Source: Spirometra erinaceieuropaei
Taxonomy: Eukaryota; Platyhelminthes; Cestoda; Diphyllobothriidea; Diphyllobothriidae
Assembly: GCA_902702965.1 (NCBI GenBank)
Contig: CACRXP010000088.1
Coordinates: 690,497 to 754,496, forward strand
Direction of reading: 5' to 3'
Length of the DNA: 64,000 bases
Within the stretch, counting starts at the first letter, position 1, and the number at the start of each line of letters is the position of its first letter. Below, piece by piece: positions 1 to 64,000 of this stretch. A program made the position numbers and the translations under genes. Under the pieces are notes generated by a model, which did not search any database, was not told the DNA's origin, and saw only the letters and a program-made list of their open reading frames with translations.

Positions 1-25
1 TAATGTGTTTTGAAGGTGCACTTAC

Positions 26-108
26 TCTGGAAATTTAATTAGACGTAAATGTCTCCCTTTGCTGTTGAGAATGTCCATCTCTTCGGGCTTCAGTTCGAAG
101 TCGAAAAT
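26..108 (-). CDS. AKR exon 7 (C-terminal region)
   Basis: 83 nt, 27 codons plus two bases. Begins [16 protein letters not shown] and ends LRLIKFP before donor GTAAGT, so at least one more exon lies outside the window. Phase 0 at its acceptor (TTTTTTAG) matches the end of exon 6. Confidence 0.9.
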
Positions 109-3100
109 CTAAAAAAGCGAGAAAACACGCGGCTTTTAAGCCACCTGGTTGAATTAAAGTTGAATTAACGTCAATCGCCCTTCGTTAGCCCGATTGATTT
201 ACTGTGAACCGTTTTCGCGATGCTTCAATAACCAGTCGTTTGGAAGTTCGTGGGAGGACCACCCTGGCACAGTCATTAAAATAGCGCTTAAATTTAGAAT
301 AAACCACAAAGAGGCTGAGCTTATAAAGGACCTCATTGTAGCTGACCAACCCAGTGGTCACTCTTCATTAGTCATTAAACGGGTCACATGGTAGGTGGGC
401 TGGACCAGCGCAGGGGCAAGGTAGGAGTCCGGCAGACGTTTTCAGGAATGCGCACCCATAGAAGATGCCAAAATTTTGGGTGTGGTAGCAGGCTTGATTG
501 AAGATTTACGCACCACCTTCAGATCCGTGCCAACACTCCCCCATTTTTGCTGTTATTGCTGTTGAAAACCTGGTCAAGTGTCTCTTATGAACCAGTGGAG
601 TGTGGCGGTACGTCTAGATGCGGACTTTCGTCAGGCCAGTCACATGCGCCTCTCCTACCTCCGATCTTCTTGACTTGGTCATTACACCGGACTCAGGTGA
701 AGCAGGAGGAGAAAATGCAGTAGATACAGTGCAAGTCGGCATGGACACAGTATGCAAGGCCCACTCAGGGAACAAAAACCAAGTCATCGTGTATTACGGC
801 TAAATGGCAGAACTGAGAGCGCGATAGTACAGTGCGTGACCGAGATCATGAAATGTTGGTCGAAATTCTGATATCCGCTTTTAGTTAGGAAGGATTACTT
901 AGGTAGTTGATCAGAAGAAGAAGCGATCGCTGGAATAATGGCTTTATTCGCCTGACGTTTCGGATTCTCTCTTGAATCCATCATCAGAGACAGTTGCAGA
1001 TTTTTTATTGCCTTATAACTTCAAATATATTTTGTGGAAAGCACTTATAAAAATACGCTTCCTTTTACTCGTTTGCTAGAGAATCACGTTTTCTTCATAT
1101 TTTATGTCTGAAGAAAGGGTATCTTTGGGTTTTAAAAAAAGCTTCTAATTATGAAATTGTTTAAAACCATGCAATCTTCATGCATACAGCATCGTACCAG
1201 TCCGATTGTCAATGCTTCTCATAAAATTTACAACGTTGTTTGCATACATTGCAAAATTTAATGGAAATTCTATGATATATTTTTAAAGCCATAGAAGAGT
1301 ATGTGATTTTGTTTACGCAGAGAGCATGCACCTTGTAGACTGAAATCTCTAAACGCTAATGCAACGGCTGATCAGGTTCAACATTATTAAGGGATTGGGA
1401 AACTTTTTTAAAACCCAAAGAAACCCTTTCTTCAGACATAAAATGTGAAGAAAACGTGATTCTCTACCAAACGAGTAAAAGGAAGCGTATTTTTATAAGT
1501 GTTTTCTACAAAATATATTTGAAGTTATAAGGCAATAAAAATCAATGCAAAAAATGCATAAGCACTAATTTATTACCGAGTGCGCCTTTTAGGTCGAAAA
1601 AAGGTGGGTTCAAAAGCTGACATCCTGGCAGGTTCGAAATATAATACGCATATGCCGCTCGAAGATTACAATTACAACACTATCTAACTAATCCTTCCTG
1701 ACTGAAGGCGCATTTTGGAAGTTCGGCCAACATTTCATGAGCTTGGTCACGCACTGTACTATGGCGCTCTGCGTTCCGCCATTTAGCCCTACCCATGAAA
1801 CCCGTATTACACGATGACTTGGTTTTTGTTCACTGAATGGGCCTTGCATACTGTGTCCTTGCCGACGGAGAGCACGATAGGAGGTAAACACTTGAAAAAT
1901 ATTGAGGACTCATATTGCGTCCTCACGCTAAATTTCCCTACGGCTACCTGCAAAAGAGCACAAGTACCAGAAACTCCCGATCCTCGATCGACGGTAACAA
2001 AATACCTGGCAGTGTAAGCAAAGGTTGAGTATTTCCCCAGGGATTCCAGCTTGTTTTCACAAAAGAAGTAGATTACGTCCCCTGTAGTTACGGGAGCGTG
2101 GAAGCGTCTATTATAAATAGGCGAGGACGCAATATCCTACGATGATCTTCTTTTTGCTCGTTGAGTGGTATCGCATACTTTGTCCTTGTCCGCAAGTCAT
2201 CTATCAATAAAAAGCAATTCACACGCAAGTCACCCGTGCCCTGGGGCACACGCGGACATCATCGGAAACGACGGTCGAACTGTCCGTCACCAAAACTGTC
2301 CGTGACTGTGATAGAACAAAACTGAAACTCGCAGCCAACTTGCACAGTAAGAGACGCCATCTACATTATGTGGGCTGACTCATGAAATGTCAAACAAAAT
2401 ATCGAAATGCGTTCTCGTTTCGAAAAGATTAATTAAGTAGGGTTGCAAAACTCATCATTATGCAGCATAATTCTAGTTACCACAAGGTGTCGGCTTTTGA
2501 ATGAACGTATTTCCGACTGCATGCAAGAGCCACACTCTGCAAAATGTGACTACTTATGTAGTATGCGATTTTCTCAATAATTTTCGACGCCCTTAAAAAT
2601 TTAATTATTTTTCATGTTAAACATGCATAGAAATATTCATTCTTTTATTAATTCGGTAGAAAACCACGTCTACTTCCAATTTTATACTTGAAAGAAGGGT
2701 ATAATTTGGTCTAAAAAAGCTTTCCTAATTCCCGAATAATTTTGAACCCGACCGGCTGTTAGACGTGCATGCAAGGTTTTAAAAATACAGGCCGTATATT
2801 TTCGTGTACGGCAAACCATGCATTTCTCTACGGTAATAAAGGAAGACCATGTGCATTCGAGCAATATTGTAAACTTTATAAGCCACATTCGTAAATGCAG
2901 ATACATGACGTTTTATGAATAGCCATTTCACGGTAATAAAAAATTTCACAATTAGAAGCCTTTTTTGAAACCAAATACTACCCTTCTTTCGAGTATAAAA
3001 TTCAAACACGCGATTTACTGCCGAAAAAAGTAATAGAATGAATATTTTATGCATGTTTTCCATAAAAAATAATTGGATTTTTAAGAGCATTGAAAATCAA

Positions 3101-6100
3101 TGAAGAACTTGGATGCTACTTAAGTAGTCATTTTTTGCAGAGTGTAGCTCTTGCATGCTGTCGAAAATAAGTTCACTCAAAAGCCGACACCTTGCGGTAA
3201 CTGGATCAGTATAGAATTATGCTGCAAGATGATGAGTTTTACAACCCTTCTTATTACTCTTTTCGAAACGAGAACGCATTTCGAAATTTCGGTTGGCATT
3301 TAATGAGTTTGGTCACCTATTGTAAATATCCGGTCTGAGCGCAGTAGCGCTAGCTGGCGTGCGGGCATTCGCATCCTTAATGTTCCATTCACATGGTAGC
3401 CGGATGACCATTTCTGTCTTAGAAGTTCATCTGTGGGGCATCACCCGATGGCTAAGTGCTGAATGGAGCACTTTAAGTCCAAGTAAGGCGAGGCGTCTAA
3501 CAGAGGTGCCTGAAAGTCCTTTTTATGAAGACGACTTGCTATCGCCGGCTATATCACCTTGGGGGTTGAAAGTCAATGTTCTTAAGGGAATATCTTGGCT
3601 GGTCATTTCTGTGCAGACTAAGTACGCCAGGGGGTTGAAACACTGAAGGGAATGCTTTCTCCTCAGTTGAATTCGTGTACGGAATTCTTTTTGTCTAGTT
3701 GTGGGTGATTGCTAGTTGTCGGGCTTCGAACATAGCTGTTGCCCATTGCATTATGGGAAAAGGCTCAATGAGAGGAGCTGCGACCGCCCACAGTGGGGAG
3801 TATTTCAGAACACGCTAAATTTGTTGTGCGAAGGTTTTCAAATGTCTCCATTTAGGAATGGTAAGCATGGCGTCACGGGTTCCGCCCCCAGAGGTCTCTT
3901 GAGGTTTTGGAGCATAGCCAACCAAAAAAATCCGGAAACGGACCACATCATAGATGTAATGTATGTTTATCGCTTCAACAGCCAACAATTTGGAGAATTA
4001 ATGCGAGGAGTAAAGTAATGGCAAATGGTGGAGTCACCTACTAAGCAAATTATAACATCCCTGATTTTGATTAAAACTGATCAGACTATGTGCCTGAAGT
4101 CGGGCGTGTTAGTTTCTAGAACAATCCCCCTTGCAAGCCGTGTGCAGGCGGGTCTAGCCGAGAGATGAACGACTGTGGGATACGTCACGCTTGTGAATAA
4201 TTGCCGTAGATGTGCAAACTCATGGAATGTTAGCCGAAATTAAGAAATGTGTTTACGACTAGAAAAGATTAATTAGACATTATTGCAATATTAATAGACA
4301 TGAAGCAAAATTTCAAAATTATTCGGTCACCCTAGAATGTCAGCTTTCGAATGTTCCTTCAAGTCACCTGCAAAAAACACGCTGTCTAAAAAATAGCTAA
4401 TTAGATAGTATAAAATTTCCTAACTGATTTACGATGCCCTTGTAAATTTTAATATATTTCATGAAAAACATACATCAAAATATTCATTCTTGCACTCATT
4501 TGGTAGGAAATCACGCCTTATTCGAAATGTGTGCTTAAAGAATGGGTGTAATTCAGTGTTAAAAAAACTTTTCCCATTCCCGAATAATTTTGAACCCGAC
4601 GCGCCGTTACACTAGCATTCAGGGTTTTCAAACTATGAGCTGTGTAATTTACGTTTACGGTACATCATAAATTTCCATGCGCTTTAACAGAAAATTATAT
4701 GGAGTTAATAAAATTCAACAGCGGAATTGAGCAATATTGAAAACTTTTCATGAAACATTGATAAATGCAGACACACAAGGTTTTATGAACGGACATTTAA
4801 CGCTCTTAAAAAGTCGCATAATTAAAAAGTATTTTAAAACATAAGCGTAAAATTTGAAGACGTAATTTTCTATCGACTGAATAGAAGAATGAATATTTCT
4901 AGGCATGCTCTCCAAGGAATATATTCGCATTAATAAGGACATCGAAAATCAATGGGATATATCATATTGCGCATATAATCATTTTTTACAGAGTGTACTG
5001 TTTCAGGTGACGGGAAAGAAGCTTATTTAAAAGCTGGCCGCCTGAATTAGTCAAATTATTTGGAAATTATGCTGCATGATGATTAATCTTAAAGACACAT
5101 TTAAGTAACCTTCTCGGGTCATAAACGCATTTCTGAATTTCGGCAAGCATTTCACGAGTTAGCACAGCTTTTGTAGTAGAATCGCGCCATAGCTTCACAA
5201 ATTTACTTTGTTACATAGGAGGTTATCTTGTTATTGAGTTTATTTCCGTCGAGACAGTGGTTTGGCATTCCATTAATCTGGCCTCATTGAGTGTGAGACT
5301 CTCGTTCATTAAAGGGAACTGCGGTCTCGTTCCATCTGGTCATCGCATCGAGAATAAATGCGGAACTGATTTTGTCAGTGAACAGGCGATCCATAAAACG
5401 TCGTCTGCAGACGCTTCCACATATTCCTGTCCGTTCACTGTTACCGTCCAGTTTAACCTGGAACACCTTAACATTGAAACATATTAGTACGGAGAGAGAC
5501 CCCATTGAGACAGCATTCCTAGTGGAGGCTTCATTTGTCACGCTGGAGACGGCCGTGAGTTCAGGAAGCGCTGTTTGCGTTTGTCTAAGTCCCTCTAACA
5601 ACAGGCTGTGTGAATTGTCTTTTCCGGTTTTGTAACCTGGGTAACTGTCAATGCTGAGGAGTTTATTGAGACGTCCGAAGCGTTAGATGCTTCCTCATTC
5701 CACGCAGACTCACACACGCAGACACCGTTTCCTAACAAAACAGAGAAGACATCGACACGGACTTCCAATAACATCTCAGCGATTTAGACGTCGCTGTCAT
5801 ATTTCCGCTTGCGTGAGCACCGTTAATTCTGTGCACTGTATGGGGGCTTGATTTGTTTTGGAAAGGGAGCTCTTCAAAAACGGCGTTTAAGCACGCCACG
5901 GTTGGGCAAGCACCTGAGAGGCAAGCAAAACTAGAAATGTACTCGAGGCCAAAGAAAAGACCGTATTTTTTGCAAACAGCTGGTTGGTTGGAGTGCTTTA
6001 ACCCGCACCTTACATCGACGCTACTGACCAGTAATATGTCACAAGCAGACCCATCGCGATGAGACCTCCATGTTAAAAAATACAAATTAAAGTCATGATT

Positions 6101-9100
6101 AGGTGATTTACGATGTAAGAAAGAAAGAAAAGAAATGATTAAGAGTTTAGATTAAATTTTAAAGGAACATTTAAAAGCTATGCATTGCCTCACATGCGTA
6201 TCACGGCTCACGAAAAGACGACCGGAGAAGGTCGGAATTCTTAGGTAAGTTAAACTTACATACTGAGTGTAGATCAATTCAGGGTAGTAGTACTACTGAG
6301 AAAGATCGAACATTTTCGCATTAACGCAACTGCATGCGTTTTTTACGGAGCGTGTTAAATTAGCACTAGAGTTTACAATGTTTTTCGTATCATCCCTCCG
6401 AAATCCCTACCAAATCGTGGTGGACATGAAAAACCCAACTAATATGTAAAAGCGTCAAGATTCGCAGTCAGGTTCCCGTAACTGAGATGGTTGGAGCGTC
6501 GGCTACACTCAAGCTGTCATGTACCCGAATCCCGCTGAGATCACCGAGATTCGCCCAGTCTAGTCATCTGTCTCATATTAACTCACACAATAAAACTATA
6601 AAACATCTGTCCTATGCAGTCCAAACATACAGTAGATGTGCCGTCTCACGAAATGTTGACCCGAATTCTGAAATGTTTATTCGGCTAAAAAAGGTTGTTT
6701 AAATTGGGTCGTAAGACTAAAACTCAGGTAGCATACTGACAAAATATTTCAGATTGCATCGGGATGCCCAATTTGAACGAGCTTCTCACAAACTAGATTA
6801 AGCAAGAAATTACTAATTGGTGAGTATGCACCTTTTCAGTTGATTTGCGATGACCTTACACATTTGAATATATTCCATAGAAAACGAGCAAAAGTATTCC
6901 CTTGTACTCAATTGATAGCATATCGCGTTTTTGTCAAATTGCCTGTCTGGGGAAGCGTTCCCTTCGGGGTTAAAAAACCATCTAAATTCCCGAAAAATTT
7001 TAACTTGCCCTACCGTTGCACTCGTATTCAGGTTTCTAACTATAATGCAAAATCGCTTCTGCAAGGAAAACCGCACATTTATTTGCACTAGATGTATTAA
7101 CTCATGAAATGTTAACCGAAATTCTGAAATGCATTTCTGACTCAAAAATATTACTCAAATAGGGTTGTAATATTCATCCCTCTGCGGCAAAATCCTAAGG
7201 TATTTCAGTTACTTTGGGATGCCAGCTTTTGAAAGAACTACAATCTGACCGATTGCGACAACTCCAATCTGTAAATAATGCCAATTTAAATAGCATAAAA
7301 TTTTCCTTCTGATTTCTGATGGTCTTATAAGTTTAAATATCTTTCAGAGAGAAAACGCATAAACGTATTAAGTATTTTGACTATTTTGGTAGAAAAGTAC
7401 GTTTTTTCCAATATTTTGCTTGAAGGAAGTTTTTAATTTGGTCTTGAAAAGATTTATCATTTTGAAATATTCCAAAACCGCTAAATGCCCGTTCATAAAA
7501 GATCATCTCTCTGAATTTACTACTTTTGCTTTTAAGTTTTACAATATGGTTCTAGTCCATCATCAAATTTTATGAACCCCGTATTGTCTTCTCTTATAAC
7601 CGCATAGTAAACTTTGATTTTTCGAACACGGAAAATATACAACTTGTACTTTGGTACCCGTGAATACGAACGTAAGGGCAGACCATATTCAAAATTTTTC
7701 GGTAATTAAAACGTTTTTTGAACTGAATTATACATTTTCATCAAGTATAAATTTTGCAGATGTAAGTTTCTGCTAAATGAGTAAAAGAACAAATACTTAA
7801 TCCATTCTTACTATGAAATATATTTGAATTTATAGATGCATCGAAACTTAGTAAGAAGAATTTGTGCTAAGTGGTCAGTTTTTACAGAAGGTGGTTTTCA
7901 CAGGCGGCCGAAAATAGGTTCCTGTAAAAACTGACATCATTAAGTACCTGAATTATTATATTATGCTACAGGGTGACAAATATTGCAGTCCTTCTTAAGT
8001 AACCTTTGGAGTCGAAAAGGCATTTCGGAATTTCGGTTAACATTTCGTGAGTTAGCACATCTAATATATGCTATTACGAAAATGTCTTATAAGGCTCATT
8101 AAATTTTACAGTGGGTTTAGTTCGTTTTGAATTTTTTACAAGCGGTATAAATAAAAGGACAGACACGATGCTTTATGGCTAGACAGTTCACAATCTTAAA
8201 AATCCTATGGTTTAAAAGCTTTTTAAAAGTGAAAAATACACTTTTTCCAAGCATACAATTTGGAGATGTAATCGGCAACCAAATGAACACACGAAAATTG
8301 TTTGCCCATTCTCTGTAAATGCATTTGAATTTTAAAGGGCGCTGCAAATTAGTTAAAAAAATCTGTGTCAATCAGGCCCTCGGAGGTAAGCTCATTTAAA
8401 AATCGACATCCCGATGTAGCTGGTGTATTTTATGATAATGCTACGCCACAGAGTGTCTTAATACCTTATTTGCGTAATCCTTTCTAGTGTAAAACACTTT
8501 TCAGAATTTCAGTTAACATAACATATACTCTGACTTAGCTGTATCCCCTTGACAGAATATTCGCTGCATGCGTGACGACATTTTTCCCCCATGGAACGCT
8601 TTCAACAACCACCCACGAGAATTCCAACATATATGCGCACCACCAAACACGGGCGATGCGCCCAAGACTCGCTGGTGCTGGTGGGACAATGCAGGTTAAT
8701 AACGTTGTATAAGCCAGGCCTTGTTTTGAGTCTGTAAATGGGCCCTGGGCAGTTCCCCCTGGCTAACAAGAGGAGGGGTGGGGGTGGAGGGGAAGTAGTA
8801 GGGACCACGGTGAATGCCTGCGTAGGAAGTCCTTTTACGGGGCTTTTATGCGCTAAGCAATAAACAATGGTCCTGCTGCTGCAGTTCAAGGAAGTGCTTT
8901 CCACGTCCACCAACCTACCATGACACAAAGGCATAAAAAATTGCAGGAAGGCCGTTTGCCCTTAAAAACGTCCTTCTGGCTATCAGCAGTGCTAGTCGCA
9001 CGCGGTTGGCGTAAAACCAACAACCGCGCGACTATAGACTAAAGATTCAACTGGGAAATTTTCCCACCAGGGAGCGTGTACTGAACTCGTCGACGTTGTC

Positions 9101-12100
9101 CGCTTGAAAATTACTACTGATAAGGACTGAATGAAAGGCTGCAGTTTTTCAGACAATAGACGGTTCGACAGTCACAAACGACGATGTCCACCGAGTGCCC
9201 CACAGGATGGTGTAGCAGGCACCGTGACTTGCGCGTTAATTAGTTTATAGCGAGAATAGACTTGCGCAGCATCTACCGCACTCTCTCCTCCTTCCCCACA
9301 TGCACGCGGTGTCAAGGTATAGTCAAAAAAGATTGGAGCGGGGTAGGGCGCTACTTGACCAGGATTTTAACTAACAACAACACAACAATGGGTCGTGTAC
9401 GCAGTCATCCTTTATGCAATCAAAGTCGTCACGTTCATATGAGAATACTCATAATTATTAGGAAATAAATGCTGTATAGAACCTGTCTGCGTCTGTAGTA
9501 CGTATGTTGGCCACATTTTGCGAGACTCAATATAGTGACCAAGTTGATTAGGATGTAGTTATTAAAATTAGATTAACTTTAGCCGGTGTGTCAAAAACAC
9601 TGCGTCAACGAAACTAAGCAGATGAAAACAGCGCAGTACTCTGCCAATATAAAACTCACACTTGGGTTTTCCATATTTCACATAGGAGATTAGAGACGGA
9701 AGGCTAATATTCACGCTTTGACACGGGTTTTAGAGGGTGGCGGTTCATGTATTAACAGTTTGTTGAAACGAAATGGCTTTCCACTCATCACATAGCCCGA
9801 TTGGCCGGAAGTATCTGACCGCTTGGTAACAATATGTCCATTAAAGTGGCAAAGCACTTCTCCGTCATTTCTCTTCGAACCATGTCCTTTCCTCATCAGG
9901 GATACATATTTCGGATATCGTTCAACGTATAATGACGAACGGCGTTGAAAGGGTGAAGTCGTAGAACGTACAAAGAGCGACATCTGAAGAACTGGAGACT
10001 GCGAACAATAGGCTGACACGGCCAAACACGCCCTCCACGCGTGCCCACAATCGCGGACCTCACACAATGGAGGGGGTTGTTGAACCTGCATGGAATCATC
10101 GAGGATGTCGCAGTCAAGCGTTCATTATCCGGCCACCCCCCGCATAAAGACTAGCGAGCTATTTTCGAAAAGGGGCCCTACGACGAGTCAGAATTACTTC
10201 TTTATAAATGCGGGTGAATCCTTAAATTTCATGTGCATGTGCGAGTAAATATAAGAAATACAGTAGGTGGGCTAACTCATGAAATGTCAACCGAAATTCC
10301 AAAATGCGTTCTCGTTGCGAAATGTTTAATTAAGAAGAGTTGTAAAACTTATCAGTTACCTCAGGATGCCGGCTTCCGAAAGAACTTCTTTACGGCTACA
10401 TGCAGAAACTACATTGTAAAAAATGACTACATAAGTAGCTTGAATTTTTCTTATTGATTTTAGATGCCCTTAAAAAGTCAATTATATTTCATAGAAGAAA
10501 TGCATAAAAATATTCATTCTTTTTCTCATTCGGTATAAAATTACGTTTTCGTTTAACTTTACGCTCGAAATAGGGATTTAATTTGGTTTACAAAAACTTT
10601 TCCAAGTTCCGAATAATTTTGAACCCTCTATGCCGTCACACTCTCTTTCAGGGTTTTCAAACTAAAAGCCGTATTTCTTCCGCTTACGGAAAACCCAAAA
10701 TTTCTCTACAGTATTCAAGGGAGATCATCTGGGGTTCATAGAATTTAGCAGTGGATTTGAGCCTTGTTGTTAACTTTGAAAGCAACGCTAGTAATGCAGA
10801 GACATGACGTTTTATGGACAGCCATGTCATGGTATTAAAAAATCTCACAATTAGAAACATTTTGTCAAACCAAATTATACCCTTCTTTTGAGTATAGATT
10901 TGAAAGGGGAAGACATTTTCTACCGCATAAGTAGATTGAATATTTTTGTGTATGTTTTCCAAGAAATATAATTGACTTTGTAAGGGCACCGAAAATCAAT
11001 GAGAAAAAATTCCGGCTAGATCGCAGTTGGTAGCCAGGTCTCGTATTCAGGTGGCTGAGGGGTTTGTTTACTGGGGCTATTCTGTGGGGTTCCATAGTAA
11101 CATCTGACCCATTTGGCTTCCGTTTTACGTTAGAGGTTTAGGATTAGGGTACCGGTTAATGGTTTTCGATTTTCCGGTTAGGGTTATGCCTTTAGGCTTA
11201 GGTTTTCTGGTTACGGTTAGGGTATGAGAGTACGAATAGGTTTCAGCATTACGGTTAGGTTTCTCAGTAACGGCTACGTTAACGATTTCAGTTAGGGTTA
11301 ACGTTGCCGTTAGGGTTAACGGTTAACGTTTAAGGTTGAGGTTAGGGTTAGGATTAGGCTAAGTTCGCCGTCCGCATCCCCATTTCTGGCTACAAACTGT
11401 GACCTACCCAAAATGCCTGCTACCTATTTAGCCATTTTTTAAAGAGTGTAGTTCCTGAGTGCAGCCAAAAGGATGATCGTTCGAAAGCCGGCATCCTGAG
11501 GTAGCGGAATTATACTAGAAGTATGCTGCATAATGATTGGTTATGAAAACCTACTTAATCAATGCTTTCGAAACGAAAACCTGTTTCGGAATTTCTGTTG
11601 ACATTTCATGAGTTAGCGCACTTAATGTATAAGTAACAAAAAGAAGTCAGATAAAGAAATCTGATTTATTTGCTTATTTCTCTGCCCAACAGAACAACTT
11701 TACAGTATGGAGATAATCATCCAATCAACGGCCAGTATTGCAGGCCTGGAGATGACCGCGCAGCGCCGGATCGGCTGACTGAGTTCTTATCAGAGACTCA
11801 GTTCGCTGAGGTTTTCGACATGAGAACTTATCTTGGCAGCCAAGAAGAAAAGTAAACAAATGGTTCCGCTGCACAATTAGGCCCTCTTTTTTCGTTTCCT
11901 ATACTTGTTGTACCCGGAAAATATTAAAAGGAGGCAGCAGTACATTTACTCACGTTGAGATTAGATCGTATTCGTTCGGGATTAACACTCGTCGGAATTA
12001 CGATCAGGTCACGTTGGATGGCATGTCGAAGGAGCACCTGGGCTGGCGACTTGAAATGCGCTCGGGCGATATCTTTCACGAAGTCCTCCTCGAGCAGTGA

Positions 12101-15100
12101 CGGAAGATGCGCCTGACTTTTAAACGTAAAAAGAGGCAAATATGAAAGAGATTTCCGTCAATTATAGTGGAGATTAAGCTTCTACTCAAGCCGGTGCATG
12201 TTAGTTAGATTAAATAAACAACTGTCCTTAATGATACACTGTAGATATAAACCAGGGCAGGTGTTTCAGTGCAGCAGAATCGGCCGGTTCGCTCTCTTTC
12301 TTAGATGTCCTTCTAAACAGGAGACCTGGCGGTAGCAATTGAAAGAGCGTCTTTCGGAAGAAGACCTGGTCTGAACTGTACATAAACTTCGCCAGTTTCG
12401 TGTCCCTCCAACAAAAACGAAAACTACTCCGCCGTTTGGCGCAAAGAGCTAGAAAAATTTGTCCAACAGATAGTAACGTGGAGGAGCTAAGCAAAATTCA
12501 GGACTTGCTCCACGAAAACGGGTGCCCTGACAGGTTCATTGCAAAGAACACTGCCGAACGACCGGCATGACCCGCTACACTGACTGTCGAAAAGAAAACT
12601 TTATTCCTCAAAGTCCCTTTTCAAAGAGACGCTACGAGCAAACTCCTAAGAAGACACCTTGATCAAGCTGCCTCGTGAACCTTGCCAGCGGCATGTGTTT
12701 GAATATTATTTTCTACTAACTCTATTTTACGCGGAGAAGGTGAGGATACGTTGGATCCCTAGACCACCTCAATGTGCACCTATTCATTCATTTGCATCTG
12801 TGGCGCAGGGTATATTTGTTGCACGAATCGGCGTCTGTCCAAAAGAACACAAGAACACCTTACTGCATGGTTGGAAAAAGGCGAAACCAGAAGCACAAGC
12901 AGCATGATACATGCATGCAGTTGATATAGGACATCGTGTGGACCCCAACGAAGCTTTTCTTATGGTTAATAAAGTCCCCTCGAGCTATCCTAAGATACTG
13001 GGCTAGCGCTTGTTGGCAACAGCAGGTGTGGCCGTCATCATGCTACGAAAACCGACCCTATGTGCTAGGAAGAACTTTGCGCAGGCTCCGCGCTTATCGC
13101 GGTCACAGGTTTACGAACCGCATATAACACCCTGCGTCCTTCCGCTCTCGCCCCGCCTCTGTTTCAAAACGAACTTTTATCGATTTTGCAATCACTGACT
13201 TGTTTGTCTGTACCCGTTCCCATATAGTCGCACTGGCATGAGGAGAATTTATCGAAAGCAAGGTATGCTCGCCAACTCCTCGTCTGAATGCTGCTATGGG
13301 AATTTTCACAACGTTAAATTTCAAAATGTCAATTGAGCATCAATTTTAGTAGTTTGACCTGACCATGAAAGAGTTGCTGGTGAATGAAGTCAGTGGATGT
13401 GACGATAGTCCACGAGTGCATTAGGGGAACAGGAGAAAGAGCACTTAAGGTACAATGAACTAACTCTGCAGCGACCCGTCATTGCTTACTGTTTAAAGTT
13501 GAATTAATTATGCCAAACAAACAGTAGGACGCGCAGATGAATTACAAACAAAATTTTTAACAGCAGAACGCGGATTCAGATGTGACATGCGGAATATTTG
13601 CCGAGCACAACAAAGAGAACAACTAAAGATTTTAAAAAAGCGAGCCTTAAGAATAATATATCTTTCGAAATGGAGCGAAAACTACAGTATTCAAATAGAT
13701 ACTGGCAATAGAAAGTAAATATTTGCATCAAATGCATGATATGGCGAGACGGCTCTGGTGAGATCGAAGAAAACAGACAGTTTTAAGCAGAACAAATCGA
13801 AATATTGTATTATAAGGCAGCAAGCAAAATACATTTGCGTTACCATCAGAGTTTAGATTTGCCTTGTTTAAGTTCCACGTAAATTAGTGCGCGAACTTGG
13901 GGTAAATCTTTCGAAACGGGCCTTTTCAAGCACGCTCTAAATTGTGATATGAATATTTGAGCTGAAATCAATCAGCTACTGCGGAATAACCGCTTAATAT
14001 TCACAAATCGCCAACAGGCAGCCAGTAGTATAGGTCTGTGCAATGATTTACCGTACTAACAACAGAGGTATTAGCTAAAAGCCCAGACACGCGTGTTTCG
14101 CCGATCTCATGCCGCTGTCTGACGCAGCTGCGAGGGGTTCGGCTCGTCAGTGGGTCCCCCAGCTTTCCCCGTGTGTTTTCTGGTATATGAACTCCAGTTT
14201 CAACTTGCCTTGTTTAATCTCCGAGGAAATTAATGCGCAAAAGTGTTGGCGGTTTGTGAATATTAAGCGGTTATTTCGCAATAGCTGATGGAGTTCAGCT
14301 CAAATATTCATATCAAAATTTGGAGCGTGCCTGAAAAGGCCCGTTTCGAAAGATTTTCTCCAAGTCCGCGCATTAATTTCCTCGGAGATTAAACAAGNNN
14401 NNNNNNNNNNNNNNNNNNNNNNNNNNNNNNNNNNNNNNNNNNNNNNNNNNNNNNNNNNNNNNNNNNNNNNNNNNNNNNNNNNNNNNNNNNNNNNNNNNNN
14501 NNNNNNNNNNNNNNNNNNNNNNNNNNNNNNNNNNNNNNNNNNNNNNNNNNNNNNNNNNNNNNNNNNNNNNNNNNNNNNNNNNNNNNNNNNNNNNNNNNNN
14601 NNNNNNNNNNNNNNNNNNNNNNNNNNNNNNNNNNNNNNNNNNNNNAGATCGGCGAAATACGCGTGTCTGGCATTTAGCTAATACCTGTCTTGTTAGTGCG
14701 GTAAATCATTGCACAGAGTTTAGATTATTTGTCTGTAGCTAACAGATCCAGGCATATTGGCTTTTGACTTTAGATCAATTTTCGGGAATTTCGAAGCAAT
14801 CCGAAAGAGATTACATGAATGGAAATGAATGTTTTGAAGGGAGCTAAACAACGCCTTCAGAAAATTAACAATGGACGAGGATATTGAGATGATTACTTGA
14901 GAGGTTATCTAGGTTACAAACGCAATCATAACATACAGGTCTCTGAAACATAATATCCGCCCCATCTTTACGTCGATTTTCTCTATGCTAAAGTCCCATT
15001 TGCATACTCCGCTGGTTTCGTAAGATGTGGGAACCGTGTGACATTAAATACTCAATTAATGTGGTACTTCGTTGTGTCCAAAAATATGGTTAAAAGCCAA

Positions 15101-18100
15101 TTGCGGATGTTTACGCCCGAGACCCGCTATTGCAGTTTGCAAAATGTGTGCTATGGTCAAACAGTGTTCATCTCTTGACATTAACTGAAAAGACAGTCTA
15201 CTTAAAATTTAAACAGCCGCAGAATCAGAAGGCGAGGTGGCGAGCATACGTAGCTTTCGATAAATTATCATCGGGCCAGTATAGTTATATAGAAACGGGG
15301 TAGAAGTCAAACATGTCAGCGATAAGAGAAATCAATAAAATTTCTCTTTAAAACACAGGCGGGGTGTGGGAGTGTGGGGGAGGGGGGTAGGGCGGAAAAA
15401 ACGTGGTCTGGACAATACACGAACTTTGCCAGTTTCGTACCCCTCCAACAAAAACGAAATCCAGTCCGATGTCTGGCACAAAGAGCTAGAAAAATTTTCT
15501 CAACAGATAGCATCGAGGAGGAGATCAGAAAAATCCAGGACTTCCTTCGAGAAAACGGGTATCCTGACAGCTTCATTGCTAAGAGCATTGCCCAAAGACC
15601 GGTCAAACCCGCCACATCGACCGCTGAAAAGAAAACTTTGTTCCTCAAAGTCCCTTTCCGAGGGGACGCGACGAGTGAACTCCTAAGGAGACGCCTTGAT
15701 CAAGCTGTCTCACGAACCTTCCCAGCAGCAAGGGTCCAAATATCATTCTCTACTAACCCTATTTTACGCGGGGAAGGTAAGGATAAGTTGCCACCGCAGA
15801 CCACCTCAATGTGCATATATTCCTTCACTTGCTCCTGTGGAGCAGGTTATATTGGTCGCACGAGTCGGCGCTTATCCAAGAAAATACGCGAATACCTCGG
15901 GGCATGGCTGGGAAAAGGCGAAACGAGGAGTATAAGCAGCGCCATTCTCGGGCATGTGGTCGATTCCGGACATCCTGTGGACCCCAACGAAGGTCCCATC
16001 GAGCTACCCACCGATGGTAGGCCAGCGCCTGTTAGCGACAGCGGAAGCGGCCGCCATTAGGTTACGAAAGCCGGCCTTATGCGCACAGAAGAACCACGTT
16101 CAGGCCCCTCGCCTACAGTGATCGAAGGTTGACTAACGGTGCAACTCCCCCCGCGCACTTCCGCTCCCACCCCGACCCTGACAATGACTACTACTACCCC
16201 CCCGCCCTACCCCCCTCCCCCACAGTCCCACACCCCGCCTGCGTTTTAACGAGAACTTTTATCGATTTCTCTTATCGCTGACATGTTTGACTTCTACCCC
16301 GTTCTCATATAAATGTACTGTCCCGACGAGAATTTATCGAAAGCTACGTATGCTCGCCACGTCGTCTTCTGATTACTGGTATGGGAATTTTCGCAACTCT
16401 AAAACAACCGCAGAATCAAGGCGCCCTGGGAGCCATTACTGGCAGATTTTCATGACTGCGTGCAGCCAGCCACATTATCAGCGGTAGGCGACTGGATGAG
16501 GAATCTGCCGAGAAATCCCCTTTGAAGTCGCATCCGCGTTGGACGCAGTAAGGTTAGAACATAGGTGAAGACGGCTAGACAATCCGATGTCTGGTGGCTA
16601 AAGGAAGGTCACATTCCAAAGAGCTCCGTCTTAGAAAAGAAGACTTATAGGATTAAAGTTGTGAAATTCGAGTCACCGATTGCACACTGCACTGGTTTTG
16701 TAGGACGTGGCAACTGCGTAATATCAAACCTACATAGCGCACTTCGTTATGTCCAGAAGGGTAGTCGAATGTTCATTCTGTGTGTTTACGCCTGGTTTTC
16801 CAGTCGTCCAAAATGTAGTGTACAAAATGTATGTTATGATCCTGACTTTATCCGACTTTCATTATAATTTTTCTGGTTCAGTCGGTTCGCGAATAAAGTC
16901 GGTGAGCGCGGAATGTCGTGAAAACCAGCTAAATTCAAAAACTAGTCCACATGGAGTTGCAATACATCCAAGAATGTCAGACGCAGTAGGTGATAAAAAC
17001 TAACGTATGTGCATGAATTCTAGGAACGATCTGATATCCCTAAAAGTCGGAGTTTTCATAAGGAGTTTACGCATTGTGCATATCGATATTTCAAGGAAGA
17101 GGCATTGCGACCTCCAGATGACGTTCTCTGTTGTGAAAATGTCAAACCCTGCGACCAGAACAGAGGGAACATACATGCCACAGACAAATAGATGCGAGAG
17201 TAATAATGCAATGGGCCTTTTGGTCAGTGGACATCGGCTTGACTGGCTCACCGGAAAAAATTCCACAGGAAGAAAGGTCAGAAAGTAGTCGCGTCGAAAA
17301 CGCAGTCAGTCACATAAACGGCCGTAGGCGACTGGAAAATGAATCTGCCGAGAAAGCCTTTGAATTCGCATTCATATTGGATGGATTAAGGTTAAAACAC
17401 AGATGAAGGTTGTTAGACAATGCGATGTCCGACAGTTAGACAAAGTTCACGTTCCCAAAAGTGCCTGTCTTCGAAAAGAAGAATTATCCTGCTTAATTTG
17501 GACGCCTCTGGTTACCAATTGCATACCTCACCGGTCACGTAGGATCTGGCAACTGCGTAGTATCAGACCAACAGAGCGCATTTTGGTGTGTCCATGATGA
17601 TAGTCGAATGCTAATCCCTTGTGTTTACGACCGATTTCCCTGTCCAAATTGTAGTGCGCAAAATGTATGTTAGAATTAAACAGTGATGCTATTTTGGCAT
17701 TGACTGGAAAGGTAGCCAGCTAACTGTATCGACGGCTGAAAAATCAGTGAGGCCTCTAAGCTATGGTTGACAGATGAGTATGGCAACGTTTCATTGCTGA
17801 CTGCAAAGATATGTGCTTTCTCACACATCAAGAATGCGAATGCTCGTATGGAGGAACGGTTTCGAAGGTAAAAAAACGATAGAGCAGACCGGACGGCCTG
17901 AACGTCTGAATGTACAGTGTTTGGTTTCATCACTTCACACTAAATCGTCTACGAGCCAAGGGCGTAAATGGAGACAATCAACCAAAATGTGTGCAGCATA
18001 GACCGAAGGCAATACTGACGCCAGTTTCCGGTCTACATACTGGAAATATACGTGTGTTTACTGAAGTAGCGATACTTCTACTGTCAGGGCTTTTAGAGGT

Positions 18101-21100
18101 ACAAACTTCTACAAAATATTGGCCACGTCTTCCTCGATGTGTCGACAGTTACCGCACATGTGGTTTTGCATGAAATGCTAACTGGAAGCCTGGGATGTGT
18201 TTTTGACTCGAACAGATTACTTGCCTAGGCTTACAGTAATAAATACTGGATGATATAATTCCAAGATATTTTTGGCACGCTAGAATGCCAACTTGTCAAC
18301 TAACTGCTTTCTGGCTGGCGGCAAAAACGGCACTGAAGAAATGACTGCTTAAGTAATACGAGCTTAACTGGCTTAACACGGAGCCCGTATGTACATGCTG
18401 TTGTTATATTTCCAAGTAAAATGTCATTGCTTACTACCTATACGTCAACGTACATGTTGGTCGTGCACCGAGTCTTAATGCTTCTAACTGATAATTAGTT
18501 TTGAATGCAGCAATAAAATGCTAAACGCATAGACCGGTCGTTTTCCAAGAGATTCATACGGAACACTTTAAAAGGAACAGGTGGGAGACAAGCATAAGAC
18601 ATTACGAAAACTCTGTAGTTTTTAGGCTCACAGTCAAAAAATACTCGTTCATCATTCATTCTGTATGACTCGCAGAGAATGCTGAAATCTCGACTAGCCG
18701 AGTCCCATTTGTTTACTGGCTAACGTACTAATCGGAAGTAACTGCATAAAGTCGTCGACTTAGATCACTTTAGTCTTTAGCGACTTGCCGTCTTGCCCTC
18801 TTTTCATTAGGTCCACTAAGACTTCACGGCGGGACTGACTTATAAGGTCGCCAAAACAAGACAAGGGAAGAGGAACAGCACATCCGAATAGTAAAGGTTG
18901 ACCCAGGCATAATCCTGGAAAGGGCAAAATATTCCCAGATCCCAACCCCAACAACAACGTCCATATAAAACCAAACCGTTCCCCTAATCTTGACATTAAC
19001 CCCGTCCCAAACATTAGCTTTGCATTTACCACTAGCCCCTGTCACAGACCTAATATTAACCCCAAATTAAATTACCGTTGACATTAAATCTGGCCTAAAA
19101 CCTAATCGTTAACCTAACCCGAACCCTAAACCTGGTCCTAATTTAGAGGAAGATGGACCAAAGCCACCGATGTTTCAGGCGGCTTTTGTTCTCATGTTTA
19201 TCTTAGATTTCCCCAAAAGTTAATCCTACCAGACTTCACTAGCAGTACACGGACTTGATCAGCTCAAAACCGAGTGGTTAATGATCTGGTCTACCAGTAG
19301 CTGTCCGCTATATCTATTTGTGCCCATTGCTTACATTAGCTATAGTATCTCAGGAAATGTTAACTGAAATCCTGAAATGTGTTTTTGATTCAAAAATATT
19401 ACCTATGCAGGGTTGTAAAAGTAAATACTATACGGCAAAAATTCCAACCTATTTCGGTCACAGCGAAATGCCGGTTTTTGAATGAGCTTTTTGTCGACTG
19501 CAAACTAGTTCCCTCTTAAGTAATATTGCGTTTTTCCCATTGACTTTAGATACTCCTATAAATTCTTGTCAAGCTTATAGAAAACATGCACGACAAAATT
19601 CACCCTTGAATTAATTTGGTAGCACACTACGTGTTTTGTAAATTTGATACTTAAAGAAAGGATATTTTCCAGGTATAAAAGAGCTTTTCTAAGTCCCGAG
19701 CAATTTTGAAAACAATTTTCCTTTATACCCCCTTTAAGCCTCCTAAATTACACGCTGTATGTTTTTCGTGTTTGGAAAACAATACAATTTCGAACGCCAT
19801 TAAAAACGTCGTATAGGACTCATTAAAATTTGCAGCAGATGTGGGGCATGTTGCATGCGTCGTGAGGACCAGTAACAGACGAACAGATACGACGCTCCAT
19901 GATTGGGCCTTCTAAGGTCAGCAAGTGTCTTACAATTGAAATGCCTTTCAGAACTGAAAACAGTATTTTTCCAAACAGAAATGCTAAAGAAGGCGTAATT
20001 TGCTACCCAATGGCTTTTAGCATGCTTTCTGCAGTATAAACTACAATTTGTGGAGTCACTGAATATCGATGGGACAAACTTAGACAGTTATTTTTTCCGT
20101 GTAGTTTTTGTAACCAGCCGGAAAGAAACTCGTGTATAGGTTAGAATTCTGGAGTGACTGGAATATCTTGGGATTATTTTATACAGTACTTATTGCCGCT
20201 ACCCTGGTAAAGTAATCGTTTCGGCTCAAAAACACATTTCAAACTTCCAGTTAGCATTTCATGTGATTGCGCATGTGCAGTGACTATCCACCACGTTCAG
20301 CACTTGGCCAATATTTTGTGCAATATCGTGCGTCTAAAGGGTCTGACAGTACGCCCCTAATTAGCGGTAATTTATTAAACACACATGTTGCCGGTATGTA
20401 GACTGCAAGACTGACGTCAGCGTTGGCTTTAGTCTATGCTCCGCACACCTTGTCTGATCGCCTACATTTACGCCGGTGGCTGGTAGACGATATGGCGCGA
20501 AGTGATACAACCAAACTTAAGACATTCAAACGCCCAGGCCGTTGCAAATCAGCTTGGCTTCAAAACGGCCCCGTCTACTGCATCGTATTTTATCATCGAA
20601 CTCGTTTTCGCATACGGTCAGGGTGAGAAAACACACATCTTTTCAGACGGCACTGCAATCTTGTCATAATCATCTGTCAACCCTGGCTCACAGGTCTCCC
20701 TGACTTCAAGGATGTTGACTCATTGAGGCGACTGTCTTTCCAATCAATGTCAAAAGGTCAACACTGTTTCATTCTAACAAACATTTTGTACAATACGACC
20801 GGAAGACAAGGAAATATAGCGTAAACATCTAGAACGAGCTTTCAACTAACTTTTTGAGCACATCGAAGTGTGCTCTGTCGGTTTGATATTACGCAGTTTC
20901 TACATACTACGAGATCGGTGGAGTATGACTCGCAGTGTCCAAAATAATTTGTATAATTCTTCTTTTGTAAGACAGAGCTCGTTGGAATACGACATTTCTC
21001 TCGTTACCAGAGACCGGATTGTCTAGCAATCGTCGCCTACAGTAGGTGAGCTAAACCAGGAAATGCCAGCCAAAATTCCTAAACGCGTTTTCGTTTCGAA

Positions 21101-24100
21101 AAGATTAATTAAGTAGGGTTGTAAAACTAATCAGCCTGCCGCAAAATTCCATAATAAATCAGTTACCTCGGGCTGCCGGCTTTCGAACGAAATTCCCTCC
21201 CGCTGCATGCAAAGACCATACTCTGGAAAGTATGACTGCTTATGTAGCATGCATTTTTCTCATTGATTTTCAATGCCTCAAAATGTCCAATTTTATTTCA
21301 TGGAAAACATGCATAAAAATATTCATTCTTTGGCTCATTCGGTATAAAATTACGTCTTCACTCAGTTTTATGATCGAAGAAAGGGTATAATTCGCTTTTC
21401 AAAACCTTAACCATTTCCCGAATAATTTTCAACACGCTCTACCGTTACACTTGGATTTAGGGTTTCCAAACTATAAGCCGTGTATTTTCCGTCTACAGAA
21501 AACCACATATTTCTCTACTGTATTAAGAGTAGACTATATCGGGTTCATAAAATTTAGCATTTTATTTGATCCATATTGTTAACTTTACAAGCCACATTGA
21601 TAAATGCAGAAACATGACGATTTATGAACGGCCATTCCACGGTATTAAAAAGTCTCACAATTATACACTTTTGTAAAACCGAGTTATACCCATCTTTCCA
21701 GTATAAAATTGGAAGAAGAATGAACATTTTTATGCATGTTTTCCATAAAATATAATTGGACATTTAGTGGCATCGAAAATCGATGAGAAAAATGCGTGCT
21801 ACTTAAGTGGTCATTTTACATGGCGTAGTTTTTGTATGCAGCCGGAAGGAGGTTCGTTCAAAAGCCGGCATCCTGAGGTAACTGAACTGTTAAAGAGCAC
21901 ACTGCAAGCTGGTTAGTTTTACAATCCTATTTAATTAATCTTTTCGAAACGAAAACACATTTCAGAATTTTGGTTGACATTTTATGAGTTAGCTCACCTA
22001 CTGTATGTTTTGACCTTAATTAATAATTTATGAATATGACTTCAAGGGTTTCCTTGGAGGATTACTTTACTAGTTGCCTATCGCCGATTTTGTGGCTGGC
22101 TGCGTTTCCGGCACGACTATTTTCTGACTTTTCTTCCTGTGGAGTTTTTGCCAGTGCGCCATTCATACCAACGCACACCGACCAGTAGGCTAATTGCACC
22201 AGTTTTCTCTTCTAAATTTATCTTGGCGAAGTACACTAAGTAGGCTAACTAGTGAAATGTAAACCAAAACTTCGAAATGTGTTTTCGTTTCAAAAAGATT
22301 AATTAAGTAGGGTTGTAAAACTAATCATTATGCAGAATAATGTTATAATAATTCAGTTATCCCAGGACGCCGGCTTCCGAACAAACTTATTTTCGGCAAC
22401 ATGTAATATCTAAACTCTGTAAAAGATGACTATTAAAGACGCATACAATTTTCTTATTGATTTTCGATGCCCTTAAACGTCAATTATATCTCTTGGATAA
22501 CCAGCATAAAAATATTCATTCTCTTGTTCATTCGGTAGGAAACTATGTCTTCTTTCTATTTCACATTCAAAACAAGGGTTTAATTGGGTCTTAAAAGAGT
22601 TTCTAATTGTGAGACTTTTAAGTACCGTGAAATAACCGTTCATAAAACGTTATGTCTCTGTATTTATCAATGTGGCTTGTAAAGTTAACAATATGGCTGA
22701 AATCCACTGCTGAATTTTACGAATATCTTCTTCCCGGCTGCATGAAAAACCATATTCTGTAAAAAATAGCTGTTAATGTAGCATGCATTTTTCTCATTGA
22801 TCTTCCATGCCCTTAAACCATCAATTATATTTTATGGAAAACGCAGAAAATACTCATTCTTTTGCTCATTCGGTAGAAAATCGCGTTTTCTTCCAATTGT
22901 ATACTAGAATAAAGGGTATAATTCGGTTTTCAAACTTTTCGAATTCCCGAATAATTTTGAATCCGCTCTGCCGTCACACTCGCATTCAGGGTTTCCAAAC
23001 TATAAGCCGTATGTTTTCGACGACGGAAAATCATACATTACTCTACAGTATTAAGAGGAGACCATATGGGGTTCATAAAAACTAACAGTGGATTTGAGCC
23101 ATATTGTTAGCTTTACAGGCCACATTGGTAAAAGCAGAAACATGACGTTTTATGAATGGCCACTTCGTGGAATTAAAATATTTCACAATAAGAACTTCTT
23201 AAAACCGAATTATACCAATTTTTTGAGTAAAAATGGAAGGAACCGTAATGTTTTGCTGAATGAGCAAAAGAATGTGTATTTTTATTTATATTGTCCACGA
23301 AATATAATTGTTCTTTTAAGGTCATCGAAAAGCAATAAGAAAAATGCATGCTACATCAACAGTCATTTTTACAATGTGTAGTTCTTATAGGCAGCCGAAA
23401 AGGGGTTCGTTCGATAGCCGGCATCTCGAGGTAACTGAATTATTATGGAATTAGGCTCCAAGATGATTAATTTTAAAAGTCGACTTAATTAATCTTTTCG
23501 AAACGAAAACGCATTTCGGAATTTCGGTTGATATTTCATGATTTAGCTCACCTACTGCATGCCCAGGGAGGGCACGGTTTATTTTCTGTGCAGCGTTTCA
23601 GTTTTCATCTTCGTTCATTGTTTTTCGACCAAAATCCGGAAGACCAGATATAGCCACTCCGTTGGCGGTTGATTAATGTTCAGGGGGTGGAGGTGATTTC
23701 ATTGGCTGCCGAGGGGACTTGTGGGGTTTTTGAGCGCATGAAGTGATGTGCGCGCACCACGATCGAAGATGTTTACGGGCGACGAGTGAGCATAGTTCAC
23801 GGTTTGTTATGCTTGCACTTCGCCCTTCGCCCCACTGATCCCACCGCCCACTCTGATACCTCTTCACCACCCAGAAAGCCTAATGCAGCCCGAACCAGAC
23901 TGATGGTTTACTCGCTCACTTATCCTGCCCGCCGAGGGCGAAGTTGTGAATGTCAGAAAACCGGTGTGTCAAATAAGACTGGCAGTGCGGTAGTCCTGGT
24001 TGACGAAAATGACAAATTCAGAGTGTTTTTAAGGGTAACCTCCAGTTGCCTAAAAATAGCACGAGGAACATCGGGTTCGCTAATGTCCCTCGCCCCAGCT

Positions 24101-27100
24101 CAGTCCATCCGGATTCACCCAAGCAACCTTCAGGCTGCATAACCTAATATCAAATAGTAGATTCTGATCATTGAATGCGTACTGCACGCTAAGAAGGCAT
24201 TGTTGCAACAGACACATATAAAGACTCGGCAGAACTTTGCTTTATCGCAAAGCAAACTTCCAATTCTGTTCGCGGACGTTTTTATCCGGTAGTTTACAGC
24301 AAAACTGTGGGACGGCTTATTTATTTGAAGAGATTTTTGGGTGTTCACTTCCCGATAAGGCGTCTATTTAAGTATAGGTTTGTACAGGGTCGAAAGTCAA
24401 CTGTTCTGATCACGATTCCCATAGATTTAAGCAGCCTTGTGGCTTAGAAGGCGGTTTGGCTGATACGTTAAACTTTTGGAGCGTAAAAGCTAAGAACATT
24501 TACTAAGTACTCTTAATGTTGCCGTAGACAGATTACGCTCACGCGGTGGACGCGAACCTATTTTCTGCGTTCTCTAAAACAGTGGTCTCAGGGCATTCGA
24601 GGGCGATTTTTGGACTAGAATTTCGGCGATTCCAAGGGTGAGACTGTACTTTACTCACTGAAAAAGTAAATAAAATTGCTGTACGCGCCCTCCTTTAACT
24701 TTTTTGTTGGAAGTCAATCTCTACGGTCTTGTCGCGAATTCATGGGCGATGGATATGTTGGCAGCCGAATGGATCTGCTTGAATTGAGTGCTTCGCCGAA
24801 TGTTACGCATGTTTGAAACAACGTCCTTTAAAGAGTGCACGACAGCCAATTTGGAGCGTCAGAATACTATCTGGAATGAGCAGAGATTCGAGCACTATTC
24901 GTTCACTGATCTAACCGAGGTGGTTAATTACTTTGTGCTGCCGTGAGAATGGGCCATAGTACCGCACTAATATGGTTTCTCGCTTCTCAACTGAAATTTC
25001 GTCTAAGTTACTTGAGTTATACAGATCGGAGGAAGCTACGCAACCAAGCCTTTCGTAAGAAGAAGTGTTCACTGGGAGAGGTTTGGGGCCTGACGTTTCC
25101 AGTAGTGATTTCGAGCACCCATCCTCACTGACTGTAGAGTCAATGTATTTCACATTTTGTCCGGTGCATAGATCAGCCAGAAGATCCACTGAGAGGGTTT
25201 GAATACCGTAAAGGAACCGAAATGGACGGTATAACTAGCCAAAATCTTAACATGATATTCCGCAAATAAAGGGGGCCTTAGAGACCGTGGCTAGCTTCCT
25301 GGCGTCGCCCGGAACATAAGTTGCTCACAGGTCTGACTCACCCATCCGCCGGCAAGTAATGCGGTCAGAAAAACCTATCTAAGGCAGGAGAGACCGGCCA
25401 ATGACTGCAAACGCGAATGCATGAGCGTCGTAGAAATGTTCGACCCAAAGTCGGAGGTAGCAGCCCCATGTCGCGAAAATGAGACATATCTTTAACTTTG
25501 ACGCCGTTGAGATTGTGAACCAAGGCAGTGATCACACCCCAAGGCAGGCGCAGCCAACCTGAACGCCAGCTGACTGCTCAGCCAACCGTCACCTCAATTA
25601 TCCCCCCCTGTCTGGCCTTGCGAAGCTTCTAGGCGGGAAACAGCGACAGCATGAAACAGTCGGGGGCCGCCAATTATCACCACGGTCAACGAGGGTGGGA
25701 TCGACAAAGGTCACGGTGAAACGAGGGGTCTGATCTAGCCCCTCAGTCGCAATCGACGGCCTATGCGTCGAGCAAAATGCATCATATAACGCCAGCTGGG
25801 CGCATGACTCTGCCGCCCCTGGAGATAGGTGAGCGAAATCTTTACTGGTTAGATCAGATCTCAAATAAGCCTCACCCACTGAACGCCTGTCCTTATTTTG
25901 ACATGTCACCGAGGAAGCGCATTAGGGTGTTTCATATGATGCCTGAGAGCTCGCCTTCCCTTCGCTATTCGATTCTGATTTGAATGCTTGTGAGATGGCC
26001 TTGGTTGGCAGGGATCATGACGGCATTAGCAGTCATTGGTAGCTCCTTCCGAGCGTTTGTCTACTTGGCGTGCGCAACAGAAAGTCTGAATGAGGGGCAA
26101 GATGTTTGAACTCATTTGTCGATTCAGTCAAACAGGGGATCGAATAGGCAACAGATCATTGAGCTAATTGGACTAGTAACAGCTGTGCCGGAGGCGGTCT
26201 AATGCGTCACAGTGTTTGGGGCTTCAGAGGCGTCTATGTCCAATGATGAGGACGTTTTTAACCTACATACACTGCTGAGCGTATCACTCAAACTCCTTCA
26301 TTGTTTGAAAATTGTTTGTTTTTATTCATACTTTTTGTGAACGCACTCACTCCCGTTGCCGTACGAAGGCGTAAGAAAGGACTTTCGGCAGAAATCCAAA
26401 CAATTTCTATGGTTTCTTGTATTTTGTCAGCTTCCGATTTGGCGTGCTGCCTCAGCCATAAAAGCCGCATTACCACCACTTCCCTATGACATGATCCACA
26501 GTCCAGTGAATGTTATATTGGATATGCTAATTCATGAAATGTTAACCGATATTCTGAAAAGCGTTTTCGATTTAAAAAGATTACCGAAGCAGGGTTGTAG
26601 GCAAAATCGCAGTTGGTAGCCAGGCCCCGTATTAGAGGTAGCTGGGGCGTTTGTTGATTGGGGCTATTTTGTGGGGCTCCATAGTCACATCTGACTTACT
26701 TGGCTTCTGTCTTACGTTTGAGGTGAGGATTAGGGTAATGGTTAATGGTTTCCGATTTTCGGGTTAGGGTTATGCATTTAGGCTTGGGTTTTCGAGTTAC
26801 GGTTAGGGTCTGGGCGTACAATTGGGTTTCAGTATTACGGTTAGGTTTTTTCATTTACGGCTATGTCTAAGGACTACGGCTACGTTTACGATTTCGGTAA
26901 GGGTTAGTGTTATGGTGACCGTTAAGGTTAACGGTTAACGTTTAAGGTTGAGGTTAGGGTTAAGGTCGCCGTCCGTTTCCCCATTCCTGGCTACCAACTG
27001 CGATCTGGCCTGGTTGTGATACTGACCACCGTGCTGCATAGTCCCATAATAATTCGGTCATTTCAGGATGCTGGCTTTCAAACGAACTTCTTTTCGGCGG

Positions 27101-30100
27101 CCAGCAAAAATACACTCGTCAAAAATGATACGTACGTAACATAAAATTTGCTCATTGACTTTCGATGATCTTATTAAATCACATATATTTCGTGGAAAGC
27201 ATGCATAAAAATATTTATTCTTTTATACATTTGATAGAGAATTGCGTCTTTAAATTTTGTGCTTGAAGAAGGGGTTTATTTCGGATTTAAAAAACGTTTC
27301 CAATTTCCGAATAATTTTCTAACCGATATGCCGTTACACGTGCATCCAGAGTTTCCAAACTACAAACTTTATATCTTCTGTGTACGGAAAGTCATATATT
27401 ACTCTGCATTATTAAAAGGAGACGATATAGTGGTTCATAAAATTTGCCAGTGGATTTCAGTATATTTTAAACTTTACAGGCAACATTAGTAACTGCAGGG
27501 ACACGGTGTTTTATGAACGGCCGTTTCACATTCCTAAAAAGCCTTATGATTAGAAACTTTTTAAAAACCGAAATATGCCCTTCCTTTAAACATTCAATGC
27601 CCAAAAACGTATTTTTCCATAAAATGAGTAGAAGATTGGACATGTTTATGCATGGTTTCTATGAAATGTATTTGAATTTATAAAGTCATCGCAAATCGAT
27701 GAGAAAATTTGATGCTACTTACACAATCATTTACCGAGTGTGATTTTTGCGGACAGCCGAAAAGAAGTTCGTTTGAAGGCCGGAATGCATAGGTAACCGG
27801 ATTATTATGGGATTATGATGCACGTTGATTAATATTACAAGCCTACCTAAGTGAACTTTTTGAGTTAAAAACGCATTTCTGAATTCCGGTTAACATTTCA
27901 TGAGTTAGCCCATCCACTGTAGGTGGGGCACTTGAACCTATCGTCGCCTAGACCCGAGAAAATGAGCCAGTAGGCAATGCTGAACGTTGAGCGTTTTTAA
28001 AATTACTCGCCCGTAGATAGAATCCGCGACTTGGAGCGGAACGTATAGAGAGAGAGGGAAATTACGTGGACGGAAATGGTCTGAGGTGGATTTAAATACT
28101 TCGTTTCATGAAGAGTTGGCCCTTGTGATCTGGACCGTGATATCTTTCCCGTGCTATTGAAGCAAAATCTTAGTCAGCTGGATCACAGATGGGGTGAGCA
28201 TTGGCGAACATAGAGATGGATTCGCAGAAAACAAACGACTGCATACAGAATGTCCCAGTGATGACAGTGGTCTTTGTCGGCAATAGTCTTCTGCCTATAT
28301 CATGCACCGCTGTGCGGCTGCTGGTTGGGCTCGAGAGAGAGCCCGTACGACACAAGGGAGACGAATGAGTCCCGTGAAAACTATCGGTGAGCCCCCCTCT
28401 GCCACTAAACAACTTTTGCTAACATCAGATGTTGCAAATTAGGAAACTTTACTCTTTATTTCATGAAAATTGGGTTCACCTCTGTAGCTGCATGTAGATT
28501 GTGCTCAAAAAAACAAAACGTTGAGTTCAGAGACTTCTTAAAGCCCGGAGGCAAAGGAGATGTTAGAACAGACCCCGATGAAACCCATACCTGCAGGGTG
28601 TTACCTTTTTTAGCAATCAACCTTTATGCATGGCAATGAGATGTTTGTTTACTACAGGCATGCGTGATTGTGCGGATTGCATGGCACCTTGTTTATCAAA
28701 CAGTAGCCACACCCTACCGTCACAAACAATATCCTGTTCCAATGCGTTCAAGGGGAACGCGTGTCTTAAAAAATGTGCAGTTTACGACAGGACAAACTGT
28801 CATAACTTCTTAGCGCAGAACAGCTTTATTCTTGAGGAATTCAGATTCATAGGCGGGTGGAGGGCGACTGGGCAAGTCTGTGAAACAGAATTACACTTCA
28901 GCACTCTGGAGAGAAAGCGGTGGCGGATAATATTTCACAGTCGACATGATCCTGCCACGTCGGCCAGTTTTATGGATCTGCTCAGTCTCTGTACCTGCAA
29001 CAACGAGCGAATTCTGTTTTGTTTAGAAAACGTGACCGACTACCTAATTCTAGAGTGCGAAAGAATTGCGTAAACAATGACATCTGAGACTTTTATTGTG
29101 TTGGCGTCTTTGATGGCGGTGTGTTTACCAAAAGCATGACGAATTTCTTTACTCATGGTGCACTGCCCGTAACCAAACTTCTGAATGTGCAGTCTCCTTT
29201 GCTGAGGACGTTCAAAGACATCTTGCGCACACAGTTTTGGTAGGCAGTTGGCCAAATTATGCTGGACCGCGACCAGGGGCGCATTAGGCGGTAGACGAGG
29301 AGGCCATAAAATTGGCGCCAGTGGGTACGGTCAGACTACTTATGACTCGTTAAAAGTAGAAATGTCAGCAGTCATGTGCACTCTGTTCTGCCAACATTCC
29401 TGCGTCATGTAAAACCTTACGGCAGTGCTGTTCTCCGAAAATTCCTTGGAGTCGACTGCTGGTTTGCCAGAAATCACATTCGACACGTCATCCGACAGCC
29501 AAAGAATAGCACGAAAACATCACCATGTTTGACAAACCAAATGAAATGATGACAGTCTGACGACAGTCCGTCGAGTGTTAACTGGTTTTAGTCAGGGAGT
29601 TAACAAATATTAACCGGGCAATCAGGGAGTTGAAAATTCCCTACCCACTTTCAGTATACTGCATTATAGCAATTTCCGACTTAATATAAGATCCACCCAA
29701 CCGCAAAATGCTTGACCTTTATTTTTATCCGTGTTCCTCTGTAGTGTTGGCGGTCAGATGTGGTTATGTAGCCCCACCTACAGTAAACAAACCCCAATTA
29801 CCTGTGATACGGGACCGGTGGGAATAGAGGCTTCTACAGTTGGAATCGAGGAACGCATAGGCGCAACGAGGTCAGGTGGTTGTATGAAAAAGGAAAGCTG
29901 TTGGGAAAGCGCAGTTGTACTTTGTGCAATTGAGAAGTAGTTGCCCTAATCCCAACCTGTAACCCTAGCCCCTAACTCTAACCCCTTAACATAACCCCTA
30001 ACCATGACGCCTAATCCTAACCCGAACTCCGACAGTAATGTGTCCATCCGGTGGGGCTACATAACCGCATCTTACAGTTTTGGCAAACGCCTTGCGCACT

Positions 30101-33100
30101 CGTTATTTTAGTGTGCAAAGTGCGTCTTCTGTTCGAATAGATTTGGTTTTCAGAAGGACCACGGCATGTTTCATGAGGTACGGTACCCACTCAATGTTGA
30201 CTAGCGACTTGCACCAACACTACTTCCCAGCGAAATTGTGATTGAGAATTGGGGAAGTGAGCCGCACCGAAATTAATTCGCAAGGCGTTTGATTGAGCAA
30301 AGTAACAAAAACTAACATTATCTAATGCCTATGTTGAATCCAGGAAGTAGTTTAGCTTTGACACTACTGAAGCGCAATAAGTATACTCGACTGCAAATAA
30401 AAAACGCCTTGCGCAAGAAGTCTAAAATAATGCTCAAATGAGCTCAAAAAATGGGCTGCTTTTGTGATTTGTTGCTTACAGTGCTAAAAAGGTCATTTTA
30501 TTTGCAGAGACATACCACTAAACTAGGTGTTTCCCACTATACTTTTGTAAAGGTACATGAGTAATCTAGACTCCCGTTTATATTGTTTTTCCTCCTATGT
30601 GAATTTCGTCCAGCAGGCCTCAGTGAAACCTTGTGCACCAATCCCAGCTGCTCCTAGAACTTAAACGGTTTTTACGATGCCGATGTAAAATAGGCTACCC
30701 GAATTGCACAAGCAGAACCATTGCGGGCAGGTTGGCAATCACTGGGAGCTAGTGCCGAAAGACCGCAGAGGTTGTGTTTTTATTTCGTTCTGACACGCAC
30801 GCAAACCATTTTATGCGCATCAGGCTTTCTAGGATGAGTAAAGTGTGATTTACTACTAACGGCGTCGGCTACCAGGTGATGCCACTGACACAGATAGCAA
30901 AACACTCACTTGTAACTGCGAAGAGTTTGAAATGACAGATACCGCCATGTATCAAAGTTACGACAACGGCATAGACCACGTAGACCAGCGACTGCGTACC
31001 TGCACTTGGGTGCAACATAAACGATGTCACTTATGTCAGCCAGAAAAACGACTGAGCCGGTAAAAAATGGGGCAGAAAGACAATTTACAAATATTTTTGC
31101 GTTGGCAGATAAGGGAATATACACTCAATAATCAGGCCTAGAAATGAACTGGAAACTGGGTCTGGTGTTGACGGTCAGGTAAGTTAAGTTTAAATGACGT
31201 GCAAGTAAGCAGGACAGACGCTGATCTGTTTGGACATGTAATACATTTATAAGCAGAACATTAATTCGCTCAGATCGCGTATGACGAGCTCTATCGACTG
31301 AGGGACCTAACGATGTTTATCGATGATTTCTGTCTGCAAAATGCATATCGAACGTACAAATTAGTACTTTGCACACAAATGAATGACTAGAGACCACATC
31401 TACTTCTTAATCTCTNNNNNNNNNNNNNNNNNNNNNNNNNNNNNNNNNNNNNNNNNNNNNNNNNNNNNNNNNNNNNNNNNNNNNNNNNNNNNNNNNNNNN
31501 NNNNNNNNNNNNNNNNNNNNNNNNNNNNNNNNNNNNNNNNNNNNNNNNNNNNNNNNNNNNNNNNNNNNNNTATATTTAGGGAACTGTCATGGAATAAATT
31601 TGGGAATATCGTTCTGTGGGAAGAGTCGAAAATGCCACACGGTGAAACCTTCACAATGTGTGATTTTCTACATACAATATGACAAGCCCAAACAAAGACA
31701 TAGAGATTTTTCAGGCAATTTTTCGGTATAGACAGGCACATTTACGCGCATCAACAAATTCTGTGACACCTTTTCTACCGAAACCTATCGCTGGATAACA
31801 TGAATAGTGAATAAAAACCCATAGGAATTCGAATTTTCTCAGAAAACTGACAAAAAGCAGCAAAAGCACTGATTTAGGGCACACAAACTAGCCAGTGAAA
31901 ATGGGGACTGTAAGACGCAATTTAGGGAACAGCTAAAATAGGGCGGGAGAAACCCGACCCATGCAAACAGAGAGACCAGATGGTCAACCTCAACTTCCCC
32001 TGGTAGTCCCCGGTCCTTCGATTGCCACACCCCCCTTTTGCGTGTTAACTTCCCACATTTTTCGTTTCCTAAATTAGGTGTTTAAGTTACCATTTTCATT
32101 GATACATCTGAGTACACTAAACAATGACAATGCTGTTTTTCGTTTATTTTCTGTGAAAACTCAAGTAGATGCATGCCTCTTTTTAGTTATTGATATTAAG
32201 CAGCGACAAAAATCAGTTGCTGGGATATCGCGAAATTTGGTAGTGCCAGAAAATTCGGCTGTCTGTACCTCTTTTAAAAGTTATGGGGGCCAAGAGCACA
32301 CGGGTACCTAGAAGATTGCTGACCGACAAGTTTTTACCCTATTAGCATACACAAAAACTTCAGTTACAGGTGTTCTAAAAATACGATATTTTATAACTGG
32401 AACAAGTGTCTTCATCCAGATGACGTTTGACATTCACTCTCTAGCATGGCGTCAGAGGCGGACGTACACAGCGTCTATCGGACGCACACAGATACTATTT
32501 TTACACAACCATAGCTGCGGATCCCGCGGTCACAGCTGGTGTTCACACTTAATGTCATGATTACTGGGTTGCCTGCATCAGAAGCGTTAATGAGCCCGAT
32601 TTCGTCGTCAGCCATTTCGTTAGTAGAGGTCGTGTATACTCGCACGATTCCCTGGGATGAGCTGTCCTGCTTGGAAGAAGTCTTGACAGTGAATATGGAG
32701 GAAGAGTTAATTTGACGTGTTGATGAAATGCGGGCCGAAAAAACATGACTCGAGCGGCCCGCGACTCTCCTGTCATGATGCTGCCGGTCTCACCGGCTGC
32801 GACCAGAATCTATCGATTGTGTTAAGACTTGAACGCTAACCTCACCCCTCTTCGTCACTGATGCGTGTTCAGCCACCCGCGTCCAGGACGATCTTATTGC
32901 TTCTCCAACAATCACATATCAGCGACTGCATCGGATTCTCAAAATTACTCTAAACCATTTTGGCTGCGGTAGCAGGTCTTTCGACCCAATCCTTTGGTCC
33001 CACCTGGTTGTCAATGGCTTTCGCGTAATCGCAACTCCAAGTGACATGAATTGTCGACCTACTGGCGCTACTGGCTTACGGCGGCAGTCATCAAAAGTCC

Positions 33101-36100
33101 GAGACAAGACACTTCAGTTTCTCTTACCGTTCCCGCAAAGTTTCAAGGGGGCCTTTTCATTTTGAGAATCCATTAAAGTCGTTCACGTTCAACATCTTTG
33201 TAATTCGGTCATTGCGGTCAGCTCCAACGCGCTGAAGGAGGATAGTCCTAACAAAACGGACCTTGTGACTGCCCTGTATGGTTGACACCGGAGTTGTGTT
33301 AAGCTCCTTTAAGGGAGCGTTTTTAAGGCGTAGAGAAATGTCAAGAAAGGTCATTTTTAGTGGAAAAAGAGTTCTATTAGCCTGATATTTCGGATTCCCA
33401 CTCGAATCCGGATAGTCCTAACAAAACGGACCTTGTGACTGTTTTGTATGGTTGACAGCGGAGATGTGTTAAGCCCCTTTAAGGGAGTATTTTCAAGGTG
33501 GAGGGAAATGTCAAGAAAGGTCATTTTTGCTGGATATTTCGAATTCCCACTCGAATCATTTATCAGAGACAGAGGCGGATAAGGGCAGTGGTTTGCCCGG
33601 GTGCCGCAGTATTTACAGGACGTATTTACTAGGTCACTACATGCCCATAACACTTGGCAGCTTCTGAATGTATCACAGTTTAAGTGGCCAGGTGTTGCAG
33701 CATGCATTTGGCATGCGGTGTTTATGTTCCCGCATGCCGGTTAAAAATTATCCGTTCCCACGCTCATCGTACCCAGTTGAGTTGCTGACTGCCAGATTTC
33801 GTTTACCGTGTGGGCTCGTGAGCAATCCAGTTTCGTGCGCTCCCCGCGTGGCCACCTACTTTGCCTAGGCAAAGTGTCGGCACCTAATATGGAGCGAGAT
33901 CGTAGAGCCCGTTGATTGACTGAGAACCAGAAGGCCATGACTCGATCGGTTCACGGCTCCTGCGGTTGTCGCCCCTAGCAATAATTTCTGCTTCGCCAAA
34001 CTTGAATGTGTTGTCGGGTCCCGTCGAATGAGCCGCGACTTGGGAACTGGTGTCGATCCTCTTCACTTGTGCTGCGTGTTCGGCTATCCGCGTCCAGAGT
34101 GGTGTTTCAATTTCCCCGAATAGTCGCTTTGCCCACAACTGCACCAAACGGCCCTATATATCAGTTGGCCTTTCTGCCTCATGGTCTGGGGCCTTATGAT
34201 TGCCTCCGGCTTGTGTGCAACTAGGATTTCAAAGGCAATAAGTCTCTTGTCCTACCGATCGTTTCTCCCTCCTCGCGATTTCTTCATGGAACCCGCCTGT
34301 CCGTCTCTATTATCAAAGTCCATTGTAGTTGTTTTCACCCTCCTCTGTCGTGAGATTTGTGTCCAGGCAGACGACGCTTACCCGTTCTTTGACTGTCTAC
34401 ATATAACCCCGTGCAATGAGGAGGAAGGTATCACTAACATACTTAAATGAAAGTTCTGCCTAGTACGCTCAATGTCCATCGTTGGAAGAAGAATTTTATT
34501 CGCTCACTGGCAGAACTAACCATACAAAGTTTTAAGTTTGGGGATTGTTTTAGTGCACAACGACAAAGCAAGAAAATAACGTTCTGTAGGATATGACAGA
34601 TAGAAATTTGACATTTTACCGGTATCACCTGTCCCTTCTCCGGAAAATCCAAATGCTAATCGAATATACAGTGAGTAACCGACCTCATGAAATGTTGTGG
34701 AAAATTCTGAAATGCGTTTTCGATTAGGAAGTATTACTTTAGTTGGGTTGTAAAACTCATCATCCCGCGGAATAATTCCTATAGTATTTCAGATTTGACG
34801 GGATGTCCGCTTTTAAATGCACTTCCTGTGAAAACCGTACTCGGTAAAAAAATGACTGCTTAAGTAGCATGCATTTTCGCATTGATTTCTGATAGTCTTA
34901 TAAATGTAAATATATTTTGTAAGAAACATGAGCAGAAATATTCCTTCATTCACTCGTTTGCTAGAGAATCACGTCAACCTTATATTTAATAATCAAAGAA
35001 AGAGTACGATAAGGTTTTAAAAAGTTTCTAATCATGAGATTTTTTGCCGCCGTGCAGTGTCCATTTATACAGCATCGTACCTGTCCGTTTACCACTGGTC
35101 CTCATGAAATGTACAACGTAGTCCGCATCCATTACAACATTTTGGACTTAATATGGCATATTTTTAGAGGCATAGAAGAATATATGATTTTCCTTGCGCG
35201 GAACGCATGCATATTGTGGACTGAAATCATTAGGCGTGAATGCAAAGTCTGATCAGGCTCCAAATTATTCGGGAATTAGAAAGCCTTTTTTAAAAACTAA
35301 TTATACTCTTTCTTCGAGTATAAAATATACGGCTGACGTGATTCTCTATCAAACGAGTGAAAGGAAGAATATTTCTGCTCATGTTTCTTATGAAATATAT
35401 TTGAATTTACAAGACCATTGAAATTCTGTGTGAACATGCGTGCTATTATGTGGTCACTTTTTACCGAGTAGAGTTTTTACAGGAGATTGAAATGAGGCGC
35501 ATTCAAAAGCCGATATCCCGCCAAATCCGAAATATTACAAAATTATGCCGCAGAATAATCAGTATCGCAATCCCGCCTAGGTAATCCTTCCTAACTAAAG
35601 ACACATTTCAGAATTTCGGCCAACATTTCAAGAGACCGGTCACTCACTGTATGAGACAGGATGCAGGTTTTAGTGAATGACTGTAAATAGTCCCGGAAAC
35701 CGCGGGATCGCAAGCTAGACCGATGTCTGTGAATGGCTTTTGAATTCAGCACCGTAATCTTTCTTGTGTTTTCCAAACGCTTTTTTGCCGTGAAAACACT
35801 GTGAAATCTTCCAAGACTGAATACACTAAACTGCAGCAAAACTCCTTGGAAAATATATACAAAAGTTGAAGAGCTGAAAGACATTTCCGTAGGCAGAGCG
35901 ACCTTTGAACGACAATTCTTGTTTAGGACAGTAAGAGGCGAATTGCCTACAATTTAAGTTATGTCCCATTTTTCGCCCATGTCCGAGGTTCGACCTGTGG
36001 AATGTCGGTCGCTCTGAGGACTCCATCTTTACTAACAGTTGATCTATCTGAGAAGGCACATTTCATATGGAGAGGTGGGCAATTTATATTTGACAAAATT

Positions 36101-39100
36101 GATGGCTTTCAGAAGGCCATTTTCCACGCAATTGACATTGCACACTCAAAAAAGCGGCCAAGGCGGCGTCGTCCTGCAAGACCTTTTACGACGGAGAAGT
36201 AAACGTGAATTGAAAAACAAGGTTGGGTCGCCAGAACAGGTTTGTTGTTTCGCTGACGTTTTTGAGATCTTCGTCTGCTCCCTATTATCAAGGCGGTATA
36301 TGTACGCAAAGTGATGAAAATTAAATTACTTGTCGAGCCAGTCCGACTTGAGCTTATTAATTTTTCCTCTTCCACTCTCCCGAAGTTTTCCGGGAGTCTA
36401 TGTGTGTTATTAATCCTCATTCCACCTAGAGATAGTCGGGATTCTGTTAGGCTGCTTGTTTTAGTGACTTCTTGGTTTTTCTGTCAGATGAATTCCCGAG
36501 TTTAATTTGACCTTTTTCGCGGCAGTCGGTAGGCGGATGGAAGAAAAGGAATGCGTGTTCGTCAAAAAACGTCTTATGCATTTGAGACCGTGAGCATTGC
36601 GGAAAATGTCAGTCTTGGGCGCGCCATTCTAAGCTATGTCGTGTCGGTTGTGGATTGGCCGTTGCGTGCGTGAGAATCCCCTCGCGGAAAAATCTCAAGT
36701 GTTCGACCGGCCATTGATTGGGCGGCCGGTTGGCTGCGTAAGTTCGTGCACATGTCTCATTGTCGGCTTGTCCTACTGTTCCGTGCAGAGCTTTGTCTTC
36801 CTTTCGCATTAGGCCGTGCGTTTACACCGCTTCTGCTCTTGATAGCAGTAGTGGCGCAAGAATGTGTATGCCAATGAAAGATCAATATGCCCGTTAGTGA
36901 AATTGGGGCCTTAAAAGACGCCTATCAGAAGACAAATTGGTCACACAAGGTACTTGAATTTCGGATCGATTTTGTGTCAATAATAATCTGACAATGGTGG
37001 GTCGACCAAAATCCCGAAAACGCCAGCAATGACGAAAAGTTTGTTCGGCAAATTCTCTACCTTCCTCCTTATTATACTACGGCTTGCGAAATTTATCACT
37101 TTTTAGCTAAGCAGCAAGCAAAGAAAATCCAGATTTGGTGGCATTTTTGCTTCCAATTTATTTTGAGTTATCTAAAAGAGCTATTTTCCGCATGACTGCA
37201 TCGCACGCAAATTTTCTTTTGAAATAAAATAACTCATAACCCCTCATTCCTGCACATCTCATTCCCCGCCCACTGGAGTAAAATCTCTCAGTCGAGTTTC
37301 TATTGTCGCAAGTATTGTACCAGCGTATAAGTGGCTTATATAGGTGTGAGTATAACTCGACCGGCCCCTTTCTAAATGGAAAGTTCGGGATTTGAAATCA
37401 GGTTGATCAAAATATGCCCGTTCCTCGACCGTTTCGCAATGAGTGCAAAATAGCTAGACTGCGAACGATGTATACCTCATTTAAAATAGCGTGAGGCAAT
37501 ATTTTGAAACCACACACGATCCACGACTTGTACACAGTAAAAAGTTTTATATTCAAGGAAATTAACCATTAAGAGTGAGTAAATAGGACGTTTTGGCACA
37601 TAGACAGTAATGGCTTATATAACGGATGACTCGATTCTGTAACGACGTCAGACAAAATCGAAGAATTACGAATGCAAATGCTACTATCTGCTGTAATTAT
37701 CGATTAACGTTTGTTCAAGGAGCTTAAACGGACGAAACTGGAAGTACTTTTACAAAACTGCCTTCTGACCATTAGGATAGGGATCAGTCTGAAGTGACCG
37801 CCTCGATGTCGGAGTTTTCAATTCCTCACAGTTACTCACCCTTTGCTCCTTCCTCGGATGAGGATAATTCTGCGTCGTAAATCTAGTCGACTTAAAAGCC
37901 GCAAAACCAACAGTCAGCTAGGCACAAAACAGATAAAATTCTGTATTCGGCGATCCAGCAGCATATACAGTGTGAAATTTTAATAAGGAGGTTCGCGAAT
38001 TAACGGGAAAAGAGCGTGAATCGACTACATTTTATGAGATTTCGAGATAAAATGTTGAGGCTTAAAAACAGGGAAGTTTACCATAATTTTGCTGTTTATA
38101 ACGATGTGTAGAGGACATTTATCAAAAAAGACGGCAGAGAACTATACACGGGACGGCACAGACCCTAAATGTTGACCATGCAAGCTCCACGCGTTATAAG
38201 AGGCCTGTAAGAAAAGTTAGAAGACCCGCTGGGCGGAGATCAATAATTTAAATGAGTTGATGCGTACTCAGCGATTATTTTAGTTGATCAGATTGTCCAG
38301 GTTAAAAGCGATCAAATACGTTTGTGCTCTTATTGAAATTCGTTGGACGTAGAGGAGACTATAAATGCCACGGGTCATTCTCATGAAATCTACGAGGAAT
38401 ATCCAAGTGATGTTGACAACGCCCAGTATTGTTCAATAAAGAGGCTTTTTTCATAACAACGTACATCTGCATGTTTCACAAATTACGAACCCTAAGTTGG
38501 AAAATCTGGGTTTAAAATTGCTACGTCAACGGTCTTTGTCAGACTTGTCATAAATGCTTCTCATTGTTCAGATATAGGAAACACTGGGGGCAATAAAACA
38601 TTTTTTTAATTCACCGCCTTCAAAATCGCAATGGATTCCTTAATCTCGGGATGATTTTAAAATGGATAAAATATGCGTGTAGAGATATTGGTTTATTATG
38701 GTAGTTAATGCTCCTCTAAAGACTACTAGTGAAAATTCAAAAAGAATTTGCACAATATCTGGACTATTTTTATGATATTGTAAAGAATGTCAGCTGTAAA
38801 TGACCAACCACAACAGCATTGCCTTCCATGCCTCTACTATATCATATTTGAAGCTCGACGAAAAATGCATTGAAGAGGAATTTATGAAATTCTGCTGCTT
38901 TTCTTGTTCACAAACGTAAGGCGCAGTCGTTTGATTTCCTTAATAGGGTTTTGGTTCAATAGTATATATTATGTGTATTATTCATAATGCGTTGAATATA
39001 TTATATGTTATTTTTCGAATAAAACAGAAAGGTGTAAATGTAAAGTTTCTTTCAAAGTACATAGTAATCTAAACAAATAATGGACCGTGACTTACTGAAT

Positions 39101-41238
39101 CATCGCAGGCGATCCTAGGGGGGCGTAAGCCGTCACTTGAATTCCATATGAGTGGGCAAATTCCACGAGGTGTTCATTCATAAAATTGACCGAAATCTCG
39201 ATCTGCAGCATTACCGGCTTTATTGTGCAGATTTTCAGTACCCTTTCTATCTGCGTCTCATTAAAGTTACACACGCCGATTGATTTGACGAGGCCTGCAT
39301 CAACCAATTTCTCCATTTCCTTTTAATGAAGGCAGAAAAAATAAAACAGGCGTAAGTGAACAGTCTGGCCGGAAATTGTAAATTCATCTGGCTGCAACTT
39401 GTAGCTCAGTATACTGTAGTTAAAAAAATACATTTTCAAGGAAATAGTAGTAACGCGGTTTAATTTTAATGCTTTTCCAATATTAATCATAATATTTTAA
39501 AAAGATAAATGCGCTCATATCCTCGACAGTTCTATAAATAGCTAACATATTTTAAAATTCCGAATATTTTTGCTAACTTTTGGAGGCAAACTATTGATTA
39601 ATATGATTAATATCACTTAATACGATTTTTAGCTTTTCGTAGTGGCAAAGGCCTTCCGTAGATAGTAAAGCAGATGACGTAGTAGTAATTGGAAACAACT
39701 TCCTGGGTATATTCAAGCTTTTCCTGGTCTCTCAAAACTGCACAGAGATGGTTTATACCTCGTAAGTTGCTTTGTAGTCCTACATCAAAACATATTTTAT
39801 GGGAAGAATCAGTTCGAAAGCAGCATATACGAATGCAACCAATTGTTCTTTACCAGAGTTTGTTGCAATAAGTCACGGTCAAGTACTGAAGAGCGGTGCA
39901 TTTCTCAAAACGTCGTCTCTGTGATTGATGACAATTTTGGCGTCGTCCATAGTCACCCATGTTTGGCCTTAAAACATGCTTTCTATAACAAAAATTTGCC
40001 GACAGTTTTTCGCTGGGCTCTCTAAAGCCGCATTGTACATCGACTCCAATTAGGCGCCGTTTGTTTATTTGAATGCCGAATGAACCATACTTTCAATTTA
40101 TACAAACATTAGTTCATTTTCAATTCGTATATTAGTATAGGAGGTGTATTTAATGTACAATTCTTGAGGCTCACGTCTGAATAAAGCAGGCTTAAGCAAA
40201 TGCAAAGTAGCTGGCCTTTCATGGCAAATTTTTTGTCAGCACATCGTAACAATTTGGCCAAATTGAAAACTGAGTAAATTGGTTGGAGATATAAAAATAT
40301 GTAGTTGATGTCTGGACTGAATAGGTCTTTATTCTAGACTTCCTACAACTACGTCAGAAGCGTAGAAGTATGTCCTCTAAAACGCCTGACTGCCAAGAAG
40401 TCTAGAAATCTGGTTAGTCTACCATACATTTAAAAAACACTCCCCATAACACTTATTATCCCGACATTTCACATAGAAATTTCTAACTCTAACTATCAAG
40501 TTCGATTCCTGTTTTCATATTAAAGAGCTCTGGATCTCGTGCAAACTGTGCGCGGAAATTGTTCACATAAAGATTTCGGCTGTGAAATGCTGACGTGAAT
40601 TGTACAATTCGCGTTCATAAATTATTTGGAATTATATGAGTTAGATAATGAAGAAAGTACATAATTTAATATCCCAGATAGTTAATCACTACCTTCCATG
40701 TCTCTTCAATCGGTATATCTTCAAAAATGAGACCGCTGGAACCGGTAGCGGGAATTTCCGTGTTCGTTTGCACCTACTGACGAGATAAGAGTCGCTCGGT
40801 GTATACCTGAAATGCAGTCGGCCACTGGATAAGATAAAGATCCAAAAACTTCAACTTTAATTTCTTTAAGCTTTCTTCGCACGCAGATCTCACTTTTCCT
40901 TTTCCATGAGAGTTACACCACAGCTTTATAGAGCTAATATATTATCCTCGTGATACTTACCTTCGAAGTAATAAACATGTCTTCTCTCTTGACAGAACCA
41001 TATGCAAATTTCATTTGCAAGGCAGTACCAACTGCCTCTTCATTCCCATAAATTGGAGAGCAGTCAATATGACGATAACCTGCATCAACAGCGCATAAAA
41101 GCGCCTTTTCTAAGTCTGCAGGTTTAGCCTACGAAATTCCTTTATAAACGAGTACGCATGTACGTCTGAAATAGCAAGTCCGATTGCCGGAACTTTAAAT
41201 CCATTATTTAAAGGCATCATTTTTTGCGCAATAACCAT
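26..41238 (-). CDS. Aldo-keto reductase (AKR1-like) gene, seven coding exons, 3' end outside window
   Basis: A spliced NAD(P)H-dependent oxidoreductase-family gene read on the minus strand: 41238-41164, 41128-40961, 40923-40807, 40773-40693, 39319-39096, 12116-11954, 108-26. All introns are GT-AG and the phases join without a stop, giving 303 residues; family members are about 315-325 long, so one short last exon should lie beyond the left edge. Family landmarks in order: N-terminal LNNG strand, [75 protein letters not shown] and FDFEL. Tetrad residues Asp47, Tyr52 and Lys81 are present; the His is Gln114. The 'GLGTW' segment reads GLAISD, the SNFN motif is CNFN, and the IPKS Lys is Thr. The intact frame suggests a functional but divergent, perhaps low-activity, protein. 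The family call is firm; the substrate is unknown. Confidence 0.93.
110..736. other. Intronic stretch without recognised feature
   Basis: Only short chance reading frames; nothing recognised. Confidence 0.6.
737..1864. repeat. Foldback element F1 with extended palindromic flanks
   Basis: The element proper runs from the C after TA (830) to the G before TA (1756); it opens CAGTGCGTGACC and closes with the reverse complement. The two arms pair across an imperfect centre. The flanks outside the TA, 737-829 and 1757-1864, are also inverted copies of each other, which is unusual. A piece carrying the Penelope-associated motif CTGACGTTTCGGATTC sits at about 950-1005 in the left arm. Confidence 0.8.
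945..1010 (+). mobile_element. Fragment with Penelope-type terminal motif
   Basis: CTGACGTTTCGGATTC followed by GAATCCATCATCAGAGACAG. A near copy lies at about 33380-33420 and 33530-33575 beside a Penelope-like coding fragment, so it is probably a piece of such an element's terminal region. Confidence 0.45.
1865..2363. other. Intronic stretch without recognised feature
   Basis: No gene or repeat recognised between foldbacks F1 and F2. Confidence 0.6.
2364..3322. mobile_element. Foldback element F2 (Tc1/mariner-like non-autonomous)
   Basis: Left end after TA at 2362-2363, right end before TA at 3323-3324. Arms of about 450 bp are near-perfect inverted copies: GACTCATGAAATGTCAA on the left answers TTGGCATTTAATGAGTTTGG on the right. 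No transposase frame. A TA target and CAGT-like ends suggest Tc1/mariner mobilisation. Confidence 0.8.
3323..4204. other. Intronic stretch, two short open frames only
   Basis: Open frames of 95 and 100 codons on the plus strand (3359-3646, 3716-4018) show no recognisable domain, signal peptide or splice context, and are treated as chance. Confidence 0.55.
4205..5176. mobile_element. Foldback element F3
   Basis: Same family as F2; left arm begins near GATGTGCAAACTCATGG and right arm ends near GAGTTAGCACAGC. Ends are more worn than in F2, so the TA borders are uncertain by a few bases. Confidence 0.75.
5177..6629. other. Intronic stretch without recognised feature
   Basis: Several overlapping open frames on both strands at 5257-6085 (up to 117 codons), but none shows a known domain. 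Confidence 0.55.
6630..8541. mobile_element. Foldback element F4, split by a nested foldback
   Basis: Left arm 6630-7087 opens CAGTAGATGTGCCG after TA; right arm about 8070-8541 closes before TA at 8542-8543. The two arms pair with each other but are separated by a complete second foldback. Confidence 0.72.
7088..8069. mobile_element. Foldback element F5, nested inside F4
   Basis: Left end GATGTATTAACTCATGAAAT, right end CATTTCGTGAGTTAGCACATC. A complete palindrome lying near the centre of F4, showing that the family transposed at least twice here. Confidence 0.72.
8542..10260. other. Intronic stretch without recognised gene
   Basis: Includes a G-rich run at 8770-8795 and an open frame of 126 codons on the minus strand (9711-10091) with no recognised domain. 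Nothing else seen. Confidence 0.55.
11014..11408. mobile_element. TIR element with degenerate telomere-like interior, copy 1
   Basis: Left end GGCTAGATCGCAGTTGGTAG, right end close to its reverse complement (CTGGCTACAAACTG then TGACCTACC). Between them lie about 250 bp of GGTTAGGGTTA-like degenerate units. It interrupts the foldback F6: host sequence GAGAAAAAT before it resumes as AAAATGCCTGCTAC after it. No coding capacity. Confidence 0.78.
11118..11372 (+). repeat. Degenerate TTAGGG-like tract
   Basis: Many GTTAGGGTT / GGTTAACG units with frequent substitutions. It is interstitial and inside a transposon-like unit, not a chromosome end. Confidence 0.8.
11954..12116 (-). CDS. AKR exon 6, 27 kb from exon 5
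   Basis: 163 nt: one base completing the split codon plus 54 codons, acceptor after a T-rich run ending AAAAG, donor GTGAGT. Encodes [30 protein letters not shown] and [16 protein letters not shown]. In NADPH-using relatives the motif is IPKS; here the Lys is Thr (ACG). It joins exon 5 in phase although 26,979 bp of repeats separate them. Confidence 0.92.
12230..13330 (+). pseudogene. Penelope-like element fragment, RT C-terminus, decayed
   Basis: Frame-shifted remnant spread over all three plus frames. Recognisable pieces are the RT C-terminal [14 protein letters not shown] segment, [18 protein letters not shown] and a C-terminal stretch around 12930-13120. It aligns piece by piece with the better copy at 15366-16140. 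The GIY-YIG region is too damaged to act. A hammerhead-like motif follows at 13234-13274. It lies in AKR intron 5, on the opposite strand. Confidence 0.75.
13234..13274 (+). ncRNA. Hammerhead-ribozyme-like motif, one core change
   Basis: Type I layout: stem I TGGC/GCCA, core ATGAGGA (first C changed to A), stem II GAATTTATC, GAAA, stem III AGCA/TGCT, cleavage site UC. Probably no longer active. Penelope-like elements are known to carry hammerheads in their terminal repeats. Confidence 0.65.
13858..14398. repeat. Palindrome of about 160-bp arms ending at a gap
   Basis: 13858-14020 is repeated in inverted form at 14241-14398, where sequence is lost into Ns. A further pair, 14024-14120 and 14646-14735, brackets the gap as an outer inverted repeat. 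Confidence 0.75.
14398..14645. other. Assembly gap (N)
   Basis: 248 Ns inside a nest of inverted repeats. Confidence 0.99.
14646..14929. repeat. Outer arm of the gap-flanking inverted repeat and unique DNA
   Basis: The first 90 bases answer 14024-14120 in inverse orientation; the remainder shows nothing recognisable. Confidence 0.55.
14930..15215 (+). repeat. Dispersed repeat family B, copy 1
   Basis: Shares the order TTGCATAC..GGTTTCGTAGGAT..TGTCCA..GTGTTTACGC..TGCAAAATGT with 16630-16875 and 17480-17720, and with an inverted copy at about 20700-21035. It abuts the Penelope-type hammerhead terminal region, so it may be part of a non-autonomous element. Confidence 0.65.
15238..15278 (-). 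ncRNA. Hammerhead-ribozyme-like motif in left inverted terminal repeat
   Basis: Minus strand: stem I TGGC/GCCA, core CCGATGA (U4 to C), stem II TAATTTATC, GAAA, stem III AGC/GCT, site UC. One core substitution. Confidence 0.65.
15395..16060 (+). pseudogene. Penelope-like RT C-terminus plus GIY-YIG endonuclease
   Basis: A 228-codon open frame starts at 15374; its element-like part begins [15 protein letters not shown], the RT C-terminal end. A spacer with [18 protein letters not shown] follows. The endonuclease part has CIYSFTC near frame residue 147, then [13 protein letters not shown] and KKIREY, matching the GIY-YIG pattern with its Arg. The frame stays open to [14 protein letters not shown] and then appears to shift near 15990-16020, because the expected C-terminal tail resumes in another frame. 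The polymerase fingers and palm are missing, so the copy is dead on its own, although the endonuclease region is the best preserved in the window. Confidence 0.82.
16319..16359 (+). ncRNA. Hammerhead-ribozyme-like motif in right inverted terminal repeat
   Basis: Stem I TGTC/GCCA (one mismatch), core CCGACGA, stem II GAATTTATC, GAAA, stem III AGC/GCT, site UC. Degraded relative to the canonical copies at 53386 and 53782. Confidence 0.6.
16480..17720 (+). repeat. Two direct copies of a ~400-bp repeat, 840 bp apart
   Basis: 16480-16875 and 17320-17720 share GAATCTGCCGAGAAA, GATGAAG/GTGAAG then AGACAAT and family B sequence to TGTACAAAATGT. The short frames over them are broken and have no known domain. 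Confidence 0.7.
17721..18930. other. Intronic stretch without recognised feature
   Basis: Only short chance frames. Confidence 0.5.
18935..19145 (-). repeat. Degenerate CCCTAA-like tract
   Basis: Units such as CCTAACCCGAACCCTAAACC and CCCCAACAACAA; the minus-strand open frame over it (18760-19032) is an artefact of the repeat. Confidence 0.7.
19334..20283. mobile_element. Foldback element F7
   Basis: Left end CTCAGGAAATGTTAACTG, right end GTTAGCATTTCATGTG. Worn copy of the same family. Confidence 0.7.
20700..21035 (-). repeat. Dispersed repeat family B, inverted copy
   Basis: Reads as the reverse complement of 16600-16875 (for example GATATTACGCAGTT and CATTTTGTACA), ending where foldback F8 begins. 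Confidence 0.6.
21040..22003. mobile_element. Foldback element F8, cleanest termini
   Basis: Opens CAGTAGGTGAGCTAA after TA (21038-21039) and closes TTAGCTCACCTACTG before TA. The best example of the consensus ends; arms about 450 bp. Confidence 0.85.
22234..23557. mobile_element. Foldback element F9, rearranged, with a repeated arm
   Basis: Opens after TA at 22232-22233 and closes CACCTACTG. Longer than its relatives because arm sequence GCATGCATTTTTCTCATTGA appears twice in the same orientation (near 22440 and 22780) around a short piece of opposite arm. Confidence 0.72.
23558..26515. other. Intronic stretch without recognised gene
   Basis: Open frames of up to 118 codons (23786-24142 plus; 24911-25189 and 25598-25909 minus) have no recognised domain and no splice context. 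Confidence 0.5.
26602..27009. mobile_element. TIR element with degenerate telomere-like interior, copy 2
   Basis: Left ATCGCAGTTGGTAGCCAGG, right CCTGGCTACCAACTGCGAT, an almost perfect inverted pair. The interior matches copy 1 throughout. The foldback host word GGTTGT occurs on both sides (about 26593 and 27012), a likely target-site duplication. Confidence 0.82.
26715..26980 (+). repeat. Degenerate TTAGGG-like tract
   Basis: Same unit types and order as the tract at 11118-11372. Confidence 0.8.
27920..31415. other. Intronic stretch; one Cys-rich 147-codon frame of unknown meaning
   Basis: The frame at 28630-29073 (plus) has about fourteen Cys but no signal peptide, known domain or splice sites that tie it to a gene. 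A CCCTAA-like tract lies at 29944-30036. Nothing else recognised. Confidence 0.5.
29944..30036 (-). repeat. Short degenerate CCCTAA-like tract
   Basis: Units CCCTAATCCCAACC, CCCTAGCCCC and TAACCCGAAC. Confidence 0.65.
31416..31570. other. Assembly gap (N)
   Basis: 155 Ns; no obvious inverted repeat in the immediate flanks. Confidence 0.99.
31571..33235. other. Intronic stretch without recognised feature
   Basis: Possibly diverged Penelope-like sequence toward 32800-33130, but nothing firm. Confidence 0.45.
33236..33590. repeat. Tandem pair of ~180-bp units
   Basis: CCTAACAAAACGGACCTTGT through GTCAAGAAAGGTCATTTTT occurs at about 33246-33357 and again at 33417-33528. The linking part carries the Penelope-type motif TTTCGGATTC/GAATCC. 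Confidence 0.75.
33741..34170 (-). pseudogene. Penelope-like GIY-YIG tail, decayed
   Basis: Minus strand: a broken GCSCGQ-like piece, then [52 protein letters not shown] and [11 protein letters not shown], then a shifted continuation to about 33741. The order fits the region after the GIY-YIG core of flatworm Penelope-like elements. Frame breaks show it is dead. The tandem units at 33236-33590 lie on its 3' side. Confidence 0.68.
34669..35649. mobile_element. Foldback element F11
   Basis: Opens CAGTGAGTAACCGACC after TA (34667-34668) and closes GGTCACTCACTG before TA (35650-35651). Its ends resemble F1 more than F8, so the family has at least two subgroups. Confidence 0.8.
35650..39095. other. 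Intronic stretch, AT-rich toward its right end
   Basis: No gene recognised; frames at 35591-36420 overlap on both strands and look like chance or old repeat. Confidence 0.5.
39096..39319 (-). CDS. AKR exon 5
   Basis: 224 nt: 74 codons plus two bases (CA), acceptor TTAAAAG, donor GTAAGT. Begins [16 protein letters not shown] and reaches [11 protein letters not shown]. The SNFN motif is CNFN and the usual E-x-H-P of the following strand reads EISV, so the nicotinamide-side pocket is altered; the Gln of the N-Q-V-E strand is kept as LQIE. The two leftover bases need a one-base start in exon 6, which is exactly what exon 6 offers. Confidence 0.94.
39320..40692 (-). other. AKR intron 4 (1.4 kb), no repeat recognised
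   Basis: AT-rich sequence with only short chance reading frames. Nothing else could be recognised in it. Confidence 0.8.
40693..40773 (-). CDS. AKR exon 4
   Basis: 81 nt, 27 codons, phase 0. Begins [11 protein letters not shown] and ends [10 protein letters not shown], the segment before the EKLVDAG helix. Acceptor CAGTAG, donor GTAGTG. The 1373-bp intron 4 follows. Confidence 0.93.
40807..40923 (-). CDS. AKR exon 3 (catalytic His replaced by Gln)
   Basis: 117 nt, 39 codons, phase 0. Begins [12 protein letters not shown], matching the family LWNTYH region, and carries LDLYLIQWP where the family has Y-L-x-H-W-P; the codon is CAG, one base from a His codon. Donor GTATAC opens a 33-bp intron. 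Confidence 0.93.
40961..41128 (-). CDS. AKR exon 2 (catalytic Asp, Tyr, Lys)
   Basis: 168 nt, 56 codons, phase 0 on both sides, acceptor TTTCGTAG, donor GTAAGT. Encodes the DAGYRHID segment (catalytic Asp47), YGNEE (catalytic Tyr52) and ends EDMFITSK (catalytic Lys81). The 35-bp intron 1 precedes it and the 37-bp intron 2 follows. Confidence 0.95.
41164..41238 (-). CDS. AKR exon 1 (start codon)
   Basis: 75 nt, 25 codons, starting [13 protein letters not shown] and ending GLAISD before donor GTACAT. The ATG at 41238 is the first in-frame Met after an upstream in-frame TGA, so it is preferred; the internal Met-Met seven codons later would also fit the family's usual N-terminus. A TAG at 41260-41258 just upstream could be a trans-splice acceptor, as flatworm mRNAs often carry a spliced leader, but this is only a guess. 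The Thr-Trp of the usual GLGTW motif is missing here. Confidence 0.88.
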
Positions 41239-42599
41239 CTCTTTAATCGGTCGTCTTCTAACGTTAACAGATCAAATTAATAAACAGCGCCCACTCTTAA
41301 CCTTTAAAACATTCATTGCACTAGACCAACAAAACGAAGGTAAGATAAGTGAAGGTCCAAGATTTATCAGGTAGATAAAAAACTCCCATACATAGTGTAG
41401 CCCCTCTGTGTGCGTCTGCGCGATTATGGAAACTAAGTAAGACTCCAAGGTGTTCGCCAGAAATCCGGAAAAAGGTTATTATTTAGTATCCGGGTAACCT
41501 GTCGCTTTAACTTCATCTGGATTGCTGTCCTTAGGGGGATGTTTGGCACTGATCGCCAATGAGGAGGACTGTAGACATATTTGTTCCTGAGTTTCCTTGC
41601 ATGATGATCGTGCACACTCAGACACATCAATATTAAAACCGAATCGTCAACAACGGAACGTTTATTAAATAGTGATCTGGGGATCGTGGGTCATTCGGTT
41701 AAAGGTGGGGCAAAAGACAACAGACGGTTAAACAAGAAGTTTCGGGGGGGGGGGCGTTCCTCTGGTTTGTCCTTCCTCCGATCGGGATGCCTGTACGCGT
41801 ATTTCTTCAGTTGGCGCGTCCGACTGGCGCTCAGTCATCCATGCCTCCAAGGAAGCGGAATGTCTCTCAAGGATACGTTAACAAAAATTTAAAACATTCT
41901 TAGTCAAAAATGCCCGACCTTTACAAGTAAACGTAGAATTGGATGATTACGAATATAACCAAGCTGTAAAACCAGACAGTATTTCACACATCCTTTCGCA
42001 AAAATTGTTTTGCGTCGGGACTTTTTTGTAGCGTTTTCGGCCACAGACTAATGAGTTCTCCCTCTGGGTTCGGATGACATGCGAAGCTAACACGTTTAGT
42101 TTACTGTGAACTCTATCGAAATCTCTAATGTCGCGCATGAAGCATAAGGATTTTAAGGATTAATAGTGATCCTTGTGTGAGCGAGCACTTAACTTTCGAA
42201 GTTTTCCTATGGTAAGAGTGTGCAATAGACCGCAGATGAAGGAAGGTCACTTTACTGACCTGATGGTTGTTTGAAGCATTGCCTAGATGACAAACGACCA
42301 ACAAGTAACTAAATTCCTCTACATGCACTTTATTTAGCACGCAGTATAATCGATTAACCCGGTGCTGCAAATAGAGGCACTTCTAAGCGCAAATCTAGGT
42401 TGTTAAGGCTGGATCGGCATTTGCTCGCTGTAATTGTCTATCTGCTCAGAAAACTCACTTTTAAAACTGAGTGACACCTTTATGCGATGTCTGAAGTAGC
42501 AAGATTAATTTCTGCCGCAAACGTTCAGAAGCTACGGGGAGTTAGTTCGGTCTCACTTTGAGTGTGCAGTCCAGGTCCGGCGAACGTGGTTTTAAGAAA
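41239..42599. other. Upstream region of the AKR gene
   Basis: Would hold the AKR promoter and 5' UTR. No TATA box or other element can be named. Short frames only; a run of ten G at about 41746. Confidence 0.5.
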
Positions 42600-43110
42600 G
42601 ATTGTTATGAAAGTGCTCAAGAATCTTGATTATCTGCCTTACGAAACCAGACTGGCTGAACTAAATCTGTTTCCTCTCAAATACAGGCAAGTGAGCTGCA
42701 ATCCCATCCAAACCTACCGGATTGTCAGTAGCCGTAATTAGGTCCCAGGCTTTGACGAATTCCTCGAATTGGCAGAGGAAGCTTACCCATACGGACGTTC
42801 GACGGAACGCCCTCTCACAGAGGCTGCTTGGAGCATGGAACGGACTACAAGATGTGGTGGTTCTGTCTGAAACTGTTGAATACTTTAAGCGCAGTCTAAA
42901 CGCTCATTTGCGGAGAAACTACTGTACGCATAATCACGATTGTTTAATGGAGTTGGTTTGCGCCTGGCTCACAATGACCGTTAACTTTTTAATTTGCCGA
43001 CTTACTGATGTGGCAAATGTTCCTATTTCCGTTAATTAATATGAATAGGTAGCTCAAGCGCGAAAGCCCTATTCCCTTAATAAACTGATGTAAGGTGACT
43101 ATGCAACTTG
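42600..43110 (+). pseudogene. CR1/jockey-like LINE, C-terminal RT fragment
   Basis: Starts near VLKNLDYLPYETRLAELNLF and runs to a region with WNGLQDVVVLSETVEYFKR and LNAHLRR, the usual end of non-LTR RT proteins. The first part and the 105-codon frame at 42722-43039 are in different frames. It ends with AATAAACTGATG, a LINE-like 3' end. A 5'-truncated insertion. Confidence 0.72.
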
Positions 43111-44291
43111 GCGAACACGAGCACAGAGGACCCCACTACTTAGAAAGCTTGCCAGGCTTCTCAATAAATAATGGGCAGCTAAAAACATATGTCGAGGTTC
43201 GTTCTGAATTTCTGAAATACAGCCCCTAAGGTTTCGTTATGGTCTAGATTCCTGCGAAGAATGTGTCCTATAGTGTTGAAGATGGTGGGGCGGGGTTGTC
43301 GTTTCTGTAAAAAAATGACATTTGTGTTCGCTGCTGAATTTTCTAATGATTTTGCATTCTAGACTCATGAAGCCATTTCCAATATGGCTGCTAATGTGGT
43401 TAACGGTTGCATTGAGAGTCTGGTGTGTAAAGGACTTATAAGATAAAATGTTCCTAGACTTGCCATTCGTAGCTCACTCAAAATGTGAAATGGTGTTAGA
43501 AAATATCTGCACTGATGCTCTTATCTGCAACAAATTGTCTTCGTTAGCCGTCAATTTAGTATGAAGTGGTTACAGAATTTAGCTTCAAAATGGAGCAATA
43601 AGGAGTGATTGATGAGGTTCAGGCAAAGATATTAATGATTGCTATATGAAGGGTAATGGTAAAAATATAAGAGAACTTTTGATACTTCTTTCATATATCA
43701 TCCAGATCTTAGAAACCACCGCGCTGTATAAATAAAAATTCCAAAACAGTAGATATATGGGAAAATGAGCGACTAAAATAAATTATCGATTATGTCTCCT
43801 AAGAAAACTTTCTACAAGTCTTCCTGATTTTACAATTTTGGGACAAAACGCGTGAGCAAAGTGCAGCGGAAAGGCAGCAACAGGGACTGCCAACTCGAAG
43901 CAATCGTGAGTCGTTGAGATTCCTTGCATTTTGACAAACCAATAAGGTCTTATAAACACCGCCACTTTGTTAGCTGCGGTGTTTTGCCTACTTGACACCA
44001 ACAATCTAAGTAGTGAACACAAAAACACTTATTATCCGATGGTCTAATCTTCATGTGACATCGTTACACATCTCAAACCTAGTGAAACGACTCTAATGTG
44101 GAAATTGCCTGTTACCCTGCTTTCTGAAAATACTTAAAATTATATCACATACAATATAACGGACTGTAAATGATCATGTGAGAAAATATCCAGCCTACCG
44201 TAGGTATTGTATTGTGCCATAATTTCATGCAGCTTTTAGTAGTACAATAGTTTCATCATTTCCGTATTTACAGAATTAATCGATTACGCGT

Positions 44292-44870
44292 CCCCGTACG
44301 GTGCCCACAGCATTCTTCCAAAGTTTTTCAATCCCGCGCTTGACGAACCCTGCAGGGTTTGACGCAGAGCAGTCATCGAATCAATTTTGGAAATATGGGT
44401 GGTTAATGAAAATTATTAATGATTTTTATATTGTACATATCGTTATATTTGAAAATTCTGTTATCATTTTCACTTAGGACGGAGGTGTTTTTTAATAACT
44501 TAAAAAAACCTCCAACTTCCGCTCTATTGGCTAACCAGACACACGAAGCAAATGAAATCAAAGTGCAGTTGAAATTGACGAGTTAGTTTTGGGTTAATTT
44601 CATGAGTTCAAAGGGGACTGACAGTACCCAAGGGGCGCTAAAATAAACCCATTCTATTCTATTCTATTCCATTCCAGTGAAATTAATTTTAAGTAACCAA
44701 AAGATGACAACACGATGGAACAAGGCTTAGAGAACATGGCGGATGCAAAAGAACCACCCAACCACGTTCCCCAATGACATTTTTGGTGAATTTTGCGACA
44801 TGAGATCTGGCATTGTCATGCTGCGAAATGACATCATTTCGAAAATTTGCCTGATTTTGTTTAATTATTT
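44292..44870 (-). pseudogene. mariner transposase remnant (left arm)
   Basis: Mirror of the right-arm remnant at 50480-50850; interrupted by the ~280-bp insertion at 44405-44690 and a ~25-bp insertion near 44715-44740. Confidence 0.6.
44405..44690 (+). mobile_element. 5'-truncated LINE tail inserted in left arm only
   Basis: Absent from the matching place in the right arm. It ends GCTAAAATAAACCC followed by three ATTCT units and a variant, the kind of 3' tail seen on flatworm non-LTR elements. It contains a hairpin at about 44481-44514 (GGAGGTGTTTTTT answered by AAAAAAACCTCC). Confidence 0.65.
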
Positions 44871-45199
44871 ATCTATACGGCAAAGCTTCTGACTGTACAG
44901 TTCTGCACCAGAGGTCTGGTTCTTTTCAAGCAAATCACAATAGCTAACTACCCGCGCAACAATATTCCACCAGACACACAGCATCCTCTTACAAGGATTA
45001 AGACCAGGTTTGGCTCGAGGTTATACTTGTTTGTTGGGATTTAACCAGTCTTTTTTATTTCCCTAACAGTAGTCAGCCTCAAAAATGTTTTACACAGTTG
45101 ACGGGCGAGACAAGATCGGACCAATAGTGAGGCACAAATAATTGAACGCTGAATCTTGTTGCTGTCACTCAAAGAGTACGAAACCCAAAAACCAAGAAT

Positions 45200-45835
45200 T
45201 TGGACCTTTCTCGTCGGTTACAGATGTCAGGCTCTTGCTAATTTGGCACATTTTGCCTCTCTGATTGATTCTCGAAATATTGGGGGACGCACAGCAAAGC
45301 TCGCTGTTGCGACTGCAAAAAAGAAAGATGTATTTATAAGACTATCATTTGCAGGGGACGCAGCGAGTGGACTAGTCAGACGACGCCCAACTACGGCTAT
45401 CACAAGAACATTCTCCGCTGCGAATTTACGCGTATGCTTCACAAACTCTCCCCACCTACGTCTGGGAGCTAAAGACAGACTACCGTTGGAGGCCACACCA
45501 ATGTGCACTTACTTATTCACTTGCTCCTGTGGAGCGGGATATGACGGCCTTACAACGGGACGCCTGGTAAAGTGAGTGCATGGACATATGCCCGCATGGC
45601 TAGACAGGGTTTAGACCCGATCGATTTCGATTTCTATTCTCGAACGTTTACTCGATTCGAATCACCGAGTCGATGTCAAGGAAGCATTTCAGGTTGTCTG
45701 CCGGACCCCAACATGCTTCTCTAAAGGCCTATGCCAGCGGATACAAGCAACGGCCGAGACAGTGGCTGTACGTCTAGCGTATCCAGCGTTATGCTGTCAG
45801 AAAAACCTGACACAGGCGCTCTCTCTTCCAAATTC
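45200..45835 (+). pseudogene. Penelope-like fragment (left arm)
   Basis: Contains GGRTAKLAVATAKKKDVFIR, a spacer like that of the 15395 copy, then [20 protein letters not shown], where the YIG of GIY-YIG is YDG. A tail around NHRVDVKEAFQVV, IQATAETVAVRL and CCQKNLTQAL follows after frame breaks. It runs straight into the LINE fragment that faces it near 45835. Confidence 0.75.
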
Positions 45836-46739
45836 CCAAATCATCTGTAGGAGTCTTCCACGAGGAACGCTATCAAACGTCTTCTTAAAGTAAAAGAAGA
45901 TAACATCCACTGGATGGCCCTGGTCTATGGCCCTTGTCAATTTTTCCAGTGAGTAAAGACTGCTTGTAAGACATAAGTGACCTCGAGGAAATCCGTGCTG
46001 AGCAGCACACAATAGGTTCCCCTGCCCCAGACATGACATTAAATGTCCTTTAGTAAGTCATTCCATGACCTTGCACAAAGTGCAGGTTAAACTAATGGGA
46101 CTGTTATTTTCAAGCTCCAGCCGAGATCCTCCTTTAGAGATTGGAGAAATATGGAATGTTTTTTATTCGTCTGGCAGTTCTCCTTCTTCCATGGACTTCT
46201 GAGTTATCATGGACACCGGTTCACACAGTCCGTCAGCTAATTCTGGGAGGACAAGAGAATGAATTCTATCTGGACCAGGTGATTTGGCAGGCTTCAGCCG
46301 GCGTATTTCGGTCCTTATCAACGTGGGTAAGAATAAATGATTGTATTCTAATGCGGGAGAAGAAGAAGTTTGTCGTTGGTCTACGTATGGCATAAGAGGA
46401 TTTGTGTCATGATTGAATATCGACCGAAAGAAACTGGAGAAGGCTGGTGCTTTCAGGTGATCATCTGTCTTAATTACTCCGTTTTGGGATCTCTGCGCTG
46501 GAATCGGGTCGCGATCGCTGTTGCCATTTCTTATATAAGTATAAAGGGTTTTAGGATGCTGCGGGGAGCTTTGTATTATGCATAGCTCATAGTTGTTTCG
46601 AAGTCTCTTAGCCCCGCGTTTACACACATTCCGCTGTCGCTTGTATTCCTTCATGTGTTCCGGGCTGTCTGTTTGTTGATTACGTCTCCACACTTTATTT
46701 CTCTTCTTAAACACAGTTTGCAGTTCATGATTTATCCAC
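45797..46739 (-). pseudogene. LINE RT N-terminal half (left arm)
   Basis: Minus strand: WINHELQTVFKKRNKVWRR, a Lys/Arg-rich region, KSPGPDRIHSLVLPELA (RT motif 1 region), a stop, then SPISLTCTLCKVMEWLTKGH, HGFPRGHLC and VIFFYFKKTFDSVPRGRL (RT palm, with the usual D in YFDF-like motif A replaced). Truncated before the FADD motif. Confidence 0.8.
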
Positions 46740-46985
46740 CGCGGACTGTTGCTTGTTTTCTTACGTTTGAGTAGACAGTTTAGATTAACGATTCTTTTGA
46801 CCAGTGCGCTGAATGTGCTCCGATGGTCGTTAACTGCTCCCTGCGATGTGGATATCCACGGTATTTCTGAGACTTGGGTTCGCATGCTAGAAACACCCTC
46901 CTTTCAGATAGTTGCTAGTAATTGCTCAGGTGAATCAGGTTGGGAAATCAAGGAATAATCGAATATGGTCACAATATGATTACTA

Positions 46986-48600
46986 GTTCAGTTCAGTTCA
47001 GTTTATTGAGAGAAATAGGCGTAAGGCTTTCAGTACTCTATTTGCAACGTAAAAAATGTGTGGTATACAGAAAGATGTTCTTGGCTGAAATAGTTCAAAC
47101 AGGCCCATAATGGTAGGACAAAATTGGAACGAGTTACAGCGGGTGCGCTCGACTTCTCTTTGCTTTTGCTCATTATGGAACATATATATGTCAACATTCT
47201 TCTTAAAACTTTGTATTGATGGTGACATCACGACGTCTGCTGGAAGGGCATACCATGTTTTGACCACTCAAACAAAGAAGGAGAATTTCCGCACATCCAG
47301 CCTTGCCTGTTGAGTGCGATGTTTTAACAAGTGACCTCAGAGGTTCGTCGTGGTAGCAAAGTCAAAAAGGTCTTCGAAGGCCAGGCTACAATACAACCCC
47401 TTTGCAATGCGGAATGCTTGCAAGAGATCCCCGCGAAGTTGTCTGTAACTTAGAGGGAAGGGGTTTAGATTTACTAGGCCGGTTGCATAAGGAAAGGATC
47501 TTTGACCCCTAACCATCTTCGTGGCTCTCCTTTGGACTCTTTCGAGGTAGTTTTGATTCTCAACCGCCCACGGTCTCCAGACTTGTATACCGTACTCCAA
47601 ATGCGGCCTGATGAATTTTCCGAATGTTTTTGAGAAAGCATCGTTGTCAAAGTCCATAAACGTACGCTTGATGGCGTACAGTACGGACATTGCGCTTTCT
47701 GTCACTCTGGGATGGTTTTAGGGAACTCGTCGTTAGCACAACTAGGTCCTTTTGGGCTCCGACTTCTTGTAGGGGTTCACCGCCCACAAAGTAGTCTCTT
47801 GTGCTGGCGGATCTAGCCGTGTTGCCTAAGCGAAGTATGCGGCATTTGCCAACGCTGAATCGCAGGGGCCAACGGTTTGACCACACCTCCAACCGATCTA
47901 GGTTCAAGCGTAGTCAGTCTTCGGCGGCAGGAACCCGAATTACACTCCATATCTTCATGTCATCGGCAAACATAACTGTTTCGCCGTCTACAGTTCTTGA
48001 GGCATCGTCCACGTAGATAAGGAAGAAAATGTGTCTTAATACTGAGCACTGGTGCACACCACTATCGATCATAGCAGGATATGATTTCCCTTGACCGATG
48101 CACACAACCTGGCGTCGACCCAAAAGGAAGTTTTCAATCCATTTAAGGAAGTTGCCACCGATCACTATTTTTTAGTTTATATAAGAGTATCTGGTGTAAT
48201 ACAGTGCCGAACGCCTTCTGGAAGTCGGTGAAGGCTACATGGACCGCATACTTGTCGTCGAGAGCTCAGGTCCAGCTCTGGAGAGATTGCAGCAAGTTTG
48301 TAGTGAATGATCTTCCTTTTCTGAGCCCATACTGGCATTTAGATAGGAGGCCGTGAACTTCCAGGAACTGCATCAGTTCACCCTTTATGATAATTTCCAT
48401 AAATTTGCAGAGAAGATATGTGAAGCTTATGGGCATTTAGTTTGTCGTCGATGCTCTGCTATCTCCTCTGTAAAGCGGAGTAATATGCGCCAGCTTCCAA
48501 TCGAAACAAAGAGTTCCGGTGTCAAATGACGTTTGAAAGAGCGTCGACAAAGCCACAGAAAGCACCCTGGCAAGCCCAATGCGAAAGCTTGTGTGGAATC
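46986..48600 (-). pseudogene. CR1/jockey-like LINE in the spacer, RT to 3' end
   Basis: Read on the minus strand: MPISFTYLLCKFMEIIIKGE, a motif A region with TDFQKAF, HQCSVLRHIFFLIYVDD (motif B), then VMFADDMK (the FADD catalytic motif), GKCRILRLG, LEYGIQVWRPWAVENQ, VQRRATKMV and finally VVMSPSIQSFKKNVD. It ends in AATAAACTGAACTGAACTG, a short tandem tail. Several frame breaks; the 5' part is missing. It is a different subfamily from the RT in the arms, since the shared PISFT/PISLT region differs. Confidence 0.82.
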
Positions 48601-48614
48601 TCATATGGTCCGCC

Positions 48615-49557
48615 GTGGATAAATCATGAACTGCAAACTGTGTTTAAGAAGAGAAATAAAGTGTGGAGACGTAATCAACAAACAGACAGCCCGGAACACA
48701 TGAAGGAATACAAGCGACAGCGGAATGTGTGTAAACGCGGGGCTAAGAGACTTCGAAACAACTATGAGCTATGCATAATACAAAGCTCCCCGCAGCATCC
48801 TAAAACCCTTTATACTTATATAAGAAATGGCAACAGCGATCGCGACCCGATTCCAGCGCAGAGATCCCAAAACGGAGTAATTAAGACAGATGATCACCTG
48901 AAAGCACCAGCCTTCTCCAGTTTCTTTCGGTCGATATTCAATCATGACACAAATCCTCTTATGCCATACGTAGACCAACGACAAACTTCTTCTTCTCCCG
49001 CATTAGAATACAATCATTTATTCTTACCCACGTTGATAAGGACCGAAATACGCCGGCTGAAGCCTGCCAAATCACCTGGTCCAGATAGAATTCATTCTCT
49101 TGTCCTCCCAGAATTAGCTGACGGACTGTGTGAACCGGTGTCCATGATAACTCAGAAGTCCATGGAAGAAGGAGAACTGCCAGACGAATAAAAAACATTC
49201 CATATTTCTCCAATCTCTAAAGGAGGATCTCGGCTGGAGCTTGAAAATAACAGTCCCATTAGTTTAACCTGCACTTTGTGCAAGGTCATGGAATGACTTA
49301 CTAAAGGACATTTAATGTCATGTCTGGGGCAGGGGAACCTATTGTGTGCTGCTCAGCACGGATTTCCTCGAGGTCACTTATGTCTTACAAGCAGTCTTTA
49401 CTCACTGGAAAAATTGACAAGGGCCATAGACCAGGGCCATCCAGTGGATGTTATCTTCTTTTACTTTAAGAAGACGTTTGATAGCGTTCCTCGTGGAAGA
49501 CTCCTACAGATGATTTGGGAATTTGGAAGAGAGAGCGCCTGTGTCAGGTTTTTCTGA
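48615..49557 (+). pseudogene. LINE RT N-terminal half (right arm)
   Basis: Base-for-base mirror of 45797-46739. The frame at 48526-49191 begins in spacer sequence and enters the arm at about WINHELQ. Confidence 0.8.
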
Positions 49558-50154
49558 CAGCATAACGCTGGATACGCTAGACGTACAGCCACTGTCTCGG
49601 CCGTTGCTTGTATCCGCTGGCATAGGCCTTTAGAGAAGCATGTTGGGGTCCGGCAGACAACCTGAAATGCTTCCTTGACATCGACTCGGTGATTCGAATC
49701 GAGTAAACGTTCGAGAATAGAAATCGAAATCGATCGGGTCTAAACCCTGTCTAGCCATGCGGGCATATGTCCATGCACTCACTTTACCAGGCGTCCCGTT
49801 GTAAGGCCGTCATATCCCGCTCCACAGGAGCAAGTGAATAAGTAAGTGCACATTGGTGTGGCCTCCAACGGTAGTCTGTCTTTAGCTCCCAGACGTAGGT
49901 GGGGAGAGTTTGTGAAGCATACGCGTAAATTCGCAGCGGAGAATGTTCTTGTGATAGCCGTAGTTGGGCGTCGTCTGACTAGTCCACTCGCTGCGTCCCC
50001 TGCAAATGATAGTCTTATAAATACATCTTTCTTTTTTGCAGTCGCAACAGCGAGCTTTGCTGTGCGTCCCCCAATATTTCGAGAATCAATCAGAGAGGCA
50101 AAATGTGCCAAATTAGCAAGAGCCTGACATCTGTAACCGACGAGAAAGGTCCAA
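49519..50154 (-). pseudogene. Penelope-like fragment (right arm)
   Basis: Mirror of 45200-45835, same stops and the same YDG change. Confidence 0.75.
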
Positions 50155-50479
50155 ATTCTTGGTTTTTGGGTTTCGTACTCTTTGAGTGACAGCAACAAGA
50201 TTCAGCGTTCAATTATTTGTGCCTCACTATTGGTCCGATCTTGTCTCGCCCGTCAACTGTGTAAAACATTTTTGAGGCTGACTACTGTTAGGGAAATAAA
50301 AAAGACTGGTTAAATCCCAACAAACAAGTATAACCTCGAGCCAAACCTGGTCTTAATCCTTGTAAGAGGATGCTGTGTGTCTGGTGGAATATTGTTGCGC
50401 GGGTAGTTAGCTATTGTGATTTGCTTGAAAAGAACCAGACCTCTGGTGCAGAACTGTACAGTCAGAAGCTTTGCCGTAT

Positions 50480-50850
50480 AGATAAATAATTAAACAAAAT
50501 CAGGCAAATTTTCGAAATGATGTCATTTCGCAGCATGACAATGCCAGATCTCATGTCGCAAAATTCACCAAAAATGTCATTGGGGAACGTGGTTGGGTGG
50601 TTCTTTTGCATCTGCCATATTTCATCTTTTGGTCACTCAAAGTTAATTTGACTGGAATATTTTTCATTAACCACCCGAATCTCCAAAATTGATTCGATGA
50701 CTGCTCTGAGTCAAACCCTGCTGATTTCGTCAAGCGCGGAACTGAAAAACTGCCTGAACTTTGGAAGAATGCTGTGGGCACCGTACGGGGACGCGTAATC
50801 GATTAATTCTATAAATACAGAAATGATGAAACTATTGTATTACTAAAAGC
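50480..50850 (+). pseudogene. mariner transposase C-terminal remnant (right arm)
   Basis: Reads HDNARSHVAKFTKNVIGERG (second catalytic Asp of the D,D34D triad), then a damaged PPYSPDLAPSDYH region, then NPADFVKRGTEKLPELWKN and GRVID with a stop. The third catalytic Asp motif is lost. Confidence 0.72.
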
Positions 50851-51294
50851 TGCATGAAATTATGGGGCAATACAATACCTACGGTAGGCAGGATATTTTC
50901 TCACATGATCATTTACAGGCCGCTATATGGTATGTGATATAATTTTAAGTATTTTCAGAAAGCAGGGTAACAGGCAATTTCTAGATTAGGGTCCTTTCAC
51001 TAAGTTTAAGATGTGTAACGAAGTCACATGCCTATTACTCCATCGGATAATAAGTGTTTTTGTGTTCACTACTTAGATTGTTGGTGTCAAGTAGGCAAAA
51101 CACCGAACCTAACAAAGTGGCGGTGATTTTAAGACCTTATTGGTTTGTCAAAATGCAAGGAAGCTCAACGACTCACGATTGATTCGAGTTGGCAGTCCTT
51201 GTTGCTGCCTTTCCGCCGCACTTCGCTCACGCGTTTTGTCCCAAAATTTTAAAATCGGGAAGACTTGTAGAAAGTTTGCTTAAGAGACATAATC

Positions 51295-53371
51295 AGTAAT
51301 CTATTGCCGTCTAATAGAGCCATCATCCGTTCTTCTATTATCTACGCCTACCATATATGGCCGCTTCATCGGCAGTCTCTAAAGAGGACGATAGTGAAAC
51401 AAATCGCTTTTTTATGCGCCCATAAACCCTGTAAGCAGACTGTTGTTGTCAGCGTTCAGAGAATTAGCGTTAACGGATGGGGGTAGCACGATAAGCAAAT
51501 TTGCATGTGACCAAGTGGAAGAACCAAGTTTTTGATTCGTTCATAAAACTCAGAATTATAGTGTCTAGTGAGGACTTGGTGGCACCAAAAACCCACAAAC
51601 AACCTCAATTATACCACTCCAACCGTGTTGTGTAAACATCTGAAGTTAATCAACGTCGGCATCACCTAACTTTAGCAATCGTATTCTGACAGCAAAACTG
51701 ACACCCTAAATATCACGGCGCGCGTCGCTGTACTAATGGGGTCCGCAAATAGACGTTGATTAAAACTAGTCAATGGACGCGTCCGATGCCGCCTGTTGAA
51801 AAGCAGATAAAAGCTTATTTGCGCCCGCGTGACGTCTGGATTTGCATTGATAGCGAAGCATACCCAGAAAGCGAGCATAGTGGAAAAATGGGAAATACCT
51901 AGTACGGCAAATAAGCGCCCACTGCCCCGTGTAGTACATCCGTCTTAGCCCAAATGACCGCGCTGACGAGGGCCGCGGGCATTTTTGAGAAACACGGCAG
52001 AGGCTGTAGACTCGGATGCAGGAACACGAACCACCGAAAAGCATTAAGTGGGTACGCATGGGCTTGGAAGTCAGCAACATCTGATGTTGATGTTATGAAT
52101 CATTTCATTCATGGCATTTAGCAAGCATGCTGTCTGGTTTTTCGGATCATGTTCTCCGATAAAAATATTGCCAATCGCATATTTTACCTCCAGGTCCTCC
52201 GCTTCCCGAGCCAAAATTTGGCTTAGGTTGGAGAGTTACCCATGCGTTAACCATTAAAAGAGCACTCTAGTTGGGCAAAAAAACGCATACGTGATGTGGA
52301 TATTAGGGATACTTAAGATTAGAATGAACAGTCGGGAACGTCACTTTCTGATAGTTTGACATTTCAATCACTTCGTTTCTTTAAGTCAAAGCAGTACAGA
52401 AACCTCCGGTCTAATGTATAGAGTTTCTTGAGTAAGGCTTGCTCATCACGTATCTTTCAATTTTTTCGACAACGTAAAGCTGCGTCGCAGTAGTAGTTGC
52501 TTTATCTTTAACATAGGTGGCCGTAGCCTAGTGAATTTAGAGACCTTGCTAGAGCTAGTGGACATCAGGAAGGTGTGGCGGGCTTGATAACCCGTTATCT
52601 GTCCTACATTGGTGACTTTTCTAAACTTGGCTTGTTTACAGCTCGGTTCTTTCACGATAGAGTGGAAGGAGTCTTAGGTAGACGAATTCACTCTCTGCCT
52701 CTGAGTCAAGCTTTGCAATATCGTCTGCCTATCAATACAGACTACGATGCGTACCTGAATCGATTCCTGATATCTGAGAAGTAAGACTGAACTTCCTCGT
52801 TTTGCTTGACTAGAAAACGGAAGTCGAAAGGCCTATTCCGTGTTTGAAGTTTACTATTTTCGAGGGATGTTTGCAACCCTTTTATCAAAATAATAACTAT
52901 TTTGTAGCAGCACGCTATTAATTAGGCTGAATTTAGCCCTTCAAGGTAAGCAGAATTGCAAAACCTACTGGTCCCCGCTGATTTTCCAACTAGGAACTTA
53001 GAAAGATCGAATAGGATTCCACGAGTAGATTTTCATCTCAATTGAGAATGAAGGATTTTGACTGAGCAGTTCACTTGAATGTGTGATAACACGTCTTCCG
53101 TATAATCGAGGCTGGTCTGCACAATGAGGCTTAAGGTACTCGCTGTACCGACCATGTTTCGTATTCAATAAAAAAAATCAGTTCTCAGGGAAACGTAAAT
53201 AGGCTTCAATGGAACCGCTACCTGTAATAAAGAAGACCTACGTGGGTTATCTAACATCTGACTGGTTCTCTGGCTTACTTCATAATTAGTCTATGATACA
53301 CGCAGGGAAGCTTAAGAAAAATAGAAGAATCTTTGGATTGTCTCAGTTCCGCAAATATTCCCATGTTACAC
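51295..53371. other. Intergenic stretch without recognised gene
   Basis: Short frames only (for example 51766-52080 minus, 52575-52784 plus), none with a known domain. Confidence 0.5.
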
Positions 53372-53385
53372 TTGAAAAGTCAAGT

Positions 53386-53423
53386 TGGCTAACACGTGTT
53401 TTCAGTAATTCTTCGTCAGGCCA
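53386..53423 (-). ncRNA. Hammerhead ribozyme, canonical core (left arm)
   Basis: The same 38 bases as at 53782-53819, on the minus strand. Confidence 0.8.
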
Positions 53424-53470
53424 GTACAATTACATGAAGGAGTGAAAGTGTACAAAATGAACAGTCTTTA

Positions 53471-53692
53471 NNNNNNNNNNNNNNNNNNNNNNNNNNNNNN
53501 NNNNNNNNNNNNNNNNNNNNNNNNNNNNNNNNNNNNNNNNNNNNNNNNNNNNNNNNNNNNNNNNNNNNNNNNNNNNNNNNNNNNNNNNNNNNNNNNNNNN
53601 NNNNNNNNNNNNNNNNNNNNNNNNNNNNNNNNNNNNNNNNNNNNNNNNNNNNNNNNNNNNNNNNNNNNNNNNNNNNNNNNNNNNNNNNNNNN
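53471..53692. other. Assembly gap (N)
   Basis: 222 Ns inside the loop of an inverted repeat. Confidence 0.99.
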
Positions 53693-53781
53693 GAAAGATG
53701 AGTGTTAATGACATAATTGACCCTTAGACACCTATAAAGACTGTTCATTTTGTACACTTTCACTCCTTCATGTAATTGTAC

Positions 53782-53819
53782 TGGCCTGACGAAGAATTAC
53801 TGAAAACACGTGTTAGCCA
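53782..53819 (+). ncRNA. Hammerhead ribozyme, canonical core (right arm)
   Basis: Type I hammerhead read in pieces: stem I TGGC / core CTGACGA / stem II AGAATTACT / core GAAA / stem III completed as AACAC pairing GTGTT / site UA / stem I GCCA. All conserved core bases (CUGANGA, GAAA, UH) are present. Predicted cut after A at 53815. Stem III has no loop in cis, so it could work better as a dimer, as proposed for small hammerheads of Penelope-like elements and retrozymes. Confidence 0.82.
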
Positions 53820-53833
53820 ACTTGACTTTTCAA

Positions 53834-55371
53834 AAATAGAAGAGTTGGAGGCTAGTAAACTCCTTCATAGCATAAGTGTTGCAAAAAAGATTTAACAGGT
53901 AGAGATAACGATTAAAAAATTAAATTCTGTTTAGATTCTTGATTTAACCATTCTGTGAACACCAATGCTAATAAATGATATAGGAGGAACCTCTGAAAAT
54001 TCACATATTTTAACATGTTGTGCTTCCCATAGTGGTTATTATGATGAATGCTTTTTCTTATATGCTGTTAATAATATGAGGCACTGTGGTTGTGTACTGG
54101 TCGAGTATTGATTACCCAAATGTCCTCAACCACAAAGGGGGTTTGGTGCGGGTTCAAATATAATTATGCATCACAAAACTCTCTTAATACTCTACAAACC
54201 ACAATATCTACCAACAGCAGTCGCGGATGTCAAGTAATAATTCGTTGAAAGAAACATATGTATCCTTGGTCTTGTTGGACATTTTCAAAAATGATGTTAA
54301 GTATAATTTGGCAGTTTGTATTAGGACTTATTTTAGCCACTTGGTTTAGGATGAGCTTCTTTTTATCTACTAACAAGAGCAGAGTTTTATGAGCTTTTGG
54401 GACTTGGATAATGTTTCGGTGCCCTTTGTTATAAGTTTTTTTCAAAGGTGACCAAATGTTGTACGAGTACTGCACCACAAGCATTTCCTACACTCCGTGA
54501 AGTTACTTCTGTGCTTAATAAATTGAATTCATTATTTTTGTAAATTATATTTTTACTTATTTCCCTAACAGAGCATCCTGACTTTTGCGTTTATCAGTGA
54601 CTGTCTGAATAGTATAACTTAATGCCCAGAATTGCGGGGGCATTCAAGCGACAGCTGCCAAAATAGAAGTATCCAGAAATGTGTGCTGTAGATATCAGAA
54701 TTAGGATTTCATTGCTGAAGTCTGCAAACGCATATGGTGGCAGTCGTTTGTTGCCGAAAGGGCCTTCAGCCTCCATTCAAAACGACGCATAGTTGTGCGT
54801 CATCCAACTGAACTGGGTGATCGGTGTGCAGTGAAATCAAAAAATACCCGCCCTGGTCGTTTTTATGCAGCCTTGTGGAATTGAGCGGGGCGCGCTCCTC
54901 AAGCCTATGATCTCAACCCAACATCACCACTGCCTATTACATACTGCGAAAGATCTTGTTTTCGACTTAATTTTATCCTGCGTCGGATTTTTTGTGTATT
55001 CCCACGCGGTTATAGATTGACAGATCCCGTATGCAATCAAAACAACACATACGGCAGCTTCAGTAGCAGGTCGCAGTATCGATTTATACTGTAGCCTGAA
55101 ACCAACTCACCCAATTGGCTGCATCTGAATGCTGCTTTGGAATTATTGAATAATAATTCTATCGTTGACTGCTTTGGAGAATTCAGAATTACTGAGAGGA
55201 GTGAACGCATTCAGGATCTGAGACCTACCGGCAGTGACTTTGGCTTCCAGAAAAGTTCAGGTTTAGTCTCTTTTAATCAGAATATCAACGTAATATTGTC
55301 AGACCTCTCCTTAATCTTCATTTATTTTAATTCTTTTGGGCAGCAGAAGAGAAATTTCGAGTACTGAAAAT
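53834..55371. other. Intergenic stretch upstream of the micro-exon gene
   Basis: A minus-strand frame at 54230-54484 (YSYNIWSPLKKTYNKG) faintly resembles a LINE RT C-terminus but is too decayed to call. The region should contain the promoter of the gene at 55372; no element is recognisable. Confidence 0.45.
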
Positions 55372-55420
55372 ATGCTCTTTTCATCGTGGAAAATCGTATT
55401 GGCCACCATCTGTCTTTTCG
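55372..55420 (+). CDS. Candidate MEG exon 1: signal peptide
   Basis: ATG then MLFSSWKIVLATICLF, a short basic-free start with Lys and a hydrophobic run typical of a secretory signal peptide, ending one base into a codon at donor GTAAGC (55421). Phase 1 is exactly the phase used by every short exon downstream. In schistosome micro-exon genes the first coding exon likewise holds the signal peptide. A stop in all-frame context just upstream (TGA at 55365) separates it from the preceding frame. The link to the exons 4 kb away is inferred, not proven. Confidence 0.62.
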
Positions 55421-55501
55421 GTAAGCAAACGGAAAAGGTTAATGCCTTTTGTTAAAACATTTCGGTTCGGCATTTATTTGGGTACAGTCAAAATATTTTA
55501 G

Positions 55502-55510
55502 TGGCTTCAA
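55502..55510 (+). CDS. Possible 9-nt micro-exon
   Basis: TATTTTAG, then TGGCTTCAA, then donor GTAACA. Phase 1 would give V-A-S. Nine nt is within the range of schistosome micro-exons, but so short a match can be chance. Confidence 0.3.
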
Positions 55511-57285
55511 GTAACATGTTAAGACATGAGTGGTTGTAATAGCATAAACATGAACTTTAGCAGGACTACAGCTCGCAACGTACATACGTAGCATTTCAAA
55601 CACTAAGCAGGACCGTTAAAAACGTTCTATACAGCATGCGTGATATTGTTTATCTGGCAGCATTACGTTTACAAATACTGCCACCTTCAAATAACTTTTA
55701 ACGACTGCTTCTTAAGGGCTGGCAGTGAACGCGAGGAGGTTATCACCTGGTATGTTTATTTTATGGATATATTTCCTGATATTCAGACGTACGTTCAGAA
55801 AACTACCTTTTACCGGAAAACAAACATATTTATTGCTTTTCTATATTTTTTCCCACAGTACGATGGGCATGCATTAAAAAAATCTCTTTTTCGGAAAAAT
55901 GAAGGAAAAATTAATTAAAAATGAGACGCGATTAAGAAGACCACAATCTACTTATGTATGCTAGTGGGTTTTTGAAATGTATTTCGTTTTCTAAAAGTGC
56001 AATGAACTTGTGTGTATTTCAAATATGTCCCGTTAATTCTCCAAAGGAGACAAGCCACTGCCTTTTCCTTAAATAATGATATCACGCGGTAAAGACGTTA
56101 AGCACGAATTTTTAACAGTTATTTGTCATAGTTAGCTATCTAGATCGCCATCACAAAAAATTTACATTCTTTGAAATGAATAATAGAAAGTAAATAACTC
56201 GAAGTCTTCCCATCCATGCCGCTTGGTTTAAATGTCCCTAGAGTTGTGATGCAAATAGTTCAAAAAATGTTTCACGCCTTCAGTATCTTGTTTTATAAAT
56301 GCAACTAACATTGTTCGATGATGAACAAATTTTATTGAACAAAGTCCACAAGCCTTTCCAAGCGAATTTCTCATTTGGGGAAAATCGACATTGCTTCAGG
56401 TGGTCATGCGCAATGAACATTATGGTTGGATCTAATTGCTACAACCCTAAGAAGTGATAAAATGTTTAATATTTTGCAATTTACACCAAATGGTTCGTAA
56501 ATCCAATGCACTAGCTTGTGTTTTCAAGACGAACTCGTTTAACAATAATTCATAAATTCAGGTTTTCTAAAACAATAAGGCCAGTCTTATCAACGGAAAA
56601 TAAACTTAGTGCGTTATTCATTAAGTTTGCAAGCTTACCACGTCGAAAGCCCACCTTTGACAAATGACAATTCGGATAAGTTTTTAGCTCATTACAGCAA
56701 ATTAGTACATATGCTATATAAGACTTCTAAAATGCCTTCCGAAGGCAAACCGCCATTTTTTAAATCCTTCGCTTCGTTTCGTTAGCTTGTTCCAAACTTT
56801 TGGGTTCCACTACGGTCGTAAATTTAAGCCCAGTACCCCGCTTGAGTGTCGCTGATAGATTTAGTTTCATGTTTACGTTGGATACAAAAAGCAGGATTTG
56901 CCTTCTATATTCCACTTAAGACTCTCTGCAAAAATTGGTAGACGCGATAATGGCTAGGAAATTCCCCCTAAGTGCAGTTCTTTAACTGACAACCGATATT
57001 ATTTGGTCATTTCTGTTCAAAAATGCACCTGCTTCAGCTTTATCTCATGGTCCAGTCTAAAAATGAAAAGGTATCTTAATTATATGCACCACCAGTAAAA
57101 TATCTTCAGGAATTCAAAAACGAAGCCTTTATGTAAACCGTACTTACGGTACTTCCTCAGGGAGAAAGCCTGGTCTTGCAGCTTCACCTTATGAAGATTA
57201 TACCGTCGAGCTACTGAATTGTTTTGAGTAGGCGAGGTTACTCCGAAACAGAAAAGGGCAACCTTGGGTTCGAGTTTGCAGATAG
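55511..57285. other. Intron-like, AT-rich stretch without recognised feature
   Basis: No further short exon with good acceptor and donor was found by eye. Confidence 0.45.
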
Positions 57286-57289
57286 AGTC

Positions 57290-57540
57290 GGTCTTAGGGT
57301 TTGGGTTAGTGTGAGGCTGAGAATTGAGTTTACGGTTAGGACTTGCGTTAAGTCTAATCGTTCCGATTAGAGTTAGGATTTTGATTGCGGTTTAGGTTTA
57401 ATGTTAGTGTAGGGGTTAGGAATAGGGTTAGGGCTACGATACGGTTTGGGTTTGAGTGAGGGAAAGAGTTAGGGTTAGGTTTAGGATTGAGGCTATTTCA
57501 AGAGTTAGGGTAGGGGTTAGGGTTAACGTTACGTTTGGGG
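57290..57540 (+). repeat. Degenerate TTAGGG-like tract
   Basis: Units GGGTTAGGGTTAACG and GGTTAGGAATAGGG. No bounding GCTAGATCGCAGTTGG inverted repeats are visible here. Confidence 0.75.
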
Positions 57541-57885
57541 TTTGGGAAATCATTCACACTGCCACAGCCTTCCTCACTGCTGCTTACAGTGGTAGTCGTA
57601 GTCTACTCTAAACTGCCATCCATCGTTATCCTACATTTACAATTTCCATTCCTTACCGCAAGCCAAATAAACCTTGTCAGTATGCATTTGCGTTATTGGT
57701 GTCGTTTTGGCATCTAGGTTGCGCGCGTCCTAGACTTACCTCGAATTCATCTCTTGGTCAGCCGATACCTTCATCCACACCATGCCGAATGAACTTGACC
57801 ACGCGATGTCACTTACGATTGGCTGGTTAGATCCCCACCGTATTTTTATCATTTGCGCCTCAGTTTCACCTCATTGAAAGTTTCA

Positions 57886-58830
57886 TTGCACACTTCATTA
57901 GCTCATTGCCTTCAGTGTAGTTTCACAGCCATCTAATTGATGTGTCCGATTGCCCCACCGGTAAAACCTCTTTTGTCACCGTTCCCATATCACATACAGT
58001 CGGAGTTTAGCCATTTCAGGCGCGAATGCAAGACCATATCTAACCCCCTTGCTACATCGCGCTTCGACCCTTCGGCTTCACTCCCTCGTGGATGTGATAT
58101 GATAGTATTTCTAAATATATATCGCGGATTTTCCCCTCTTCCACAGATTTCTACGGATAATTAGTCTACCTACATTTGGTACATGCCTTTAAGTTGGGCT
58201 GATCAGTACACTGAAAACATGAAAAGATTGTAGAGGGTCATACTTCGTACTGAAGACGTATTTATAAATCAGAGGGTTCGAAAATGTTCTTGATAAATAA
58301 TGCGACCAGCAAGACAAGGCACCAATCGGTCTTCCGAAATGTGCCCCCGGTTTGCTTGCACACTTCATTAGCTCATTGCCTTCAGTGTAGCTTCACAGCC
58401 ATCTCACTGACGTGTCCGATTGTCCCGCCCGTAAACCTCCTCTACCACTATTCCCGTATCAGCAGTCGGCTTTAGCCATTTCAGATGCGCCTGCAAAACC
58501 ATATCTAACCCCCTCGCTATATTGCGCTTAGACATTTCGGCTTCAATCTCCCGTGGATAGATATGATAGTATATCTAAATATACATCGTGGATTTTCCTC
58601 TCGTCTGCAGATTCCTACGGACAGGGAATCTATCTACTTTTAGTACCTGCCGTCTAAGTTGGGCTGATCAGTACATTGAAAGCACGAAATGCTTATAGAC
58701 GGTCATATTTTGTACTGAAGACGTATTTATAAATTAGAGATTTCGAAAACGTTCTTGATCAATAGTGCGGCCAGAAAGACAGGACACCAGCCGATCTTCC
58801 GAAATGTGTCTCCGGCTCGCTTGGATGCCA
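57886..58830 (+). repeat. Tandem direct duplication of a ~473-bp unit
   Basis: CACACTTCATTAGCTCATTG begins both units (about 57889 and 58360), and CCAGC/CCAGA..AAGACA near GATCTTCCGAAATGTG closes both. Roughly 85-90% alike by eye. Confidence 0.85.
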
Positions 58831-59220
58831 CGGCGACCCCATGATAATATGGAAATGAACACATGATTATGTTTTCAAATTAAACAGACATGGAGAAAAT
58901 TGAGAAATGAAAAACATGGCGGGAAGCAGACGATTTCAAAAAAATCCCATAACTATTTGAAAATTGGGCGTCAATCTAGACAGACTGCTAAAATCCAAGC
59001 ATTAATGGGACTTGAATTTTTTGAAAATGTCTGTAGAGAAAGTGGAGGAGAAAACAGTTGGTCTCGTCTTTGCACAGGAATTCATTTGAGGCAGGCATAT
59101 TTTGACTCTTACTAGTACTTTTCCCGGTGATAGGGAATGAAAAACTTGACAGTTTTGAAATCGCCGGAAAGCGGTACGATGATTCAAGCGCGCACGCAAC
59201 AGTCGGCTTCTAGGTCTGAT
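58831..59220. other. Stretch before duplicated block A, no feature recognised
   Basis: A 71-codon frame at 58900-59115 has no known domain. Confidence 0.45.
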
Positions 59221-59562
59221 GATAACGTCGTGGACAAACTGATTGCTCCAAATCCATTCATCACTGCAATTACAAACAGAATCGTGGTTAGACAACCAAA
59301 TGACAACCACTAGTTAGCAAACCGGAAAAGAAGTACTTTCAGTCAACACTCGATATATGATTGAAAAAAGGATAAAGGAGAAGCGTAATCGCGGAAATAT
59401 ATAAAAAAGAGTATAAATTCGATGAAAAAGCACTTTAAAATTATTCAACCTTCTGAAAATGTCTAACAAACAGAAATACTGCACCGATAAGCGCAAATGA
59501 AGTAATCTGAGAAATGTTCACCATATGAATAATACAAAAATGTATATATTTTATCATTTTAG

Positions 59563-59595
59563 ATGAGGAGGAGGAGGACCTGGACGGGGAAAAAT
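59563..59595 (+). CDS. Candidate MEG micro-exon, 33 nt, acidic
   Basis: Acceptor CATTTTAG, donor GTAAGT. Read in phase 1 it gives DEEEEDLDGEK, strongly acidic. The copy at 61210 lacks exactly one codon's worth (3 nt) of the GAG run, so the frame is kept. Confidence 0.65.
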
Positions 59596-59728
59596 GTAAG
59601 TGGGATGACTGCAACTCAATAGCTTTATTAATTTTGTATGTTTACACAAAACCCGGCTGCACGAAAATAAACCAACCTAACTCTTGAAAAAACGGTAGCC
59701 GTTCATAATTCTGCTATGTTAATTTCAG

Positions 59729-59776
59729 GGCGCCAAAAGATTCCGCTTGCGGAAATCCACAATGTCAAATGTCCCT
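59729..59776 (+). CDS. Candidate MEG exon, 48 nt
   Basis: Acceptor TTAATTTCAG, donor GTACGT. Phase 1: RQKIPLAEIHNVKCP. The copy at 61373 differs by two silent and two replacement changes and no indel. Confidence 0.62.
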
Positions 59777-59840
59777 GTACGTACCGAATTACTTTTAATG
59801 TTCTGCTAATAATAAACCGATTTTTGCATTTATATCTCAG

Positions 59841-59878
59841 ATTCGTCTACAACAGAACTCATGCATTTTTGGAAATAA
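59841..59878 (+). CDS. Possible alternative terminal exon
   Basis: Acceptor TATATCTCAG. In phase 1 the sequence gives SSTTELMHFWK and a TAA stop. The duplicate at 61484-61521 keeps the acceptor, the frame and the stop (SSATGLVHFWK). It could end a shorter isoform, or be chance. Confidence 0.28.
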
Positions 59879-60375
59879 GCCTCCATAATCCAGTCGTTAA
59901 GTTGCGACATACGTGCACATACCTGGAATGCCTTTAACGTAGTGATAATGTTCTTTTACGCGTGAAGATTTGGCATACCCTGAAGACCATAGTGTTCTGA
60001 CTGACTATCTGTGATTCCAGTCTTAAGGGCGACGTCGTCGGCTGTCAGCATCAAGCAAGAGTTGCGCTGACTTTACGCACACCCTTTATAAATAATCAGG
60101 CCTTTTTCGTGTTGATGAAGTCGCATATACTAACTGGTGCGTGTTGTAGAAGACTGACAGGTCACATTCATTGTCCTCCTAGGCCATCACTCATAAATAA
60201 GCTTGGATCGATAAGCGGCCGTTGGCTAGATTCGCTGCATTCGCAATCACATGTTAAGTACGATCGATAACCGACAACCTGCCGAAAGCAGAGTTGCTCA
60301 ACTGGAGATCATCCGGTGAATAGAATGCGCCGCACATTAACTTATATTCAAAAGCATTTTTATTTGAAATTTCAG

Positions 60376-60408
60376 TGGAGTCTTCTACCATCGAAAGTGA
60401 AAACACGA
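60376..60408 (+). CDS. Candidate MEG micro-exon, 33 nt, Ser/Glu-rich
   Basis: Acceptor AAATTTCAG, donor GTAAGC. Phase 1: ESSTIESENT flanked by split codons. Copy at 63092. Confidence 0.62.
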
Positions 60409-60530
60409 GTAAGCCATTTTTATATTCTTTTCAGCTTAGCCAATTGTTGAATTATCCTGTAAGTGTATGATTGGCGTGGCCACTGTTTGTACATTACGAT
60501 ATTCTGGTCAAAAATCTACTCAATTAACAG

Positions 60531-60569
60531 AGGGTGATAACGAGGATTATATCTTGGAAGGGGAGTGAT
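60531..60569 (+). pseudogene. Broken copy of the 39-nt micro-exon
   Basis: Acceptor AATTAACAG is intact, but in phase 1 the frame GDNEDYILEGE meets TGA, and the donor GTGAGT of the sister copy is GATAGT here. Because its length is a multiple of three it could be skipped without harm. Confidence 0.6.
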
Positions 60570-60653
60570 GATAGTGAGATGACTGAAGATTAATCACAAC
60601 ATAACGATCATACGTTTATGTGACACCTGGATGCATTAGTTTTGAGGACCATT

Positions 60654-60695
60654 TGACGAGCACAGGCGTGCTTTTGATGAATTCTCGTCAAGCCA
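60654..60695 (-). ncRNA. Hammerhead-like relic inside block B, copy 1
   Basis: Minus strand: stem I TGGC/GTCA (one G-U), core TTGACGA, stem II GAATTCATC, AAAA for GAAA, stem III AGCAC/GTGCT with a four-base loop, site UC. Two core changes make activity unlikely. Confidence 0.55.
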
Positions 60696-60719
60696 TGACA
60701 TTTATATGGGAACGGGGTA

Positions 60720-60867
60720 CATAGTCAGACGCGTGAGCGATAATAGAAATCGATAATATTTTCTCTATGCATACAAACAGGGTGTGTGAATAGGGGGGGG
60801 GTGGCAGTGAGGGTTAGATAGAGCCTGGTCGCAAAGCGGGAGGAGAGGGGAAAACGGTTGGGTGATG
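60720..60867. mobile_element. Penelope-type terminal debris between the duplicated blocks
   Basis: Has the GAGCGATAATAGAAATCGATAA motif and a run of nine G, as in the terminal repeats at 15300-15390. Confidence 0.5.
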
Positions 60868-61209
60868 CCAACGTCGTGGACAAACTAATTGCACCAAATC
60901 CATTCATCACTGCAATGACAAACAGAATCGTGGTGAGACAACCAAATGATAACCACTAGTTAGCAAACCGGAAAGGAAGTACCTTCAGTCAACACTCGAT
61001 ATATAAATGAAAAAAAGATAAAGGAGAAGCGTAACCGCCGAAAAATATAAAAAGAGTATAAATTCAATGAAAAAAGCATTTAAAAAATTATTCAACCTTC
61101 TGAAAATGTCTAACAACCAGAAATACTGCACCGATAAGCGTAAGTGAAATAACCTGAGAAATGTTCTCGATATGAATAATACAAAAATTTAAATATTTTA
61201 TCATTTTAG

Positions 61210-61239
61210 ATGAGGAGGTGGACCTGGACGGGGAAAAAT
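61210..61239 (+). CDS. Candidate MEG micro-exon, 30 nt, acidic
   Basis: Acceptor CATTTTAG, donor GTGAGT. Phase 1: DEEVDLDGEK. In-frame shortened sister of the exon at 59563. Confidence 0.65.
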
Positions 61240-61372
61240 GTGAGTGAGATGACTGCAGATCAATAGCTATATTAATCTCGTATGTTTACACAAACCCTGG
61301 ATGCACGATAATAAAGTAACCCAATTCTTGAAAAAATGGTAGCCGTTCATAAGTCCCCTGTGTTAATTTCAG

Positions 61373-61420
61373 GGCGCCAAAAGATTCCACTTGCAGAAAT
61401 CCGCAATGCCAAATGTCCCT
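61373..61420 (+). CDS. Candidate MEG exon, 48 nt, copy 2
   Basis: Acceptor TTAATTTCAG, donor GTACGT. Phase 1: RQKIPLAEIRNAKCP. Confidence 0.62.
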
Positions 61421-61618
61421 GTACGTACCGCATTTCTCTTAAAGTGCCGTTATAACAAAGCGGATTTTGCATTTTAATCTCAGCTTCGTCTGCAACAGGA
61501 CTCGTGCATTTTTGGAAATAAATCTTCACAATCCAGTCGCTAAATTGCAATGTACGTGCACATGTCTGGGATGCCTTTATTATAGTGCTAATGTCAATGC
61601 TCTCCTAAAGATTTTGCG

Positions 61619-62866
61619 GCTAGATCGCAGTTGGTAGACAGGACTGGGGAGGCGGACAACCAGGTTCCCGTTGTGCGGGAATGGTGGGAAAGGGAGTTAT
61701 ATGTGTGGGGTAAATGGAAGGGCTGGTAGAGGAATGGTGGAGATTCTGGGGAAAAGTAAAGTTGCCAGGGAAAATGCTGGTGGTTACGATCGGAAGATGG
61801 CTCCCAAAAAAATCCGCCTAACCAAAGCAGCCTGTCTTACGGAACAGGTGGTAATACGGGGTTTTATGGGTGGTGGCTGGTCGGGATGTACGATACTAGC
61901 CGACGGAAAGCCTTATTTGAACAGGTGAATGATCGAAGTTGGGCCGCGCTCCGTTCCGTTCTTACAAAATGGGTCGCAAAGGCATTAAAGTGGTAACGGA
62001 CGAGTGAAAGGCGTATAATCGTCTTCCCTCAGGTCATCTACATTTCTCTGGTAACCACCCAAAGAACTTCAAGGACCCTACCACCGGACGGCACACCAAT
62101 GCCACTGAGGCATACTGGAGTAGACTGACAAGGAAATTCCACGAGGGACACCCTGTGTGTGGTCGAGCTGTGTGGGCTCACATAGACGAAGTACAGTATC
62201 GTCTTTGGCTTGGCCTCAATGCCATGTCTTTGACGGATGCCTGGGAACTGTTCCTGTCCCATATTGTGCAGACGCATCCTACTTGAAAGAGATTTTGTTT
62301 TGTAATGAACTGCCATAATGCGAATGTATGCCGTATGTTCAGGTGTACATCTGTAACGATGTGGGAGGCTGGGTAACACGACCATCGTCCATGTAACCTC
62401 CTGCGATGTTCGTTCGGTCAGCCCATGTTAGGTCGTCGCGGAAAGTCCAAGTAGTGCGTGAAAGTAGGCCTGCAACGGCTGATATAGCCTGAAGGCGTTT
62501 GAGTCCCCTGTTAAAGTTATTATTTCTAGGTAAGAGATTTTTTGGGTGCCATCTCCCTATTGTTACCGTACTGGGAAGTTTTAAGTAGGTGGAATAATGG
62601 CGGAAATTCAAACCCTACGCTTAACCCTAAAATACAACCCTGACCGCAACCGTAAAGCCTATTCCTAAGCTTCAAAACCGAAACGTAACCAAAATCCTAA
62701 AATCCAATTCTAACCAAAAACCTAGCCATAACCCTTACCCTAAACTTGAGCCTAACCCTAACGGGAACCTACACCCTAACGCTAACACTGAAACCTGACC
62801 CTAAAACGCAAATCCTAAACCTAAAACTTAACCTACGCCTAACTCTAACACTTCCTAGACCCAACA
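61619..62866. other. Insertion between blocks A2 and B2, TIR-like start and CCCTAA-like end
   Basis: Begins GCTAGATCGCAGTTGGTAG, the end sequence of the telomere-like TIR elements, but the following body (61645-62600) is unlike theirs and the matching right end was not found. Frames at 61671-61928 (plus) and 62038-62385 (minus, 115 codons) are unrecognised. The last part, 62610-62860, is a CCCTAA-like tract. Confidence 0.6.
62610..62860 (-). repeat. Degenerate CCCTAA-like tract
   Basis: Units CCTAACCCTAACGG and ACCCTAACGCTAAC. Confidence 0.75.
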
Positions 62867-63091
62867 GACTGACAGGTCGCTTTCATAGTCCTCATAGGCC
62901 ATCAGTCATTTATAAGCTTGGATCGATAAGCGGTCGTTGGTTAGATTCGCTACATTCGCAATCACATATCAAGTGCGATCGAAAACCGACAAACTGCCGA
63001 AAGCAGAGTTGGTCAACTGGAGAGGATAAGGGTGAATAGAATGCGCCGCACATCAATTAATATTTAAAGGCATTTTCATTTGAATTTTCAG

Positions 63092-63124
63092 TGGAGTCCT
63101 CTACCACCGAAAGTGAAAACACGG
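63092..63124 (+). CDS. Candidate MEG micro-exon, 33 nt, copy 2
   Basis: Acceptor GAATTTTCAG, donor GTAAGT. Phase 1: ESSTTESENT. Confidence 0.65.
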
Positions 63125-63253
63125 GTAAGTCATTTTTTATTCTTTTCAGGCTTGCATTGCAGACAGTTGTTGAATTATCCTGGAAATGCATAATTGACAT
63201 GACCACTGTTTGTACATTACGATTTTCTGATCAAACAGCTACTCAATTAACAG

Positions 63254-63292
63254 ACGGTGATAACGAGGACTATATCATGGAAGGGGAGAGAT
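63254..63292 (+). CDS. Candidate MEG micro-exon, 39 nt, intact copy
   Basis: Acceptor AATTAACAG, donor GTGAGT. Phase 1: DGDNEDYIMEGER, acidic. The sequence from GGGGA through the donor region (GTGAGTGAGAT) resembles the end of the exon at 61210, so the two exon types may be old duplicates. The gene probably continues past the window. Confidence 0.65.
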
Positions 63293-63376
63293 GTGAGTGA
63301 GATAGCTGAAGATTAATCACAACATAACTATCATACGTTTATGTGACACCTGGATGCATTACTCCTGACGACCATT

Positions 63377-63418
63377 TGACGAGCACAGGCGTGATTTTAA
63401 TAAATTTTCGTCGAGTCA
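63377..63418 (-). ncRNA. Hammerhead-like relic inside block B, copy 2
   Basis: Minus strand: stem I TGAC/GTCA fully paired, core TCGACGA, AAAA for GAAA, stem III TCAC/GTGC partly broken. Inactive by core changes. Confidence 0.5.
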
Positions 63419-63592
63419 CGGCATTTATATAGGAACGAGGTACAAAGTAAAACATAAGTGAAGAAGAAGGGTCGAGCACGGGAACGCGGTGTGTGTTGTC
63501 CTGAGCTTTTAGACTCGTACAGGAGTCCATCGTCGGAGGTAGTAGCAGCGGCAGCAGCAGACCAAACGACAGTTATACGGCACGTAGGCCAA

Positions 63593-63957
63593 TCATCGAC
63601 CGACGGCGCAAAACTGGAGCTGACTACGCAGGGCTCTGTACGCCGGCGCCAGATCGATAAATCGATTGACCGAGTTCTCATCCGAGGCCCAGGGTTCACT
63701 CAGTTCTCGGCCTGTTTTGTTTCTGGCATGGGCGACTATTTTGGTGGCTGCGAAGTTAAACTCGCGACCCATTTCGCAGGTGTGAGCGGCCACTTGTGAT
63801 AATGAGTCGCTTCGTCGACAGCCGGCTTATATTCGTGTATGCGCGATCCGAAAATGCGCCCAGTCTGTCCTGTGTAGTTACAAGGACAATTTTGACACGG
63901 AATGCGATATACTACTCCAGATTGCTCATCAGGTTTTAACCGGTCTTTGATTTTCAT
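63593..63957 (-). pseudogene. Penelope-like GIY-YIG fragment
   Basis: Minus strand: DRLKPDEQSGVVYRIPCQNC, then CNYTGQTGRIFGSRIHEYKP (the Y-IG place reads YTG), a frame shift near 63780, and AAHTCEMGREFNFAATKIV, GRELSEPWASDENSVNRFID. A distinct subfamily from the CSCGAGYIG copies at 15395 and 45200. The terminal motif GAGCGATAAGAGGAATCGATA follows on its 5' side at the window edge. Confidence 0.78.
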
Positions 63958-64000
63958 GACGTGTGAGCGATAAGAGGAATCGATAACGTTTCCTCTTTGC

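Follow-up and report, generated by a model that had tools for sequence, protein, structure and literature searches.

Micro-exon genes (MEGs) are thought to be a flatworm means of producing variable secreted proteins. The schistosome genes are characterized by symmetric exons no longer than 36 bp, an N-terminal signal peptide and protein variants generated by exon skipping, and a later survey of Schistosoma mansoni reported micro-exons of 3–81 bp. Some S. mansoni MEG proteins are described as carrying the motif FL-phi-phi-F-X6-W-p-(K/H/R) shortly after the signal peptide (PMC10526429). For tapeworms, the operational rule as worded in PMC7653826 comprises at least seven exons, with micro-exons (<70 nt, divisible by 3) making up at least half of them and including a run of at least four. 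The passages of the same source on cyclophyllidean tapeworms give 52 MEGs for Hymenolepis microstoma and 35 for Echinococcus multilocularis, whose common feature is runs of <70 nt exons divisible by three that constitute at least half of all exons; ten genes of one region share an N-terminal motif, ascribed to tandem gene duplication (PMC7653826).

A locus of Spirometra erinaceieuropaei differs from these genes, as far as the description in PMC7653826 goes, in that the duplicated item is a three-exon cassette within one locus. Like the Spirometra locus with its predicted signal peptide, Schistosoma MEG-26 (SmMEG-26.2, SmMEG-26.4, and SjMEG-26.4) combines a signal peptide with an internal duplication, where the S. 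mansoni duplication repeats an exon-length pattern, as at the Spirometra locus; going by the published description, MEG-26 has one internal repetition, whereas the Spirometra locus has seven units (PMC5825161). Micro-exon duplication within a MEG is also described for Schistosoma MEG-3.1, where it is linked to a transposable element and concerns, in the accounts available, one 9 bp exon rather than whole cassettes (PMC8293314, PMC4350168).

The analysed stretch of DNA (the window) comprises 64,000 nt of contig 88, its coordinates being counted from contig position 690,497, and the genome searched amounts to 758.7 Mb. With a probability of roughly 0.8, the locus represents one micro-exon gene, in which a predicted signal-peptide exon is followed by seven three-exon cassettes (33, 39, and 48 nt) and variable skipping would yield secreted acidic repeat proteins. 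The window contains the following predicted exons:

55372..55420, plus strand: E1, 49 nt, predicted first coding exon with ATG and signal-peptide start MLFSSWKIVLATICLF, ending in phase 1, donor GTAAGC
55717..55749, plus strand: E2, 33 nt predicted micro-exon, LAVNARRLSP, with gactgcttcttaag as acceptor and gtatgt as donor, phase-1 frame open
59563..59595, plus strand: A1, 33 nt, variant type D exon encoding the acidic EEEEDLDGEK
59729..59776, plus strand: B1, 48 nt exon RQKIPLAEIHNVKCP
60376..60408, plus strand: C1, 33 nt exon ESSTIESENT
60531..60569, plus strand: D1, 39 nt decayed copy with lost donor and in-frame stop
61210..61239, plus strand: A2, 30 nt, exon encoding the acidic EEVDLDGEK, a codon less than A1
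61373..61420, plus strand: B2, 48 nt exon RQKIPLAEIRNAKCP
63092..63124, plus strand: C2, 33 nt exon ESSTTESENT
63254..63292, plus strand: D2, 39 nt exon GDNEDYIMEGER

The initial annotation of this stretch had proposed a signal-peptide exon ending in phase 1, which is indeed present (55372–55420, 49 nt), followed by segments of 33, 48, 33, 39, 30, 48, 33, and 39 nt. All eight were found at the claimed lengths, the decayed one being the 39-nt D1, and the seven live segments have AG/GT bounds and an open phase-1 frame (7/7), as had been stated. Their existence thus holds, but their independence does not, since a single four-exon block, doubled by genomic tandem duplication, accounts for all of them; the agreement among them therefore counts as four, and their use as eight independent observations was ruled out. 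The further statement that no frame exceeds 118 codons was in error, as the longest stop-to-stop frame overlapping 55372–63292 has 129 aa (62038–62427, minus strand). The 33-nt phase-1 segment E2 had been overlooked. Between the two block copies, exons are identical at 92% of positions (138/150) and the remainder at 84.6% (1027/1214; Fisher p 0.014); the non-coding stretches 59217–59407 and 59437–59575, the latter extending 13 bases into exon A1, are as similar as the exons (92 and 93%). On coding versus chance, the window by itself is only suggestive.

The end of the window directly adjoins a gap of 6592 N (6.6 kb), beyond which more exon copies were found at contig 88 positions 761550–776610, so that the predicted gene continues outside the window; in contig coordinates, D3 to B7 occupy 761695–776610. 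The array spans about 31,000 bases after the predicted signal-peptide exon and consists of seven copies of the three-exon set, that is, seven copies of each type (33, 39, and 48 nt), plus two variants (33 and 30 nt), all on one strand. Lengths are fixed within each type: B is 48 nt, C 33 nt and D 39 nt in 7/7 copies. Among the 21 copies of these types, 20 have AG acceptors, 18 GT donors and two (C6 and C7) GC donors, and 20 have an open frame. Overall, of the 25 exon copies, D1 and C3 are dead; the other 23 have an open frame, a GT or GC donor and, leaving E1 aside, an AG acceptor. The region around the array is rich in repeats.

Two block searches of the genome DNA located the units at the contig 88 locus only, plus one relic on contig 360 that has lost its C donor; these match counts are lower bounds, and one search missed unit 1, which the other found. 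The stretch carrying E1 and E2 (55300–55790) has one match genome-wide. An origin as a dispersed repeat or transposon was rejected on these counts.

The comparison of the seven copies reveals a coding-type pattern of change. The exon copies align over 120 columns without any length change, whereas the alignment of the C–D intron is gapped at 43/104 columns. Mean pairwise differences at codon positions 1, 2, and 3 of the seven-copy exons are 0.188, 0.179, and 0.345, respectively; ungapped intron columns (0.356) resemble third codon positions, with positions 1 and 2 at about half that value, and the third-position excess has a permutation p of 0.00055. In all 19 unit pairs with defined dS (21 pairs total), dN is lower than dS, with a mean dN/dS of 0.34; in 2/21 pairs the exons are less similar than the introns. 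Units 6 and 7, the two most alike, have a dN/dS of 0.77 (dN 0.071, dS 0.092), with too few changes to test; their B, C, and D exons are still intact. Judged from these alignments, the segments are coding and their frames are under purifying selection across the seven copies, which, together with the fitting anatomy, supports the original proposal of a micro-exon gene.

At the 5′ end, the E2 peptide LAVNARRLSP plausibly completes the predicted signal peptide begun by E1. Signal-peptide cleavage follows a rule for residues −3 to −1, and the joined E1 and E2 prediction has V-N-A at these positions. The signal-peptide prediction was made from hydropathy, which reaches a peak mean of 2.78 across 11 residues, and cleavage after VNA is plausible. 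E2 is a single-copy exon, predicted from its own splice sites and frame.

All predicted micro-exons (22/22) are symmetric and fall within 3–81 bp; nine are ≤36 nt and 13 exceed this classic limit. Stop codons occur in 8 and 14 of the live micro-exons in the two other frames, and in 0/22 in the phase-1 frame. Each of the 253 possible forward joins among the 23 usable exons is free of stops, and the joined prediction comprises 304 residues. Since all junctions are in phase 1 and no forward combination creates a stop, the gain, loss or skipping of an exon would alter protein length with the frame kept intact. Set beside the tapeworm rule as given in PMC7653826, 23 usable exons are predicted from the DNA, and 22/23 are micro-exons, a share that 3′ exons yet unplaced could lower. 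The micro-exon run before the gap is seven (E2, A1, B1, C1, A2, B2, and C2) if D1 is dead, with D2 as the eighth, followed by 14 past the gap. Neither the schistosome motif FL-phi-phi-F-X6-W-p-(K/H/R) nor part of the motif of the second clade matched anywhere in the 304-residue prediction; the gene is therefore not placed in any schistosome MEG family.

The array was probably built by repeated duplication of the three-exon cassette. A single promoter ahead of E1 would drive all 31 kb, the predicted exons would be spliced as drawn, and skipping would be in use, so that variable splicing of the pre-mRNA could yield secreted acidic repeat proteins belonging to one family; genomic duplication and alternative splicing would then both diversify the protein with the frame kept. 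A more specific proposal, offered tentatively and at somewhat less than even odds, is a cassette-array MEG, with one promoter, one signal peptide and at least seven cassettes duplicated in series, any usable exon being joinable in frame to any later one, in which cassette copying and splicing together generate secreted repeat proteins combinatorially from one locus of a diphyllobothriidean tapeworm.

The strongest competitor, although rather unlikely, is fixed splicing of tandemly duplicated short exons into an ordinary repeat-containing secreted acidic protein, the exon symmetry being a by-product of duplication and skipping not regulated. The array plainly derives from repeated segmental duplication, and symmetric exons are those that would survive it without a frame break; however, E2 is likewise short and symmetric despite its position outside the repeat, the predicted gene falls within the operational tapeworm definition, and, if D1 and C3 are really unspliced now, single exons have already dropped out with the frame intact. 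It is improbable that two or more adjacent genes each hold part of the array: the 6592 N gap, lying between D2 and C3, could contain the 3′ end of one gene and the first exon of the next, but the readable sequence of contig positions 745000–781100 revealed no further first exon resembling a signal peptide, except for one hydrophobic ATG frame directly 3′ of E2, and the E1–E2 stretch gave one match in the genome search. Less probable still is a formerly functional array now losing its splice sites and frames, as the two dead copies, the two GC donors and the donorless C exon of contig 360 could suggest; the great majority of copies retain open frames and splice sites, and units 6 and 7 keep B, C, and D intact, though with too few changes for a test. 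Chance GT-AG segments within a transposon-rich repeat have a negligible probability: repeats fill the region, the window shows two copies only and some of its non-coding stretches equal the exons in similarity, but the seven-copy comparison rules this origin out through exons stacking without length change, a gappy intron and the third-position excess, and the genome searches located the units only at one locus and one relic.

Rfam gave no matches to the window at gathering scores, and 11 chosen window frames out of the 81 listed gave none above the Pfam cut-off. Protein queries covered the 115-residue prediction from the nine live window exons, all before the gap; this had two weak Pfam matches below the cut-off (E 0.043 and 0.085), none among PDB sequences at E ≤ 10 and none in a large protein collection, perhaps poor in flatworm proteins, at E ≤ 10. 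One window frame, which we take to be retrotransposon-like and to which Pfam gave no match, likewise drew no hit from the same collection at E ≤ 0.001; the collection may therefore contain few or no flatworm proteins. A 3′ terminal exon was not found among candidates listed from contig 88 positions 776640 to 783000. For one candidate, which would encode LAFLLRRLFSPSAFR followed by a stop, a counterpart was seen by eye downstream of B6, but the region is unconserved after the other B exons, and the candidate is hence not claimed as the 3′ exon. A splice-site scan (233 plus-strand segments versus 226 in the minus-strand control, best 16.1) put the known exons near the top, with one unrelated plus-strand segment scoring 17.9 among them; its matrices were trained on the known exons, making it circular, and it was excluded as evidence.

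With seven cassettes of graded divergence side by side, dead exons included, micro-exon birth, divergence and death would be readable in one gene, and such a gene could be recognized from DNA alone by its coding pattern over repeated cassettes, without a long open frame. The predicted modules differ in character: C is a Ser/Thr/Glu segment, D an acidic segment around Tyr (His in one copy), and B contains basic and hydrophobic residues and one Cys, a full cassette amounting to about 40 residues.

The locus is best read as a micro-exon gene (MEG) grown by repeated duplication of a cassette of three predicted micro-exons, C (33 nt), D (39 nt) and B (48 nt). Its predicted 5' end comprises two exons:

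55372-55420, + strand: E1, predicted signal-peptide first exon, encoding MLFSSWKIVLATICLF, then one leftover base
55717-55749, + strand: E2, predicted 33 nt micro-exon in phase 1, with acceptor gactgcttcttaag and donor gtatgt, encoding LAVNARRLSP

In the initial annotation, E1 was joined directly to a segment at 59563; the predicted E2 lies between the two. E2 is present in a single copy and was predicted from its splice sites and frame. It plausibly completes the signal peptide, with cleavage after VNA, a site predicted by the signal-peptide cleavage rule. Hydrophobic segments that start at an ATG and have a phase-1 donor occur four times on the plus strand of the window (E1 included) and never on the minus strand; an E1-like exon alone is thus not rare, and it is the location ahead of the array that counts. 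The readable part of positions 745000-781100 of contig 88 contains no other E1-like first exon, apart from one frame just after E2.

All the short segments named in the earlier annotation were found, upon re-reading of the sequence, precisely as stated and with the same lengths, but the real structure of the eight is one four-exon block present twice. The block copy at 59217-60730 aligns to 60863-63453, and the start-to-start offset grows from ~1645 to ~2720 bases, indicating that the second copy carries ~1.07 kb extra. Frames are found within this insert (61638-62286), the later one with a weak match to the Pfam ISXO2-like transposase domain (E 0.031, below the cut-off); no inverted repeats of 14 bases or longer were found across 61450-62950. 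Identity between the two blocks is 92% in exons (138/150 compared positions, counting the first D copy, D1) versus 84.6% outside them (1027/1214; Fisher p 0.014), and the sole exon gap is one entire codon, in A, a variant of D. The mostly non-coding stretches 59217-59407 (92%) and 59437-59575 (93%) match as well as the exons. Taken alone, this two-block comparison is only suggestive.

The array extends beyond the window, which spans positions 690497-754496 of contig 88. Directly after the window lies a gap of 6592 N (contig 88, 754497-761088), past which these exon types return without a change of strand. A profile search covering 113 kb of contig 88, including the gap, plus 40 kb of contig 360 revealed seven B, seven C, seven D and two A exons on the former, in the order C-D-B from unit 3 onward, and one C and one D on the latter. 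DNA searches of the whole genome (758,707,415 bases, 1932 contigs) gave counts that are lower bounds: at least eight places for the C-D block (seven on contig 88, one on contig 360), at least seven for unit 6 (six and one, with unit 1 missed), and at least one for the E1-to-E2 stretch. In the contig 360 copy the donor of C is lost. Segments 767823-772761 and 775708-781088 of contig 88 are tandem copies of some 5 kb. Their identity is ~87% for the most part; the last 433 bases are 98% identical, and the 3' half contains many 60-base stretches at 97-100%. This uneven identity perhaps reflects later conversion.

Comparison of the seven units, with both dead copies (D1 and C3) counted throughout, is evidence that the predicted B, C and D exons are coding. 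Length is fixed within each type (7/7 for B, C and D). An AG acceptor is present in 20 of the 21 copies, a GT donor in 18 and a GC donor in two; the phase-1 frame is open in 20. The failing copies are D1, which has lost its donor and carries an in-frame stop, and C3, which has lost its acceptor. The GC donor (gcaagc) belongs to C6 (768374-768406) and C7 (776262-776294) of contig 88. The exon copies align over 120 columns with zero length changes, and the alignment of the C-D intron has gaps in 43 of 104 columns. Mean differences at codon positions 1, 2 and 3 are 0.188, 0.179 and 0.345, the third-position excess being matched in 0.055% of 20,000 permutations; the ungapped C-D intron columns give 0.356. 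Mean identity is 76% in exons versus 64% in flanks and introns. Mean dN/dS is 0.34 over the 19 unit pairs (of 21) with computable dS, and in each of these dN is the smaller of the two; the closest pair, units 6 and 7, has a ratio of 0.77, on few changes. Unit 4 may be a mosaic, because exons are less alike than introns in two of the 21 pairs, 1-4 and 2-4.

From E1 to B7, the model comprises 23 usable predicted exons across 30,743 bases, with introns of 112-133 bases within cassettes and 599-7906 bases between them, the longest containing the N gap. All 253 forward joins of predicted exons are stop-free. The predicted joined mature part has 282 residues and a pI of 4.24, with 71 acidic residues, 32 Lys/Arg, 37 Ser/Thr and 7 Cys; at a guess, the acidic surroundings of the Tyr of D would suit tyrosine sulphation.

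Repeated duplication of the C-D-B cassette would have produced a progressively longer gene. Gain of a cassette, or loss of a single exon such as D1 or C3, would keep the remaining exons usable, because every exon after E1 is symmetric and joins in phase 1. Exon-pattern duplication within a gene is already described for MEG-26 (PMC5825161). Judging from this kind of gene, alternative splicing is probably used for diversity, and likeness to schistosome MEGs, as presented in PMC5825161, PMC4350168, PMC8293314 and PMC10526429, points by analogy to a possible host-interface role.

Tapeworms are already known to have micro-exon genes (PMC7653826); one review confines the class to schistosomes (PMC8293314). 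A search of open-licence papers for micro-exons or microexons in Spirometra found none, and an open-licence search combining micro-exon genes with exon duplication gave only schistosome work. What would be new here is this probable micro-exon gene with its unusually regular cassette array, the class itself being known.

Several other features were observed around the locus and elsewhere in the genome. The intron between E2 and the first A exon contains a 465-base unit twice in tandem (57886-58823), and degenerate TTAGGG-like repeats were seen by eye in predicted introns at 57230-57540 and 62600-62860, one per strand. Downstream, a minus-strand frame at 782839-783180 of contig 88 has a weak LYR-family match (E 0.038, below the cut-off) and is perhaps the next gene. 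Triosephosphate isomerase exons sit in parallel on contigs 388 and 820, which suggests that the assembly contains uncollapsed haplotypes. One exon of this enzyme has its top PDB match in 6oog, the Taenia solium enzyme, at 100.2 bits, with the runner-up at 83.4. An inverted repeat with arms at 44733-46746 and 48608-50621 (2014 bases each, 100% complementary, 1861 bases between) is flanked by more arms at 89-94%; it is a palindrome of very recent origin or else a product of the assembly.
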